Assembly (NCBI GenBank): GCA_022616275.1
Contig: JAKEFB010000125.1
Coordinates: 1 to 47,921, forward strand
Reading direction: 5' to 3'
DNA: 47,921 nt
Source of the DNA: Chloroflexota bacterium
Lineage (GTDB): Bacteria; Chloroflexota; Anaerolineae; Promineifilales; Promineifilaceae
How positions within the stretch are numbered: the stretch's first letter is position 1; every line of letters begins with the position of its first letter. The position numbers and the translations under genes are program-made. This document shows positions 1 to 47,921 of this stretch, one piece after another. The notes under the pieces are model-generated. The model ran no database searches and was not told the origin of the DNA. It saw nothing but the letters and a program-made list of their open reading frames with translations.

Positions 1-345
1 AGGAACGGGTATTCGATAGACGGGGTGCTGCCGGACGACCAGCGGCGCAGCGGCGGCTTCACCTGGCCGCCACCGCAGGAGAATTACGTCTGGGAGGCGC
101 TACAAGGGGCCACCGTTCAGGCGGAGCTGCTGACGCGGGCGGGCTACCCGGCCTGGCAGTGGCAGGACCAGGCCCTGCTGCGGGCCATCACGTGGCTGCA
201 CCAGCAGGCCAACTACCCGGCCAGTGGCGACGATAGCTGGGAACCCTGGCTGTTTAATTACGCCTACGGAACGAATTTCCCGGCCCCCATGCCCAGCAGC
301 CCAGGCAAAGGCATGGGCTGGACCGATTGGACCCACGGCGAATAG
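1..345 (+). CDS. Alginate-lyase-like secreted protein, C-terminal fragment (5' end outside window)
   Basis: The frame is open from the first base, so this is the tail of a longer gene. A GTG at 25 lies inside the domain and is not a credible start. The 114 visible residues align closely with the C-terminus of the complete protein at 17623-18828: both have a W-P-P-x-E/Q-E segment, WEALQGA, a W-Q-DQAL helix, a GDD-W-PWL-NYAYG stretch and a terminal GWTDWTH motif. The family assignment (alpha/alpha-toroid alginate-lyase-like, PF05426 type) rests on the complete paralogue and is moderate. It probably acts outside the membrane, trimming or binding the polysaccharide made by the neighbouring locus. 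The two copies bracket that locus, which suggests duplication. Confidence 0.6.
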   Translation, partial: RNGYSIDGVLPDDQRRSGGFTWPPPQENYVWEALQGATVQAELLTRAGYPAWQWQDQALLRAITWLHQQANYPASGDDSWEPWLFNYAYGTNFPAPMPSSPGKGMGWTDWTHGE

Positions 346-422
346 AAATACTTCCTTGCGCCTACTGCCTATCTGCATTACACTCTTAGGAGTGCTAGTT
401 TAACCAGACAAGCAGGGAAGGC

Positions 423-1367
423 GTGTCTACCGATCCCATAAGACCAGCCCGGTTTATCTTTGATCACTATGACCCAAATCTGGCGATTAATTCAGCCAGC
501 GACCTCCCTGGGCTGCCTCCCGGCGGCGCCACAGGCAACAAGCTGGGGAATTCATTGACCGCCCAGGGCGACCATAGCGGGGCGCGGCCGTACCTGGAGC
601 GGGCACTGGCCATTCGTGAGGAGGTGCTGGGGTCGGACCATCCCGACACCGCCAATAGCCTGAACAGTCTGGGGTTCTTGCTGCATGCCCAGGGCGACCT
701 GGCCGGGGCACGGCTGTACCTGGAGCGGGCGCTGGCTATCCGGGAGAAAGTGCTGGGGCCGAAGCATCCTGACACCGCTCGCAGTTTCAACAACCTGGGG
801 GCCTTGCTGCAAGCGCAGGACGACTTGGCTGGGGCACGCCTATACTACGAGCGGGCCCTGGCTATCGTTGAGACAGTGCTGGGCCCAGACCATCTCGATA
901 CGGCCCAAACTCTGAACAACTTGGGGCTCTTGCTGCAAGCGCAAGGCGACCCTGTCGAGGCGCACCGGTACTACGAACGAGCGCTGGCTATCAAGGATAG
1001 GGTGCTGGGACCGGACCATCCCGCCGTCGCCACCACGTTGAGCAACCTGGCTTTCTTGCTGCAAGCCCGGGGCGATTACGCTGAGGCGCGGCCATATCTG
1101 GAGCGGGCGCTGGCTATCTGGGAGAAGCGCCTGGGGCCGGAGCACCCCGACGTTGCCCTCATGCTGAACAACCTTGGTAGCTTGTTGGATTCGCTGGGTG
1201 ACTACGCCGGGGCGCGGCCCTATTACAAGCGGGCGCTGGCTATCTGGGAGAAGCGCCTGGGGCCAGGGCATCCCCATACCCAGATCGCTCGCCAGAATCT
1301 GGCTGCTTTACCGAGGAGGCGCCCCTTTCTTATTAATCTTATTCGGCATATGCTCACGACCATATAA
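423..1367 (+). CDS. Kinesin-light-chain-type TPR repeat protein
   Basis: A 314-aa protein starting at GTG 423. It consists almost entirely of six consecutive 42-residue TPR units of the kinesin light chain type (residues 49-90, 91-132, 133-174, 175-216, 217-258, 259-300). Each carries the pattern GD-x2-A-x2-Y-x-ERALAI ... LGPxHPDTA ... LNNLG-LLxAQ. TPR arrays of this kind are protein-interaction scaffolds. No catalytic domain, signal peptide or membrane segment is visible. Residues 38-48 look like the end of a further repeat, so the protein may be the C-terminal part of a longer NB-ARC- or CHAT-type TPR protein that lost its effector. It sits 77 bases after the lyase-like fragment and 76 bases before the BcsB-like gene. 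Its role in the polysaccharide locus is unknown. Confidence 0.85.
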   Translation: MSTDPIRPARFIFDHYDPNLAINSASDLPGLPPGGATGNKLGNSLTAQGDHSGARPYLERALAIREEVLGSDHPDTANSLNSLGFLLHAQGDLAGARLYLERALAIREKVLGPKHPDTARSFNNLGALLQAQDDLAGARLYYERALAIVETVLGPDHLDTAQTLNNLGLLLQAQGDPVEAHRYYERALAIKDRVLGPDHPAVATTLSNLAFLLQARGDYAEARPYLERALAIWEKRLGPEHPDVALMLNNLGSLLDSLGDYAGARPYYKRALAIWEKRLGPGHPHTQIARQNLAALPRRRPFLINLIRHMLTTI

Positions 1368-1443
1368 GCCTGGTAACTGCTCGGGCCGGTCCCTTGACCG
1401 CGCCGAGGTCGCCTGGTCATGAGTAACGACGGGGAGACAAGCG

Positions 1444-3720
1444 GTGATATTTCCTAGAATGTTAGTCCGAGTAATCATTATCTTTCTCTGTCTGGCAGCG
1501 CTTTTCTATACCACGCCGGACCTACTGGCCCAAGATACTGAAGATGAGAATATTGTTACCTTTGAACGTCTGAACCTGGGGCGTCAGATCCTGCAAGGCC
1601 AGTTCGACCTCGTTGATCTCTTTTTGACCATCCCCGCCGACTGGCGCTTACTACCCGGCGCACAACTGGAGCTGGATATGACAACCTTTGTCAACCAGTT
1701 AAGCCCAGAAGCCGGCGCTTATGGTGGCGTGCTGGAGATTTATTTTGAAAATCAGCTCTTGCAAACGGTGATCGTTGATCGTTCCGGGTTCCAGAAACTG
1801 GTTATGGATATTCCGGCCACTGCGCTGGTAGACCTGGACAACAACGGCCGTTTCCGGCTACAGGTCGTCTTTGAGGGCGCAGGAAGTTGTGAAACCGGGC
1901 CGGGGGCCATTACCTACATTCTTGTCCAACCCACTTCGCGTTTCATTCTGCCTCACGAGATGATCTCGCCTTCAACGGACTTGCAACAACTCCCACGGCC
2001 GTTTTACCAACGCTCCTTCACGCCCGACGAGGTGGTCATGGTCATTTCCGACGCGCCCACGGCCGGCGAGCTTCAGGCAGCCATGCGTGTTGCTGCTGCT
2101 TTGGGCCGGATGTCGGCTGGCAACTTGCTACTGACAACCATCCCGGCCGGCAACCTGACCCCGGAAGTGCGCGACAACCAACACCTGATTATCGTCGGCC
2201 AAATGGCCCATTTACCGCTCGCCGGTGCGGGCCTACCCCAGCCGTTTGTGGAAACGCTGCCAGCCCACGTGGCCGAGGACGGTATTCTGCACATGGCCCT
2301 GTCCCCCTGGAATGAGCGTAAGGTAGTGCTATACGTCACCGGTGACACCGACAATGCCCTTAACAAGGCCGCACTCGCCTTGAGCACCGGTTTTATCCGC
2401 ACCGCCGGACAACCTGATTCGGCTGTGATTCAGGAAGTATTCCCAGAACGGCTCATCCCCAGCACGGGCAATACGACCAATAGCCTGCAAGATCTGGGCT
2501 ACGAGACGCAACTCGTCGAGGGCATCGGTGACAGGCAGGTGGCCATCGAGTTTTATCTGCCGCCCGGACAAACGGTAGATGAAACAGCGGGCGCCTTCTT
2601 TAATCTGGTCTACGCTCACTCGTCACTTTTAGATTACGACCGCTCGGAAATGAATGTCGAAGTAAATGGCGAGCGAATTGGCAGCGTACGGTTGGGCGAG
2701 CCCTCAACTTTGTTAACCAGCGCCTCCTTGCCGATTCCGGCCGCCGCCGTTCATGTGGGACGGAACACTCTGAATCTGAACGTGGATTTGCGGCCTCGCA
2801 CCTCGTGCAATGATCAGCCAACTGAAATCGCCTGGCTGGCCATCCGGTCTGAGTCAACGCTGACGCTGCCGCTGCGGCCGTTGGATAACCAGGCGCGGGC
2901 GGCCGAGGTGCGTTTATTGAATAACTACCCGCGTCCCTTTTCCTTCGATCCCACCCTGGCGACCACGGCCGTCGTCGTTCCTGCGGCCGATCCGTTGGCC
3001 TGGCAACAGGCAGCACAAATCGTTTTCGACCTGGGGGCGCGCGTCGAAGGCGGGTTGGTCGGTCTCAACCTGGCCTTCGCCGACGAGGTGTCAGAATCGC
3101 TGCGCCAGCAAAACGACCTGCTTATTGTCGGCCGGCCGACAACGCTGCCCCTGCTTGCTGAAATCAACGACGACCTGCCTGCCCCCTTTGCCGCCAATAT
3201 CAACGCAGTCCAGGACGAACAATTACTCGTCGCCTACAACGTACCGGCTACCAGCGAATTGGGTTATTTGCAAACGTTGGCCGCGCCCTGGAACCCGGAA
3301 CGCACGATTGTGGTCGTTAGCGGCAATTCGGAAACCGGATTGCGGAATGCCACCGCCATGCTGCTTAATTCGCCACTGCGGCGCAGCCTGGCCAGCGACT
3401 TCGCCGTAGTCGAAGGGCAGCAGTTCTACCTCGCTGCGCGTCCGCAGGAAACGGCGCCGCAGCCGGCGGCAACACCGCCTGCCACTCCGATCCTGAGTAC
3501 GGAACAGCCAACGCCGCCATCACCTACGGCCACGCCCTTTCCGCAGCCAACACCAGAAGTAGAACAGGCAGCGCTTTCTGCCACGCCGGTTGAACAAGTG
3601 ATACAGCCGGCCGCTACCGATGGCGCCCTGACCGATAATCCCCTTTTCCTCATTATCGCCGCTGGGGTTGGCCTGGTTGTCGTCGCTGGGGCGCTGCTCC
3701 TGTCACGTCGTTTCTGGTAG
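1444..3720 (+). CDS. BcsB-like cellulose synthase regulatory subunit family protein
   Basis: A 758-aa protein resembling the bacterial cellulose synthase B subunit family (PF03170), which guides nascent glucan away from the membrane-bound synthase and contacts it through a C-terminal membrane anchor. Visible: an N-terminal signal peptide (about residues 1-29, ending LLAQ), two successive BcsB-type halves (about 35-340 and 355-650) with the LIIVG pattern typical of the flavodoxin-like folds in BcsB, a Pro/Thr-rich linker (about 675-722) and a C-terminal transmembrane helix (about 733-753). The start is GTG 1444, with an in-frame ATG at 1459 also possible. A GGGGAGAC purine stretch lies just upstream. 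No BcsA with a PilZ domain is in the window. The processive partner may be the membrane GT2 at 11193-12335, which is an inference. Confidence 0.75.
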   Translation: MIFPRMLVRVIIIFLCLAALFYTTPDLLAQDTEDENIVTFERLNLGRQILQGQFDLVDLFLTIPADWRLLPGAQLELDMTTFVNQLSPEAGAYGGVLEIYFENQLLQTVIVDRSGFQKLVMDIPATALVDLDNNGRFRLQVVFEGAGSCETGPGAITYILVQPTSRFILPHEMISPSTDLQQLPRPFYQRSFTPDEVVMVISDAPTAGELQAAMRVAAALGRMSAGNLLLTTIPAGNLTPEVRDNQHLIIVGQMAHLPLAGAGLPQPFVETLPAHVAEDGILHMALSPWNERKVVLYVTGDTDNALNKAALALSTGFIRTAGQPDSAVIQEVFPERLIPSTGNTTNSLQDLGYETQLVEGIGDRQVAIEFYLPPGQTVDETAGAFFNLVYAHSSLLDYDRSEMNVEVNGERIGSVRLGEPSTLLTSASLPIPAAAVHVGRNTLNLNVDLRPRTSCNDQPTEIAWLAIRSESTLTLPLRPLDNQARAAEVRLLNNYPRPFSFDPTLATTAVVVPAADPLAWQQAAQIVFDLGARVEGGLVGLNLAFADEVSESLRQQNDLLIVGRPTTLPLLAEINDDLPAPFAANINAVQDEQLLVAYNVPATSELGYLQTLAAPWNPERTIVVVSGNSETGLRNATAMLLNSPLRRSLASDFAVVEGQQFYLAARPQETAPQPAATPPATPILSTEQPTPPSPTATPFPQPTPEVEQAALSATPVEQVIQPAATDGALTDNPLFLIIAAGVGLVVVAGALLLSRRFW

Positions 3721-3828
3721 CCAGCCATTCATCCCTGGTGTCCATCCCTGTTGCCCGGCGGGGCCGTTATGTTCCCGCCGTTTCTGGCAACCGCTACCAA
3801 TCTCAGCCAAATTTCCAGATTTTTGTAT

Positions 3829-3857
3829 TTTTATTTGCCGCAGTTCCTCTGTATAAT
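3829..3857 (+). promoter_or_regulatory. Candidate promoter of the exopolysaccharide operon
   Basis: The 257-base gap between the BcsB-like gene and the phosphoglycosyl transferase is AT-rich compared with its surroundings. It contains a perfect TATAAT at 3852-3857, with a weak -35-like TTTTAT 17 bases upstream. The next start codon is 120 bases downstream. Apart from this the gap shows no gene. Confidence 0.4.
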
Positions 3858-3977
3858 ATGGTAGTAGGTAAAAAGTACTAGGCATCCAGTTTGGGGATAT
3901 AAGTATTGCTTTTTGCCAAACTGCCACAGATCATTAGGGTTCAAAAGCAAACAGAATAACCTGGAGACAATTTATCG

Positions 3978-4622
3978 ATGCGGTTCGTACACATTTCGCA
4001 ACCGGGTATCCTGGTGGTCGGTAAGCGATACTTGATCGCCAAACGTATTTTCGACCTTGCCCTTTCCGCCATGGCCTTGCCTTTTTTAGTGCCAATGGGC
4101 TTGATGATTGCTGTACTCATTTGGCTTGATGACCCCGGCCCGGTTTTTTTCAGGCAAATGCGCACAGGTAAGGGCGGCCGGCGCTTTGCGATGTATAAGT
4201 TTCGCACGATGGTCACCAACGCCGAAGAACTAAAGGCCAAATATGCCCACCTCAACGAATTGACCTGGCCCGACTTCAAAATTACGGATGACCCGCGCGT
4301 AACGCGCATCGGCCGCTTCCTGCGCAAAACGAGTTTAGACGAACTGCCGCAATTTCTAAATGTCCTCAAAGGCGAGATGAGCTTCGTCGGACCACGTCCT
4401 ACCTCCTTTGATGTCACCACCTACGATCTCTGGCACACAGAACGGCTGGAGGTCCTGCCGGGCATTACCGGCCTGTGGCAGGTGAGTGGACGTGGTGACA
4501 TTGACTTCGACCAGCGCCTGGCCCTGGACGTTGAATACATTGAGCGCCAGAGCCTGTGGTTTGACATTCAAATCCTTGCCCGCACCGTGCTGGCCGTTTT
4601 CAATCACCGCGGCGCCTATTAG
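3978..4622 (+). CDS. Undecaprenyl-phosphate phosphoglycosyl transferase (small monotopic type)
   Basis: A 214-aa protein of the bacterial sugar transferase family (PF02397). It starts a polysaccharide repeat unit by moving a sugar-1-phosphate from a UDP-sugar to undecaprenyl phosphate at the inner face of the membrane. Seen: one N-terminal re-entrant/transmembrane helix (about residues 26-50), the DDPGPVFFRQ-R-G segment, KFRTM (74-78), DDPRVTRIGRFLRKTSLDE (104-122, containing the catalytic Asp-Glu pair), GEMSFVGPRP (132-141) and the PGITGLWQVSGR motif. It lacks the multi-TM N-terminal region of WcaJ/WbaP and is therefore the minimal form (PglC-like length). It is the first gene after the candidate promoter and is followed by a strong hairpin. 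Confidence 0.93.
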   Translation: MRFVHISQPGILVVGKRYLIAKRIFDLALSAMALPFLVPMGLMIAVLIWLDDPGPVFFRQMRTGKGGRRFAMYKFRTMVTNAEELKAKYAHLNELTWPDFKITDDPRVTRIGRFLRKTSLDELPQFLNVLKGEMSFVGPRPTSFDVTTYDLWHTERLEVLPGITGLWQVSGRGDIDFDQRLALDVEYIERQSLWFDIQILARTVLAVFNHRGAY

Positions 4623-4651
4623 GTCAATATTCGCCAGGGTCATGAAGTGAT

Positions 4652-4684
4652 AGGGTGAAATTCGCCGGCGAATTTCACCCTTTT
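4652..4684 (+). terminator. Perfect palindrome followed by T-run: intrinsic terminator or attenuator
   Basis: GGGTGAAATTCGCC at 4653-4666 is followed with no spacer by its exact reverse complement (4667-4680), plus one extra A-T pair and TTTT at 4681-4684. It lies 30 bases after the phosphoglycosyl transferase stop and before the GGDEF-like gene. It may end or attenuate transcription between the first gene and the rest of the operon. A perfect 14-bp arm pair could also be a protein-binding site. Confidence 0.7.
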
Positions 4685-4692
4685 ACCATATT

Positions 4693-4717
4693 CGGAAGTT
4701 CGTATCGGAAGTTCGTA
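4693..4717 (+). repeat. Tandem 12-mer directly before a start codon
   Basis: CGGAAGTTCGTA occurs at 4693-4704 and again at 4706-4717, one base apart. The second copy ends one base before the ATG at 4719. No ordinary Shine-Dalgarno sequence is present, apart from the GGAAG inside each repeat. Confidence 0.7.
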
Positions 4718-4718
4718 G

Positions 4719-5597
4719 ATGAAGGCGTCCCGGTATTGGTTGCTGCTGCTTTGCGGCTGGTTGTTCCTGCTTTACAACATTGAGCGCCTCGGTGAGCCAA
4801 CAAATCTGGCCACCTTCGTTTACGTCTTATCACTTCTCTGTGTTGCCCTGGTCCTCATCTTACCCCCAGCCAGGCGCTGGCCCTTCTACTATCTGCTCGT
4901 GCCGGTGCTGATTGTTTATTTTCCGCTGAAGATCTATCTCGGCTACCAGATTGGGGGGAGCAAATTGCCCATCACTGTCACCGAAATTTGTGCGCTCGCC
5001 ATCACTCTATTCTTGACCCGCCGTATGCACCTTTTCCTGGATCAGTTAAGCGAACTCGTCGCCCAATTGACCCTCACCAGCCAGGTCGAACCGCAATCCT
5101 TTACCGAAGGGCAAGGACAACTTTATCGGGAAGTCAGGCGGGCGCGCAGCCACAAACGGCCGGCTGCTTTAGTCGCCGTGGCCCCGCGCACCCTCATTGG
5201 CGACGAAAACCATGAACGTCTCGTGCGCGAGGCCCAGGCGCGCGTCATGGGTCAATACACGGCCGCCCGGTTGGCCCAGGTTTTCCTGGAGGAATTAAGA
5301 GATTTTGACGTGGTGACGTTACGCAACGATCACTTCGTTATCTTGTTGCCGGAGGTCGAGCGCGATCAGGCGCTCATGATTTGCGAGCAATTGCAACAGG
5401 CCATACGGACCAGTTTAGGTCTGGAGTTGAACATAGGCCTGGCCTCCTTTCCCGACGAGGAAGTGACCTTTGAAAGCCTGCTGGTCTGCGCCGAAGCGGC
5501 CATGACCCAAGCCGCGCAGGAAAACACCCCCCAGCCGGCCCTGGTTGCCCAAGAGCCTGGCAACGTCCACCAGGCCCTGGCTGTCGAGGGGCCGTGA
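4719..5597 (+). CDS. Membrane protein with degenerate GGDEF-like domain
   Basis: A 292-aa protein with four predicted N-terminal transmembrane helices (about residues 5-20, 31-50, 56-77, 84-100). A cytoplasmic domain of about 150 residues (135-270) follows, with the layout of a nucleotide cyclase/GGDEF domain: a region resembling LTGLxNR-type entry, then the expected position of the signature reads LRNDHFVILLP (201-211), followed by ALMICEQLQQAI and an LNIGLASFP strand. The GGDEF signature itself is absent, so catalytic synthesis of cyclic-di-GMP is unlikely. A sensory or binding role, or control of neighbouring synthesis and export proteins, is an inference. It ends 41 bases before the Wzz-like gene. 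Confidence 0.7.
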   Translation: MKASRYWLLLLCGWLFLLYNIERLGEPTNLATFVYVLSLLCVALVLILPPARRWPFYYLLVPVLIVYFPLKIYLGYQIGGSKLPITVTEICALAITLFLTRRMHLFLDQLSELVAQLTLTSQVEPQSFTEGQGQLYREVRRARSHKRPAALVAVAPRTLIGDENHERLVREAQARVMGQYTAARLAQVFLEELRDFDVVTLRNDHFVILLPEVERDQALMICEQLQQAIRTSLGLELNIGLASFPDEEVTFESLLVCAEAAMTQAAQENTPQPALVAQEPGNVHQALAVEGP

Positions 5598-5638
5598 GCT
5601 GGTGAAATTCACATGGTGATGTTCATGGAGTAAAGAAC

Positions 5639-7255
5639 ATGGAAAGACGCTTTTTTCGCCTGATTGGTCGCTGGTCCTGGCTATTGATGCTGATGCCGCT
5701 GCTCGCCGCCACCGTCACCTACCACATCACCAGCCGCCAACCCGTTCTATATGAAACGACGACACGGCTAATCGTTGGTCCGGGCATAGACAACCCCAGC
5801 CCTGACCTGAATGACTTGCGGGCCGGGGCCCAACTCATGGAAACCTACGCCGAGCTGCCCCGGACACGTCCTTTTCTGACTGGCATCATCGAGCAACTCG
5901 ACCTGGATCTAACGCCGGCCGAGCTGTCGAAGATGATCGGCCTGCTCACGAATGAAGAAACGCAGATTTTGAACGTCACTGTTACCGGCCAGGATCCCAA
6001 CCAGATCGCCAGCATTGCCAACGCTGTCGCCGGGGAATTAGTTCTGGCCAGCCCTTCCGGCGGCGTTACCCCGGCTGCCCGGCTAAAGGCCCAGATTGGC
6101 CACCAGGCCACGGTCCTCGAAGAGAGTGTAGAGCAGACCGAGGCCAACGTTAACACCTTCATAGAGACCCTGGAAACTACCACCGACACAGAGGCCAGGC
6201 GCGAACTCATCGATCGCCTGACCGAAGAGCGTACCCGGCTGGCTGACACACACCGTACCCTGGCTGTCCTGTACCAGAATATCCAGGAAGCCACGACGAA
6301 CCAGATGCGCATCATCGAGCCGGCCGTCGAAGTGAAAAAGGTGGATTCAGAGTTATTGGTGCAAGCAATCATCGCCGCGGCCGCCGGCCTCGGCCTCAGC
6401 CTGATGGTCGTGGCCGCCTTCGAGTACTTCTCTAACACGGTAGAAACAGCCGAAGATCTGGTCCGGGCTGGCAGCGCACCAGTGTTAGGGGCCATTGCCC
6501 GCTACAGCCTGGCCGACGACGACAATGCCCTGGTAGTTCGTGCCCGGCCAGATTCCCAGGCAGTCCAAAACTTCCGGGCCGTCGGCGCGCGCCTGCTCTT
6601 TTCTGACAAAGTCGAGCGACCCTCAAGCTCCGTATTGATCATCAGCGTCATGAGTGACGAAGAAGCCGGCGTCGTGGCCGCCAACCTGGCTGTCATCCTG
6701 GCCCAAACCGGCCAGCGCATTTTGCTTATTGACGCCGACCTGCACCGGCCCGTAATTGGCGGCTTTTTCCATACGCCCCGCACCTACGGCTTGACCACCA
6801 TTCTGAACAATCCCGAGGCCCCCGTACGCCCTGTGGCCATTGAATGGGCTTCCGGCCTCTCTGTGCTGCCCAGCGGCCCCATTACCGTTAATGCTTTCGG
6901 CCTGCTCGCCTCGCTGCGCATGGTCCAATTGCTGCGCGATTTTGAGCAACAGTTTGACCTGGTGCTGGTCACCGCGCCCTCGTTGCCCGCCTATGCCGAC
7001 AGCTTCTTCCTTGGTTCCCAGGTGGACAGGGTCATGATCGTTGCCCGCCACGGGCAAGTCCGGCGTGACACCGTGCAAAAAGCGGTCGAAAATCTTCGCA
7101 CCGTCGGCGCCCAAATCTTGGGTCTGGTCTTGACGCACAGCTTTGACGCCCCCGGTCAGGAGTTGCGCCCTTTCCGGTTCCGTCGCTTCAGAAAAAAGGA
7201 GTGGCCCGTGGTGGCTGATGCCGAGCCGGTTGGTGAACCGGTAGTTCCACTTTAG
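5639..7255 (+). CDS. Wzz/BY-kinase-like polysaccharide co-polymerase with a broken P-loop
   Basis: A 538-aa protein combining a Wzz chain-length domain (TM about residues 12-30 and 239-260, coiled-coil region about 150-215) with a cytoplasmic MinD/CpsD-like ATPase domain (about 310-510). Family members set polysaccharide chain length, and the kinase domain cycles through autophosphorylation on a C-terminal tyrosine cluster. Here the expected Walker A (G-x4-GK-S/T) reads MSDEEAGVV (338-346) with no GK. The Walker A' ILLIDADLHRP (361-371) is intact. The Walker B-like LVLVTAPSLP (441-450) lacks the usual Asp, and no tyrosine cluster is seen at the C-terminus. It is likely a structural, non-catalytic version. 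It lies four bases upstream of the flippase gene. Confidence 0.85.
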   Translation: MERRFFRLIGRWSWLLMLMPLLAATVTYHITSRQPVLYETTTRLIVGPGIDNPSPDLNDLRAGAQLMETYAELPRTRPFLTGIIEQLDLDLTPAELSKMIGLLTNEETQILNVTVTGQDPNQIASIANAVAGELVLASPSGGVTPAARLKAQIGHQATVLEESVEQTEANVNTFIETLETTTDTEARRELIDRLTEERTRLADTHRTLAVLYQNIQEATTNQMRIIEPAVEVKKVDSELLVQAIIAAAAGLGLSLMVVAAFEYFSNTVETAEDLVRAGSAPVLGAIARYSLADDDNALVVRARPDSQAVQNFRAVGARLLFSDKVERPSSSVLIISVMSDEEAGVVAANLAVILAQTGQRILLIDADLHRPVIGGFFHTPRTYGLTTILNNPEAPVRPVAIEWASGLSVLPSGPITVNAFGLLASLRMVQLLRDFEQQFDLVLVTAPSLPAYADSFFLGSQVDRVMIVARHGQVRRDTVQKAVENLRTVGAQILGLVLTHSFDAPGQELRPFRFRRFRKKEWPVVADAEPVGEPVVPL

Positions 7256-7259
7256 GGCG

Positions 7260-8789
7260 ATGTCTGTCACCTCCCGCTCCAAGGGCGACACGCGGAAGCA
7301 TATCCGAGGCTCCAGCATGTTGCTGGTTGGCCGGATGCTCGCGATGGGCATCAATTTCACCGTCCAGGTATTGACGGTACGTTACCTGGCCAAAAGCGCC
7401 TACGGCGCGTTTGCCTATGCGCTCTCGGTCGTTTCCCTGTCCTCCAGCATCTCCCTTTTGGGACTAGACAAAGCTGTCGCCCGCTTCGTGCCTATCTACC
7501 AGGAGCAAGAGGATTACGGGCGGATGTTTGGCGCCATCCTGCTGGCCCTTGGAACTGCGCTGGGTATTGGCCTATCCATCATTCTATTTTTCTTTGGCGC
7601 GCGTAACATCCTGGCCACCCGCTACATGAGCGAGCCCCTTTTAATATCGCTCCTGCTCATTGTCATTGCGCTTGCCCCACTGCAGGCTCTGGACAGCCTC
7701 TTTGAGAACCTGCTGGCCGTTTTTGCCGGCGCGCGGGCTATCTTCTTTCGCCGCCACCTGATGGGTCCGGGATTGCGACTGGCGGCCGTCTTGCTGGTTA
7801 TGGTCAGCCGGAGCAACGTTTACCTGCTGGCCGCCGGCTACCTGGCCGGTGGCGCTCTGGGCACATGCTTGTTTGGACTGCTCTTTTTCCAGGTCGTCCG
7901 TCGCCAGAAGTTGCTGCAGCACTGGCGCGGCCGGCGGGTCATCATTCCCGTCCGCGAAATCTTGCGCTTCAGTATGCCCCTGCTGACGACCGATGCGGCG
8001 CTTATTTTGCGTAGTTCTTTGGTCGTTGTCTTGCTACAGGCCATGGCCGGCACGGTGGCCGTAGCTGAATTTCGGGCCGTGTTGCCGCTGGCCGACGTCA
8101 ACTTACTTGTGTTCCAGAGCTTTCGCTACCTCTTTACCCCGCTGGCCGCCCGCCTCTACGCCCGCCAGGATCAGCCGGGCTTAAATGACCTATACTGGAA
8201 GACGGCTGTCTGGATTACCGTCTTTTCCTTTCCTGTCTTCGCCGCTACCTTTGCCCTGGCCCGGCCGGTGACGTTATTCATATTCGGCGAGAGGTACGCC
8301 AGCTCGGCCAACGTGCTCGCCATTCTGGCCGCCGGCAGCTACCTGAACGCCGCGCTCGGCTTCAATTACCACACCCTCAGCGTTTATGGCCGGGTTCGTT
8401 ACCTGGTCATCACCGATGTAACCAGCGCCCTTTTTGGCCTGGCCTTAAACCTGCTGCTGATCCCCTCCTACGGCGCGCTCGGCGCGGCCATCAGCGTCAG
8501 CGCTGCCCTGTTGGCCAACAACCTGCTGAACCACGCCGGGATGTTGCGCAGCACGGGCATTGACCTCTTCCAGCCCCGTTACTTGCGTGTCTACGCCACG
8601 ATTGTTGGCGCCCTGGCCGTGTTGCTATTGGCTCAATTTTTCCTCCACCCACCGTTGATCCTGGGCGTGGCCTTAACTGCCCTGGTGGCCGTTTTGCTTA
8701 TCCGCCTCAACCGGGGTGTCATGGAGGTTGGCGAGACCTTCCCTGAGTTAGCCCGGCTACCGGTTGCTCGCTGGTTGTTCGTGGGCTAA
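7260..8789 (+). CDS. Wzx-type polysaccharide flippase (MOP superfamily)
   Basis: A 509-aa, very hydrophobic protein with about 12-14 transmembrane helices. It has the opening of polysaccharide biosynthesis proteins: a short basic N-terminus, GSSMLLVGRMLAMGINF, then LTVRYLAKSAYGAFAYA. Members flip undecaprenyl-linked repeat units across the cytoplasmic membrane. Charged positions within the membrane region (for example R-F-S-MPLLTTDAA and the GERYASSANVLAILA loop) fit the family. ATG 7260 lies four bases after the previous stop, which implies coupling. It is followed nine bases later by the APH-like gene. Confidence 0.88.
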   Translation: MSVTSRSKGDTRKHIRGSSMLLVGRMLAMGINFTVQVLTVRYLAKSAYGAFAYALSVVSLSSSISLLGLDKAVARFVPIYQEQEDYGRMFGAILLALGTALGIGLSIILFFFGARNILATRYMSEPLLISLLLIVIALAPLQALDSLFENLLAVFAGARAIFFRRHLMGPGLRLAAVLLVMVSRSNVYLLAAGYLAGGALGTCLFGLLFFQVVRRQKLLQHWRGRRVIIPVREILRFSMPLLTTDAALILRSSLVVVLLQAMAGTVAVAEFRAVLPLADVNLLVFQSFRYLFTPLAARLYARQDQPGLNDLYWKTAVWITVFSFPVFAATFALARPVTLFIFGERYASSANVLAILAAGSYLNAALGFNYHTLSVYGRVRYLVITDVTSALFGLALNLLLIPSYGALGAAISVSAALLANNLLNHAGMLRSTGIDLFQPRYLRVYATIVGALAVLLLAQFFLHPPLILGVALTALVAVLLIRLNRGVMEVGETFPELARLPVARWLFVG

Positions 8790-8797
8790 GCGTTATC

Positions 8798-9916
8798 ATG
8801 GACGGCCTGGCTCAGATTGAGGCACGGTTATGTGAATGTGGGGCAGATTATTTTGCCGACTTTCCATCCGGCCCTGTCAACGTGACGCTCCTGTCTGAAA
8901 ACGTCCGGCCGGCTTCCACGCTCTATCGTTTTCAATTAAACGCCGGCCAGCAGGCCCGCGCTGTCCTGGTAAAGATTCCAACGTCGCGGGAAGAACAGGA
9001 ACTCCGCCAGGGCCGGGACGACCTGCCCCGGCCGAGACGGCCGCAACTGGGCGCTCCCATCGCCGCCGCTGACAAATACCAACTGGAATACCAGGCCCTC
9101 TCGGCCATCCAACAGTCTTTTGAGCGTCTCGACGATCCTCGCTTTCGGGTGATTCGTCTTCTCGATTTTTTGCCCCAACAGCGGGCCATCGTTATGGAAT
9201 TTTTGCCCAGCCACACTCTCAAACAACTCGTCGCCCGCGCCAGCCGCCCCTACCTGTGGCGGGGCGCGCCCGACATGCGCCAGGCGCTTTACCACGTCGG
9301 CGCCTGGCTCGCCGTTTACCACGCCTTGCCTCGCCAGGAGCATACCCAGGTGCGCCAGGCTGACCGGCCGGCCTTCGTCGCTTCCATTGGCCGGTTTGCT
9401 CGTTTCCTGGGCGAGACGCTTGGCGACCGGCCGTTTTTTGACCAGGTGGCCCGGCAGGTAATTCGTCGGGCAGAGACAACACTCCCCGAACAGTTACTGC
9501 TTGGTCTGGCCCATGGTGACTTTGCCCTGCGCAACATTCTCATCGGCGAGGGCGACGTGGTCACCGTGCTGGACACGCTGGCCCGCTGGGTTGCCCCCAT
9601 CTACGAAGACATCGCCTACTTCCTGGTTGGGCTGAAAGCGAACCGGCTCCAGGTTTTCTCGCAAGGGACGGCCTTCAGTGCCCGGCAATTGGCCGGTTAT
9701 GAACACCACTTCCTGGCCGGCTATTTCCACGAGCAGGCAGCGCCGCTCGAAACGATTCGGCTGTTTGAGGTCCAGGTCTTGCTCGACAAATGGTGCTCCC
9801 TGGCCGTCCTGGTTCAGACCGGCCGGCGCGGCCAGTTCAAAACCCTGCAAATGACCCTCATTAACCGCTATTGTCGCCGGCTGGTGCGCCAACTACTGGC
9901 GGATGGTGCAGCATGA
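8798..9916 (+). CDS. APH-fold small-molecule kinase (phosphotransferase enzyme family)
   Basis: A 372-aa protein with a protein-kinase-like/aminoglycoside phosphotransferase fold (PF01636). Seen: the probable ATP lysine in AVLVKI (K59), a Glu in the following helix region (about residue 97), IVMEFLPSHTL as hinge (131-141), the catalytic loop HGDFALRNILI (239-249) and a metal-binding Asp in VTVLDTLAR (D259). Substrates of these enzymes include aminoglycosides, choline, sugars and polyols. In this locus a sugar or a decorating group is more likely than an antibiotic, which is an inference. Its stop overlaps the next ATG (ATGA at 9913-9916). Confidence 0.75.
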   Translation: MDGLAQIEARLCECGADYFADFPSGPVNVTLLSENVRPASTLYRFQLNAGQQARAVLVKIPTSREEQELRQGRDDLPRPRRPQLGAPIAAADKYQLEYQALSAIQQSFERLDDPRFRVIRLLDFLPQQRAIVMEFLPSHTLKQLVARASRPYLWRGAPDMRQALYHVGAWLAVYHALPRQEHTQVRQADRPAFVASIGRFARFLGETLGDRPFFDQVARQVIRRAETTLPEQLLLGLAHGDFALRNILIGEGDVVTVLDTLARWVAPIYEDIAYFLVGLKANRLQVFSQGTAFSARQLAGYEHHFLAGYFHEQAAPLETIRLFEVQVLLDKWCSLAVLVQTGRRGQFKTLQMTLINRYCRRLVRQLLADGAA

Positions 9917-11193
9917 CCACCTCAAATCCGGTGTCCGAGCCTGGGCTATCAACCGGCCGGCGGCTGAAAGTGGCTTACGTCATGTCTCGCTTTCCCAAGC
10001 TAACGGAAACGTTCATCCTCCTGGAAATGGTCGCCCTAGAGGCCCTCGACATCCAGATTGAACTTTACCCCTTGCTGCGCGAAAAGAGTGACGTGATGCA
10101 CCCAGAAGCCCGGCTGTTCGTCGAAAAGGCCTATTACGCGCCGTTTCTCTCCTGGCCCATCTTGCTGGCCAATCTCCATTTCTTGCGCCGCCGGCCATGG
10201 GCCTACCTGGGCGCCTTGTCTGCTTTATTGCGTGGCGCCTGGGGTAGCCTCCGCTACTTCACCGGGGCGCTTGGTTTTTTTCCCAAGAGCGTCCTGTTTG
10301 CCCGGCAGATAGCCGCTGCAGGCGTCACTCACGTTCACGCCCATTTCGCCAGCCACCCGGCCGCCGCCGCCTTTGTCATCCACCGCCTGACCGGCATCCC
10401 CTATAGCTTCACCGCCCACGGCTCTGACATCCACCGTGACGTCACCATGTTGGCCGAAAAAGTGGCCGAGGCCGACTTTGTCGTGCCGATTTCTGAATTC
10501 AACCGCCAGGCCATCCTCGATGCCTGCGGAGGGAAATATGCCGATAAGCTGGTCATCATCCATTGCGGCGTGGACACCGACTTTTTCCGGCCCGAGGCCC
10601 CGGCCGGGGCCCGGCCGGAAGCCGATACACCCGCCATCCTCTGCGTCGGCACCCTCTACGAGGTCAAGGGGCAGAAACATCTGCTCGCCGCCTGCCGGCT
10701 GCTACGCGAGCAGGGTATCCACGCCGCCTGCCACTTTGTCGGCAACGGACCCGACCGCCAGGCGCTGGAACAGCAAGCCAGGGACAGTGGGTTGGCCGGC
10801 TTCGTTCATTTCCACGGCCAGCAGACGCGGGAAAAGGTTGCCGAATGGCTGCGCCGGGCCGACGTCGTCGTCGCGCCCAGCGTGCCCTCCGCCGACAGCC
10901 GGCGCGAGGGCATCCCCGTGGCCCTGATGGAGGCCATGGCCTCCGGCGTGCCGGTCGTCGCCAGCCGCCTTTCCGGTATTCCCGAGCTGGTTGAGGACGG
11001 TGTCACCGGTCTGTTGGTCGCGCCGGGTGATGCGCTAGCCATCGCCGCCGCCCTTGCCCGCCTCTTGGCCGATCCCACCCTGCGGCAGCGGCTTGGCGCG
11101 GGCGGCCGCGCCAAGATCATGCGCGACTTCAACCTCTATCGCAACGCCACCATGCTGGCCTCCCGCTTTTGCTACCAGGAGGGCGCCACCTGA
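9913..11193 (+). CDS. GT4-family glycosyltransferase (WcaL/AmsK-like)
   Basis: A 426-aa GT-B enzyme. The frame is open from 9871, but ATG 9913 overlapping the previous TGA is the natural start. N-terminal features match colanic-acid-type GT4 enzymes: SRFPKLTETFILLEM near the start, VTHVHAHFASHPA, and PYSFTAHGSDIHRD. The C-terminal half shows ILCVGTLYEVKGQKHLLAA, the EX7E motif EGIPVALME, then AMASGVPVVASRLSGIPELV and GxTGLLV. It transfers a sugar from a nucleotide-sugar donor to a growing lipid-linked repeat unit, probably at the cytoplasmic face. Donor and acceptor cannot be read from the sequence. Its stop overlaps the start of the GT2 gene (TGATG). Confidence 0.9.
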   Translation: MTTSNPVSEPGLSTGRRLKVAYVMSRFPKLTETFILLEMVALEALDIQIELYPLLREKSDVMHPEARLFVEKAYYAPFLSWPILLANLHFLRRRPWAYLGALSALLRGAWGSLRYFTGALGFFPKSVLFARQIAAAGVTHVHAHFASHPAAAAFVIHRLTGIPYSFTAHGSDIHRDVTMLAEKVAEADFVVPISEFNRQAILDACGGKYADKLVIIHCGVDTDFFRPEAPAGARPEADTPAILCVGTLYEVKGQKHLLAACRLLREQGIHAACHFVGNGPDRQALEQQARDSGLAGFVHFHGQQTREKVAEWLRRADVVVAPSVPSADSRREGIPVALMEAMASGVPVVASRLSGIPELVEDGVTGLLVAPGDALAIAAALARLLADPTLRQRLGAGGRAKIMRDFNLYRNATMLASRFCYQEGAT

Positions 11194-12335
11194 TGGCCTT
11201 CTGGCTCTTTTGGACGGCGATAGCTACCTTGTTGTATACTTACCTATTGTTTCCGCTGCTCGTGTTCTTGCGCGGCTGGTTGTTTCCGCGCCCGGCTCGG
11301 CTCGCGCCACTGACGCCCCAGGTGAGCGTGATCATTGCCGCCCACAACGAAGCGCCCGCCATTGGCGCCAAAGTGGAAAACATGCTGGCCCTCGACTACC
11401 CACCGGCGCAACTGGAAATTATCGTCGCTTCAGATGGCTCAGATGACGGCACCAACGAAATCGTGCAGCGCTATACTGCCGATAGGGTCAAGTTGCTGGC
11501 CTTGCCCCGCGTCGGCAAGGCCACTGCGCTGAACGTTGCCGTGGCCGTGGCCACCGGCGACATCCTCGTCTTCTCCGACGCCAACAGCATGTACGCCGCC
11601 GACAGCCTCCAGCACCTGGTTGCCCCTTTTGCCGACCCCCAGGTAGGCGGCGTAGCCGGCAATCAACGCTACCTGAGCGACCGGGGCGGCGGGGCGGCCG
11701 GTGGCGGCGAAAAGAGTTACTGGCAAATAGACCGTCTGCTGAAAACGTATGAGAGTCTGGGCGGCAACACAATTTCGGCCACGGGCGCCATTTACGCCAT
11801 TCGCCGCGCCCTTTTCCGGCCAATCCCGGCCGGCGTGACCGACGATTTTGCCAACTCCACCGGCGTGATTGCCCAGGGCTACCGCCTGATCTTCGCCCCC
11901 CAGGCCGTCGCTTTTGAGCTGGTCGCCGGCTCCGGCCGGCGCGAATATAGCCGCAAAGTGCGGGTCATCACCCGTGGCCTGCGCGCCGTCTCCCTGCGCC
12001 GCGAACTGTTGAATCCCTTTCGCTTTGGTTTTTACTCCTTACAGTTGTTTTCACACAAGGTATTACGCCGGCTGGCCGTATTTCCCCTGCTGGCCCTGCT
12101 GGTCAGCGCACCGCGCCTCTGGTCGCGCGGCCTGCTTTACCGGCTGGCTACCCTGGGCCAGGCTGGCTTTTACGGCCTGGCCTTCCTGGGCTGGCTGCTC
12201 CGGCGCACCGACCACGGCCGGCAAAAACTCTTGGCCCTGCCTTACTATTTTGTCCTCGTCAACGCGGCCTGTTTGCAGGCCGTGTCCAACATCGTGCGCG
12301 GCCGGCGCATAGACCGCTGGGAAACCCGCCGCTAA
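11193..12335 (+). CDS. Membrane-bound GT2-family glycosyltransferase
   Basis: A 380-aa protein. ATG 11193 overlaps the previous stop and is preferred to the upstream in-frame codon at 11169. It has one N-terminal helix (about residues 5-30), a GT-A domain with VSVIIAAHNEAPAI, DGSDDGT (81-87), SDAN (128-131, nucleotide and metal binding), ATGAIYAIRR and TDDF (216-219, candidate base). At the usual QxxRW position it reads RKVRVITRG (254-262). The C-terminal end has two to three further helices. The architecture resembles processive or cellulose-synthase-like GT2 enzymes, but the QxxRW motif is not canonical. Pairing with the BcsB-like protein at the start of the locus is possible but unproven. 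Confidence 0.88.
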   Translation: MAFWLFWTAIATLLYTYLLFPLLVFLRGWLFPRPARLAPLTPQVSVIIAAHNEAPAIGAKVENMLALDYPPAQLEIIVASDGSDDGTNEIVQRYTADRVKLLALPRVGKATALNVAVAVATGDILVFSDANSMYAADSLQHLVAPFADPQVGGVAGNQRYLSDRGGGAAGGGEKSYWQIDRLLKTYESLGGNTISATGAIYAIRRALFRPIPAGVTDDFANSTGVIAQGYRLIFAPQAVAFELVAGSGRREYSRKVRVITRGLRAVSLRRELLNPFRFGFYSLQLFSHKVLRRLAVFPLLALLVSAPRLWSRGLLYRLATLGQAGFYGLAFLGWLLRRTDHGRQKLLALPYYFVLVNAACLQAVSNIVRGRRIDRWETRR

Positions 12336-12415
12336 TGAGAAACGGCTGAGAAAAGTACAGCGATGAGTTCAGAGAAAATTTGTGCAATTTGTGGCTTTTT
12401 TCAGGAGACCCGGCT

Positions 12416-13930
12416 ATGAGCATCCTTCAGAACGATTTCGCCGAAAGCGCCCCCTTTCACCCGTACAGACGCCTCCTCCTGCCGCCGCTGGTGGCCCTCG
12501 TCCTCACCCTGGCAGCCGCCCTGTTGGCCGCCCAAGAGCCCTTGCTGGCCGTGGCCATGGTCGTCCTTCTGCCCCTGGGCCTGGCCCTCTTTATCTTGCC
12601 TGAGCTGGCCACCTTGACTGTCCTTTTCCTGCTCTATTCCAATGCCCTCATTGTGTCCGTTAAATTTCACGACGTCCCTAAAACGGTCGGTGGAGCCCTG
12701 CCCCTGGCCTTGCTCGGCATCCCCCTCATTACCTACCTCGTCTTCCGCCGGCAAAAGCTCATCTACCACGCCCAGTTGGTCGTTCTCATCGCCTTTTACC
12801 TGCTGGCGCAAATTCTAGGAGCCCTCTTCACCGACTACAACGCCGAAGCCTTCCAATCCGTCATTGAAATTATCCTCGAAGGCATTATCCTTTACTTTTT
12901 GGTCATCAACGCCATTCGCACGCCGGCCACCCTGCGCCGCGCTATCTGGGCCCTATTGTTGGCTGGCCTTATTTTGGGGGGCGTGCCGATCTTTCAGCAA
13001 ATTACCGGCACCTTTGACAACAATTACGCTGGCTTTGGCCAACTCTCCGACACCGGCTTTGGTACCGGTGAGGAAAACATCTTTGGCGAGGTACGCCAAT
13101 TCCGGCTGGCCGGTTCCATCGGCGAAAAAAATCGTTACGCCCAAATTATGCTCATGTTGATCCCCCTGGGATTGTACCGCTTTTGGGGCGAGCGGCCGGC
13201 CTGGCTGCGCTGGCTGGCCTTACTATGCACGATGGTCATTGGCGTAGGTTTTGTCTTGGCTTTCTCGCGCGGCGGCGCGGTCAGTTTCGTGCTCATCGTC
13301 GTGGCCATGATCGTCCTGCGCCTGGTGACTGTCCGCCAGGTGGCCTTAGTCGCCCTGGGAACCACCGTCGTCTTATTCGCCATCCCCCAATACACCGCTC
13401 GCCTGGCCTCCCTGCAATCCATTCGGGCCTGGATCTCGCCCGAGTCGGCCGACCTGGAAGAGGAACCAGATGGCGCCATTGAGGGCCGGACGGCCGAAAT
13501 GTTGGCCGCCTTTTACGTCTTTGTCGATCACCCACTCGTGGGCGTCGGTCCTGGTGTCTTTCCTTACTACTCCAAGAGATACGCCGATCGCTTAGATATT
13601 ACCAGCATCGAAGGGCGACGGGAAGCCCATTCACTCTACCTGGACGTAGCCGCCGACAACGGATTGTTGGGCTTTGTCGCTTTCATGGGTATCCTTGTCG
13701 TCACTCTGCGTGACCTTTGGCGTACCCGAAAACGGTGGCTGGAAGAACGGCCAGAACTGGCCAACATGGCCACCTCCTGCTTACTGGCCATCCTGGCCTA
13801 CCTGGCCACAGGCATCTTCTTACACCTGTCCTACCTGCGCTACTTCTGGCTGATCATCGCCCTGGGTAGCGCCGCAATTCTCGTGGCTAGAAATGAAGAG
13901 ACGGCCGTCGCCGGGCCACAAACCGCCTGA
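12416..13930 (+). CDS. O-antigen ligase/polymerase family (Wzy-like) membrane protein
   Basis: A 504-aa integral membrane protein with about ten to twelve helices. Start ATG 12416 was chosen because AGGAG lies eight to ten bases upstream (12402-12406). The frame is open to 12380 but has no such site there. The large extracytoplasmic loop and the EAHSLYLDVAADNGLLGFVAF segment after it match the Wzy_C/O-antigen ligase family (PF04932), where the conserved His acts on lipid-linked glycans. It probably polymerises repeat units delivered by the flippase. The 80 bases before it hold the only clear break in the second half of the operon. Confidence 0.85.
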   Translation: MSILQNDFAESAPFHPYRRLLLPPLVALVLTLAAALLAAQEPLLAVAMVVLLPLGLALFILPELATLTVLFLLYSNALIVSVKFHDVPKTVGGALPLALLGIPLITYLVFRRQKLIYHAQLVVLIAFYLLAQILGALFTDYNAEAFQSVIEIILEGIILYFLVINAIRTPATLRRAIWALLLAGLILGGVPIFQQITGTFDNNYAGFGQLSDTGFGTGEENIFGEVRQFRLAGSIGEKNRYAQIMLMLIPLGLYRFWGERPAWLRWLALLCTMVIGVGFVLAFSRGGAVSFVLIVVAMIVLRLVTVRQVALVALGTTVVLFAIPQYTARLASLQSIRAWISPESADLEEEPDGAIEGRTAEMLAAFYVFVDHPLVGVGPGVFPYYSKRYADRLDITSIEGRREAHSLYLDVAADNGLLGFVAFMGILVVTLRDLWRTRKRWLEERPELANMATSCLLAILAYLATGIFLHLSYLRYFWLIIALGSAAILVARNEETAVAGPQTA

Positions 13931-13949
13931 ATTTTGAAGGTTGGGAACC

Positions 13950-14711
13950 GTGCCGTTAGAACAAACCTATCAGATTGAGCGTCAAAAATGGGATACCCTG
14001 GCTACCGGGAAATCGGAGGAATCTTTGCGGCTGGCCCCTGACGACAACTTCGAGAAATACGTCCAGCGCGCCTCCACCATGGTTGGCATAGGCGAGTTTC
14101 TCGGTGACCTGCAGGGCCGGCATGTATTAGAAATGGGCTGCGGGTTGGGCGAAGTTTCCGCTTTGCTCGCCCGCAGTGGGGCCAGCGTAACAACTTTCGA
14201 TCTGTCCGAAAACAGCGTCTTAGTGGCCGGCAGACGTGCCCAGGTAAACAATGTGGCCGGCAGCATCAAACTGGTAGCGGCCGCCGGCGAGCACCTGCCC
14301 TTTGCCGACAATACATTCGACATCGTCTTCGGCAAGGCCATTCTGCATCACCTTGACCCTGACATAGCCTGGTACCATCCCTATCGCGTCTTGAAATCGG
14401 GCGGCAAGGCCGCTTTCGTCGAGCCAGTGGGCATGAATCCGTTCTTACGCTTCGCACGTAACCACATACCCTATCCATACAAGAACCCTCGCGGCGCAGA
14501 CAGGCCGCTGAACTACGACCAGATACACCAGTGGGGCCGGCCGTACAGCCAGTTCTGGTACCGGGAAATCCAGTTATTCAGCATGTTAGAGCGCGGCCTG
14601 GGTTTTTCCAGGCGCCTGGCATTCCTGCGCCGCCTGGACGACTTCTTGCTTCCGCGCCTGGCGTTCCTGCGCCGCTACTGCCGCTACGTGGTCATGTATA
14701 TGGTGAAGTGA
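13950..14711 (+). CDS. Class I SAM-dependent methyltransferase
   Basis: A 253-aa protein if translation begins at GTG 13950, nine bases after GAAGG. A TTG at 13941 is also in frame. The Rossmann methyltransferase signature is clear: motif I VLEMGCGLGE (about residues 60-69), the acidic end of beta 2 in VTTFDLSENSV, LPFADNTFDIVFGKAILHHL as motif IV/post-IV and VLKSGGKAAFVEP as motif V-like (Methyltransf_11/25). The rest (about 170-253) is family-specific and has a basic C-terminus. In this locus it could O- or N-methylate a sugar of the polymer. Its TGA overlaps the ATG of the next gene. Confidence 0.85.
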   Translation: MPLEQTYQIERQKWDTLATGKSEESLRLAPDDNFEKYVQRASTMVGIGEFLGDLQGRHVLEMGCGLGEVSALLARSGASVTTFDLSENSVLVAGRRAQVNNVAGSIKLVAAAGEHLPFADNTFDIVFGKAILHHLDPDIAWYHPYRVLKSGGKAAFVEPVGMNPFLRFARNHIPYPYKNPRGADRPLNYDQIHQWGRPYSQFWYREIQLFSMLERGLGFSRRLAFLRRLDDFLLPRLAFLRRYCRYVVMYMVK

Positions 14712-15418
14712 TGTTTACCGTAGCCATCATCGGCGCCGACGGCGCCGGCAAGACGACCATCAGCCGGCGTCTGGAGCGGGAAAGTCCCCGGCCGGTCAAA
14801 TATCTTTACATGGGCGTGAGCGCCGCCTCCAACGACCGTCTTTTGCCCACGACCCGCTTGTGGCTGGCCCTCCAGCGCGCCCAGGGCCGCGCCGGCGACA
14901 GTTCTGGCCCACCCGATCCGGCTCGCCGCAACAAAAAGCCCAAAGGATTCGCCAGGCGGGCGCTGGCCAGCTTCAAAGAAACCCTGCGCCTGGTCAACCA
15001 ATTGGCTGAGGAATGGTATCGCCAGGGAGTAAGCTGGACTTATCGCCGGCGCGGCTTCATTGTCGTCTGTGACCGCCACTTCTACTCCGACTACTACGCC
15101 CACGACATTGCCGGGCCGGACAAAAACCGTTCCCTCGGCCGCCGTATTCACGGTTTCGTCCTGGCCCATCTCTATCCCAGGCCCGATCTCGTCATCTTGT
15201 TGGACGCCCCGGCCGAGCTGCTCTACGCCCGTAAAGGCGAAGGCACCGTTGAGCTGCTGCAAAGACGGCAGCAAGAATACTGGCAGGTGCGCGACCACGT
15301 TGCCCAATTCCAGGTCGTGGACGCCACCCAGCCGGAGGACGCTGTCTTCCACGCCGTCCTGGCCCACATCGAACAATATGACCGGCAGCGGTCGGGAGGA
15401 AACGGGCTAAATGGTTGA
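14711..15418 (+). CDS. Thymidylate-kinase-like P-loop kinase
   Basis: A 235-aa protein. The open frame extends upstream to 14531 but overlaps the methyltransferase. ATG 14711, overlapping the previous TGA, is the likely start. The P-loop GADGAGKT is at residues 8-15, the DRHFYSDYYAHD segment matches the DR-x-Y/W-x-S region of dTMP kinases, and LVILLDAPAELLYARKGEG carries the LID arginine region. It is longer and more divergent than housekeeping thymidylate kinases. Relatives occur in exopolysaccharide loci, where they may phosphorylate sugars or supply dTDP precursors. The exact substrate is unknown. The last eight bases overlap the ATP-grasp gene. Confidence 0.75.
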   Translation: MFTVAIIGADGAGKTTISRRLERESPRPVKYLYMGVSAASNDRLLPTTRLWLALQRAQGRAGDSSGPPDPARRNKKPKGFARRALASFKETLRLVNQLAEEWYRQGVSWTYRRRGFIVVCDRHFYSDYYAHDIAGPDKNRSLGRRIHGFVLAHLYPRPDLVILLDAPAELLYARKGEGTVELLQRRQQEYWQVRDHVAQFQVVDATQPEDAVFHAVLAHIEQYDRQRSGGNGLNG

Positions 15419-16643
15419 GCCAGACAGTAGCACCGTCCTCGTCACCGACGCCGGCCGCGGCAGCGCCATTCACATCATCCGTTCCCTCGGCCAGAAAGGC
15501 TGGCGGGTCATTGCCGCCGACGCCGATCCCCGCAGCCCTGGCTTTCGCTCCCGCTACACTCACGCCCACGTCGTTTATCCTGACCCACGGGCCGCTCCCC
15601 AGGCAACGATCCACACGTTGCGCCAAGCCGTGGACCGCTGGCAGGTCACCCTCGTCATCCCTGTCACCGACGAGATCATCCACCCCCTCAATTGCGCCCG
15701 TGATCGCTTTCCCCAATCCTGCCAACTGGCCCTGGCCGAGCCGCAAGTGCTGGCCCGCGTTACCAGCAAGGAAGAAACGACCCAACTGGCCCGCCAGTTA
15801 GCCATTCCCCTACCCCAGACCGTCACTGTCCACACCGTTGCCGAAGCCCGTAGCGCCGCCGCTGAGATGCGCTGGCCCCTGGTGCTCAAACCCGACGTCT
15901 CCCGCCGCTACGATCTCGCCACCGAGAAAATCGAAACCAACGACGTCGCCTATGCCGCCGACCCGGCCGGCCTGGAGCGGCAGGTGGCCCACTGGGAAGG
16001 GCGTTGCGCCGTGCTGTTGCAGGAATATTGCCCCGGCGTGGGCCAGGGCGTCGAGCTGCTCGCCTACTGCGGCCGGCCGCTGGCCGCCTTCCAGCACCGG
16101 CGCCTGGCCGAGGTACCCCTCACCGGTGGGGCCAGCGCCTGGCGCGAAGCCGTCCCCCTCGACCCCAAGCTCTATGACTATGCCGTCCGCCTGCTCAATG
16201 TCCTCTGCTGGACCGGCCTGATCATGGTCGAGTTCAAGGTCGCCGGCGATACGGCCTGGCTCATGGAGATCAACGGCCGGGTCTGGGGCTCCCTGCCTCT
16301 GGCTATTTTCAGCGGCATGGACTTCCCCGCCCGTTTAGCCGCCCTATACCGCGACGGCCCTCCCCCTGCTGGCCGGTCCGTGGACACCGCCTACCGGGTC
16401 GGCGTCCGCGCCGTCAACGAAGACCTGATGATTCTCTGGTTCGCCCACATGCTCGCCGGTCGCAAGCGCCACCCCTTCATCCCCATACCGCCCCGCCGCC
16501 AGGCCCTGGCCGGGCTGTGGGCCCTGCTCGATCCCCGCCAGAGACTCGACGTCTGGGATCGGACCGACCCCCGGCCGGGCCTCGCCCAGGCCGGCAAAAT
16601 CATCCGCAAAATCATCCGCAAAATAGGATCCAAATCGCCATGA
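15411..16643 (+). CDS. ATP-grasp family ligase
   Basis: A 410-aa protein beginning at ATG 15411, with GGAGG upstream inside the preceding gene. The N-terminal Rossmann-like PreATP-grasp part reads VLVTDAGRGSAIHIIRSLG and VIPVTDEII. The ATP-grasp core has WPLVLKPDVSRRY, CAVLLQEYCPGVGQGVELL and the metal-binding MEINGRVWGSLPLA. Such enzymes join a carboxylate to an amine or thiol through an acyl phosphate. In a polysaccharide operon it may add an amino acid to a sugar or build an unusual precursor, which is an inference. It overlaps both neighbours (eight bases upstream, four downstream). Confidence 0.85.
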   Translation: MVEPDSSTVLVTDAGRGSAIHIIRSLGQKGWRVIAADADPRSPGFRSRYTHAHVVYPDPRAAPQATIHTLRQAVDRWQVTLVIPVTDEIIHPLNCARDRFPQSCQLALAEPQVLARVTSKEETTQLARQLAIPLPQTVTVHTVAEARSAAAEMRWPLVLKPDVSRRYDLATEKIETNDVAYAADPAGLERQVAHWEGRCAVLLQEYCPGVGQGVELLAYCGRPLAAFQHRRLAEVPLTGGASAWREAVPLDPKLYDYAVRLLNVLCWTGLIMVEFKVAGDTAWLMEINGRVWGSLPLAIFSGMDFPARLAALYRDGPPPAGRSVDTAYRVGVRAVNEDLMILWFAHMLAGRKRHPFIPIPPRRQALAGLWALLDPRQRLDVWDRTDPRPGLAQAGKIIRKIIRKIGSKSP

Positions 16644-17626
16644 AACATCTACTCGTCAACGCCCTCCAAAGCAGCGCCGGCCAGCGCTGCCTGACCCTGC
16701 TGGAGAGCGCCGAGCAGCGCCGGCCCGATCAATTGCGCGTCCTCACCTACCACCGCATCCTCAACCCGGCCGGCTTCGAACAGCAGATGCACTACCTGGC
16801 CGCCCGCTACAACGTCATCTCTCTCCCCGAACTCTTCGCCGCCCACCAGTACGGCAAAGCCCTGCCGCCCCGCGCCCTGCTCATCACCTTCGACGACGCC
16901 TACCGCAACTTTGCCGATACTGCCTGGCCCATCCTCAAACGCCACAACCTGCCCGTCACCCTCTTTGTCCCCACAGCCTACCCTGACAACCCCCAGGGCA
17001 TCTTCTGGTGGGACCAACTCCGCCACGCCCTTGTCTCCACCCCCCGGCGTGATCCCCTGGCCACCCCCCTCGGCCGCCTGCCCCTAGCCTCCGACCGCGA
17101 ACGGGTGCGTGTCTACAAACAATTGCGCGAATATGTCAAAACCTTACCCCACGGCGAGAGCCTCAGTTGCGTTTACCGCGTCTGCCGCCAGTTGGACGCG
17201 CCGTCACCCAAAAACGAGGTCTTAAGCTGGAGTGAGCTGCGCGTCCTGACTGAAGAGGGCGTTAGCCTGGGCGCCCACACCCAAAACCACCCCCTGCTCA
17301 CCCGCCTGCCGCTGGCCGAAGCCGTGGCCGAGGCCGCCGATTCCCTGCGTGACCTCCAGCACAAAATCGGCGGCGTGCTGCCCGTCTTTGCCTATCCAGA
17401 TGGCGCCTACAACCGGGCCGTCGTCGCCGGCCTGCGCCGCGCCGGTTTCAAAATGGCCTTCACCACTGTCCGTGGCGTCAATGACCTGCGCCGCACCGAC
17501 CCCCTTTGCCTGCGGCGCAACAACGTCGGCGAACAGGCCACCCAGCCCGTCTTACGCTCCCGCCTGCTGCAGGCCTCCCTCATCGTCGGCCGGCCGAAAA
17601 TCCTGTACCGTCCTGGAGCGCTATGA
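16640..17626 (+). CDS. NodB-type polysaccharide deacetylase
   Basis: A 328-aa protein. ATG 16640 overlaps the previous stop as ATGA. The carbohydrate esterase 4 signatures are present: LTYHRI (35-40), LLITFDDAYRNF (80-91) containing the catalytic and metal Asp pair, HTQNHP (H-x3-H metal ligands, about 213-218) and FAYPDGAYN (motif 3). It removes N-acetyl groups from amino sugars of a polysaccharide or its precursor. No signal peptide is visible, so it may act in the cytoplasm or by a non-classical route. A middle insertion (about residues 110-200, WWDQLRHAL onward) is typical of this subfamily. It overlaps the next gene by four bases. Confidence 0.9.
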   Translation: MKHLLVNALQSSAGQRCLTLLESAEQRRPDQLRVLTYHRILNPAGFEQQMHYLAARYNVISLPELFAAHQYGKALPPRALLITFDDAYRNFADTAWPILKRHNLPVTLFVPTAYPDNPQGIFWWDQLRHALVSTPRRDPLATPLGRLPLASDRERVRVYKQLREYVKTLPHGESLSCVYRVCRQLDAPSPKNEVLSWSELRVLTEEGVSLGAHTQNHPLLTRLPLAEAVAEAADSLRDLQHKIGGVLPVFAYPDGAYNRAVVAGLRRAGFKMAFTTVRGVNDLRRTDPLCLRRNNVGEQATQPVLRSRLLQASLIVGRPKILYRPGAL

Positions 17627-18828
17627 GGCCGCGGGCAATCTGGCCGGTCTTGTTAGTCAGCCTGTGGGCATTGCTGGCCGGTGTGTTGTTCACCAGCGCG
17701 CCCCGCCTACCCCAACCGACGTCTACCCGCTCGCCCACCTCGCCGGCGCCCGCCCCTCCGGCGCCCGGCCTCGCCTCAACCCCCTCGCCCACCTACGCCC
17801 TGCCCACTCGCCGCCCCACGGCTGGCGCCACCACCGCCAGTACCCTACCCCAACCCTATCGCGGCCTCTGGCTCGGCGGCCCAGAGCTGGCCGCCCTGCC
17901 TACTTCCGGCCCGGCCTGGGAAAACCTGCTGGCCGGCGCCGCCGAAGACACCGGCGAGCCCCGCCTGAGAAACCAGGACGACGACACCGACGTTTACGTG
18001 CTGGCCAAAGCCCTCGTCTATGCCCGCACCGGCGACGAGGAGTACCGGGCCGAAGTGCTCGAGGCCATTGAGGCGGCCATGGGCACCGAAGAGCGGGGGC
18101 GCACCCTGGCCCTCGGCCGCAACCTCGTCTCCTACGTGATCGCCGCCGACCTGGTCAACCTGCCGGCCGATCCGGCCCTGGACGGCCTGTTTCACCGCTG
18201 GCTGCGCTCCCTGCTCATGGCCGAGCTGAGCGACCGGACCTTGCGCAGCACCCACGAAGAACGGCCCAACAACTGGGGCAGCCACGCCGGCGCCGCCCGC
18301 GTCGCCATAGCCCTCTACCTGGGCGACGACGTCGAGCTGGCCCAAGCTGCCCGCGTTTTCAAAGGTTACCTGGGCGACCGCGACGCTTACGCCGATTTCC
18401 AATACGGCGAACTGTGGTGGCAGGCCGATCCCCTCCACCCTGTGGGCATTAACCCGCCGGGCGCCATGCTCAACGGCCACCTCATTGGCGGCGCCCAACC
18501 CGAAGAGATGCGCCGCGGTGGACCATTTCAGTGGCCCCCCGAAGAAACCGGCTACCCCTGGGAAGCCCTGCAAGGCGCCATCGTCCAGGCCCAGCTCCTC
18601 TATCGGGCCGGCTACAACACCTGGGAATGGCAAGACCAGGCCCTGCGCCGCGCCGCCCAGTTCCTCTACGACCTGGGCTGGCCGCCAACCGGCGACGACG
18701 AGTGGCAGCCCTGGCTCCTCAACTACGCCTACGGCCCCACCTTTCCCGCCACCACCCCTGCCCGCCCCGGCAAAAATATGGGCTGGACCGACTGGACCCA
18801 CAGCCAGCCCCCACCCCCAGATTCATAG
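17623..18828 (+). CDS. Secreted alginate-lyase-like protein
   Basis: A 401-aa protein starting at ATG 17623 inside the previous stop. It has a signal peptide or membrane anchor (about residues 1-25), a Pro/Thr/Ser-rich linker (about 27-75), and a helical catalytic-type domain (about 80-400). The domain carries VLAKALVYARTGDEEYR, the NNWGSHAGAARVAIALYL segment, WWQADPLHPVG, and the C-terminal WEALQGA ... GWTDWTH block shared with the fragment at 1-345. The arrangement resembles the chondroitin AC/alginate lyase toroid (PF05426). The Asn-Asn and Trp pattern fits the active-site region, but this assignment is from memory of the family. It probably cleaves or releases the exported polymer and ends the operon. 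Confidence 0.65.
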   Translation: MRPRAIWPVLLVSLWALLAGVLFTSAPRLPQPTSTRSPTSPAPAPPAPGLASTPSPTYALPTRRPTAGATTASTLPQPYRGLWLGGPELAALPTSGPAWENLLAGAAEDTGEPRLRNQDDDTDVYVLAKALVYARTGDEEYRAEVLEAIEAAMGTEERGRTLALGRNLVSYVIAADLVNLPADPALDGLFHRWLRSLLMAELSDRTLRSTHEERPNNWGSHAGAARVAIALYLGDDVELAQAARVFKGYLGDRDAYADFQYGELWWQADPLHPVGINPPGAMLNGHLIGGAQPEEMRRGGPFQWPPEETGYPWEALQGAIVQAQLLYRAGYNTWEWQDQALRRAAQFLYDLGWPPTGDDEWQPWLLNYAYGPTFPATTPARPGKNMGWTDWTHSQPPPPDS

Positions 18829-18841
18829 CAGGTTCGTAGTA

Positions 18842-18855
18842 CCCACTTTAGTGGG
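18842..18855. terminator. Short hairpin between convergent genes
   Basis: CCCACT, two T bases and AGTGGG form a 6-bp stem at 18842-18855, 14 bases after the operon's last stop. The stop codon of the opposing gene (TAA, 18848-18850) lies inside it. It may serve both strands as a weak terminator, but no strong T-run follows. Confidence 0.4.
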
Positions 18856-19423
18856 CAGGTTTCTCGTCCGTCGTCCACCTCCCGTCGTCTGTCGTCCGCC
18901 GTCCATCATCCCCCACCATCACCGCCAACAGCACCACCCCCCTCTTCTCCTCAAAATGAGGTGGCGGATACTGCTTAAGGTCCACCCGCTTGCCCGTCAA
19001 TACCATCAGCACCAGCCGCGCCAGCAAAATCCGTGGGTCCCGCTTATGACTCAACCGCGCCGGCCGCTCCACAAACACCCCCAGGTCATAATCACTATCC
19101 GCTTGCGGCCGTTTCCGGGCGTCAAAGCGGCTACCAAACCCATACCCCAGCCCCAGCCCACACGCCCCCAGCACGAGCTGGATCAGTCCTGCCTTTTTAT
19201 GGGCCAGCGCCCCCAGCGAAAATAACCCCACCGCCACCAGCCCGGCCGGTCGCCGGCGCCGCCACAACCCCCACCCGACCGCCACCAGCGTCCCATTCAA
19301 CAGCAGCGCCAGTCCCACCTTAAACGGCAGCCCATGCAGCCACCGCCACTCCCGCCCCGCCCGCGTCACCCCCGCCGCCAGCCGCGCCTGCATCACCCGG
19401 CACCTCGCCTCCCACGCTTCCAT
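18848..19423 (-). CDS. Unknown membrane protein with a nucleotidyltransferase-like GS...DYDL signature
   Basis: A 191-aa protein of unrecognised family. The start at 19423 is supported by AAGGAGG ten bases upstream on the minus strand. Two or three hydrophobic segments are visible (about residues 33-55, 60-73 and 79-95). A GFGSRFDARKRPQADSDYDL run (about 95-114) then recalls the G-S-x(9-12)-D-x-D metal site of MNT-type nucleotidyltransferases, with GKRVDL as a possible third acidic strand. This likeness is weak and its fusion to membrane segments is odd. The last 20 residues (DDGRRTTDDGR-like) are encoded by a GGACGAC low-complexity stretch (about 18860-18905), so the natural C-terminus may be lost. 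It converges on the polysaccharide operon. Confidence 0.5.
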   Translation of the reverse strand: MEAWEARCRVMQARLAAGVTRAGREWRWLHGLPFKVGLALLLNGTLVAVGWGLWRRRRPAGLVAVGLFSLGALAHKKAGLIQLVLGACGLGLGYGFGSRFDARKRPQADSDYDLGVFVERPARLSHKRDPRILLARLVLMVLTGKRVDLKQYPPPHFEEKRGVVLLAVMVGDDGRRTTDDGRWTTDEKPAH

Positions 19424-19511
19424 CTCAGCCTTGCCTCCTTGCCGCCAAATTTACCACACTCCCCTGCCGCCCCCAACACCGAGCTAACCACTTCGGTTAG
19501 CCTGTCACCTT

Positions 19512-19556
19512 AACCTCCGGGAGGTTGGCGATTTGACCGCTTGAACCTCCCGGAGG
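19512..19556. repeat. Palindromic pair of the AACCTCC(G/C)GGAGGTT family
   Basis: AACCTCCGGGAGGTT (19512-19526) and AACCTCCCGGAGG (19544-19556) are reverse complements and can pair across 17 bases. Each is also close to self-palindromic. They lie 3' of the M36 protease gene (stop at 19573) and could act as its terminator. The same motif appears at 30272-30327. Confidence 0.65.
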
Positions 19557-19572
19557 CTGAGTTCAACACGGT

Positions 19573-22524
19573 TTACGGCCGGTCTAACCAGAAGTCGTAG
19601 CTGCCTGAACCGCTGTAGGAGTAGATACGCCAGACGTAGTAGCCAGTGGTGCCGTTGTAGACGATGCTCTCGCTGGAGTCGGCGCTGGTCGAGCTGGCGA
19701 CCGTCACCCAGGTAAAGCCGTTCCACCGCCACAGATAGAGGTCAAAGTCCGTGCTGGCCGGGCCTTCCAGCCAGCCCTGGTGTGTCCCGGCGGCGCTGTA
19801 GTAGTAGGTGCCGTTGGGCTGGTAGTCGTAGTCGCCCGTGCCTGACAACGTGCCGCTGTAATGTTCGCAGTTGGTGCAGGGCGCGCCGCCTGGGGTGGGT
19901 GTGGCCGTGGGCGGCAAGGGTGTATTAGTAGCCGTCGGTGGTAACGGGGTATTGGTAGCCGTCGGCGGGACCGGGGTGTTGGTTGGCGGCGGGGCGGTGC
20001 CGGCGGTGCAGATGCGTACGCTCCAACTGTTGAGCGTGCCGGCGTCGGCCGAGGTGTAGTGGTCGTAGACGGTCAGCACCCAGGTCCCGTTGCCGCTCTG
20101 GCCGTCGAAGGCGCTGAGGGCCTGGTTGGGAGTAAAGGTGCCGTTGATGGTCGGCGTGCCGCCGGCGCACTGGTTCTCCACAGGGGCGGAAGCCTCGTCG
20201 TCTAGCGTAGTGGCAATGTTGTCGCCACTGCAGCCGTAGGTGCTGGCCGGCACACCCGGCCGGTCAATGATGGTCACGCTGGTGCCGGTATTCTGGTGAG
20301 TGAGGACCATACGCAGGTCGCCTACCCAGGGATGGGTCATATTGACGCTGGCGTTCAGGTCGGCGATGGTACTACTGCCGCTGATGCTCAGGTTGGAGGC
20401 GACGGAGCTGGTGCCATTGGGCAGGCTCTTGGGCACGTCGAGGCTGTTATAGGTGGTGCAGGTCTGCGGGCCGGGCGGTGTGTCGGTTGGCTGGGGGCCG
20501 GTGCAGGCTGGGGGCAGGTCAAAGGCCTGGGTGCCGTCGCTGCGGCTGCCGCTGCTGCCCTGGCTGGCGCTGTAGCCCAGACCGCGCTTGGCGAAGGCTT
20601 CCCACAGCAAGCACTGGTTGGCCCCGCCGTTGTTGTTCTGGTCGGCCAGCAGGATAGCGTTGCGGGCATCCACAAAGCCGGGGCTGCACGGCTGCAGCTT
20701 CAGGCCGTCTACGACAAGTTGCAGGGCGATGTTGTTGCCACCGTTGCCGTTGTAGAAGTCGCTGTCAAAACCGTACTGGTCCACCAGCCCCCAGGTCACC
20801 TCCCACAGCATGGCGGCCCAGACGGAGCCGACACCGTGGGGGATGGCGGCCGTCTTGATGGTGTCGTAGGTGCGGGGGTCAATGCTCATGTCGGTGGTGT
20901 AGGGATGGGTGCGAATGCCGGTTCCGGTGGTCGGCTGGCCCAGGACGTAGGTGCCGACGCCGCGCCGGTCAGTGCCCTGGTCGCCGGACTCCATCGTCAG
21001 CATGATACCAAACCAGTCGCTCCAGCCCTCGCCGCCCTGCTCCTGGTTGTTGAGGCAGCTTGAGTTGTTGGGGCCGCCGGTCAGGCGAATGGAGATGCCG
21101 TGGCCGTACTCGTGGATGATAATGCCGTTGTCCAGGTCGCCATCGCGCATGGGGCTAGTCTGGCTCCAGAGGTACATTTGCATGCGGGGGTTGCCGCCGT
21201 CAACGGGCGTGGCAAAGTTGGCATTGTTCGTGCCGCCGCCGTCCTGGGCTTCGGCGTTGACAGAGTCGCTGGCGGCGCCACCCCGGCCGTAGTTGTTCTC
21301 CTGGAAGTTGCCGCTGGCCTCGTTGAAGCCATACTGGTAAAAGACGTCGTGGATGATGTTGTTCCAGTAGAACAGGTTGGTAATGGCTGCGTCCTGGTAG
21401 GTACTGGGCTGCTGGGTCAAGTTAATGGGGAAGTCAAAGTGGCGCTCGGTGCCACCAAAGGCCCGGGCGGCGTCGCCGCCGGTGGGGGCATTGTTGTTGT
21501 CTACGTCTTCGTAGGCGTCTACGTTGTTGCCCTTGGTGTAGTTGGATTCAGCGCCGGGCGAGCCGTTGGTATCGTGCCAGGCATAGGGCGAGGCGGTGAT
21601 GTTGGCCGGGTTGAGGGCCTGCGACCGGCCGCCGTGGTTGGGACTCTCGACCGGCATGGCGTAGACGTTATACTGGTCGCCCGACAGCGGGTCGGCCGGG
21701 GGCAGGCCGGCCTGGACATGGCCGGCCGGGGCGTGGGCAACGGCAGCAGTGGCGCCGCCCTGTTCCGGCGCGCCAAAGTTGTCGTGAATGACGTAGTTGA
21801 GCTGGTCCAGCACCTGGCCGGTGGCGGCGTCCAACCGGAGATTCCACCAGTCAACAGCGTCCAACTCGTAAATTTCCACTTCCCAGGCCAGCCGGACGCT
21901 GCCGTCGGCTAGAGGCTGGTAAACCAACCGGGCGGGGATGGGGTTCAGGGAGATGCCGCCGTCGCTAAAGAGAACGCGGCCGTCTGCGCCATTGGTACGT
22001 TCCAGGACGACCAGGGGCTCGGCCAGGGCCAGGCCCAGCGAGCCGGCGGCGGCCGAAACAGCATCGGCGGCGGAGAGGGTCGCTTCGCCCCGGCTGACGG
22101 AGTGGTCCAGGCGGGCGGCAAAGCGGTTGCCCAGGTTGATGATACTGCCGTCTGCGGCCACATTAACGTTGATGAGGGCGTTGTAGACTTCAACACCCTG
22201 GTAACGCTGCTGCAGGTAGATGTGGGTTGTGCCGTTATGGTCGCTGGTGTAGATGTCGCTCACGACGATGTCGGCCACGTCGGCTCGGGCCAGTCCCAGC
22301 TCATCGTAATGGCTGTTAAGGTAGGCCAGGGCAATCTCCAGGGGATCGCCGTTGGCCGGGCCGGTGAGAAAATGCACCGGGTTGGCGGCGCCGGCGGCCA
22401 TGAGCGGGTCGCTGCCGGAGGAGGCGGCCGCCTGGCCTCCGCCGGCCAGGGAAAGGGTCAATAACGAGATTAAGAACAGGACGCCAGCCAAGAATAGGAC
22501 CAGGCTGAGCTTTGATTGCTTCAT
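19573..22524 (-). CDS. Secreted M36 (fungalysin-type) metalloprotease with P-domain and C-terminal PPC-like domain
   Basis: A 983-aa secreted zinc protease. Order of parts: signal peptide (1-34); FTP-type propeptide (about 50-245); M36 catalytic domain (about 250-670) with the zinc motif HEYGH (471-475) and a downstream EGWSDW Glu (about 499-504); a proprotein-convertase P-domain (about 690-830, starting CTTYNSLDVPKSLP); a Pro/Thr linker of repeated TNTPLPPTA units (about 838-875); and a 103-residue C-terminal domain beginning APCTNCEHY, rich in Tyr and Trp, of the bacterial pre-peptidase C-terminal type. That last domain is nearly the same as in the neighbouring subtilase. The enzyme probably degrades extracellular protein. 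It is read from its own start, 70 bases downstream of the subtilase stop. Confidence 0.93.
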   Translation of the reverse strand: MKQSKLSLVLFLAGVLFLISLLTLSLAGGGQAAASSGSDPLMAAGAANPVHFLTGPANGDPLEIALAYLNSHYDELGLARADVADIVVSDIYTSDHNGTTHIYLQQRYQGVEVYNALINVNVAADGSIINLGNRFAARLDHSVSRGEATLSAADAVSAAAGSLGLALAEPLVVLERTNGADGRVLFSDGGISLNPIPARLVYQPLADGSVRLAWEVEIYELDAVDWWNLRLDAATGQVLDQLNYVIHDNFGAPEQGGATAAVAHAPAGHVQAGLPPADPLSGDQYNVYAMPVESPNHGGRSQALNPANITASPYAWHDTNGSPGAESNYTKGNNVDAYEDVDNNNAPTGGDAARAFGGTERHFDFPINLTQQPSTYQDAAITNLFYWNNIIHDVFYQYGFNEASGNFQENNYGRGGAASDSVNAEAQDGGGTNNANFATPVDGGNPRMQMYLWSQTSPMRDGDLDNGIIIHEYGHGISIRLTGGPNNSSCLNNQEQGGEGWSDWFGIMLTMESGDQGTDRRGVGTYVLGQPTTGTGIRTHPYTTDMSIDPRTYDTIKTAAIPHGVGSVWAAMLWEVTWGLVDQYGFDSDFYNGNGGNNIALQLVVDGLKLQPCSPGFVDARNAILLADQNNNGGANQCLLWEAFAKRGLGYSASQGSSGSRSDGTQAFDLPPACTGPQPTDTPPGPQTCTTYNSLDVPKSLPNGTSSVASNLSISGSSTIADLNASVNMTHPWVGDLRMVLTHQNTGTSVTIIDRPGVPASTYGCSGDNIATTLDDEASAPVENQCAGGTPTINGTFTPNQALSAFDGQSGNGTWVLTVYDHYTSADAGTLNSWSVRICTAGTAPPPTNTPVPPTATNTPLPPTATNTPLPPTATPTPGGAPCTNCEHYSGTLSGTGDYDYQPNGTYYYSAAGTHQGWLEGPASTDFDLYLWRWNGFTWVTVASSTSADSSESIVYNGTTGYYVWRIYSYSGSGSYDFWLDRP

Positions 22525-22550
22525 TTTCTTTTCCCTCTTGAATTAAAAGT

Positions 22551-22581
22551 GGGCCTCCAGGAGGCAGTCTCCTGGAGGCCC
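22551..22581 (-). terminator. Intrinsic terminator between the two protease genes
   Basis: GGGCCTCCAGGAG (22551-22563) and its exact reverse complement (22569-22581) enclose a five-base loop. On the minus strand the stem is followed by ACTTTTAATT. It is placed 14 bases after the subtilase stop, so it should end that transcript. Confidence 0.75.
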
Positions 22582-22594
22582 AGGTGGTGATGGT

Positions 22595-24211
22595 TTACGG
22601 CCGGTCCAACCAGAAGTCGTAGCCGCCGGAACCGCTGTAGGAGTAGATACGCCAGACGTAGTAGCCAGACGTACCGTTGTAGCTGATGTACTCGCTGGAG
22701 GAGGAGCTAATGGACTGGGCTACTGTAACCCAGGAGAAGCCGTTCCACTTCCAGAGGTAGAGGTCGAAATCGGTACCGGCCGGGCCTTGCAGCCAGCCCT
22801 GGTGGTTGCCAGAGCCGCTGTAATAGTAGGTGCCGTTGGGATGGTAATCGTAGTCGCCCGTTCCGCTCAAGGAACCGGTGTAATGTTCACAGTTGGTGCA
22901 GGGGGCCGGGTTGGGTGGCGGCGTGGGCGTGGGATTGGGGGGCGGCGGGCTGCCACCGAAGATGGTGTATAGGAGCAGGTTGGGCGAGCCGCTGCCAATA
23001 CTGGAGAGACGGCCGCTGGTGGCGTTGTTGACGATGGCATTGCGGACGGTGGAGGGTGAGGCGCCGGGGTTGGTTTGCAGGTAAAGAGCAGCGCCGCCGG
23101 CGACGTGGGGGGTGGCCATCGAAGTGCCGCTGATAGTGTTGGTAGCGGAATCGCTGGTGTACCAGGCGCTGGTAATGCTGGAACCAGGGGCGAAGATGTC
23201 CAGGCAAGTGCCATAGTTGGAGAAAGAAGAACGGGCGTCAGAGGAGGTGGTCGAGCCGACGGTGATGGCGGCGGCCACACGGGCCGGTGAGTAGTTGCAG
23301 GCGTTGGCGTTGCTGTTACCGGCGGCAATGGCGTAAGTTACGCCGTCATTGATGGAGTTGTTGACGGCGGTGTCCAGGGCCGTTGAAGCGCCGCCGCCCA
23401 GGCTCATGTTAGCCACGGCCGGATTGGAGCCGGTGTGATGTCCCGTCACCCAATCTACACCGGCAATAACCCCGGAGTTCGTGCCCGAGCCACTGCAGTT
23501 GAGGACGCGCACGGCGTATAAGGTGACCTGCTTGGCCACGCCGTAGGTCGTTCCGCCAACGGTGCCGGAGACGTGGGTGCCATGACCGTTGCAGTCATTG
23601 GAACCGTTGCCGTCGTTGATGGCGGTGTAACCGTGCAAGGCCCGGCCGCCGAATTGCGTATGCGTGCGGCGGATGCCGGTGTCAATGATGTAAGCGGTGA
23701 CGCCCGCCCCGGTCTGATTATAGACGTAGGTGGTGTTCAGCGGCAGATCGCGCTGGTCAACCCGGTCGAGGCCCCAGGTGGCGTTGAGCTGGGTATCGGT
23801 GAGAGAGATGGTTTGGTCAGCCTCGATGTAAGCGATGTTCAGGTCTTTTTGGATGGTTTCGAGGGCGGCGGCGGGCATGGTGGCAGCAAAGCCTTCTAAA
23901 GCAGAAGAGTAAGTATAGTGGACGGTGCCACCGAGATTCCTGACTGTGTCTACAACGTCGGTTTCAAGCGCATCGGCCGTCCCTTTATTGAATACGACGA
24001 TATATTGATCTGGGATCGCCGCCGGGCTATCCTGTCCCAGGACAGGGGGCGGCTGGGCGACGGTGTCCTCGTCTAGCACCGGACGAGGGCCTCTGTCGCC
24101 GCGGACGGCGATGCCCGCGCCGCCGTTCACCTGGCCAAACACGGGGATGGTGATGGCAACGAGTAAAAGAAATGCTAAAAAGAACGCTAGCCGGAAAGGT
24201 TTACGGTACAT
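22595..24211 (-). CDS. Secreted S8 subtilase (proteinase K/aqualysin type) with the same C-terminal domain
   Basis: A 538-aa secreted serine protease. Signal peptide (1-26), inhibitor-I9 propeptide (about 68-137), and an S8 catalytic domain with Asp in AYIIDTGI (D177), His in NGHGTHVSG (H210) and Ser in [13 protein letters not shown] (S364). The oxyanion region [15 protein letters not shown] is typical of the proteinase K group. A short [14 protein letters not shown] linker then joins a 103-residue C-terminal domain that matches the M36 neighbour at 85 of 103 positions by eye. ATG 24211 has AAAGGAGAG upstream. The heptamer repeats at 24244-24278 lie in its leader or promoter. Together the two proteases form a secreted proteolytic module. 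Confidence 0.95.
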
Positions 24212-24243
24212 TGATTCTCTCCTTTCGTCTTTGGTAAATAGCT

Positions 24244-24278
24244 ATAAGCTATAAGCTGTAAGCTGTAAGCTGTAAGCT
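24244..24278. repeat. Five tandem heptamers upstream of the subtilase gene
   Basis: ATAAGCT twice and GTAAGCT three times, head to tail, followed by a T-run. Read on the minus strand the units are TTACAGC and TTATAGC. They supply -35-like TTACAG and -10-like TATAGC elements about 16 bases apart, upstream of the ATG at 24211. Short tandem repeats of this kind can change copy number by slippage. Confidence 0.8.
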
Positions 24279-24374
24279 TTTTTATTTGTGGCGAGTCTTA
24301 GCCCGGGTGGTCTCTGGTCGAAATTGATGAATGATAAGCGGCCGGCCGGGCCTGAGCAGGTGGTTGGTGGTGGC

Positions 24375-24426
24375 AAAAAAAACGCGCCCCCGTATCGTCT
24401 GGGTTAGCCAGACGATACGGGGGCGC
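24375..24426 (-). terminator. Strong intrinsic terminator downstream of the hydrolase operon
   Basis: A perfect 19-bp stem, GCGCCCCCGTATCGTCTGG (24384-24402) with its complement (24408-24426) and a GTTAG loop. On the minus strand it is followed by GTTTTTTTT (24375-24382). It lies about 310 bases after the stop of the alpha/beta hydrolase gene and upstream of the subtilase gene, so it should end the transcript coming from 28.6 kb. The surrounding 24279-24738 holds no other gene. Confidence 0.85.
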
Positions 24427-24649
24427 ACTCATACGCCGCCAAGCCACAGGCAAAAGAGCAGGTAATAGACCGCGCCTTGATGGTTCGTGGGAATTTCCGG
24501 GTCTAAGTTTTCGTCCACCCGTCGCTATTGGTTGCGCTACTCTATCCTAATGAGGGCGAGGACAGAAACATAGGGCGTAGGAAAAATGCATTAACATCAT
24601 AGCAAAAAATGATGGCAAAACAAGAACAACCTGGTGGCAATGGGGTTAC

Positions 24650-24722
24650 GGGAGGGAGACAAGGGGACAAGGAGACAAGGGGAGGGGGTGACAGGGTGAC
24701 AAGGTGAAGGAGGGGGCGGTGC
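24650..24722. repeat. G-rich low-complexity repeat (GGAGACAAGG / GGTGACAAGGTGA type)
   Basis: A run of GGAGACAAGGGGACAAGGAG-like and GGGTGACAGGGTGACAAGG-like units, immediately after the hydrolase stop codon region. Similar runs occur at 29105-29195 and 32205-32250, and in short form at 44941-44967. It is not coding. The reading frames through it are trivial. Confidence 0.75.
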
Positions 24723-24738
24723 TGGGAGTGGAGTGATG

Positions 24739-25590
24739 CTAGGTGGCCAGGAATTGGGTTATGAGGTGGTTGACTTGGGTTGGCTCTTCGTGCTGGACCC
24801 AATGGCTGGCGCCCTGGAGATAGACGAGTTGGCCGGCGTCGCAGAGGGCGAGGCTTTCGTGGGCCATACCGGCCTCGAGGGCGACGTCTTCCGTGCCCCA
24901 GATGATGAGCGTGGGGGTGGAAACGCGCAGGCTGCGTTGGCGGCGAGGCTGGGCGCGCACGGCGGCGCGATACCAGTTGATCATGGCGGTGATGGCGCCG
25001 GGCTGAGACCAGGCGTGGCGGTAGTGGTCGAGGTCGGCCGCACTGAAGGTCCCCGGGTGGCTGCTGAGCCGCATCCCCCGCACCAGGGTCCACCAGTTAT
25101 GCCAACGCAAAACTGCTTCCGGGAGCCAGGGGAGTTGAAAGAAGAAGATGTAGCGGCTGCGGCGGCGCTGGGCCGGGTCCCGGCGTAGACGCCGGCGCAT
25201 GACGGCGCCGTGGGGGACGTTGAGGATGACGAGTCGCTCCAGCCGCTGGGGAAAGGTGCGGGCCAGCCACCAGGCGACGGCAGCGCCCCAGTCGTGGCCA
25301 ATGACAATGGCTCTGTCGCGGCCGGCGGCGTGTATGAGACCGATCACGTCGGCGGCCAGTTCGTCGAGGTTGTAGGCGGCGATGCCTCGAGGCTTGCTGC
25401 TGAGGTTGTAGCCGCGCTGGTCGGGGGCCCAGACATGGTAGCCGGCGGCGGCCAGGGCGGGGATTTGATGGCGCCAGCCGTACCAGAAGTCGGGAAAGCC
25501 GTGGAGGAGCAGGACGAGGGGCCCGGCCGGGGGGCCGTCCTGGACGACGTGGAGGGTGAGGCCGTTGGTGTGGACGAGTTGGTGGTTCAC
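24739..25590 (-). CDS. Alpha/beta hydrolase, epoxide hydrolase/dehalogenase-like
   Basis: A 283-aa protein. Oxyanion motif HGFPDFWYGW (30-39), nucleophile elbow GHDWGAAVAW with Asp100 as nucleophile, and a catalytic His in QGASHWVQHEEP (H263). An Asp rather than Ser nucleophile places it with soluble epoxide hydrolases or haloalkane dehalogenases, and the HGFPDFWY motif favours the epoxide hydrolase side. Its start codon (GTG 25590) overlaps the stop of the large secreted protein as GTGA, so translation is probably coupled, which is unusual for such a pair. No signal peptide. Substrate unknown. Confidence 0.9.
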   Translation of the reverse strand: MNHQLVHTNGLTLHVVQDGPPAGPLVLLLHGFPDFWYGWRHQIPALAAAGYHVWAPDQRGYNLSSKPRGIAAYNLDELAADVIGLIHAAGRDRAIVIGHDWGAAVAWWLARTFPQRLERLVILNVPHGAVMRRRLRRDPAQRRRSRYIFFFQLPWLPEAVLRWHNWWTLVRGMRLSSHPGTFSAADLDHYRHAWSQPGAITAMINWYRAAVRAQPRRQRSLRVSTPTLIIWGTEDVALEAGMAHESLALCDAGQLVYLQGASHWVQHEEPTQVNHLITQFLAT

Positions 25591-28500
25591 GTTTTAACGA
25601 TAGGAAGGTAGATGGTGCGGCTGCTCACTACCAGGGTCAGCGGTACGGCTATTATCGGATTGATGGGGTCGTCGGTGTTGATGCACAGCACACCAGTGTA
25701 CACCCCTGGCGCCAGGCCAGTCGAATTAAAAGTGACGACTACCTGGCTGGCCGAGGCGGGGGCCGTCACGCCAGCGATGGGGGAGACGCCGACCCAGGGT
25801 AAGTTGTTGTCCGGCGAGAGGCAGTCGCCGCCGGAATCTGTGGTGATGGTCCAGTTCAGGTTAACGGCGCCGGTGTTGCTCAGGGTCAGGGTGGCGGTCA
25901 CGGTTGTGTCCGGCGGCTGGGTACTGGCCAGCGCGGCCGGATTCACGGCCGCGGCGGGGGCGGCGGTAACGGTTAAGGCCAGGGGCAGGCGGACGGTTGG
26001 CTCGTCCGGGTCGTCGCTGGTCAGGCACAAGGCGGCGGTGTAGGCGCCGGGGGCCAGCCCGGTTGAGTCAAAGGTAACGTTTACGAGGGTGGTGTCGCCC
26101 GGCAGCGTGATGCCAGCGGCGGGGCTGGCAGCGGCCCAGGGGACGGCGGCCGGGTTGCAGGGGACGGGGGAGGCAGCGGATGTTTCTTCGTCAATGGTCC
26201 AGTGCAGGGGGCTATCGCCGCCGTTGCCGATCTGGAAGGTCTGGGTCACGGTGGTGTTGGCGGGCTGGGTGGCGGAGAGAGCCGGCGGGCTGACGGCGAT
26301 GTCGGCGGCGGCCTCGACGGTGAGGGTGAGCGGCACGGTAAGCTGGCCCTCGTCGGGGTCGTCGCTAAAGAGGCAGAGCGAACCGGTGTAAGGGCCGGGG
26401 GCCAGGCCGATGGAATCGAAAAGGACGGCCACCAGGCTGCCGCCGGCCGGGGCTGTTGTCCCGGAGGCAGGCGAAGCGCCGGCCCAGGGGAGCGAACCGG
26501 GCGCGGCGCAGTTGGCCGGGGCTTCGCCGATGGTCCAGTGCAGGGTGGCGTTGCCGGTGTTGCTGATGGCCAGGGTGTGGGTGAGAAGCTGGTTGGCGTA
26601 TTGGGTGCTTTGCAGGGCGGCCGGGGCCAGGGCTACGTCGGGATAGGCGGCCGGGAGGACGGTGGTGGCGGCAGTGACGATGGTGGTGGCTGCCAGGGGG
26701 TGGCCGACGGCGGCGGTGTTGGTGAGCAGGCCAGCCGGCAGGGTGGCCGTGACGAGAAAGGAGACGGTGACTGAACTCCCAGCGGCAACGTCGCCCAGCC
26801 ATTCGACCCGGTTGAGGCCGGGGTTGTAGGTGGCGCCGCCGCTGGCGCTGCCGGGGACGTAGACAGCGCCGGCCGGCAGCGGGTCGAGCAGGGTTGCGCC
26901 GGCGGCCGGGGCCAGGCCGCTGTTGTGAATGGAGATGGTGTAGGTCAGGGTTGAGCCGGAAGGGATGGCGGCCGGGGCCGTTTTAGTGGAGGCGCTGAAA
27001 TCGAGGGCGCCGGGGGGATAGCAGCCGACGACGGCCACGTCGTCCAGGTACCAGCCAGCGCCGCCAGGACCGACGCCGCCGGCCAGGTAGTGGAAGCGGA
27101 TGGTGGCCGGCTGGTTTTGCCAGGACAAGAGGTCCAGGCTGTGCTGCTGCCAGGCAAGCTGGTCAGCGTCTATGAAGTAGACCTCCGTGCCGTTGAGGAG
27201 GACGCGGCCTTCATCCTGGCCGTCTTCGTCCCACCAGTCCCACCAGCGGAGGGCGGCCTGGGTGAGGGGCGGCAGGGTAATGGTTTTGGTCAAGAGGTGG
27301 GTGGACGGCTCGGCGGGAATGGGGCCGGCCAGGTTGGTGGCCCACAGCCTGGCGCCGGAGTAGGCGGCCGGCGGGCCACCAGCGACCGGGAGGGGAGCGC
27401 CCCAGGCCCACTCGCCGGGCGGGGTGTTGGCCAGGAAGCCGCCGTTACCGGCCTCAAAGTCATAGAAGAGGACGGTGTCCCAGCGCTCGGCCAGGTGCTG
27501 GAGGGTGTAGGGCGGGCCGGCGGCGGGGTCGGCCAAGGTGGCGGTGTTGGTAATGACCGCGCCGCAGCCGGCGGCGACGTCTACAGCAAAGGAGACGGTC
27601 ACGGTTTCGGCGACGGCCAGGCCGCCGGCCCAGCCGACGGCGTTGTTGAGGCTGTCGTAGGTGCAGGCGCCGTTGCCGCCGGCGCAAAAGAGAGAGCCGG
27701 GACTATAGGTTGTTCCGGCCGGAAGGGGATCGGTGAGGACGGTGTTGGTGGACGAGAGGGAGCCGGAGTTGGTGAAGCGCAGGGTGTAGGTGAGGGCCTC
27801 GCCGGCGGCCACCAGGCCGGGGCCGCGAAGCTGAGCGCCGGCAAAGCTGGGGGCCGGGGCCTGGTAACGAAAGAGGATGGCCAGGTTGGCGGCGATGGAG
27901 TCTTCGAGGTCGCAGGCGTAGGTCAAGCCGTTGGCGGCGGTAGCATCTTCAATGCCGATGGTCGAGGCTGAGCCGGCTTCGTTACCGGCATCCTGTAACT
28001 GGACGAGGAAGTTGTGGTCGTCAAAGAGAATGATCTCAAAAGTCAGGTCGTCGGCCGTGCCGTCGTGCCAGACGCCGCGCCATTCGGCGACGAAACAAGC
28101 GCCACTATACCCGGGATAGGGACAGGCGCCAGCGTTGAAGGGCTGGGTATAGCCGACGCCGTAGGGTAAATTCTGCTGGCCGTCAAGGTCGTCCCAGACG
28201 GCGGCGATGAAATTTTCGTTGCCCAGGGCATTGGGCAAGGGACAGTCGTTGCTGGGATCGCTGACGTGGGACGCGCCGTCGTCAAACCAGAGGTAACCGT
28301 CGGAGGCCAGGAAGGTCCCGGTGTAGGTGTTGCTGTAGAAGTTAAAGGTGAAGCCCAGGCCGGCCGGCCCAGAGAGGGAATCATCGGGCAGGGCATGGGG
28401 AGCGCCGGTGCCGCTGATTTCGACCCAACTGTAAAGGGGGCCGCCCGGCTCGGTGGAGTCTATGAGAGTATAGTCGCCGGCCGGCCGGGCAGCAGGGCCG

Positions 28501-28637
28501 GCTGGCGTCTGAGCGTCGTTTTGCCCGCTGCCCTGGCCGTCGCCAGCCCGGCCGGCGGCCACAGCCAGGGAAAGGGACAGCAAGGCCAGTGCCGATAGGA
28601 TGGCGATGGACAGAATGGGGATACGCCTTCTCTTCAT
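25587..28637 (-). CDS. Large secreted repeat protein (DUF11-type and ASH/Hydin-like Ig domains)
   Basis: A 1016-aa exported protein of unknown function. Signal peptide (about 1-28). A region with SWVEISGTG and FTFNFYSNTYTGTFLASDGY resembles nidogen-like or choice-of-anchor domains (about 55-245). A DUF11-type repeat follows (about 260-370, TNTVLTDPLPAGTTY), then a MAM/immune-inhibitor-A-like jelly-roll (about 380-540, with WWDWWDEDGQDEGRV and GWYLDDVAVVGC). A second DUF11 repeat (about 550-655) precedes three related Ig-like units of about 110 residues (660-1005) with TLHWTI, GLAPGxYTG-LC--SDDPDE and VPLTLTV motifs. The tail IYLPIVKT is common on secreted Chloroflexota proteins. It is probably an adhesin or surface-matrix protein. 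It is followed by the coupled hydrolase. Confidence 0.8.
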   Translation of the reverse strand: MKRRRIPILSIAILSALALLSLSLAVAAGRAGDGQGSGQNDAQTPAGPAARPAGDYTLIDSTEPGGPLYSWVEISGTGAPHALPDDSLSGPAGLGFTFNFYSNTYTGTFLASDGYLWFDDGASHVSDPSNDCPLPNALGNENFIAAVWDDLDGQQNLPYGVGYTQPFNAGACPYPGYSGACFVAEWRGVWHDGTADDLTFEIILFDDHNFLVQLQDAGNEAGSASTIGIEDATAANGLTYACDLEDSIAANLAILFRYQAPAPSFAGAQLRGPGLVAAGEALTYTLRFTNSGSLSSTNTVLTDPLPAGTTYSPGSLFCAGGNGACTYDSLNNAVGWAGGLAVAETVTVSFAVDVAAGCGAVITNTATLADPAAGPPYTLQHLAERWDTVLFYDFEAGNGGFLANTPPGEWAWGAPLPVAGGPPAAYSGARLWATNLAGPIPAEPSTHLLTKTITLPPLTQAALRWWDWWDEDGQDEGRVLLNGTEVYFIDADQLAWQQHSLDLLSWQNQPATIRFHYLAGGVGPGGAGWYLDDVAVVGCYPPGALDFSASTKTAPAAIPSGSTLTYTISIHNSGLAPAAGATLLDPLPAGAVYVPGSASGGATYNPGLNRVEWLGDVAAGSSVTVSFLVTATLPAGLLTNTAAVGHPLAATTIVTAATTVLPAAYPDVALAPAALQSTQYANQLLTHTLAISNTGNATLHWTIGEAPANCAAPGSLPWAGASPASGTTAPAGGSLVAVLFDSIGLAPGPYTGSLCLFSDDPDEGQLTVPLTLTVEAAADIAVSPPALSATQPANTTVTQTFQIGNGGDSPLHWTIDEETSAASPVPCNPAAVPWAAASPAAGITLPGDTTLVNVTFDSTGLAPGAYTAALCLTSDDPDEPTVRLPLALTVTAAPAAAVNPAALASTQPPDTTVTATLTLSNTGAVNLNWTITTDSGGDCLSPDNNLPWVGVSPIAGVTAPASASQVVVTFNSTGLAPGVYTGVLCINTDDPINPIIAVPLTLVVSSRTIYLPIVKT

Positions 28638-28701
28638 GGTTACCGAAACCGGGTCAATGGAATTGACCGGCTGAAAATGGGAATTCCCGGCAGGGGTTGG
28701 G

Positions 28702-28729
28702 ATAGTAGTATATCCTTGGGGATTACCAA
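28702..28729 (-). promoter_or_regulatory. Candidate promoter for the large secreted protein
   Basis: On the minus strand TTGGTA (28729-28724), a 16-base spacer and TACTAT (28707-28702) lie about 65 bases upstream of the start codon at 28637. The remaining gap 28638-28882 has no supported gene. Confidence 0.4.
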
Positions 28730-28882
28730 ACGCATATTGTAGAATAAGGTGAGATAATATGCCGGAAATTGTCGCGCCGGAAGAAGGTCGAGAATCAACG
28801 ACCAGATGATTTACCAGCGGGCACTTTTGGGTGGGACAGTGCTGCCAGAGCAGAAGAAAGAAGGGATCATGTTGAAATATAG

Positions 28883-29050
28883 TGAGCTAAAGGACACACG
28901 GAGGTGGAATATCTCGTCATCGGAGGCCATGCAGTCGCGTTTCACGGTTACCAGCGGCCGATATTGGACCTCGACATTTTTATTGCCACACATGCCCTGA
29001 ACGCACACAAGTTGGTACAGGTATTACAAGCGTTCGGGGATTTTGAGTTA
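28883..29050 (+). pseudogene. Truncated nucleotidyltransferase (AbiEii/DUF6036-like) remnant
   Basis: From GTG 28904 the frame encodes EYLVIGGHAVAFHGYQRP, LDLDIFIATHALNAHKLVQ and LQAFGDFEL, the start of the nucleotidyltransferase family found in AbiEii/MNT-type systems (GG-x-A-x2-H-G and D-x-D elements). The family start is missing: a TGA at 28883-28885 interrupts the frame, and an ATG at 28869 is out of frame. After about residue 48 the sequence turns into a G-rich low-complexity repeat (GGTAGGGGTGGG onward), and the frame ends at 29107 inside it. It lacks most of a normal 150-200 residue protein, so it is a decayed gene. Confidence 0.65.
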
Positions 29051-29104
29051 ATCGTTATAGTGAGTGGTAGGGGTGGGTGGGGATGGACGGGTGGTAGTTG
29101 TACT

Positions 29105-29195
29105 TGATAAGGAGACAAGGGGACAAGGAGAGGGGGAGAGGGGGAGAGGAGGTGACAAGGTGAGGGGGTGACAAGGTGAGGGGGATAGGGTGAAG
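29105..29195. repeat. G-rich low-complexity repeat at the break of the nucleotidyltransferase remnant
   Basis: Contains GGAGACAAGGGGACAAGGAG-like units followed by GAGGTGACAAGGTGAGGGGG repeated with small changes. It adjoins the truncated gene. The sequence after it (about 29230-29265, GATCATGATCATA ... GGGGGTACTATG) resembles 32246-32275. The gap 29108-29378 has no gene. Confidence 0.75.
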
Positions 29196-29378
29196 AAAAG
29201 ATTGTTGTCAAGATGCGCAAGATGCGCAAGGAGATCATGATCATATATAGGGGGGTACTATGACCCAAGGGGCCTGGCAGGCAACGATGTTGAAACGAGC
29301 TTGAAACGATGGATGGTTACACTCCTGGCGAGGATACGAATGGTATCTATCTTATTCATTTCGCAAGGAGAACCAATC

Positions 29379-30251
29379 ATGTTTCAAGAGAATACCCCTA
29401 TCAAGGCTAACCGGACGCAACCGGTTGTGTGGCTTAGCATCCTGGCTGTGTTCGTGGCCCTGTTGCTGGTCCGGCCAGCCCAGGCTATCGGCCTGCAACT
29501 GATCTTTATCTACGCCGCCCCGCAACGAATTGACACCGACGGCGATGGCAGCCTTGATTTATTTTCGGCCCAATTGGCGGTAAACAGTGATGGCACCGCC
29601 AGCGGCGTGCTCTTCCTGGACAGCGACAGCAAGATTGAGGTGCAGAGCGGCCGGGTGGTGTGGACGACCAGTGAAGAGAAGGCCGTGCTGGACGGAGTCC
29701 ATTACCGGCAGTTGAACGGGCAATGGCTGGAAACAGGCAACGTCCAGGTGGAAGCCGAACAAATTGGATTTGTTCCGGATAATAATGCACTCGTCGTCTC
29801 AGTCAAAGGCACCAACACGCTCTATGTATTTCCGGTAACCGGCGAATGGCAACGCGAGTATGTGGCCGGGATCATGGCTCCGGCGGCCCAGGTGGACACC
29901 GATGGCGACGGGCAGTTAGACGAATTCTCGGCCGACCTGCTGGTCTTGAACGACGGCCCGGCCGTGGGCACCATCCAACTGGATAGCGACGCCCGCATTG
30001 TGGTCGAAAGCGGTACAACGCTGTGCCTGGCCGGGAAAGCGGCCGTGGTCGTTTATGGCACACGCTACCAGCAAATAAACGGGTTATGGCAGGAAGTGGG
30101 CGACAGCCGGGCGCAGGGGCGGCCGGTGGGTGACGGCGGTGGCGGCGGTGACGTTGTCGTCTTCGACATTGTTGATTCTGTCACAGGCCAGGCCGTTTCT
30201 TTCGAGGCAGTGGCGGAGCTACCCCTGGTAGCCGATCCCTGCGCCGGATAA
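29379..30251 (+). CDS. Secreted protein with two DTDGDG-containing repeats
   Basis: A 290-aa protein. The frame opens at 29301, but ATG 29379 has AGGAG eight bases upstream and is followed by a good signal peptide (about residues 1-37, ending AQA). The mature part has two related units of about 115 residues. Each begins DTDGDG-L-FSA-L, passes through an LDSD--I-V-SG strand, and ends with an Y-G--YRQ-NG-W-E-G segment. The DTDGDG loops resemble calcium-binding EF-hand/thrombospondin-3 motifs. Family not recognised. It probably sits at the cell surface. It converges on the epoxide hydrolase gene, with palindromes between the two stops. Confidence 0.75.
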   Translation: MFQENTPIKANRTQPVVWLSILAVFVALLLVRPAQAIGLQLIFIYAAPQRIDTDGDGSLDLFSAQLAVNSDGTASGVLFLDSDSKIEVQSGRVVWTTSEEKAVLDGVHYRQLNGQWLETGNVQVEAEQIGFVPDNNALVVSVKGTNTLYVFPVTGEWQREYVAGIMAPAAQVDTDGDGQLDEFSADLLVLNDGPAVGTIQLDSDARIVVESGTTLCLAGKAAVVVYGTRYQQINGLWQEVGDSRAQGRPVGDGGGGGDVVVFDIVDSVTGQAVSFEAVAELPLVADPCAG

Positions 30252-30271
30252 GGGCCGCGGTCGCCGGGAAA

Positions 30272-30327
30272 AACCTCCCGGAGGTTAATGCCTGGCGCCA
30301 ACCTCTGGGCCAAACCTCGGGGAGGTT
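30272..30327. repeat. Palindromes of the AACCTCCCGGAGGTT family between convergent genes
   Basis: AACCTCCCGGAGGTT (30272-30286), a half site AACCTCTGGG (30300-30309) and AACCTCGGGGAGGTT (30313-30327) fill the 89-base gap between two convergent stops. They can form hairpins on either strand and may act as a bidirectional terminator. The same family lies at 19512-19556. Confidence 0.65.
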
Positions 30328-30340
30328 ATCAATTCACCAC

Positions 30341-31546
30341 TCAGCGCAGTTTCCTGAAGAAGGCGCGCACGTCGCCGACGAACAGGTCAGGGACCTCCAT
30401 GGCGGCGAAGTGGCCGCCGCGGTCGAAGTCGGACCAGTGGACGATGTTGTTGGCCTGCTCGCCGTAGCGGCGGATGGCGACGTCTTCGGCGAATGCGGCC
30501 ACGCCGGTCGGGGTGGTTGGTGGGGTCGAGTCCCACGATGGCGAATGCATGCTCTCGTAGTAGATGTGGGCCGAGGAGGCGCCGGTCCCGGTCAGCCAGT
30601 AGATGGTGGCGTTGGTCAGCATCCGGTCGCGGCTGATGGCCTGCTCGGGCAGGGCGGACGAGGGGAAGGTCCATTCTTTGAACTTTTCGACGATCCAGGC
30701 CAGTTGGCCGGCCGGCGAGTCGTTGAGGGCATAGGCGATGGTCTGGGGGCGGGTGGCCTGGATCTGGAAGTAGCCGCTGCCATCGTCGTAGTAGGCCTTT
30801 AGCCGGGCCAGGCGGGCCTTCTCGACGTCGGTGAAGGTGGCGAGTTCGTCCTCGGAAACTTCGCCCCAGGGGATGAAGCCGTAGGTGGCGGCGTTGACGT
30901 GGACGCCGACGACGTGGTCCTTATCGGCTTTGCCGATGGCCGGGGAGACGAAGGCGCCGAAGTCGCCGCCCTGGGCGCCGTAACGCTCGTAGCCCAGGCG
31001 GCGCATCAACTCGACGAAGGCGGCGGCGATCCGCCCGGCGTTCCAGCCGGCGCCGGCAGTCGGGCCAGAGAAGGCGAAGTTAGGCATGGAGGGGATGACG
31101 AGGTGGAAGGCGTCGGCGGGGTCGCCACCGTGCGAGCGGGGGTCAGCCAGGGGACCGATGACGTCCAGGAACTCGACGATGGAGCCCGGCCAGCCGTGGG
31201 TGAGTATGAGCGGCAGGGCGCCGGCCTCAGGGGAGCGGACGTGCAGGAAGTGGATGGTGGCGCCGTCGATCTCGGTCATGAACTGCGGGTATTGGTTGAG
31301 TTCGGCCTCGGCGGCGCGCCAGTCGTAGGCGTCGGCCCAATAGCCGGCCAGCTCCTTGAGGTAGTTAAGCGGGACGCCACGGTCCCAGCCCAGGCCGGCA
31401 ATCTCGGACGGCCAGCGGGTCCGGGCCAGGCGGTGGCGGAGGTCGTCCAGGTCGGCCTGGGGGACCTGGATGCGGAAGGGCCGGATTGCGGTATTAGAGC
31501 GGTTAGGGACGGTTTGGGTCTGGGTGGGTTTAGTTAGATCGGACAT
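30341..31546 (-). CDS. Epoxide hydrolase of the EHN (microsomal-type) family
   Basis: A 401-aa protein. ATG 31546 is chosen because AAAGGAG lies about eight bases upstream; the longer frame to 31774 runs through the promoter region. An N-terminal EHN domain (about 20-130: [41 protein letters not shown]) leads into an alpha/beta hydrolase with the oxyanion motif HGWPGS (117-122), Asp nucleophile in GGDFG (D195) and a catalytic His near the C-terminus in [10 protein letters not shown]. It opens epoxides to diols with water. It is divergent from a MarR regulator, with operators between them, so it is likely induced by a small molecule. Confidence 0.93.
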
Positions 31547-31571
31547 CGAAAAGCTCCTTTGAAAATAATTT

Positions 31572-31595
31572 GACGCAAAGACGCAAAGACGCAAA
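31572..31595. repeat. Three tandem GACGCAAA octamers
   Basis: GACGCAAA occurs three times head to tail in the leader of the epoxide hydrolase gene. Such short tandem repeats are a dispersed type. No function is evident. Confidence 0.75.
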
Positions 31596-31670
31596 GGTTG
31601 TAAAATTTTTCGTTCATCGTGGTGGGCGGGCGGTAGCCTGGTACCGAGGCTTGCGCGCTCATCCAAGATG

Positions 31671-31726
31671 TGACAGAATACTGTCATGTCACAAGATATG
31701 ATACCACAACGACAGCATGCTGTCAA
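31671..31726 (-). promoter_or_regulatory. Epoxide hydrolase promoter with two palindromic operators
   Basis: On the minus strand TTGACA (31726-31721), 17 bases, then TATCAT (31703-31698) form a near-consensus sigma-70 promoter reading toward the epoxide hydrolase. Operator 1 is the perfect palindrome GACAGCATGCTGTC (31711-31724), over the -35. Operator 2 is TGACAG, AATA, CTGTCA (31671-31686), just past the expected start of transcription. Both share the GACAG/CTGTC half-site. The whole arrangement overlaps the first codons of the MarR gene, so that regulator probably represses this promoter and itself. Confidence 0.8.
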
Positions 31727-32231
31727 GTTAGAGGCAGATAAGCCCACGACGCCGGCCGAGGCGCCAGGGCGCACGGCGGCGGGCGACGCTTTTAGCGCGC
31801 TGGTGGTGCAGATCTTCCGGCTGGATGGTCTGCTGCTGGCGGCGGGGGACGCGCTGGCGGAGCCGGCCGGCCAGACGAGCGCCCGCTGGCGGGTGCTGGC
31901 GGCGGTGGAGGAGAAACCGTTGACGGTGGCGCAGATCGCGCGCCGCTGGGGGCTGGCCCGGCAGAGCGTGCAGCGGGTGGCGAACGTGCTGGTGGAGGAA
32001 GGGCTGGCCGTTTATGAGGAGAACCCCAAGCACCGCCGCGCCCAATTGCTGGCGCTTAGGCCGGAGGGTCGCGCCGCGCTGGGCACGATCCAGGCGGCGC
32101 AGCGGGAGTGGGCGAACAGGCTGGGGGCGGAGATTGGGGAAGATGAGCTGCGGCAGGCCAGCGCCATTCTGGGCCGGGTGTTGCGGATTGTTGGGGAGCA
32201 GGGGGGCAGGGGAGAGGGGGTGACAAGGTGA
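31686..32231 (+). CDS. MarR-family transcriptional regulator
   Basis: A 181-aa winged-helix protein. The helical dimer region starts at about residue 36 ([20 protein letters not shown]). The DNA-binding part reads [46 protein letters not shown] in two segments, typical of MarR. ATG 31686 is the first start and overlaps operator 2. ATG 31698 is also possible. No further start occurs before 31803, so the N-terminal 35 residues are unsupported by homology. The C-terminal GGRGEGVTR is encoded by the G-rich repeat at 32205 onward, which supplies the stop. It probably controls the divergent epoxide hydrolase in response to a small ligand. Confidence 0.88.
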
Positions 32232-32325
32232 GGGGGTGACAAGGTGAGTATGATCATGATGTAGGGGGTACTATGGGCCAGGGGATTTTAGATTTTGGAT
32301 TTTGGATTTTGGATTTGGGTTAGCC
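32205..32325. repeat. G-rich repeat followed by GATTTTG tandem heptamers
   Basis: GGGGGTGACAAGGTGA appears twice at about 32215-32246, overlapping the end of the MarR gene. It is followed by GATCATGATGTAGGGGGTACTATGGG-like sequence (given here only as a type) and then GATTTTG heptamers at about 32286-32318. The first two parts repeat the order seen at 29150-29265. Confidence 0.7.
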
Positions 32326-32368
32326 GGTATAGTGTGCAAGTTGTGAAGCGGTAAAGGATTGGGACGCT

Positions 32369-32851
32369 GTGGAATGGTGGGATGTGGTTGACGAGAATGG
32401 GGCCAGGACGGGGCGGACGGTTGTCCGGGGCCAGGCGTTGGAGGCGGGTGACTTTCATCTGGCGGTGCATGTCTGGATCAGGACTGAGCGGGGTGATTAT
32501 TTGATTCAGAAGCGGGCGGCCGGTGTCGGGGAGGCGCCGGGGGTTCGGGCGACGACGGTGGGCCACGTCCAGGCGGGGGAGGACAGCCTGTCGGGGGCGT
32601 TGCGGGAGACGCGGGAGGAGGTGGGGCTGGAGTTGCAGGCGGCGCAGTTGAGCAAAATCTACCGGTGTACGACAGGGCAACTCATACAGGATGTTTATCT
32701 GGTGGCATTGCACAGGGATGAATTGGGGTCGCTAACCGGGGGGCCGGAGGTGAGCGAGTTACGGTGGGCTTCTAAAGGGGAAATCAGGCGAATGATAGGG
32801 GCAGGGCTGTTTTTTCCATACAGCTATTTTGAGGGGATGATCCCTGATTGA
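32369..32851 (+). CDS. NUDIX hydrolase
   Basis: A 160-aa protein starting at GTG 32369, with AAAGGA upstream. The Nudix box is complete: G-x5-E-x7-REVGEE-type sequence in GHVQAGEDSLSGALRETREEVGLEL region (residues 65-89, key residues G65, E71, R79, E80, E83, E84, G86). The N-terminal WWDVVDENGARTGRTVVRG and HLAVHVWI patterns recall the YfcD/isopentenyl-diphosphate-isomerase-like NUDIX group, which hydrolyses or isomerises diphosphates. Substrate unknown. It stands alone, convergent with the small gene that follows. Confidence 0.92.
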   Translation: MEWWDVVDENGARTGRTVVRGQALEAGDFHLAVHVWIRTERGDYLIQKRAAGVGEAPGVRATTVGHVQAGEDSLSGALRETREEVGLELQAAQLSKIYRCTTGQLIQDVYLVALHRDELGSLTGGPEVSELRWASKGEIRRMIGAGLFFPYSYFEGMIPD

Positions 32852-32901
32852 ACCCTTCGAGCTTAGGGGATTGATAAAAGGCCTGCCTATGCTTAGGCGG
32901 A

Positions 32902-33114
32902 CTAACTGGCTTTGTGAGGAATACGTACCATTTGCAATACCAGTCGCAAGGCGTCGTTGACTGCATCGTCGTCAGGGAATGCCTGGGCTATATCCGGATC
33001 CAGGATGACCACATTCTTTCCCTTTCTACGTTCCGGGTCATAGCGCCCTCTGGGCATGACAGGTAGTTGAGAAAGATCATATTCCTCGCGTAATTCGTAA
33101 TCGTCATTCTGCAT
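32902..33114 (-). CDS. Small acidic antitoxin-like protein
   Basis: A 70-aa protein. ATG 33114 (MQNDDYELREEYDLS) is preferred over the frame's earlier codon at 33159. Features: an acidic start with EEYDLSQLP, RGRYDPERRKGKNVVILDPD, and a C-terminal helix AFPDDDAVNDALRLVLQM. This layout is common in small proteins of cyanobacteria and Chloroflexota that often precede toxin genes. That comparison is from memory and no toxin follows here. It may be an orphan antitoxin or DNA-binding protein. Confidence 0.65.
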   Translation of the reverse strand: MQNDDYELREEYDLSQLPVMPRGRYDPERRKGKNVVILDPDIAQAFPDDDAVNDALRLVLQMVRIPHKAS

Positions 33115-33173
33115 GATTGGTATTATACAACAACATGGGCGTTTCCCCTTCTTGGGCAAACAGCACCGGGTAT

Positions 33174-33411
33174 TCAGCTACTTTCTGTTCCAGGCGGCCG
33201 GTGGCCACGGCCAGGGAAACGGACAGCAGGACCAGTCCCGAGGGATAGGGGAATGGCCGTTGCCAGACCGGCCGGTAGTTCGGCAGACGTGTTATTCGCC
33301 GAAGTTACGCTGGGCTGGTTGCCGGCCGGGATTTCGTTGCCGCGTACTTGAATGGTGGTTTCGACGCCGGCCGGGAGGCGCAACAGCAGTTGATCGCCAA
33401 CGACTTCGCCC
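33174..33411 (-). pseudogene. Gene remnants: coding-like segment and a signal-peptide-like fragment
   Basis: On the minus strand, directly after the HigA-type gene, a frame without a start encodes KIEGEVVGDQLLLRLPAGVE and then TTIQVRGNEIPAGNQPSV (about 33411-33300), which looks like real protein but matches nothing I recognise. Further on (about 33260-33185) another frame gives SGLVLLSVSLAVATGRL, similar to the signal peptide LALLSLSLAVAAGRA of the 1016-aa protein. The pieces are in different frames and neither has a start. I read the stretch as decayed DNA, not a working gene. Confidence 0.45.
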
Positions 33412-33735
33412 TCAATTTTGGGTGGCTGATGTTAACCGGCTTCGGTCTAACACTTGCACTTCTCGTTGGATGCGGGCGCCGTATTCTAACTCGGCTACTT
33501 CGAGATCGTATCGAGCCTGCAAACGCAACCAGACATCAGGGCTGGTGCCGAAATACCGTGCTAATCGCAGCGCGGTGTCAGCAGTTACTGAACGTTTTCC
33601 ATTGACTATCTGACTAATCCGCAGAGGCGGCACACCAATATCGTGGGCCACACGATACCGGCTTAAGCCAAGCGGCTTCATAAAGTCTTCCAGCAATACC
33701 TCTCCAGGGTGTACGGGGGGGAGTCTGTCTTCCAT
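33412..33735 (-). CDS. HigA-type XRE-family antitoxin/regulator
   Basis: A 107-aa protein from ATG 33735 (a GTG at 33741 is also in frame, with AAGG five bases before it). It has the HigA signature PPVHPGEVLLEDFMKPLGLS and an HTH in YRVAHDIGVPPLRISQIVNG, then KRSVTADTALRLARYFGTS and WLRLQARYDLE. HigA proteins neutralise HigB RNases and repress their own operon. No HigB is adjacent on either side. It follows the helicase by 61 bases, 33 of which are a palindrome unit, and so is the last gene of the defence-like operon. It may serve as its regulator. Confidence 0.88.
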   Translation of the reverse strand: MEDRLPPVHPGEVLLEDFMKPLGLSRYRVAHDIGVPPLRISQIVNGKRSVTADTALRLARYFGTSPDVWLRLQARYDLEVAELEYGARIQREVQVLDRSRLTSATQN

Positions 33736-33760
33736 AATCACAAGTACCTTATGCGTGTGC

Positions 33761-33793
33761 AGGTGACAGTCACCTGGGAGGTGACTGTCACCT
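33761..33793. repeat. REP-like nested palindrome, unit A
   Basis: Arm AGGTGACAGTCACCT (33761-33775), spacer GGG, and the arm's exact reverse complement (33779-33793). Each arm is itself a 7-bp inverted repeat around a central A/T. It lies three bases after the helicase stop and 25 bases before the HigA-type start. Confidence 0.95.
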
Positions 33794-33796
33794 GGT

Positions 33797-36700
33797 TTAG
33801 GCGTAGATGTACTCGTAACAGACCAGGTGCAGATCGTCGCGGGTGATGGCTTTCATACGATTGCCGTTTTCCGGTTCAGGTGGCAAGCCGGCTTGTTGGT
33901 CGTAAAGTTGGCGGGTGGTATCTATCAACGGCCGCGCGTCCCCATTGGCGCTGTAGGCTCTCAAGGCGTCTCGTAATAACTGGATAGAAGCGCCTACCAA
34001 GGGCTGTTTCAGGAATTGGCGCAACTCGCGAATCTCCTGGCGGTCAAAGGCCGAATTCTGCAACTGCTCGCGTAAAATCTGGGCCACCAGCGTTTGTTCT
34101 TCGGCGACCGGCTTGTCTACGGCCGTTATGGCCTGTTGCTGGATCACCTCGTCCAGAATGTTTTCAATGACCTTTTCCTGGATGTCGTAGACGTTTACTT
34201 CGTCGTAGGGTGGCGGGAAGCGCGGCGTCTCCGGGCCGCAGGCGATGATTTGGGTGATCTGGTAGCGATTGTCTGTGATCTGGCGACGCGCCAGATCGTA
34301 GTAGCGCCAGAAGTGGGAGCGCCCATTTTCAGGATGGGGCGCAGTGAAGTAAAAGAAAACGCCCTTTGTCTCTCGCCTTTCCAGCCCGGAGTGGATGCCG
34401 TCGTCCAGGTCTGTCAACCACCTGGCGGCTTCCGTTAACAAAACGCGCTGCAACTCGGCCAGCAACGCTTCGCTGCTGGCCAGCTCCAGGAACGATTCCT
34501 GTTCGGCGATGACCGAATTGTCCTCGTCGGCGATGCGGCGCAGCGTGTTAAAATCGCGCGGCGTCACCACTTCGCCCAGTACGCTGGCATCGAGAAAGCC
34601 GGTCTGGTTGATCACGTCAATCTTGGAGGTCAGGCTGGCTACCAGCCCCAGCAGCTCCTCCAGCGCCGCTTCGGGGAACATGTTGTAAATGGCCAACACG
34701 TCAAAAGGCGACCCCAGGCGGTCAATGCGGCCGGCCCGTTGCACCATCCGCGTTGGGTTCCAGTGCAGATCGTAGTTAATGAGATAGCCGCAATCTTGCA
34801 GGTTTTGCCCTTCAGATAGAACGTCGGTGGAAACCAGGATGTTAATTTCCTGGTCCGTGTCCTTGATTTCCGGCCGGCCGTTAGCCACCGGGGCAAAGCG
34901 TTCCACCAGGCCGGCACGATCCTTGACGCCGGCGCCGCTGTCAATCCGTCGAATGGTCGGTTGGCCCATCGCTTCACGCCAGGCAGCGTTTTGGTCGCTG
35001 GTCAGGGCGCGATAAAGATAGCGGGCCGTGTCTTTGTAATAGGTAAAGACCAGCGCCTTCTGGCCGGGCAATTCCGTTTGCAGCAACTGCTTAAACTGTT
35101 GCAGCTTGGCGTCGTGGGCAAAGTCAATGTCGCGAATCTTGTACCAGACGTCGGTCAGGGCCTCGATATCTTCCTGGAGCGCCCGGTAGAGCCGCCGCCG
35201 ATCATATTGGTCGGCGTCCAGGCGGGGCAGGACGTCAATCACTTCCCGGGCGGCGACGTCTTCGTCAAATTGCCCGGCCCGCGACTGGGGCAGGTTGTCG
35301 GCGCTGTCCTCGTCGTCGGCCGCCAGCAGGCGCATGGCCTGGTGAAAGGAAGCCGAGTCCAGCACGACGCCGTCCTGCACGTACTCGGCGAAGGTCTTGA
35401 CGAATTCCAACGCCCGGCGGATGGAGATGCGGAAGGCGTCAATACTCGATTCCAGCCGTTTCAGAAAGCGGCTTTTGAAAATGCCTACCAGGGCCACCTG
35501 CCGGCCGAGTTCAAATTCGTCCGGGGCAAAGGCGGTCAACTTGTACGACTCCAGGTTGTAGTGGGCCAGGTTGAGGGCCTCAATGCGGTTGACGATCTGC
35601 CGGTAAATGCCCTCGTAAGTCGCTTCCAGATCGTAGCGGGCGGTACGCAACTGCCGCTCCGGCCAGGTAATGCGCTTGCCGCTAATCGTCGCTTCCGGGT
35701 AAGCGCGGCGGATAAATTGCCGGGTGCGGCGCACGACCACTTCTTCCAACAGGTTAAAGATGCGGATGCTGCCCTGCTCGATGGACTCGCGCCGCGCGGC
35801 CAGGAAATATTTGTACACGTCGCCAATGCCGGCCGCGGCAAAGTAAGTGCGGTCGTTGCCGGTAAAGAGGTTAATCTGGTTGTAGAGGTCGAAGATGTTA
35901 TTGTTGATCGGCGTGGCCGTCAGCAAAATGACCTTCTTGCGCTGGCCGGCCCGGCCGCGCCGGCCGTTGGCGGCCAGGATCGTCTCCAGCGTCTGGTAGC
36001 GCTTTGTCTGCCGGTTGCGGAAGTTGTGGGCCTCGTCAATGAGGAAGATGTCGGCGTCGTAGAATTCACGGCCGGTAAAGTCGTCAATGCCCAACTGTTC
36101 CTGGGAAACGATCTGGGCAGCAATAGAGGCGCTGTGCAGCTCCGTCTGCCACAGCCGGCGCAACGAGGCCGGGCAAATGACAACCGCCTTTTGCCGCTGG
36201 TGGTAGGCGGTGTCTTCGAGCAACTTCTTGCCGATCCAGGTCTTGCCCAGCCCGACCGAATCGGCGACGAGGACGCCGTCGTAGCGGGCCAGGATGCGCC
36301 GCGCTTTTTTGACTGCGTCTTCCTGGAACTCGGTCAACTCGACGGCCGAGCGGGTGCCCACCGGGCTCAGATCGGCGGCCAGATCGTCGCGGAAATATTC
36401 GTACAAGGCCTTCATGTAAATTTCGTAGGGCGTGTATTCCCGGCCGCCAAACTTGGAGTTCTCCAGCAGTTCAATCAACTCTTCTTTGAACCCGACGGCC
36501 TGCTGCCATTGATCGTCGTACCAGTGGGCCAGCTCCATGATGGCCCGCGCGCCGACTTCGCTTTTGAGCAGGCGCTGGGCGCCGGCCGAAATGGAGCCAC
36601 TCACCTGCTCCTGGGCGTGGTGGCTGACTTCGGCCCGGGCTTCGACGTCCTCGATCTCCTCGGCCGCCAGCAGCGTCTTGTGAACGAGGTTGAGTTCGCG

Positions 36701-37204
36701 GTTGGTGGTCAGCCCCGGCCCAGTGAAGTTGCTGCTGCCGGCGATGCCGACCAGCGGATTGAGGTAGTCAAAGGGGCCGGCTTGATCGTCGTGGCCGCCG
36801 TAAAAGAGGTAGCATTTGGCGTGCAGGAAGCGGCGCCGGCCGCTCTCGCCGGGAGCATGCCCCAGGTAGAGGCGCACTTCGACGTCGTCGCGGCGCAGAA
36901 AGCGGACGAGTTCCTCGACCAATTGCTGCGTCTCGGCGCGTAGCGGCTCGGCGTTCAGTTCGTGGCGCAAGAAGTCGGCCGCATCCGGCCGCAGCCCGAC
37001 CCGCTCGGCCGTCTTGGGATCGTCGCCCAGCAGCAGGCGCAGGCGGCGCACGGCCGGCAGGGTGTGGCGTAGCTGCTGGAAGCCGCGAATGCTGAAGTAG
37101 GCCGTGGCAATGTCGAGTTGTTGCCCGGCCTGGCTTTGCAGCAGGGCGTTCAGGACGTCGGCCAACCGGTTGTTGACGTTGTCTATGACGTAGGGTATGC
37201 GCAT
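33797..37204 (-). CDS. PLD-domain + SNF2/RapA-like SF2 helicase fusion
   Basis: A 1135-aa defence-type protein. The N-terminal phospholipase-D-like nuclease domain (about 1-190) has the HxK motif LHAKCYLF (H128, K130) and GSSNFTGPGL (156-165). The helicase follows: Walker A ADSVGLGKTW (314-323), Walker B LIDEAHNFRN (388-397), motif III LLTATPINNN (427-436), motif V STDVLSEGQNLQ (792-803) and motif VI QRAGRIDRLG (822-831). The C-terminal 300 residues are unassigned. Only one HKD-type motif is visible, so dimerisation would be needed for PLD nuclease activity. It probably translocates on DNA and cuts or remodels foreign DNA with its restriction neighbours. ATG 37204 lies 12 bases from palindrome unit B and has no good ribosome site. 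Confidence 0.9.
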   Translation of the reverse strand: MRIPYVIDNVNNRLADVLNALLQSQAGQQLDIATAYFSIRGFQQLRHTLPAVRRLRLLLGDDPKTAERVGLRPDAADFLRHELNAEPLRAETQQLVEELVRFLRRDDVEVRLYLGHAPGESGRRRFLHAKCYLFYGGHDDQAGPFDYLNPLVGIAGSSNFTGPGLTTNRELNLVHKTLLAAEEIEDVEARAEVSHHAQEQVSGSISAGAQRLLKSEVGARAIMELAHWYDDQWQQAVGFKEELIELLENSKFGGREYTPYEIYMKALYEYFRDDLAADLSPVGTRSAVELTEFQEDAVKKARRILARYDGVLVADSVGLGKTWIGKKLLEDTAYHQRQKAVVICPASLRRLWQTELHSASIAAQIVSQEQLGIDDFTGREFYDADIFLIDEAHNFRNRQTKRYQTLETILAANGRRGRAGQRKKVILLTATPINNNIFDLYNQINLFTGNDRTYFAAAGIGDVYKYFLAARRESIEQGSIRIFNLLEEVVVRRTRQFIRRAYPEATISGKRITWPERQLRTARYDLEATYEGIYRQIVNRIEALNLAHYNLESYKLTAFAPDEFELGRQVALVGIFKSRFLKRLESSIDAFRISIRRALEFVKTFAEYVQDGVVLDSASFHQAMRLLAADDEDSADNLPQSRAGQFDEDVAAREVIDVLPRLDADQYDRRRLYRALQEDIEALTDVWYKIRDIDFAHDAKLQQFKQLLQTELPGQKALVFTYYKDTARYLYRALTSDQNAAWREAMGQPTIRRIDSGAGVKDRAGLVERFAPVANGRPEIKDTDQEINILVSTDVLSEGQNLQDCGYLINYDLHWNPTRMVQRAGRIDRLGSPFDVLAIYNMFPEAALEELLGLVASLTSKIDVINQTGFLDASVLGEVVTPRDFNTLRRIADEDNSVIAEQESFLELASSEALLAELQRVLLTEAARWLTDLDDGIHSGLERRETKGVFFYFTAPHPENGRSHFWRYYDLARRQITDNRYQITQIIACGPETPRFPPPYDEVNVYDIQEKVIENILDEVIQQQAITAVDKPVAEEQTLVAQILREQLQNSAFDRQEIRELRQFLKQPLVGASIQLLRDALRAYSANGDARPLIDTTRQLYDQQAGLPPEPENGNRMKAITRDDLHLVCYEYIYA

Positions 37205-37216
37205 GTTGAGTGAATC

Positions 37217-37249
37217 AGGTGACAGTCACCGGGGAGGTGACTGTCACCT
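37217..37249. repeat. REP-like nested palindrome, unit B
   Basis: AGGTGACAGTCACC (37217-37230, final T replaced by G), spacer, and AGGTGACTGTCACCT (37235-37249). It occupies 33 of the 54 bases between the first RAYT gene and the helicase. Confidence 0.95.
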
Positions 37250-37258
37250 AAGTCCTAC

Positions 37259-37843
37259 CTAATCCTCCAGATACTTCAACTCATCAATCAAGGTTCGCTC
37301 GATCAGGTAATCATTCACGAATTCCTGGTAAGCGGCCGGGTCGGGAAAGAAATCGGCCACGAATTGGCGGTCAACGAGCGTGCCGTCCCGTTCGCCCAGC
37401 CACTCCGGGTAATTGGAATACGGCCACTCTTCCGGCCGCTGGACCAGGCCGTGTTTGGCCGGGTTGGCGTGAATGTAGCGGCAGAGGTGGCGCAGGTAGC
37501 GCTCGCTGTCTACCGGCCGGGCCTCAAAGCGGTGCTCAAAGAGCGTGCCGCTGTGATTATAGCGATTATTGTAGGCTTTGGAGTAGCTGTTGAAAACTCG
37601 CTGCGGCAGCAGCCCGGCCGGGTGGTCGCCGTCCTGCCGCACCAGGAAGTGGTAATGGTTGGGCAACAGGCAATAAACGATGATGGCCGCGTTCAGTTCG
37701 CGCCGGTATTTCTTGAGGCGGGAGAGGACGAAGAGGTAGTTGGTTTCCTCGCGGAAAATGGTCAACTGCCGCGCGCCGCGATTGTAGAAGTGGTAGTAGC
37801 GGCCGTCTTCCCAGGTGATGGTGTCTTTTCGGGCGTAGGGCAT
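37259..37843 (-). CDS. REP-associated tyrosine transposase (RAYT), copy 1
   Basis: A 194-aa HUH/Y1 transposase (PF01797 type, TnpA-REP clade). It has YYHFYNRGARQLTIF near the start, LLPNHYHFLV with the HUH metal pair H63 and H65, and the catalytic tyrosine in RYIHANPAKHGLV (Y123). RAYTs cut and join single-stranded DNA at palindromic REP sequences and are usually single-copy, non-selfish genes. Here REP-like palindromes lie at both ends (units B and C). Unlike most RAYTs it is embedded in an operon, between the Mrr endonuclease and the helicase. It differs from copy 2 at only eight residues (13, 52, 74, 94, 147, 151, 153 and about 176). Confidence 0.95.
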   Translation of the reverse strand: MPYARKDTITWEDGRYYHFYNRGARQLTIFREETNYLFVLSRLKKYRRELNAAIIVYCLLPNHYHFLVRQDGDHPAGLLPQRVFNSYSKAYNNRYNHSGTLFEHRFEARPVDSERYLRHLCRYIHANPAKHGLVQRPEEWPYSNYPEWLGERDGTLVDRQFVADFFPDPAAYQEFVNDYLIERTLIDELKYLED

Positions 37844-37857
37844 AGGTTACTCTCAAC

Positions 37858-37890
37858 AGGTGACAGTCACCTCCCAGGTGACTGTCACCT
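37858..37890. repeat. REP-like nested palindrome, unit C
   Basis: AGGTGACAGTCACCT (37858-37872), spacer CCC, AGGTGACTGTCACCT (37876-37890). The last base is shared with the TAA stop of the Mrr gene. The RAYT start is 14 bases away on the other side. Confidence 0.95.
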
Positions 37891-38867
37891 TATTCGAGCG
37901 GGATCAGGGTCTTTTGCAAATTGAGCTTCTCTTTCATTCCGGCCGAGAGGGAATCATAGTTTTCAACGAGAATGCCGGCAAGTTGATTGCCGTTGATCAG
38001 GCCGATTCTCTTGAAGTCTGGCTTTTCGGCCTCCTCGCGGGCTTTGCCGTTGAAGTCGGACGTCGTCACGAAGGCAGCCTGAGCCTTTTCCGCCACGCTA
38101 CTGCGAAAACCCTTAATGTCCTTGTGATTGACGTACCTGCCGCTCTTGTACCTTTTAGCCTGCACCTTCAGGTCTACAGTCGCAAATTCGTAGATGCGTA
38201 GTGTCCCCTCCACGTCAACGCCTCCATCACCGGACTTACCTACGTGCTTGGCTTCAAAGCGAATAGCCGTTAGTAGTTCGGTAACGAATATTTCAAACTC
38301 ATCGGCCGAGAGTTCTAGAAGCCGGTCGAGAATGAGCCGGGTAATGGCTTCTTCTGTTACCATCGTTTTTCGTGCTTCTCGCGGCAACGACACTTTATAG
38401 GGAGAAAGTATTTCCTCGTACTGAGGAACCCGAAAGACGGCGAGCGTTGAACGCAAAGTATTCTGGGCTGGTATCGAAAGCGTGTTGCGCAGGAGTGGTT
38501 CGTCAAACCAGGTCACCGGCTTGCGATGGTGAAAGTGGGAGCCTGTTGGATTCGTAATATACGTGTACGGGCCGGTGATACGGCCGACCATGAGGCTGTC
38601 ATTATCTTCGGTAGGGGTGATGACATAGGTATCAACCTCGACCTCTTTTAGAAAACGCCAGATTTGCCCCACGTTTTGACCTACACGCAAGGGCGAAGCA
38701 GAGGAATGTTCGGCCTGATAGAGGATACGAAGAGCGTCCTTATCCTCGATCTGGCTCAAGTTCTTAGCTATGAAGCCAATACCAATGTAGCCACCGCTCA
38801 GAAAATCCTGGGCGTAGCGGCCGCCGTCAGCGCGGACGACGTGGACGACGGGTACGTTATTGGTCAT
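37890..38867 (-). CDS. Mrr-family restriction endonuclease with PUA/EVE-like N-terminal domain
   Basis: A 325-aa protein. The C-terminal Mrr_cat domain (about 183-310) has ELSADEFEIFVTELLTA, the PD-(D/E)XK site as GDGGVD (213-218) and VQAKRYK with Q236-K238, then GFRSSVAEKAQAAFVTTSDF. The N-terminal half (about 5-150) includes VDTYVITPTEDNDSLMVGRI and GPYTYITN, then HFHHRKPVTWF (111-121). This strand-turn pattern resembles PUA/EVE-type readers of modified bases in type IV restriction proteins. That likeness is by eye and moderate. It may cut modified or improperly modified DNA. ATG 38867 has GGAGG about seven bases upstream. Its stop is joined to palindrome unit C. Confidence 0.88.
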   Translation of the reverse strand: MTNNVPVVHVVRADGGRYAQDFLSGGYIGIGFIAKNLSQIEDKDALRILYQAEHSSASPLRVGQNVGQIWRFLKEVEVDTYVITPTEDNDSLMVGRITGPYTYITNPTGSHFHHRKPVTWFDEPLLRNTLSIPAQNTLRSTLAVFRVPQYEEILSPYKVSLPREARKTMVTEEAITRLILDRLLELSADEFEIFVTELLTAIRFEAKHVGKSGDGGVDVEGTLRIYEFATVDLKVQAKRYKSGRYVNHKDIKGFRSSVAEKAQAAFVTTSDFNGKAREEAEKPDFKRIGLINGNQLAGILVENYDSLSAGMKEKLNLQKTLIPLE

Positions 38868-38886
38868 AGGCTGGCCTCCAGAGGTC

Positions 38887-38919
38887 AGGTGACAGTCACC
38901 TTGGAGGTGACTGTCACCT
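38887..38919. repeat. REP-like nested palindrome, unit D
   Basis: AGGTGACAGTCACCT (38887-38901), spacer TGG, AGGTGACTGTCACCT (38905-38919). The last base is the first of the methylase TAA stop (minus-strand reading), as in unit C. It fills 33 of 51 bases between methylase and Mrr genes. Confidence 0.95.
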
Positions 38920-41900
38920 TAGAGATGTCGCAAAACATTGAGCGCCCAGGCGCGGGCCTGCTGGGCTTCAGCGCGGCTAAGGGCTTCGCTGTGGGCTGCC
39001 TTGTTGCGCAGGGCAATAGTGGTATTGTCGTTGAGCTGGCCCAAGACGCCATCATCGCCAAAGATGGTTTCAGCGGCGCGGGTGAAGCGGGCCTCGGTGA
39101 AGCGGCGTAAGGCGCTTTCTCTACTGCTGGCCATGATAATGGGGAAGCTGCCCAGGGTTAAATGCCTTTCGCGGCGCATAAATTGCTGCAGGAAAGCGTT
39201 GTGGCAGTCGCCGTCGCCATAGCCCGATTCCTCGCGGAAGGGCAGGAAGAGGCGCTGCATGAGGGCCGTCTCCACCGCTTTGGCGTAGGCGATGACGCTG
39301 GTCGAGAAGTCCAGGTGGCCGGGCAGGTGGGCAATGTTGTATTCGCCGGTCAGCAGGAAGGTGGGCACGTCGCCGGCAAAGAGGCGCCAGCCGGGCAGCG
39401 CGGCGTTCAGCCGCTCCTCTTCGGGGCTGACGTTGACCCGGCTTTGCAGCCTTTGGGCGGCCGGCAGCACCCCGGCGGCGATGACCTCCAGGGCGGCGTC
39501 GGGATCTTTTTGCAGCTCCTCGTCCTGGAGGGCCTTTTCTTTGGCTTCGGCCAGGGCCTGCTCGTAGGCCGGCCGCTCGATCAGCTCGATCTCCTCATCC
39601 GTCAGGCCGTAGAGCTGGTAGACGATCTGGTCAATGAGGGCGTCGGTGGCGGCCAACTGCTGCTTGATGGGCCGCAGGACGGCCAGCGACTTTTCGTACT
39701 CAGCCTGGATTTGCCCTTGAATCTTGACCAGGTTTACACCGAGGCGGTTACGATTTTGGTGTAAGCGATAATAAAACTCTTCCCAGGGTAACTCTGCCTC
39801 CCCCTTTTGATAATCGCCTGGATAGTTTTGAATGACACTGTAGCCGGTTAGTGCCTTGACGCCGAATTTGTCCTCACGCGGACGGATGCTTAACACGCCT
39901 TCCAGCCAGTTTAGGAAATGTTTAATTTCGGCTTGTTTTTGTTTATTAAACTCGATCATTTGCACAGCTAAAAAAGCCAGTTCATCATGAATAATATCGG
40001 TCCGACCATTTTGGGTTGCCTCCCGAGCTAATCCGATTAGCCATACTAAATCATGGTTTTTATAATGAGCTTTTATTTCCTTACCTATCGTAGAACGTTG
40101 TTCATCATTAGTGTTAAATTCAACCTTGGGAATTGGTAATGATTGAACATCTGAAGGGTTAAGTTTTGGGAAAGTGTTCTTCGCAAAATTAGGCAGCTTA
40201 ATTCGGCTATAGAAAGAAATTAGATAGGAATTAATCACGGCTAAAATGAATCGCAAATCATAAGGCATGGATACCTTTGACAGGCATGGAATTATGCTAT
40301 GCCCATAGTAGAACTCTTCATTGGTTAACTGTGTTTGAATTCGGTGGTTAGATCCTGGTACTTCCCTAAACAAGAGTCTCTCACCATAAAAGTATTTGGG
40401 GTCACGTGGAGCAGCTAACCAAGGGCCATAGCTTATCCATTTGCCTGACCAGTCTAATTCATACCTTGCTACATCTCCACCTTCTAACCACTTCTTGAAT
40501 GTTTCGTCTTTCTGGTGAGCTGAATGAAATGCCCGACTCCTGATGAGCTTTTCATCTTGCCCTCTGTATTTGTCGTAAGCTGTCAAACCTTGCGCGATGT
40601 CACAACAAACAGCAAGGGTTTGCGATTTAGACATGATTTTGCTAAGCAAATCATCTAACTCGGGTGTCATGAGATATTCAATGCGGGCATAAGCGTTTTT
40701 CAACCAAGAGGCCTGAGGAATGCGATAGTGGGGCTTTACATTTAGAGTGTTAATACTGTGGTCAAGTGTTACTTTCGTCTCGCTTTCAGAACTTGGAGCT
40801 TGATTAGAAAATATGGGAACACAAGTATAAACAACAGCCTCAGCGAACACTCGTCCAGTGACCCAGAGACTATTTAGAGTAGCCCTAGATAGAATTAATC
40901 TTCTTAAATTTTCATTGGTTTCGAGGCGCAACCATACTTCTGGAACTATGTATGAAAGCAACCCATGCGAGCGGAGTATTTGCCAGAGTTTTTCGAGGAA
41001 GAATATGTAGCTATCAAAATCAAGTTGAAAACTAATATAATTTTCAGAGAAATAAGGCTTGTCGTTCTCTCCAAAGTCAGCTCCATAAGGCGGATTTCCT
41101 ATAATAGCATCAAATCCACCCCACTCAAGCAACTGCACATCCTGTCCGCCCGGCCGGCCGGGGGCAAAGAAGACTTCCGGGAATTCCAATTCCCAATGGA
41201 AAAAGCGTTTGTCCTCGGCCGCTTGCAGCGCCGTTTCGGCCACCTGCGGGGCGTCAAATTGGGCCACCTCCGGAGGGCGGCCGTGGGGGTTTTTGAGCCA
41301 GTTGCGGGTGTCGTTGTGGCGCAGAAACAGCACCGCCGGGTCTGCTTTTTTGCCGGGGGCGTTGCCAAACCAGCGGCTGGTATAGACGTCCAGCACCCGC
41401 TTATAATAGGCCAGGTGGTCGCCGGCGTCACGGTAGGCGGCCTGGCTCTCCTGGACCTGGGACACGGTGTTGTCGCTGAGAGTGCTGACCCGGCGCATCA
41501 GGTCGGTGGCCAGGCTGAGGCCGGTGAACGGCCCGCCGCTAAAGAGGCTCAACTGGACCGCCTTTTCGGCCGTGCCCTCGACCGCTTCCTCCACCTCCTT
41601 AATTCGCGCTCCAATCAGGCTGTTGCCGTGCTTGAGGTGGTGGTCGAGGAAGCTGAGCGGCGCGCCCAGGGTGAAGGCGTCCAGCCACAGCGAGACCTTG
41701 GCCAGCTCGACGGCCATCTCGTTCAGGTCCACGCCGTAGACGCAGCGCTTGAGGACGGCCCGCTTGAGGAGGGCGACGCGGGTCAGCCGGGCGGTGTCAA
41801 TGGTCACGCCTTGCCGCTCCATCTCGACGACGATGTCATCGCGAATCTGCTCCAGCATACCCCAGACCGGGTTTTCGCTCCAGGCGTTGAGGAAGGTAAT

Positions 41901-44150
41901 CAGCCGGTTGGAGATGAAGTCCACCGCCTCGACCAGGAAATGGCCGCTGCCCGCGGCCGGGTCCAGGACGCGGACGTTAAGGCAGTCGTCGGCCAGGGCT
42001 TGCATCTCCGGCGTGTTCCACAATAGTCCGGCCGGCTGGTCGCCGCCGCGGGCCTTGACCCTATCGCGGTGCTGGCGGAACTGCCGCTGCGCCAGGCGCA
42101 GCCGGGGGGCCAGTTCCTCAAATTTTCGTTCCAGCACCGGCCCGGCGGTATGCTCGACGATGTACTTGACGATGTAATCGGGGGTGTAATAGCTGCCGGT
42201 GGCCTTGCGTTCTTTCTTGTCGTTCTCCAGGTAAACGTCGCCCTTTTCCAGGGTGGCGTAGATTTTGCCTTTGGCCTCCTGGTAGGGCACAACTTTTTCC
42301 TTGCCCTTTTCCTTGACGACGGCCAGCTTCTCCCCAGCGATGCGCAGCTTGAACTCCAATAACCCTTCGTAGATGGAGCCTAAATGGCGCACGCCGAGGG
42401 ATTTGTAGTCAATAAAGACCAGGGCCTGGGTCTTGTCGTCCACGTCGCGGCAGAGGCGGTCCAGCCCTAAGGCCAGGGACTGGTCGGGGATGGCGTAATC
42501 GGCCAGGAACTCGCCGCTCTCGCTGACCTGGCTGAAGAGACCGCCGTTGTAGGTCGGCAAATTAAGCGCCTCGGCCCCGCTGTCAATCAGCTCAAAAAGC
42601 CTCTCTAGCCGCTCGTAGAGCGCGGTCGAGGTGGTGGTGTACTGCGCCTTGAGCCGCGCTGGGGCCTCGTCCAGGATCGTTCCGGCCGCTTCGGCAATTT
42701 CCCGCTTCAAGCGGTAAAGGCTCTCCTGGCGGTAGCCTCGTTCTTCGTTGAGCGGCAGCAGCTCCAGGCTTTCGGCATAAAGCACGAACATCAGCCGGTA
42801 AAGGAAAGTCAGCGTGCCTTCGTAGACCATCTGCAGCGCCTCTTCGTCAAAGTCGGCCCGCTGCTGGCCTACCTGGCGGCGAATGTCACCGATAAAGCCG
42901 GCGGCAAAGTGGGGGAAGATTTCCTCAAAGGTCCGATCCTTGAGCCGTTCACCCAGCCCTTTGGCGTAGTCGGCCGATTGGCGGCGCAGGTCGTCGAGGA
43001 AGCCGGTGAAGGCCGGGCGGCGGAAGAAGAGCCACCAATATTTGAGGGCGGTGACCTGATCGGGGGCCGCCAGGGCTTCTTCGAGGTCTATTTCGTAGTA
43101 GTTGGTGGCTTTGTTGTCGGCCGTGGCCGAATAGAGCCGCCACAACTTGCCGTTGCTGACGACGACCCAGGGCACGTCGCCCTGCTCCAGGACGCTGACG
43201 ACGAGCGCGCCGGGGATTTCCTCCGGTGTGTCCGGATCGCGGGCCGGGTCCTGGTCGTCCAGGTTGCGGTTCCAGACGTAAGTCAGGGCCAGGGCGATGG
43301 GTTTGTCTCGCTCCTGGCCGGCGTAGAACAGGTAGTCAGGTTCTGCGGCGGCCGACTCGCCGGCCTTATTCCTGGCCCACTGAAAACCCAGCGCCGTAAA
43401 GAGCGGTTCCAACAGCCCCTGGCGGACGGCGTTTTCCTTCTGGCCGGTGTAGCGGCGGCGAGCCTCCGCCAGCAAGCGGGCCACTTCCCGGCCGGTGGGG
43501 CGGACGTCTTCGTCCCAGGCCGGGGTGAGTTTGGGGTCGGCGAGGCGCTCCTTCAGGTAATAATCGGAAAAGAGGGCGCGGTTGTTGAAATATGGCTCGC
43601 TCCACTCGGCCAGGGTATAGGCCGAACGCAGCTTGTCCCACTGGTAAACGCCGTCGGCTTCGGTGAAGGTGAAGCGCTGGAGGACGCGCAGGGCGACGGG
43701 GCGCGGCCGGCGGCGGTCAACGGTCAGCGGGCGTGGCCGGATGACCAGGCGGAACGGTCTGCCGCGGCTTTTGCTTTTTTCGCGCTCTTTTTCGAGCAGG
43801 ACGAAGTCGAGCGTTTCGTAATCGGTGGTCAGGACGAGGAGGGCGCTTTCCGGCCGTTCGCGGAAGCGGCGGGCGATGGCCTGGCGCAACTGGACGGTGA
43901 CGCTGCGCACTTCCAGCAGGTAAATGGCGATTTCGCCGTCCACCGGATCGGCCCCCACCAGCCGGATGCGGCGGATTTGCTGGCGCAGCTCTTCGCTGTC
44001 CAGCCCCAGGGCGGCGTGGTCGAGGGCGGCCGCGCGGTCTACGTCGTAGCCCAGCCTGGCAAAGAAGTGGACGATCTGGTCGGCGTTTTCAAGCTGGCCG
44101 AGGTCGGCGGCCGTGAGTTGAATGTCGTTGGTCTGGAACCCGCTAGACAT
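38919..44150 (-). CDS. Giant Eco57I-type N6-adenine methylase with degenerate nuclease region and HEPN-like tail
   Basis: A 1743-aa protein. ATG 44150 follows GGAGGT by five bases and is preferred to the ATG at 44171. Order: unassigned N-terminal part (1-170); a nuclease-like region with PDYLFY (271-276) and PIALALTYVWNRNLD (284-298), where family nucleases have a D/E-x-K; then a WVVVSNGKLWRLYS segment; methylase with GSYYTPDYIV (652-661), motif I DPAAGSGHFLV (730-740), GVDLNEMAVELAK and catalytic NPPYG (1019-1023); target-recognition region (about 1030-1470, AT-rich DNA); and a C-terminal domain with YAKAVETALMQRLFLP and RNKAAH (1715-1720), an RNxxxH HEPN-type motif. It methylates adenine in a target site to protect host DNA. 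It could alternatively be a single-chain IIG enzyme. Confidence 0.88.
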   Translation of the reverse strand: MSSGFQTNDIQLTAADLGQLENADQIVHFFARLGYDVDRAAALDHAALGLDSEELRQQIRRIRLVGADPVDGEIAIYLLEVRSVTVQLRQAIARRFRERPESALLVLTTDYETLDFVLLEKEREKSKSRGRPFRLVIRPRPLTVDRRRPRPVALRVLQRFTFTEADGVYQWDKLRSAYTLAEWSEPYFNNRALFSDYYLKERLADPKLTPAWDEDVRPTGREVARLLAEARRRYTGQKENAVRQGLLEPLFTALGFQWARNKAGESAAAEPDYLFYAGQERDKPIALALTYVWNRNLDDQDPARDPDTPEEIPGALVVSVLEQGDVPWVVVSNGKLWRLYSATADNKATNYYEIDLEEALAAPDQVTALKYWWLFFRRPAFTGFLDDLRRQSADYAKGLGERLKDRTFEEIFPHFAAGFIGDIRRQVGQQRADFDEEALQMVYEGTLTFLYRLMFVLYAESLELLPLNEERGYRQESLYRLKREIAEAAGTILDEAPARLKAQYTTTSTALYERLERLFELIDSGAEALNLPTYNGGLFSQVSESGEFLADYAIPDQSLALGLDRLCRDVDDKTQALVFIDYKSLGVRHLGSIYEGLLEFKLRIAGEKLAVVKEKGKEKVVPYQEAKGKIYATLEKGDVYLENDKKERKATGSYYTPDYIVKYIVEHTAGPVLERKFEELAPRLRLAQRQFRQHRDRVKARGGDQPAGLLWNTPEMQALADDCLNVRVLDPAAGSGHFLVEAVDFISNRLITFLNAWSENPVWGMLEQIRDDIVVEMERQGVTIDTARLTRVALLKRAVLKRCVYGVDLNEMAVELAKVSLWLDAFTLGAPLSFLDHHLKHGNSLIGARIKEVEEAVEGTAEKAVQLSLFSGGPFTGLSLATDLMRRVSTLSDNTVSQVQESQAAYRDAGDHLAYYKRVLDVYTSRWFGNAPGKKADPAVLFLRHNDTRNWLKNPHGRPPEVAQFDAPQVAETALQAAEDKRFFHWELEFPEVFFAPGRPGGQDVQLLEWGGFDAIIGNPPYGADFGENDKPYFSENYISFQLDFDSYIFFLEKLWQILRSHGLLSYIVPEVWLRLETNENLRRLILSRATLNSLWVTGRVFAEAVVYTCVPIFSNQAPSSESETKVTLDHSINTLNVKPHYRIPQASWLKNAYARIEYLMTPELDDLLSKIMSKSQTLAVCCDIAQGLTAYDKYRGQDEKLIRSRAFHSAHQKDETFKKWLEGGDVARYELDWSGKWISYGPWLAAPRDPKYFYGERLLFREVPGSNHRIQTQLTNEEFYYGHSIIPCLSKVSMPYDLRFILAVINSYLISFYSRIKLPNFAKNTFPKLNPSDVQSLPIPKVEFNTNDEQRSTIGKEIKAHYKNHDLVWLIGLAREATQNGRTDIIHDELAFLAVQMIEFNKQKQAEIKHFLNWLEGVLSIRPREDKFGVKALTGYSVIQNYPGDYQKGEAELPWEEFYYRLHQNRNRLGVNLVKIQGQIQAEYEKSLAVLRPIKQQLAATDALIDQIVYQLYGLTDEEIELIERPAYEQALAEAKEKALQDEELQKDPDAALEVIAAGVLPAAQRLQSRVNVSPEEERLNAALPGWRLFAGDVPTFLLTGEYNIAHLPGHLDFSTSVIAYAKAVETALMQRLFLPFREESGYGDGDCHNAFLQQFMRRERHLTLGSFPIIMASSRESALRRFTEARFTRAAETIFGDDGVLGQLNDNTTIALRNKAAHSEALSRAEAQQARAWALNVLRHL

Positions 44151-44171
44151 GGACACCTCCAAGCACTCCAT

Positions 44172-44204
44172 AGGTGACAGTCACCTGGGAGGTGACTGTC
44201 ACCT
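44172..44204. repeat. REP-like nested palindrome, unit E
   Basis: AGGTGACAGTCACCT (44172-44186), spacer GGG, AGGTGACTGTCACCT (44190-44204). It lies just downstream of the extended -10 at 44213-44221 on the minus strand, so the methylase transcript would begin at or next to it. Confidence 0.95.
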
Positions 44205-44212
44205 GGGGGTGG

Positions 44213-44221
44213 ATTATACCA
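44213..44221 (-). promoter_or_regulatory. Extended -10 promoter element before the methylase gene
   Basis: Minus-strand TGGTATAAT, a TGn-extended perfect -10, lies between palindrome units E and F. At 17-base spacing the -35 position falls on the edge of unit F (TCACCT). The expected transcription start is next to unit E. It should drive methylase, Mrr, RAYT1, helicase and the HigA-type gene. Confidence 0.6.
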
Positions 44222-44235
44222 CGAGTTCGTGACAT

Positions 44236-44268
44236 AGGTGACAGTCACCTGGGAGGTGACTGTCACCT
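44236..44268. repeat. REP-like nested palindrome, unit F
   Basis: AGGTGACAGTCACCT (44236-44250), spacer GGG, AGGTGACTGTCACCT (44254-44268). It ends two bases before the stop codon of the nucleotidyltransferase gene and covers the -35 region of the methylase promoter. Confidence 0.95.
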
Positions 44269-44270
44269 GG

Positions 44271-44951
44271 TTACCTGGTGAGGCCGGCCGTCACCTGGGA
44301 GATAAGGGTTTGTTCGAGCCGGGCGAGTAGTTCGGGCGGGAGGCGGTCTACCTGGCGGAAGTGGCGGGTGTCGAGTTGGCGGCGCAGGCCGGCCAGGGTG
44401 ATGGTCCGGTCCCTGATTTCGTCGAGGTAGTGCAGGGCGCGCCAGAAGTGGCGGCGCTGGACGCTGATGGCCACGTGGCCGGCGTAGTGCCAGAGGGAGT
44501 CGAGGGTGGCCAGGTAGAGGGCCTGAACGTCGGGGGCGGGGCGGCCGGCCCAACTGGCGCGCATGAGGCTCTCAATCCGGCCGGAGCGGTCGAAGGCGAC
44601 CTGCCAGCGGTCTCGTTTGGCGACGAGGTTGGCCAGGCATAAGAAGCCGAGGTCTAGTTCGAGAAAGGTTTCCAGCCAGAAGGCGACGAGGAAGTTGTTG
44701 GGGCCGTAGGTGGCCTCGAAGCTGTGGATGACGGGGAAGAGGGTGGGGATGCGTTGTTGCCAGTCGTGGAAGACGGCCGTTACCTGGGCCTCTTGGGCGA
44801 CGACGACGGAGAGGTCAATGTCGGAAAGGTCGTCATTAAAGCCGGTGGCGGCCGAGCCGACGAGGAGGGCGCCGGCGATGCGGTTGTCGGTTTGCAGGGC
44901 GGCCAGGAGGCGGTCGAGGGTGGTCTGGCGGTCGTGGGGGGAGAGGGTCAT
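44271..44951 (-). CDS. Nucleotidyltransferase (MNT/aminoglycoside-adenylyltransferase-like)
   Basis: A 226-aa protein. The nucleotidyltransferase core has RIAGALLVGSAATGFNDDLS and then DIDLSVVV (about residues 24-51), giving the GS ... D-x-D metal site. A third acidic strand is plausible in FLELDLGFLC. The second half is helical (LYLATLDSLWHYAGHVAISV), as in aminoglycoside adenylyltransferases and in MNT proteins paired with HEPN toxins. MNT antitoxins can AMP-modify HEPN RNases. The next gene downstream ends in a HEPN-like motif, so such a pairing is worth considering. It is flanked by palindrome units F and G. Confidence 0.85.
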   Translation of the reverse strand: MTLSPHDRQTTLDRLLAALQTDNRIAGALLVGSAATGFNDDLSDIDLSVVVAQEAQVTAVFHDWQQRIPTLFPVIHSFEATYGPNNFLVAFWLETFLELDLGFLCLANLVAKRDRWQVAFDRSGRIESLMRASWAGRPAPDVQALYLATLDSLWHYAGHVAISVQRRHFWRALHYLDEIRDRTITLAGLRRQLDTRHFRQVDRLPPELLARLEQTLISQVTAGLTR

Positions 44952-44967
44952 GACAAGGTGAAGGGTG

Positions 44968-45000
44968 AGGTGACAGTCACCTGGGAGGTGACTGTCACCT
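44968..45000. repeat. REP-like nested palindrome, unit G
   Basis: AGGTGACAGTCACCT (44968-44982), spacer GGG, AGGTGACTGTCACCT (44986-45000). It is preceded by a short ATGACAAGGTGAAGGGTG stretch of the G-rich repeat type and lies between RAYT2 and the nucleotidyltransferase gene. Confidence 0.95.
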
Positions 45001-45006
45001 GGTCAC

Positions 45007-45591
45007 TTAGTCTTCCAGGTATTTCAGCTCATCTATCAGGGTTCGCTCGATCAGGTAATCGGTCACGAATTCCTGGTAAGCAGCCGGGTCGGGAAAGAAA
45101 TCGGCCACGAATTGGCGGTCAACGAGCGTGCCGTTGCGCTGGCCAAGCCAATCCGGGTAATTGGAATAGGGCCATTCTTCCGGCCGCTGGACGAGGCCGT
45201 GTTTGGCCGGGTTGGCGTGGATGTAGCGGCAGAGGTGGCGCAGGTAGCGCTCGCTGTCTACCGGCCGGGCCTCAAAGCGATGCTCAAACAGCGTGCCGCT
45301 GTGGTTGTAGTGATTGTTGTAGGCTTTGGAGTAGCTGTTGAAAACTCGTTGCGGCAGTAGCCCGGCCGGTTGGTCGCCGTCTTGCCGCACGAGGAAGTGG
45401 TAATGGTTGGGCAAGAGGCAATAGACGATGATGGCGATGTTGAGTTCGCGCCGGTATTTCTTGAGGCGCGAGAGCACGAAGAGGTAGTTGGTTTCCTCGC
45501 GGAAAATGGTCAACTGGCGGGCGCCGCGATTGTAGAAGTGGTAGTAGCGGCCGGCTTCCCAGGTGATGGTGTCTTTTCGGGCGTAGGGCAT
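45007..45591 (-). CDS. REP-associated tyrosine transposase (RAYT), copy 2
   Basis: A 194-aa protein from ATG 45591 (MPYARKDTITW), matching the start of copy 1. The frame runs ten codons further upstream into the palindrome. HUH pair H63 and H65 in PNHYHFLV and Tyr123 in RYIHANPAK are intact. It is about 96% identical to copy 1 (186 of 194 residues by eye), and the nucleotide sequences also agree closely through the whole gene. The difference is spread, not clustered. REP-like units flank it on both sides (G, H and I). Both copies lack stops or frameshifts, so both may be active. Confidence 0.95.
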   Translation of the reverse strand: MPYARKDTITWEAGRYYHFYNRGARQLTIFREETNYLFVLSRLKKYRRELNIAIIVYCLLPNHYHFLVRQDGDQPAGLLPQRVFNSYSKAYNNHYNHSGTLFEHRFEARPVDSERYLRHLCRYIHANPAKHGLVQRPEEWPYSNYPDWLGQRNGTLVDRQFVADFFPDPAAYQEFVTDYLIERTLIDELKYLED

Positions 45592-45608
45592 GTGGTCCTC
45601 TAGTGAAC

Positions 45609-45623
45609 AGGTGACAGTCACCT
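45609..45623. repeat. REP-like single arm, unit H
   Basis: One arm, AGGTGACAGTCACCT, followed by GGGACGAATTATACC, without the second arm. It lies 17 bases upstream of the RAYT2 start and immediately downstream of the extended -10 at 45631-45639. Confidence 0.9.
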
Positions 45624-45630
45624 GGGACGA

Positions 45631-45639
45631 ATTATACCA
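45631..45639 (-). promoter_or_regulatory. Extended -10 promoter element before RAYT copy 2
   Basis: Minus-strand TGGTATAAT, the same nine bases as the element before the methylase gene, again placed seven to eight bases from a palindrome arm. It should drive RAYT2 and the nucleotidyltransferase gene. No convincing -35 was seen. Confidence 0.55.
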
Positions 45640-45670
45640 TGACTCCGTAGCTGAAGGGGAGGTGGAGGAG

Positions 45671-45772
45671 AGGTGACGGTCACCTGGGGGGTGAGGTGAC
45701 AGTCACCTGGGAGGTGAGGTGACGGTCACCTGGGGGGTGAGGTGACAGTCACCTGGGAGGTGACTGTCACCT
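45671..45772. repeat. Cluster of five REP-like arms, unit I
   Basis: Arms at 45671-45685, 45694-45708, 45717-45731, 45740-45754 and 45758-45772. The first and third have a central G (AGGTGACGGTCACCT) instead of A/T. Spacers are eight, eight, eight and three bases, most ending GGTG or GGG. The last two arms form a standard unit. It lies between RAYT2 and the GDPD-like gene and looks like the expansion end of the array. Confidence 0.92.
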
Positions 45773-45779
45773 GGCGCGG

Positions 45780-46517
45780 CTAATAAGTGAAGTATTTATG
45801 GTTTTGGCCGGAGCCCCGGCCGAAATAGGACCATTGGGGAAAGTTAAAGTCGGAGGTGACAGAGCGTGGAAGCAACAGTACTGCCTGCAAAAATGTTTCC
45901 AGGTCGGGCACGTTGTAGATGTTGACCTCGTAACCCCAGCGAGTGACCTGATCAAATTGCTGCCGCAGCTCTGGCTGCTGCCAGTTCATTGAAAAGCGAG
46001 TGAGGCCCCATCTGGCCAGCATTTGTAGGATGGCCTGGGCCTGATCGGGCGCCGCCTGGATCAGGGGCGCCAAAAAATCAATTGGGCACTGGAGGATGGC
46101 GCCAGGATGAGAGGCGGTAATCCGTTTAAAGCCGCCTTCCATCAGGCACTCGATGTTGGCATTGAACCAGAGGTCTTCATCTTCCAGGCCGGCTCCGGCA
46201 ACCAATTCCAGGACCCTGTCTAGCACTGGACCGGCGGCTTTTAGATCGATTTTAATCGCCCGGCCGTGGCTTTTTATTTTATCTAGAACTTCAGGCAGCG
46301 TGAGCAGGCGCTCGCCAGGCGCCAGGGGGGTCTCAGTAAACAGGTCGTGGCGCAGGATTACTTCCCGGCCGGCCGGATCCATTTGGACATCCACTTCTGC
46401 CCAGCGCACATCGGAGGCCAGAAACTGATGCAAGTTGGCTTCGTCATTGACGCCGTGCCAGACCAACTGCACGCCGGCCGGCAGCGCTTTCCGATCGCGA
46501 ATAAGCTCTGTCAACAT
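45780..46517 (-). CDS. GDPD-like/FAM151 (menorin)-type TIM-barrel protein
   Basis: A 245-aa protein. ATG 46517 has GGAAG nine bases upstream. The in-frame ATG 46547 has no such site. Visible: LVWHGVNDEANLHQFL, WAEVDVQMDPAGREVILRHD, GRAIKIDLKAAGPVLDRVLE and LWFNANIE, the strand ends of a phosphodiesterase-type TIM barrel. The WHGVN start and EVDV acidic pair recall FAM151/DUF2181 proteins more than typical GDPD (which have HRG and E-x-D). Substrate unknown. No signal peptide. It is the first gene upstream of the repeat-rich island and is followed within eight bases of its stop by the palindrome cluster. Confidence 0.65.
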   Translation of the reverse strand: MLTELIRDRKALPAGVQLVWHGVNDEANLHQFLASDVRWAEVDVQMDPAGREVILRHDLFTETPLAPGERLLTLPEVLDKIKSHGRAIKIDLKAAGPVLDRVLELVAGAGLEDEDLWFNANIECLMEGGFKRITASHPGAILQCPIDFLAPLIQAAPDQAQAILQMLARWGLTRFSMNWQQPELRQQFDQVTRWGYEVNIYNVPDLETFLQAVLLLPRSVTSDFNFPQWSYFGRGSGQNHKYFTY

Positions 46518-46626
46518 TAGTTTCGGCTTCCTTTTCTTCCCAGCCATTGGGATTCATGTAGAGATAGGCAGAAGAGGCGCCGGCATCTTGCCGACAGGAT
46601 GGAGGCGCTCCATGGCGATCTAATGA

Positions 46627-47703
46627 TCATAGGATGGCAGCGGCCGTGGCCATGTTGGCCAGTTTTTGCCGGGCGGCGGCGCGGGAAAGCTGCAACATGC
46701 CGCAATCAGGGGCCAGGATAAGCTGTTCCGGCGGCAGGTGGCGCAGTGCGTCTTTCCCTCGCTTAACCAGGTCATCTACCGACTCCACGCGGTTGGAACC
46801 GACGTCCAGGACGCCCAACATGACCGTTTTCCGGCCGGCGGCCGGTAGCACCGATAAGTCCAGCCTGGACTGGGCTCCCTCAATTGAGATGACATCCAGC
46901 GCAGAGTCGCTCAACCAACTCAGCACGTTGCCATAGTAATCGGCATCAGCCTTGTAGGCAACGCCCTTTCGCTCCAGCGGCTTATCAGGGTAGCCACGAC
47001 AGATGTGGACAAAAAATGTGGCCTGGTCTTCGAGACCCCGGAAGCAGGCCTGTAGGGCATCCATACCCCATTCTTGCGCCTGGTTGGGGTAGCGGAGCAG
47101 GGCGGGGTCATCGAATTGGATAGCCGGGCACCCGGCCGCGATCAGGTTTTCCACCTCGTGACGAATGACCTGGGCATAATCCATCGCCAGGCGCGCCGGA
47201 TCGCCATAGTAGGTGTCGGCCACGCTGTCCACCACTGTTGTTGGCCCCGGCAAGCCAATTTTGGCAATATTCTGGGCATACCGTGCGGTGAACCGATAAT
47301 CATCAACCAAAATCGGTCCCTGGTATGTGAGCCGGCCAATCACCGTGGGCAGGTGGCGCACGTATCGGCCGTCACGAATAGACTTTTCCGTTAGTTTTTG
47401 GAAATCAACGCCACCCAAGCCACTCAAGACGTAGAGCACATAATGACCACGCCGTTCCTCCCCATCGGTGACGAAATCAATTCCGGCTGCGTTTTGGTCC
47501 TCAATTGCCTGCCGAGCCGCCCTGTCCAACCGCTGTTGAAATTCGGCCGGGCCGATTTCCCTGGCCAATTCATGAAACGTCAGACCCATCTCATCCAGCA
47601 GTTTGCGGCCGGTGCCAGGAAACAGATACCTGGGTTTTGGGTAACTACCGACGATAGCGGTCATGAGCCGGGTTTGCTTAATCTTGCCTGTCAAGGTTGC
47701 CAT
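46627..47703 (-). CDS. Cobalamin-independent methionine synthase (MetE C-terminal)-like enzyme
   Basis: A 358-aa protein of the UROD/MetE-like family, about half the length of full MetE and equal to its catalytic C-terminal barrel. Zinc ligands are visible as His233 and Cys235 (FVHICRGYP), Glu275 (ISIEGAQSR) and Cys334 (LAPDCGML). The opening TAIVGSYPKPRYL and the FVTDGEERRGHYVLY segment fit the family. These enzymes move methyl groups to thiols. Short forms often use a corrinoid or another methyl donor, and the substrate here is unknown. ATG 47703 is used; ATG 47664 is possible. It follows the sulfatase by 23 bases and is probably co-transcribed with it. Confidence 0.9.
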   Translation of the reverse strand: MATLTGKIKQTRLMTAIVGSYPKPRYLFPGTGRKLLDEMGLTFHELAREIGPAEFQQRLDRAARQAIEDQNAAGIDFVTDGEERRGHYVLYVLSGLGGVDFQKLTEKSIRDGRYVRHLPTVIGRLTYQGPILVDDYRFTARYAQNIAKIGLPGPTTVVDSVADTYYGDPARLAMDYAQVIRHEVENLIAAGCPAIQFDDPALLRYPNQAQEWGMDALQACFRGLEDQATFFVHICRGYPDKPLERKGVAYKADADYYGNVLSWLSDSALDVISIEGAQSRLDLSVLPAAGRKTVMLGVLDVGSNRVESVDDLVKRGKDALRHLPPEQLILAPDCGMLQLSRAAARQKLANMATAAAIL

Positions 47704-47726
47704 ATGCGCCGAAAATAGGGTGGGAG

Positions 47727-47921
47727 TTAGCAGGGGAGGCCCAGGCGAGCGTACTGTTCGGACGGTGTCCCTTCTTGAGCCAGCAGGTGGCACAGCAGGT
47801 CGAGCATTCGTTGGCGTTGTCCTGGCTCGGCCGGCCACAGGTTTTGCGTTTGGCCCGGGTCGTCGCTACGGTGGAAGAGAAAGTTCTCACGGCTGAGCGA
47901 CCGGATTTTGATCGGCACCTG
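47727..47921 (-). CDS. Sulfatase, C-terminal fragment (5' end outside window)
   Basis: The minus-strand frame is open to the window edge. The 64 visible residues include NFLFHRSDDPGQTQNLWP, which matches the C-terminal sub-domain of arylsulfatase-type sulfatases (typically FDL-DP-E--NLA), followed by a helix RQRMLDLLCHLLAQEGTPSE. The active site (C/S-x-P-x-R) lies outside the window, so activity cannot be judged. Followed closely by the MetE-like gene. Confidence 0.6.
   Translation of the reverse strand, partial: QVPIKIRSLSRENFLFHRSDDPGQTQNLWPAEPGQRQRMLDLLCHLLAQEGTPSEQYARLGLPC

Follow-up and report, generated by a model that had tools for sequence, protein, structure and literature searches.

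Why should every gap between the genes of one operon hold copies of the same short palindrome, and why should two RAYT transposase genes lie among them? The question is raised by contig JAKEFB010000125.1 of a Chloroflexota bacterium (Promineifilaceae; assembly GCA_022616275.1), of which a stretch of 47,921 nucleotides, here called the window, was analysed.

Palindromic units between the genes of a defence-type operon

When the whole window was searched on both strands, allowing up to two mismatches, the arm AGGTGACNGTCACCT was found 20 times, all within positions 33761-45772, against an average of 0.07 matches in shuffled sequences. The initial annotation had counted twenty arms, and that number stands: 19 are exact, and the remaining one (37217-37231) ends in G rather than T. 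It was also right that the other 36 kb contain no copy of this arm; two arms of a different REP family, AACCTCCNGGAGGTT, are found there, at 19512 and 30272. The arms had been described as inverted pairs about a three-base spacer. This is true of eight units of 33 bp, each made of two 15-bp palindromes with 3 nt between them, and not of four further arms: a single arm upstream of RAYT2 (45609-45623) and a trio with a 23-bp period (45671, 45694, and 45717), which runs into the last pair (45740-45772, spacer GGG) to form a five-arm array (45671-45772).

The genes concerned all lie on the reverse strand. The left end of the colonised stretch is marked by a HigA-type HTH antitoxin-like gene (33412-33741; NCBIfam TIGR02607, 109.5 bits, cut-off 47.7), which is separated by a unit (33761-33793, spacer GGG) from a gene encoding a 1135-aa protein with PLD (HKD) and SNF2-type helicase domains (33797-37204; Pfam PLDc_2, SNF2-rel_dom, and Helicase_C; PADLOC C3a139 HKD+Snf2, 1.3e-64). 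Then follow the unit carrying the mismatched arm (37217-37249, spacer GGG), RAYT1 (37259-37843), a unit in the opposite orientation (37858-37890, spacer CCC), and the gene for a 325-aa Mrr-type restriction endonuclease-like protein (37890-38867; Pfam Mrr_cat; PADLOC PDC-S02, 8.6e-103). The next unit (38887-38919, spacer TGG) precedes the gene for a 1750-aa Eco57I-type adenine methylase similar to DrmMI and type IIG enzymes (38919-44171; Pfam Eco57I and TaqI_C; PADLOC DrmMI, 2.4e-79), whose start codon abuts a further unit (44172-44204, spacer GGG). Beyond another unit (44236-44268, spacer GGG) lie a gene for a nucleotidyltransferase-like protein (226 aa, 44271-44951; Pfam NTP_transf_2, 24 bits, cut-off 21), a unit (44968-45000, spacer GGG), RAYT2 (45007-45591), the single arm and the array, and finally, at the right end, a GDPD/menorin-like gene (45780-46547; Pfam Menorin, 26.7 bits, cut-off 25).

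The gaps between the ORF calls measure 55, 54, 46, 51, 99, 55, and 158 bp (the last 188 bp if RAYT2 starts at the ATG at 45591). All seven contain arms, as had been claimed, and the following gap (79 bp, beyond the GDPD-like gene) contains none. Units do occupy the four successive short gaps to which the initial annotation drew attention, the sizes being 46-55 bp rather than 46-61. The reported contact with stop codons amounts to an overlap of one base in two of the eight units, with the Mrr gene at 37890 and with the methylase gene at 38919.

Each unit consists of two REPs in inverted order able to form a hairpin, and in this sense is a REPIN. Because inverted palindromes surround only 3 nt, a single strand can fold either as two small hairpins or as one 15-bp hairpin. 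There is no GT[AG]G foot, nor any other fixed tetranucleotide, beside the arm, so these are not canonical GTAG-tagged REPs. The outer flanks weakly prefer G and A at the first two positions; a fixed insertion target was rejected, as the pooled flanks give weak preferences only. The spacer is GGG in seven of the eight units (counting the inverted one); among 76 three-base spacers from other genomes it is GGG in two. Such a common spacer fits copying, not convergence.

By its gene content the operon looks like an anti-phage defence operon. It has in common with DISARM and with HKD-Snf2 candidate defence operons a DrmMI-like methylase, a SNF2-type helicase with a PLD domain, and an Mrr-type nuclease. 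It differs from DISARM in falling below the curated score (DrmD match 152 bits vs a cut-off of 610), and that assignment was rejected.

RAYT genes, unit density, and related arms

Both RAYT genes named at the outset are confirmed. They encode TnpA-REP-like HUH transposases of 194 aa (RAYT2 counted from its ATG) that are 96% identical and complete in their HUH and Tyr motifs (NHYH, YIHANP). Matches to Pfam Y1_Tnp (26.3 and 27.7 bits, cut-off 23) place them with the single-tyrosine Y1 HUH enzymes, while NF047646 (REP_Tyr_transpos) gives 76.9 bits for RAYT1 and 75.8 for RAYT2, just under its cut-off of 80. The REP transposase structure PDB 4er8 is matched by sequence (E 9.4e-07) and is also the best Foldseek match in the PDB (E 1.3e-05, TM 0.42) of a RAYT1 model built with 7 sequences and of poor quality (mean pLDDT 58.7), IS200/IS608-type transposases coming next. 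Where 4er8 has W-Q, the proteins here have F-E; F replaces W in all 24 aligned RAYTs, and the residue after it is E in 21 of them and Q in three. Between RAYT1 and RAYT2, dN is 0.021 and dS 0.305 (dN/dS about 0.07); both genes are complete and conserved. Outside the coding regions hardly anything except the palindromes is common to the two copies, and with a dS of this size a single recent duplication of one RAYT cassette is not supported.

Each RAYT gene is flanked on both sides by units or arms, and the genome contains no other close RAYT gene. Is the association general? A protein search found 29 RAYTs, 26 of which were examined, the window's two included. A unit of the 15-3-15 type lies within 300 bp of the RAYT gene in 14 of the 26, and at the other 12 no unit was found by the criteria used; 247 kb lying farther than 2 kb from any RAYT contain five such units. 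The palindrome differs from one RAYT lineage to another and the 15-3-15 layout stays constant. At 21 RAYT loci, with the window left out, units per kb fall from 1.54 (0-300 bp) to 0.11 (0.3-1 kb), 0.054 (1-2 kb), 0.015 (2-4 kb), and 0.018 (4-10 kb). Beyond 300 bp these densities are based on nine units, the difference between 0.3-2 kb and 2-10 kb having p = 0.026.

Within the genome itself, 19 of the 28 exact arms lie inside the island. The initial annotation named scatter of the arm over hundreds of unrelated intergenic sites as grounds for giving up its reading. The exact arm is not so scattered, but once one or two mismatches are allowed the picture is in part just that: the genome has 241 matches at up to two mismatches vs 36 in a control, and a sister subfamily, AGGTGACNGTCACTT - 3 or 4 nt - AAGTGACNGTCACCT, with one base changed per arm, is dispersed genome-wide. 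In 40 stretches (545,812 bases) from the odd-numbered contigs C1-C79, AG/AA-type arms were found eight times and AG/AG arms not at all. Confinement of the wider family to the island is thereby ruled out. No separate RAYT for the sister subfamily was found in the genome; the only further RAYT remnant, on contig C145, was considered and set aside, since that contig has no GTGAC-type arm and no nested repeat within the 2.2 kb scanned around the remnant. Given this scatter and no separate RAYT, local spread alone cannot account for the full distribution. In a cas operon one unit stands where cas5 ends, and other copies in this genome adjoin ordinary genes.

Origin of the cluster

We think it likely that a REPtron without the GTAG tag, comprising the two RAYTs and their own REPINs, entered a defence-type operon that had probably been acquired by horizontal transfer, and colonised it by mainly local spread. 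The anatomy of the units, the presence of the RAYTs in the operon, the concentration of exact arms there, the linkage of RAYTs and units, the common spacer, and the gradient of density all point this way, as do five orthologous helicase loci from which the exact arm is absent. This last comparison was one that the initial annotation had proposed, and its outcome favours that annotation's view of a REP/RAYT element spread through one restriction-type operon. The alternative wording, that the element had become part of the operon, fares less well, as nothing was found to show that the units are a working part of it. A point against the reading is a related nested unit inside the coding region of one orthologous helicase gene.

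According to this model, the methylase/Mrr/PLD-helicase operon would have been acquired first, and a RAYT with flanking units would then have entered it. Most probably the RAYT recognises the units as single-stranded DNA and cuts them in that form, as has been demonstrated for E. coli TnpA-REP (PMC8266576), and it would copy or move them into nearby intergenic DNA. One founder unit with the spacer GGG would have spread, for the most part locally, until no permissive gap was left empty. Weighing against the model is the contrast between RAYTs that have diverged at synonymous sites and arms that hardly differ from one another: either the units are of far later date than the split between the RAYTs, or some process keeps them alike.

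Perhaps, instead, the operon arrived with its units from a donor genome already full of them, with no local spread. The operon does look foreign: the Mrr gene has matches in none of 52 other genomes of the family, the methylase has matches in eight of the 52 (partial, 34-38% identical), and the best helicase orthologues (72%) were found in other families. In some relatives, moreover, the exact arm occurs in tens of copies (41 in G045, 28 in G057). However, each of the five genomes whose full-length helicase orthologues match best has zero or one exact arm, in no case in the operon, and a second full pair lies within the fetched flanks at two of the 80 listed loci of other genomes with a paired unit, so no donor of such density has been seen. 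Furthermore, the RAYT closest to those of the window (73%) belongs to the window's own family, Promineifilaceae. We regard a donor origin as unlikely.

Quite unlikely, in our judgement, is that selection keeps the units as intercistronic hairpins that tune mRNA stability or relative gene expression, the RAYT being only their supplier. Four units folded as RNA give -27 to -30.6 kcal/mol (z -6.1 to -7.5), and selection would account both for the occupation of all seven gaps and for arms that are nearly unchanged although the synonymous sites of the RAYTs differ. Against it stand the arm-free helicase loci, the one inverted unit in eight, the empty gap after the GDPD-like gene, and the common spacer. 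Against it, too, is the placement of 82 units in other genomes, which lie between tandem genes in 28 cases, convergent genes in 12, and divergent genes in five, and of which 33 overlap ORFs as judged with a simple ORF caller. By the same figures the initial annotation overstated how unusual placement inside an operon is, units between tandem genes being ordinary for the family. A scan of promoters gave eight sites vs 4.0 expected, and one of terminators 12 vs 15.8. The hairpins may possibly affect expression of the operon.

Very doubtful is the idea that near-identical REPINs at the junctions make exchangeable gene cassettes, with RAYT-made ends or recombination between units swapping defence genes. 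Related operons have different middle genes, which might suggest such exchange. Finally, a cluster produced by mis-assembly or a contaminant contig is highly improbable despite the 309 contigs and 5.5% estimated contamination of the assembly, as any usual read is much longer than a unit and the ORFs on either side of the units are complete and differ from gap to gap. The AACCTCC family, abundant in this genome with 188 copies (50 of which, those listed, are spread over 14 contigs), is represented by two arms on the contig, and units with the GGG spacer occur also on contigs C153 and C208.

Place among known REP systems

REPs in gene gaps and REPIN clusters beside RAYTs are known or ordinary. 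BIMEs of E. coli are arrays of REP arms. The array at 45671-45772 resembles BIMEs (so named in PMC6006769) in this respect and differs from them in sequence and in its 23-bp period. REPINs of Pseudomonas fluorescens and E. coli, which are mostly extragenic, are likewise short inverted pairs of palindromes served by a specific HUH transposase, and their clusters adjoining RAYT genes are already published (PMC3116915, PMC6006769). The unit here, however, is only 33 bp long, has a 3-nt spacer and no GTAG tag, and accompanies two near-identical RAYTs in one operon with every gap occupied. Comparable, too, are the TIRtrons (TIRYT), RAYT-like genes flanked by GTAG-less inverted repeats, some self-complementary, some present as dimers or moderately large families; the likeness lies in these described features, and the hosts named in that description include Acidobacteria, Pseudomonas, and Stenotrophomonas, not Anaerolineae (PMC3733652). 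GTAG repeats are stated to occur in Chloroflexi (PMC3733652). A search by title and abstract, with most subscription journals outside its range, gave no paper on RAYTs or REPINs in Anaerolineae.

Tiny mobile DNA of this kind is known, but its form here is unusual, and so is the density of the local cluster. The form is a compact, untagged 15-3-15 REPIN/RAYT system, apparently of Chloroflexota, in which the palindrome varies with the RAYT and the layout is fixed. Such RAYT lineages are a natural set for testing how DNA is recognised without GTAG, the gradient of density around RAYTs makes local spread of REPINs testable, and a fully occupied defence-type operon allows a test of what hairpins do to expression.

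The operon and its palindromes

All island genes lie on the minus strand. In order, they encode a HigA-like protein, a PLD + SNF2 helicase (1135 aa), RAYT1, an Mrr-type nuclease, an Eco57I-type methylase (1750 aa), a nucleotidyltransferase-like protein, RAYT2, and a GDPD/menorin-like protein. The gene set is similar to that of DISARM and HKD-Snf2 defence operons, and no gene passes a curated DISARM cut-off (the DrmD match scores 152 bits vs the required 610). Judging from family resemblance, the operon probably acts in anti-phage defence.

The initial annotation noticed twenty copies of the arm AGGTGACNGTCACCT, spread over every gap of this island, and none in the rest of the window. That description holds. 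The twenty arms, 19 of them exact and one with a single mismatch, lie at 33761-45772 and are present in each of the seven gaps between the HigA-type and GDPD-like genes. Even at up to two mismatches there is no match elsewhere in the window; shuffles averaged 0.07 matches. The gap beyond the GDPD-like gene has no arms. Eight pairs of arms are separated by three bases (GGG in six, TGG in one, and CCC in one, the last being a GGG unit in inverted orientation). Four arms are unpaired: one stands alone at 45609, and the other three, repeated with a 23-bp period, run into the last pair. Also, a similar stretch bearing ATTATACCA occurs at 44206-44236 and 45624-45671, between or beside the units upstream of the methylase and RAYT2; from its sequence, it may be a duplicated promoter.

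Within the genome, 19 of the 28 exact arms fall in the 12-kb island stretch (binomial p ~5e-48). Of the nine outside, six are paired, on contigs C153 and C208 (spacer GGG) and C166 (CCG), and one, on C33, lies in apparent coding sequence. The unit on C166 (628-660 of locus L019) falls inside a cas5 ORF, at its 3' end; CT1975-like and Cse1 genes belong to the same cas operon. The genome also contains a second REP family, AACCTCCNGGAGGTT, which served as an internal control: it has 188 exact copies, and the 50 places listed fall on 14 contigs with no more than six per 12 kb among them. Two of its arms are in the window, at 19512-19526 and 30272-30286.

At up to two mismatches, the AGGTGAC arm has 241 matches in the genome, vs 36 for a reversed control. 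Many one-mismatch places among the first 50 listed are pairs of AGGTGACNGTCACTT and AAGTGACNGTCACCT, 3 or 4 nt apart, and a 545,812-base sample (40 stretches) contained eight AG/AA-type arms on four contigs and no AG/AG arms. The match excess and the sampled arms therefore indicate that a sister subfamily, one base different per arm, is scattered through the genome, and the island carries its own subtype. The exact subtype is thus clustered as first supposed, but the wider family is not confined to the island.

RAYT genes and the units beside them

RAYT1 and RAYT2 share 96% protein and 93% DNA identity. A dN of 0.021 vs a dS of 0.305 suggests that purifying selection has acted on them since the split. 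No other close RAYT was found in the 8.53-Mb genome; the remaining matches are a third gene on C308 (51% identity), with units related to AACCTCCNGGAGGTT nearby, and a remnant on C145. Beyond the ORFs, the flanks of the two have little in common except the palindromes. Structure prediction for RAYT1 gave a poor model (mean pLDDT 58.7), whose best match among solved structures is E. coli TnpA-REP (PDB 4er8; E 1.3e-05, TM 0.42). Where 4er8 has W-Q, the alignment gives F-E in both genes; F is invariant in all 24 aligned RAYTs, followed by E in 21 and Q in three. PMC6006769 describes W94, Q95, and R104 as well conserved in subclasses with GTAG-carrying REPs. The W-Q of 4er8 is probably this W94-Q95 pair, and the change to F-E would account for the missing GTAG foot.

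RAYT genes were scanned to a distance of 300 bp for nested 15-bp palindromes separated by 2-6 nt. Such units accompany 22 of 37 rows, or 18 of 30 genes once seven duplicates are removed. Without L100, L105, L134, and L147, loci whose RAYTs were found only via the unit itself, the count is 14 of 26 (protein searches gave 29 genes, and those scanned omit one each in G045, G055, and G056), and it is 12 of 24 after also removing the window's two. At distances over 2 kb from any RAYT, the background is five units in 247 kb. At 21 RAYT loci other than those of the window, unit density is 1.54 per kb in the first 300 bp and drops to 0.11 (0.3-1 kb), 0.054 (1-2 kb), 0.015 (2-4 kb), and 0.018 (4-10 kb). 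The palindromes differ amongst RAYT lineages (AGGTGAC, AAGTGAC, ATGTGAC, AACCTCC, ACCCTCC, AAGTTCC, AGGTGCG, AGAAGTT, AGACGTT, ACAAATT), and, with one exception, the listed RAYT-linked units have spacers of 3 nt. Since REPIN clusters adjoining RAYTs are known from P. fluorescens (PMC3116915), the gradient is an extension of a known trait.

Relatives and orthologous operons

The exact arm occurs in 11 of 59 relatives (60 genomes with the window's own): 41 copies in G045, 28 in G057, and one to eight in the others. Public genomes contain the paired unit in at least 110 stretches, with 80 loci listed, a listing that may omit records near the window's own genome. Record titles nearly all name Anaerolineae or other Chloroflexota; one record is titled as Ignavibacteriales and another as Thermoplasmata. 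A second full pair is present in two of the 80 loci, and at least three arms (up to one mismatch) in 18. According to a simple ORF caller, the 82 units at these loci lie between tandem (28), convergent (12), or divergent (5) genes, overlap an ORF (33), or are at locus ends (4). Spacers elsewhere are almost always 3 nt but variable in sequence, GGG or CCC in only two of 76. At the 80 loci (L079-L158), eight of 65 gene 3' ends fall six bases inside a unit, a position at which the TGA of AGGTGA would serve as stop codon.

Among 298 class genomes, five have near full-length helicase orthologues (55-72% identity), all outside the window's family, and G165 has one broken partial match (61%). A long methylase match is on the helicase contig in three of the five, with other genes between; for G232 and G273, whose contigs are short, the comparison is partial. 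At L073, L074, and L076, with translations judged by eye, the methylase is near the PLD/Snf2 helicase and the intervening genes differ (AAA-like and others). Comparison of orthologous operons, proposed in the initial annotation, found the exact arm at none of the five helicase loci; under looser criteria, a single related nested unit appeared, within the coding part of the G152 helicase gene (L076:6871-6903). In the window's family, the Mrr gene has no match at E 1e-30 in the 52 other genomes, and the methylase has partial matches (34-38% identity) in eight of the 52 at E 1e-100. The nearest RAYT (73%) is within this family; the gene has a stop codon within it and is flanked by units at both ends. 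The simplest order, we infer, is that the operon was acquired first and the RAYT and units later.

Probable spread of the units

The units would have been copied by RAYT, spreading mainly locally. GGG, in seven of the eight island units (counting the inverted CCC) and again on C153 and C208, would be the signature of a founder unit. This reading is favoured because of the founder spacer, the presence of both orientations, the complete RAYTs, the linkage across lineages, and the absence from orthologous loci. The proposal that a REP/RAYT element spread through one operon therefore survives as mainly local copying, qualified by the scattered sister subfamily. Since the RAYTs have diverged (dS 0.305) while the arms are near-identical, the sequences suggest that the units postdate the split of RAYT1 and RAYT2, or else have been kept uniform. 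Unit hairpins, at -27 to -30.6 kcal/mol in the four units folded as RNA, could affect the operon mRNA; orthologous operons, however, manage without them.

The island system fits among REPIN/RAYT systems and alongside the GTAG-less TIRtrons (PMC3733652). Within the literature searched, no description was found of the 15-3-15 layout with F[EQ]-type RAYTs or of such operon filling. The compact layout that goes with these RAYTs, and a single operon filled with units, both seem to be new.
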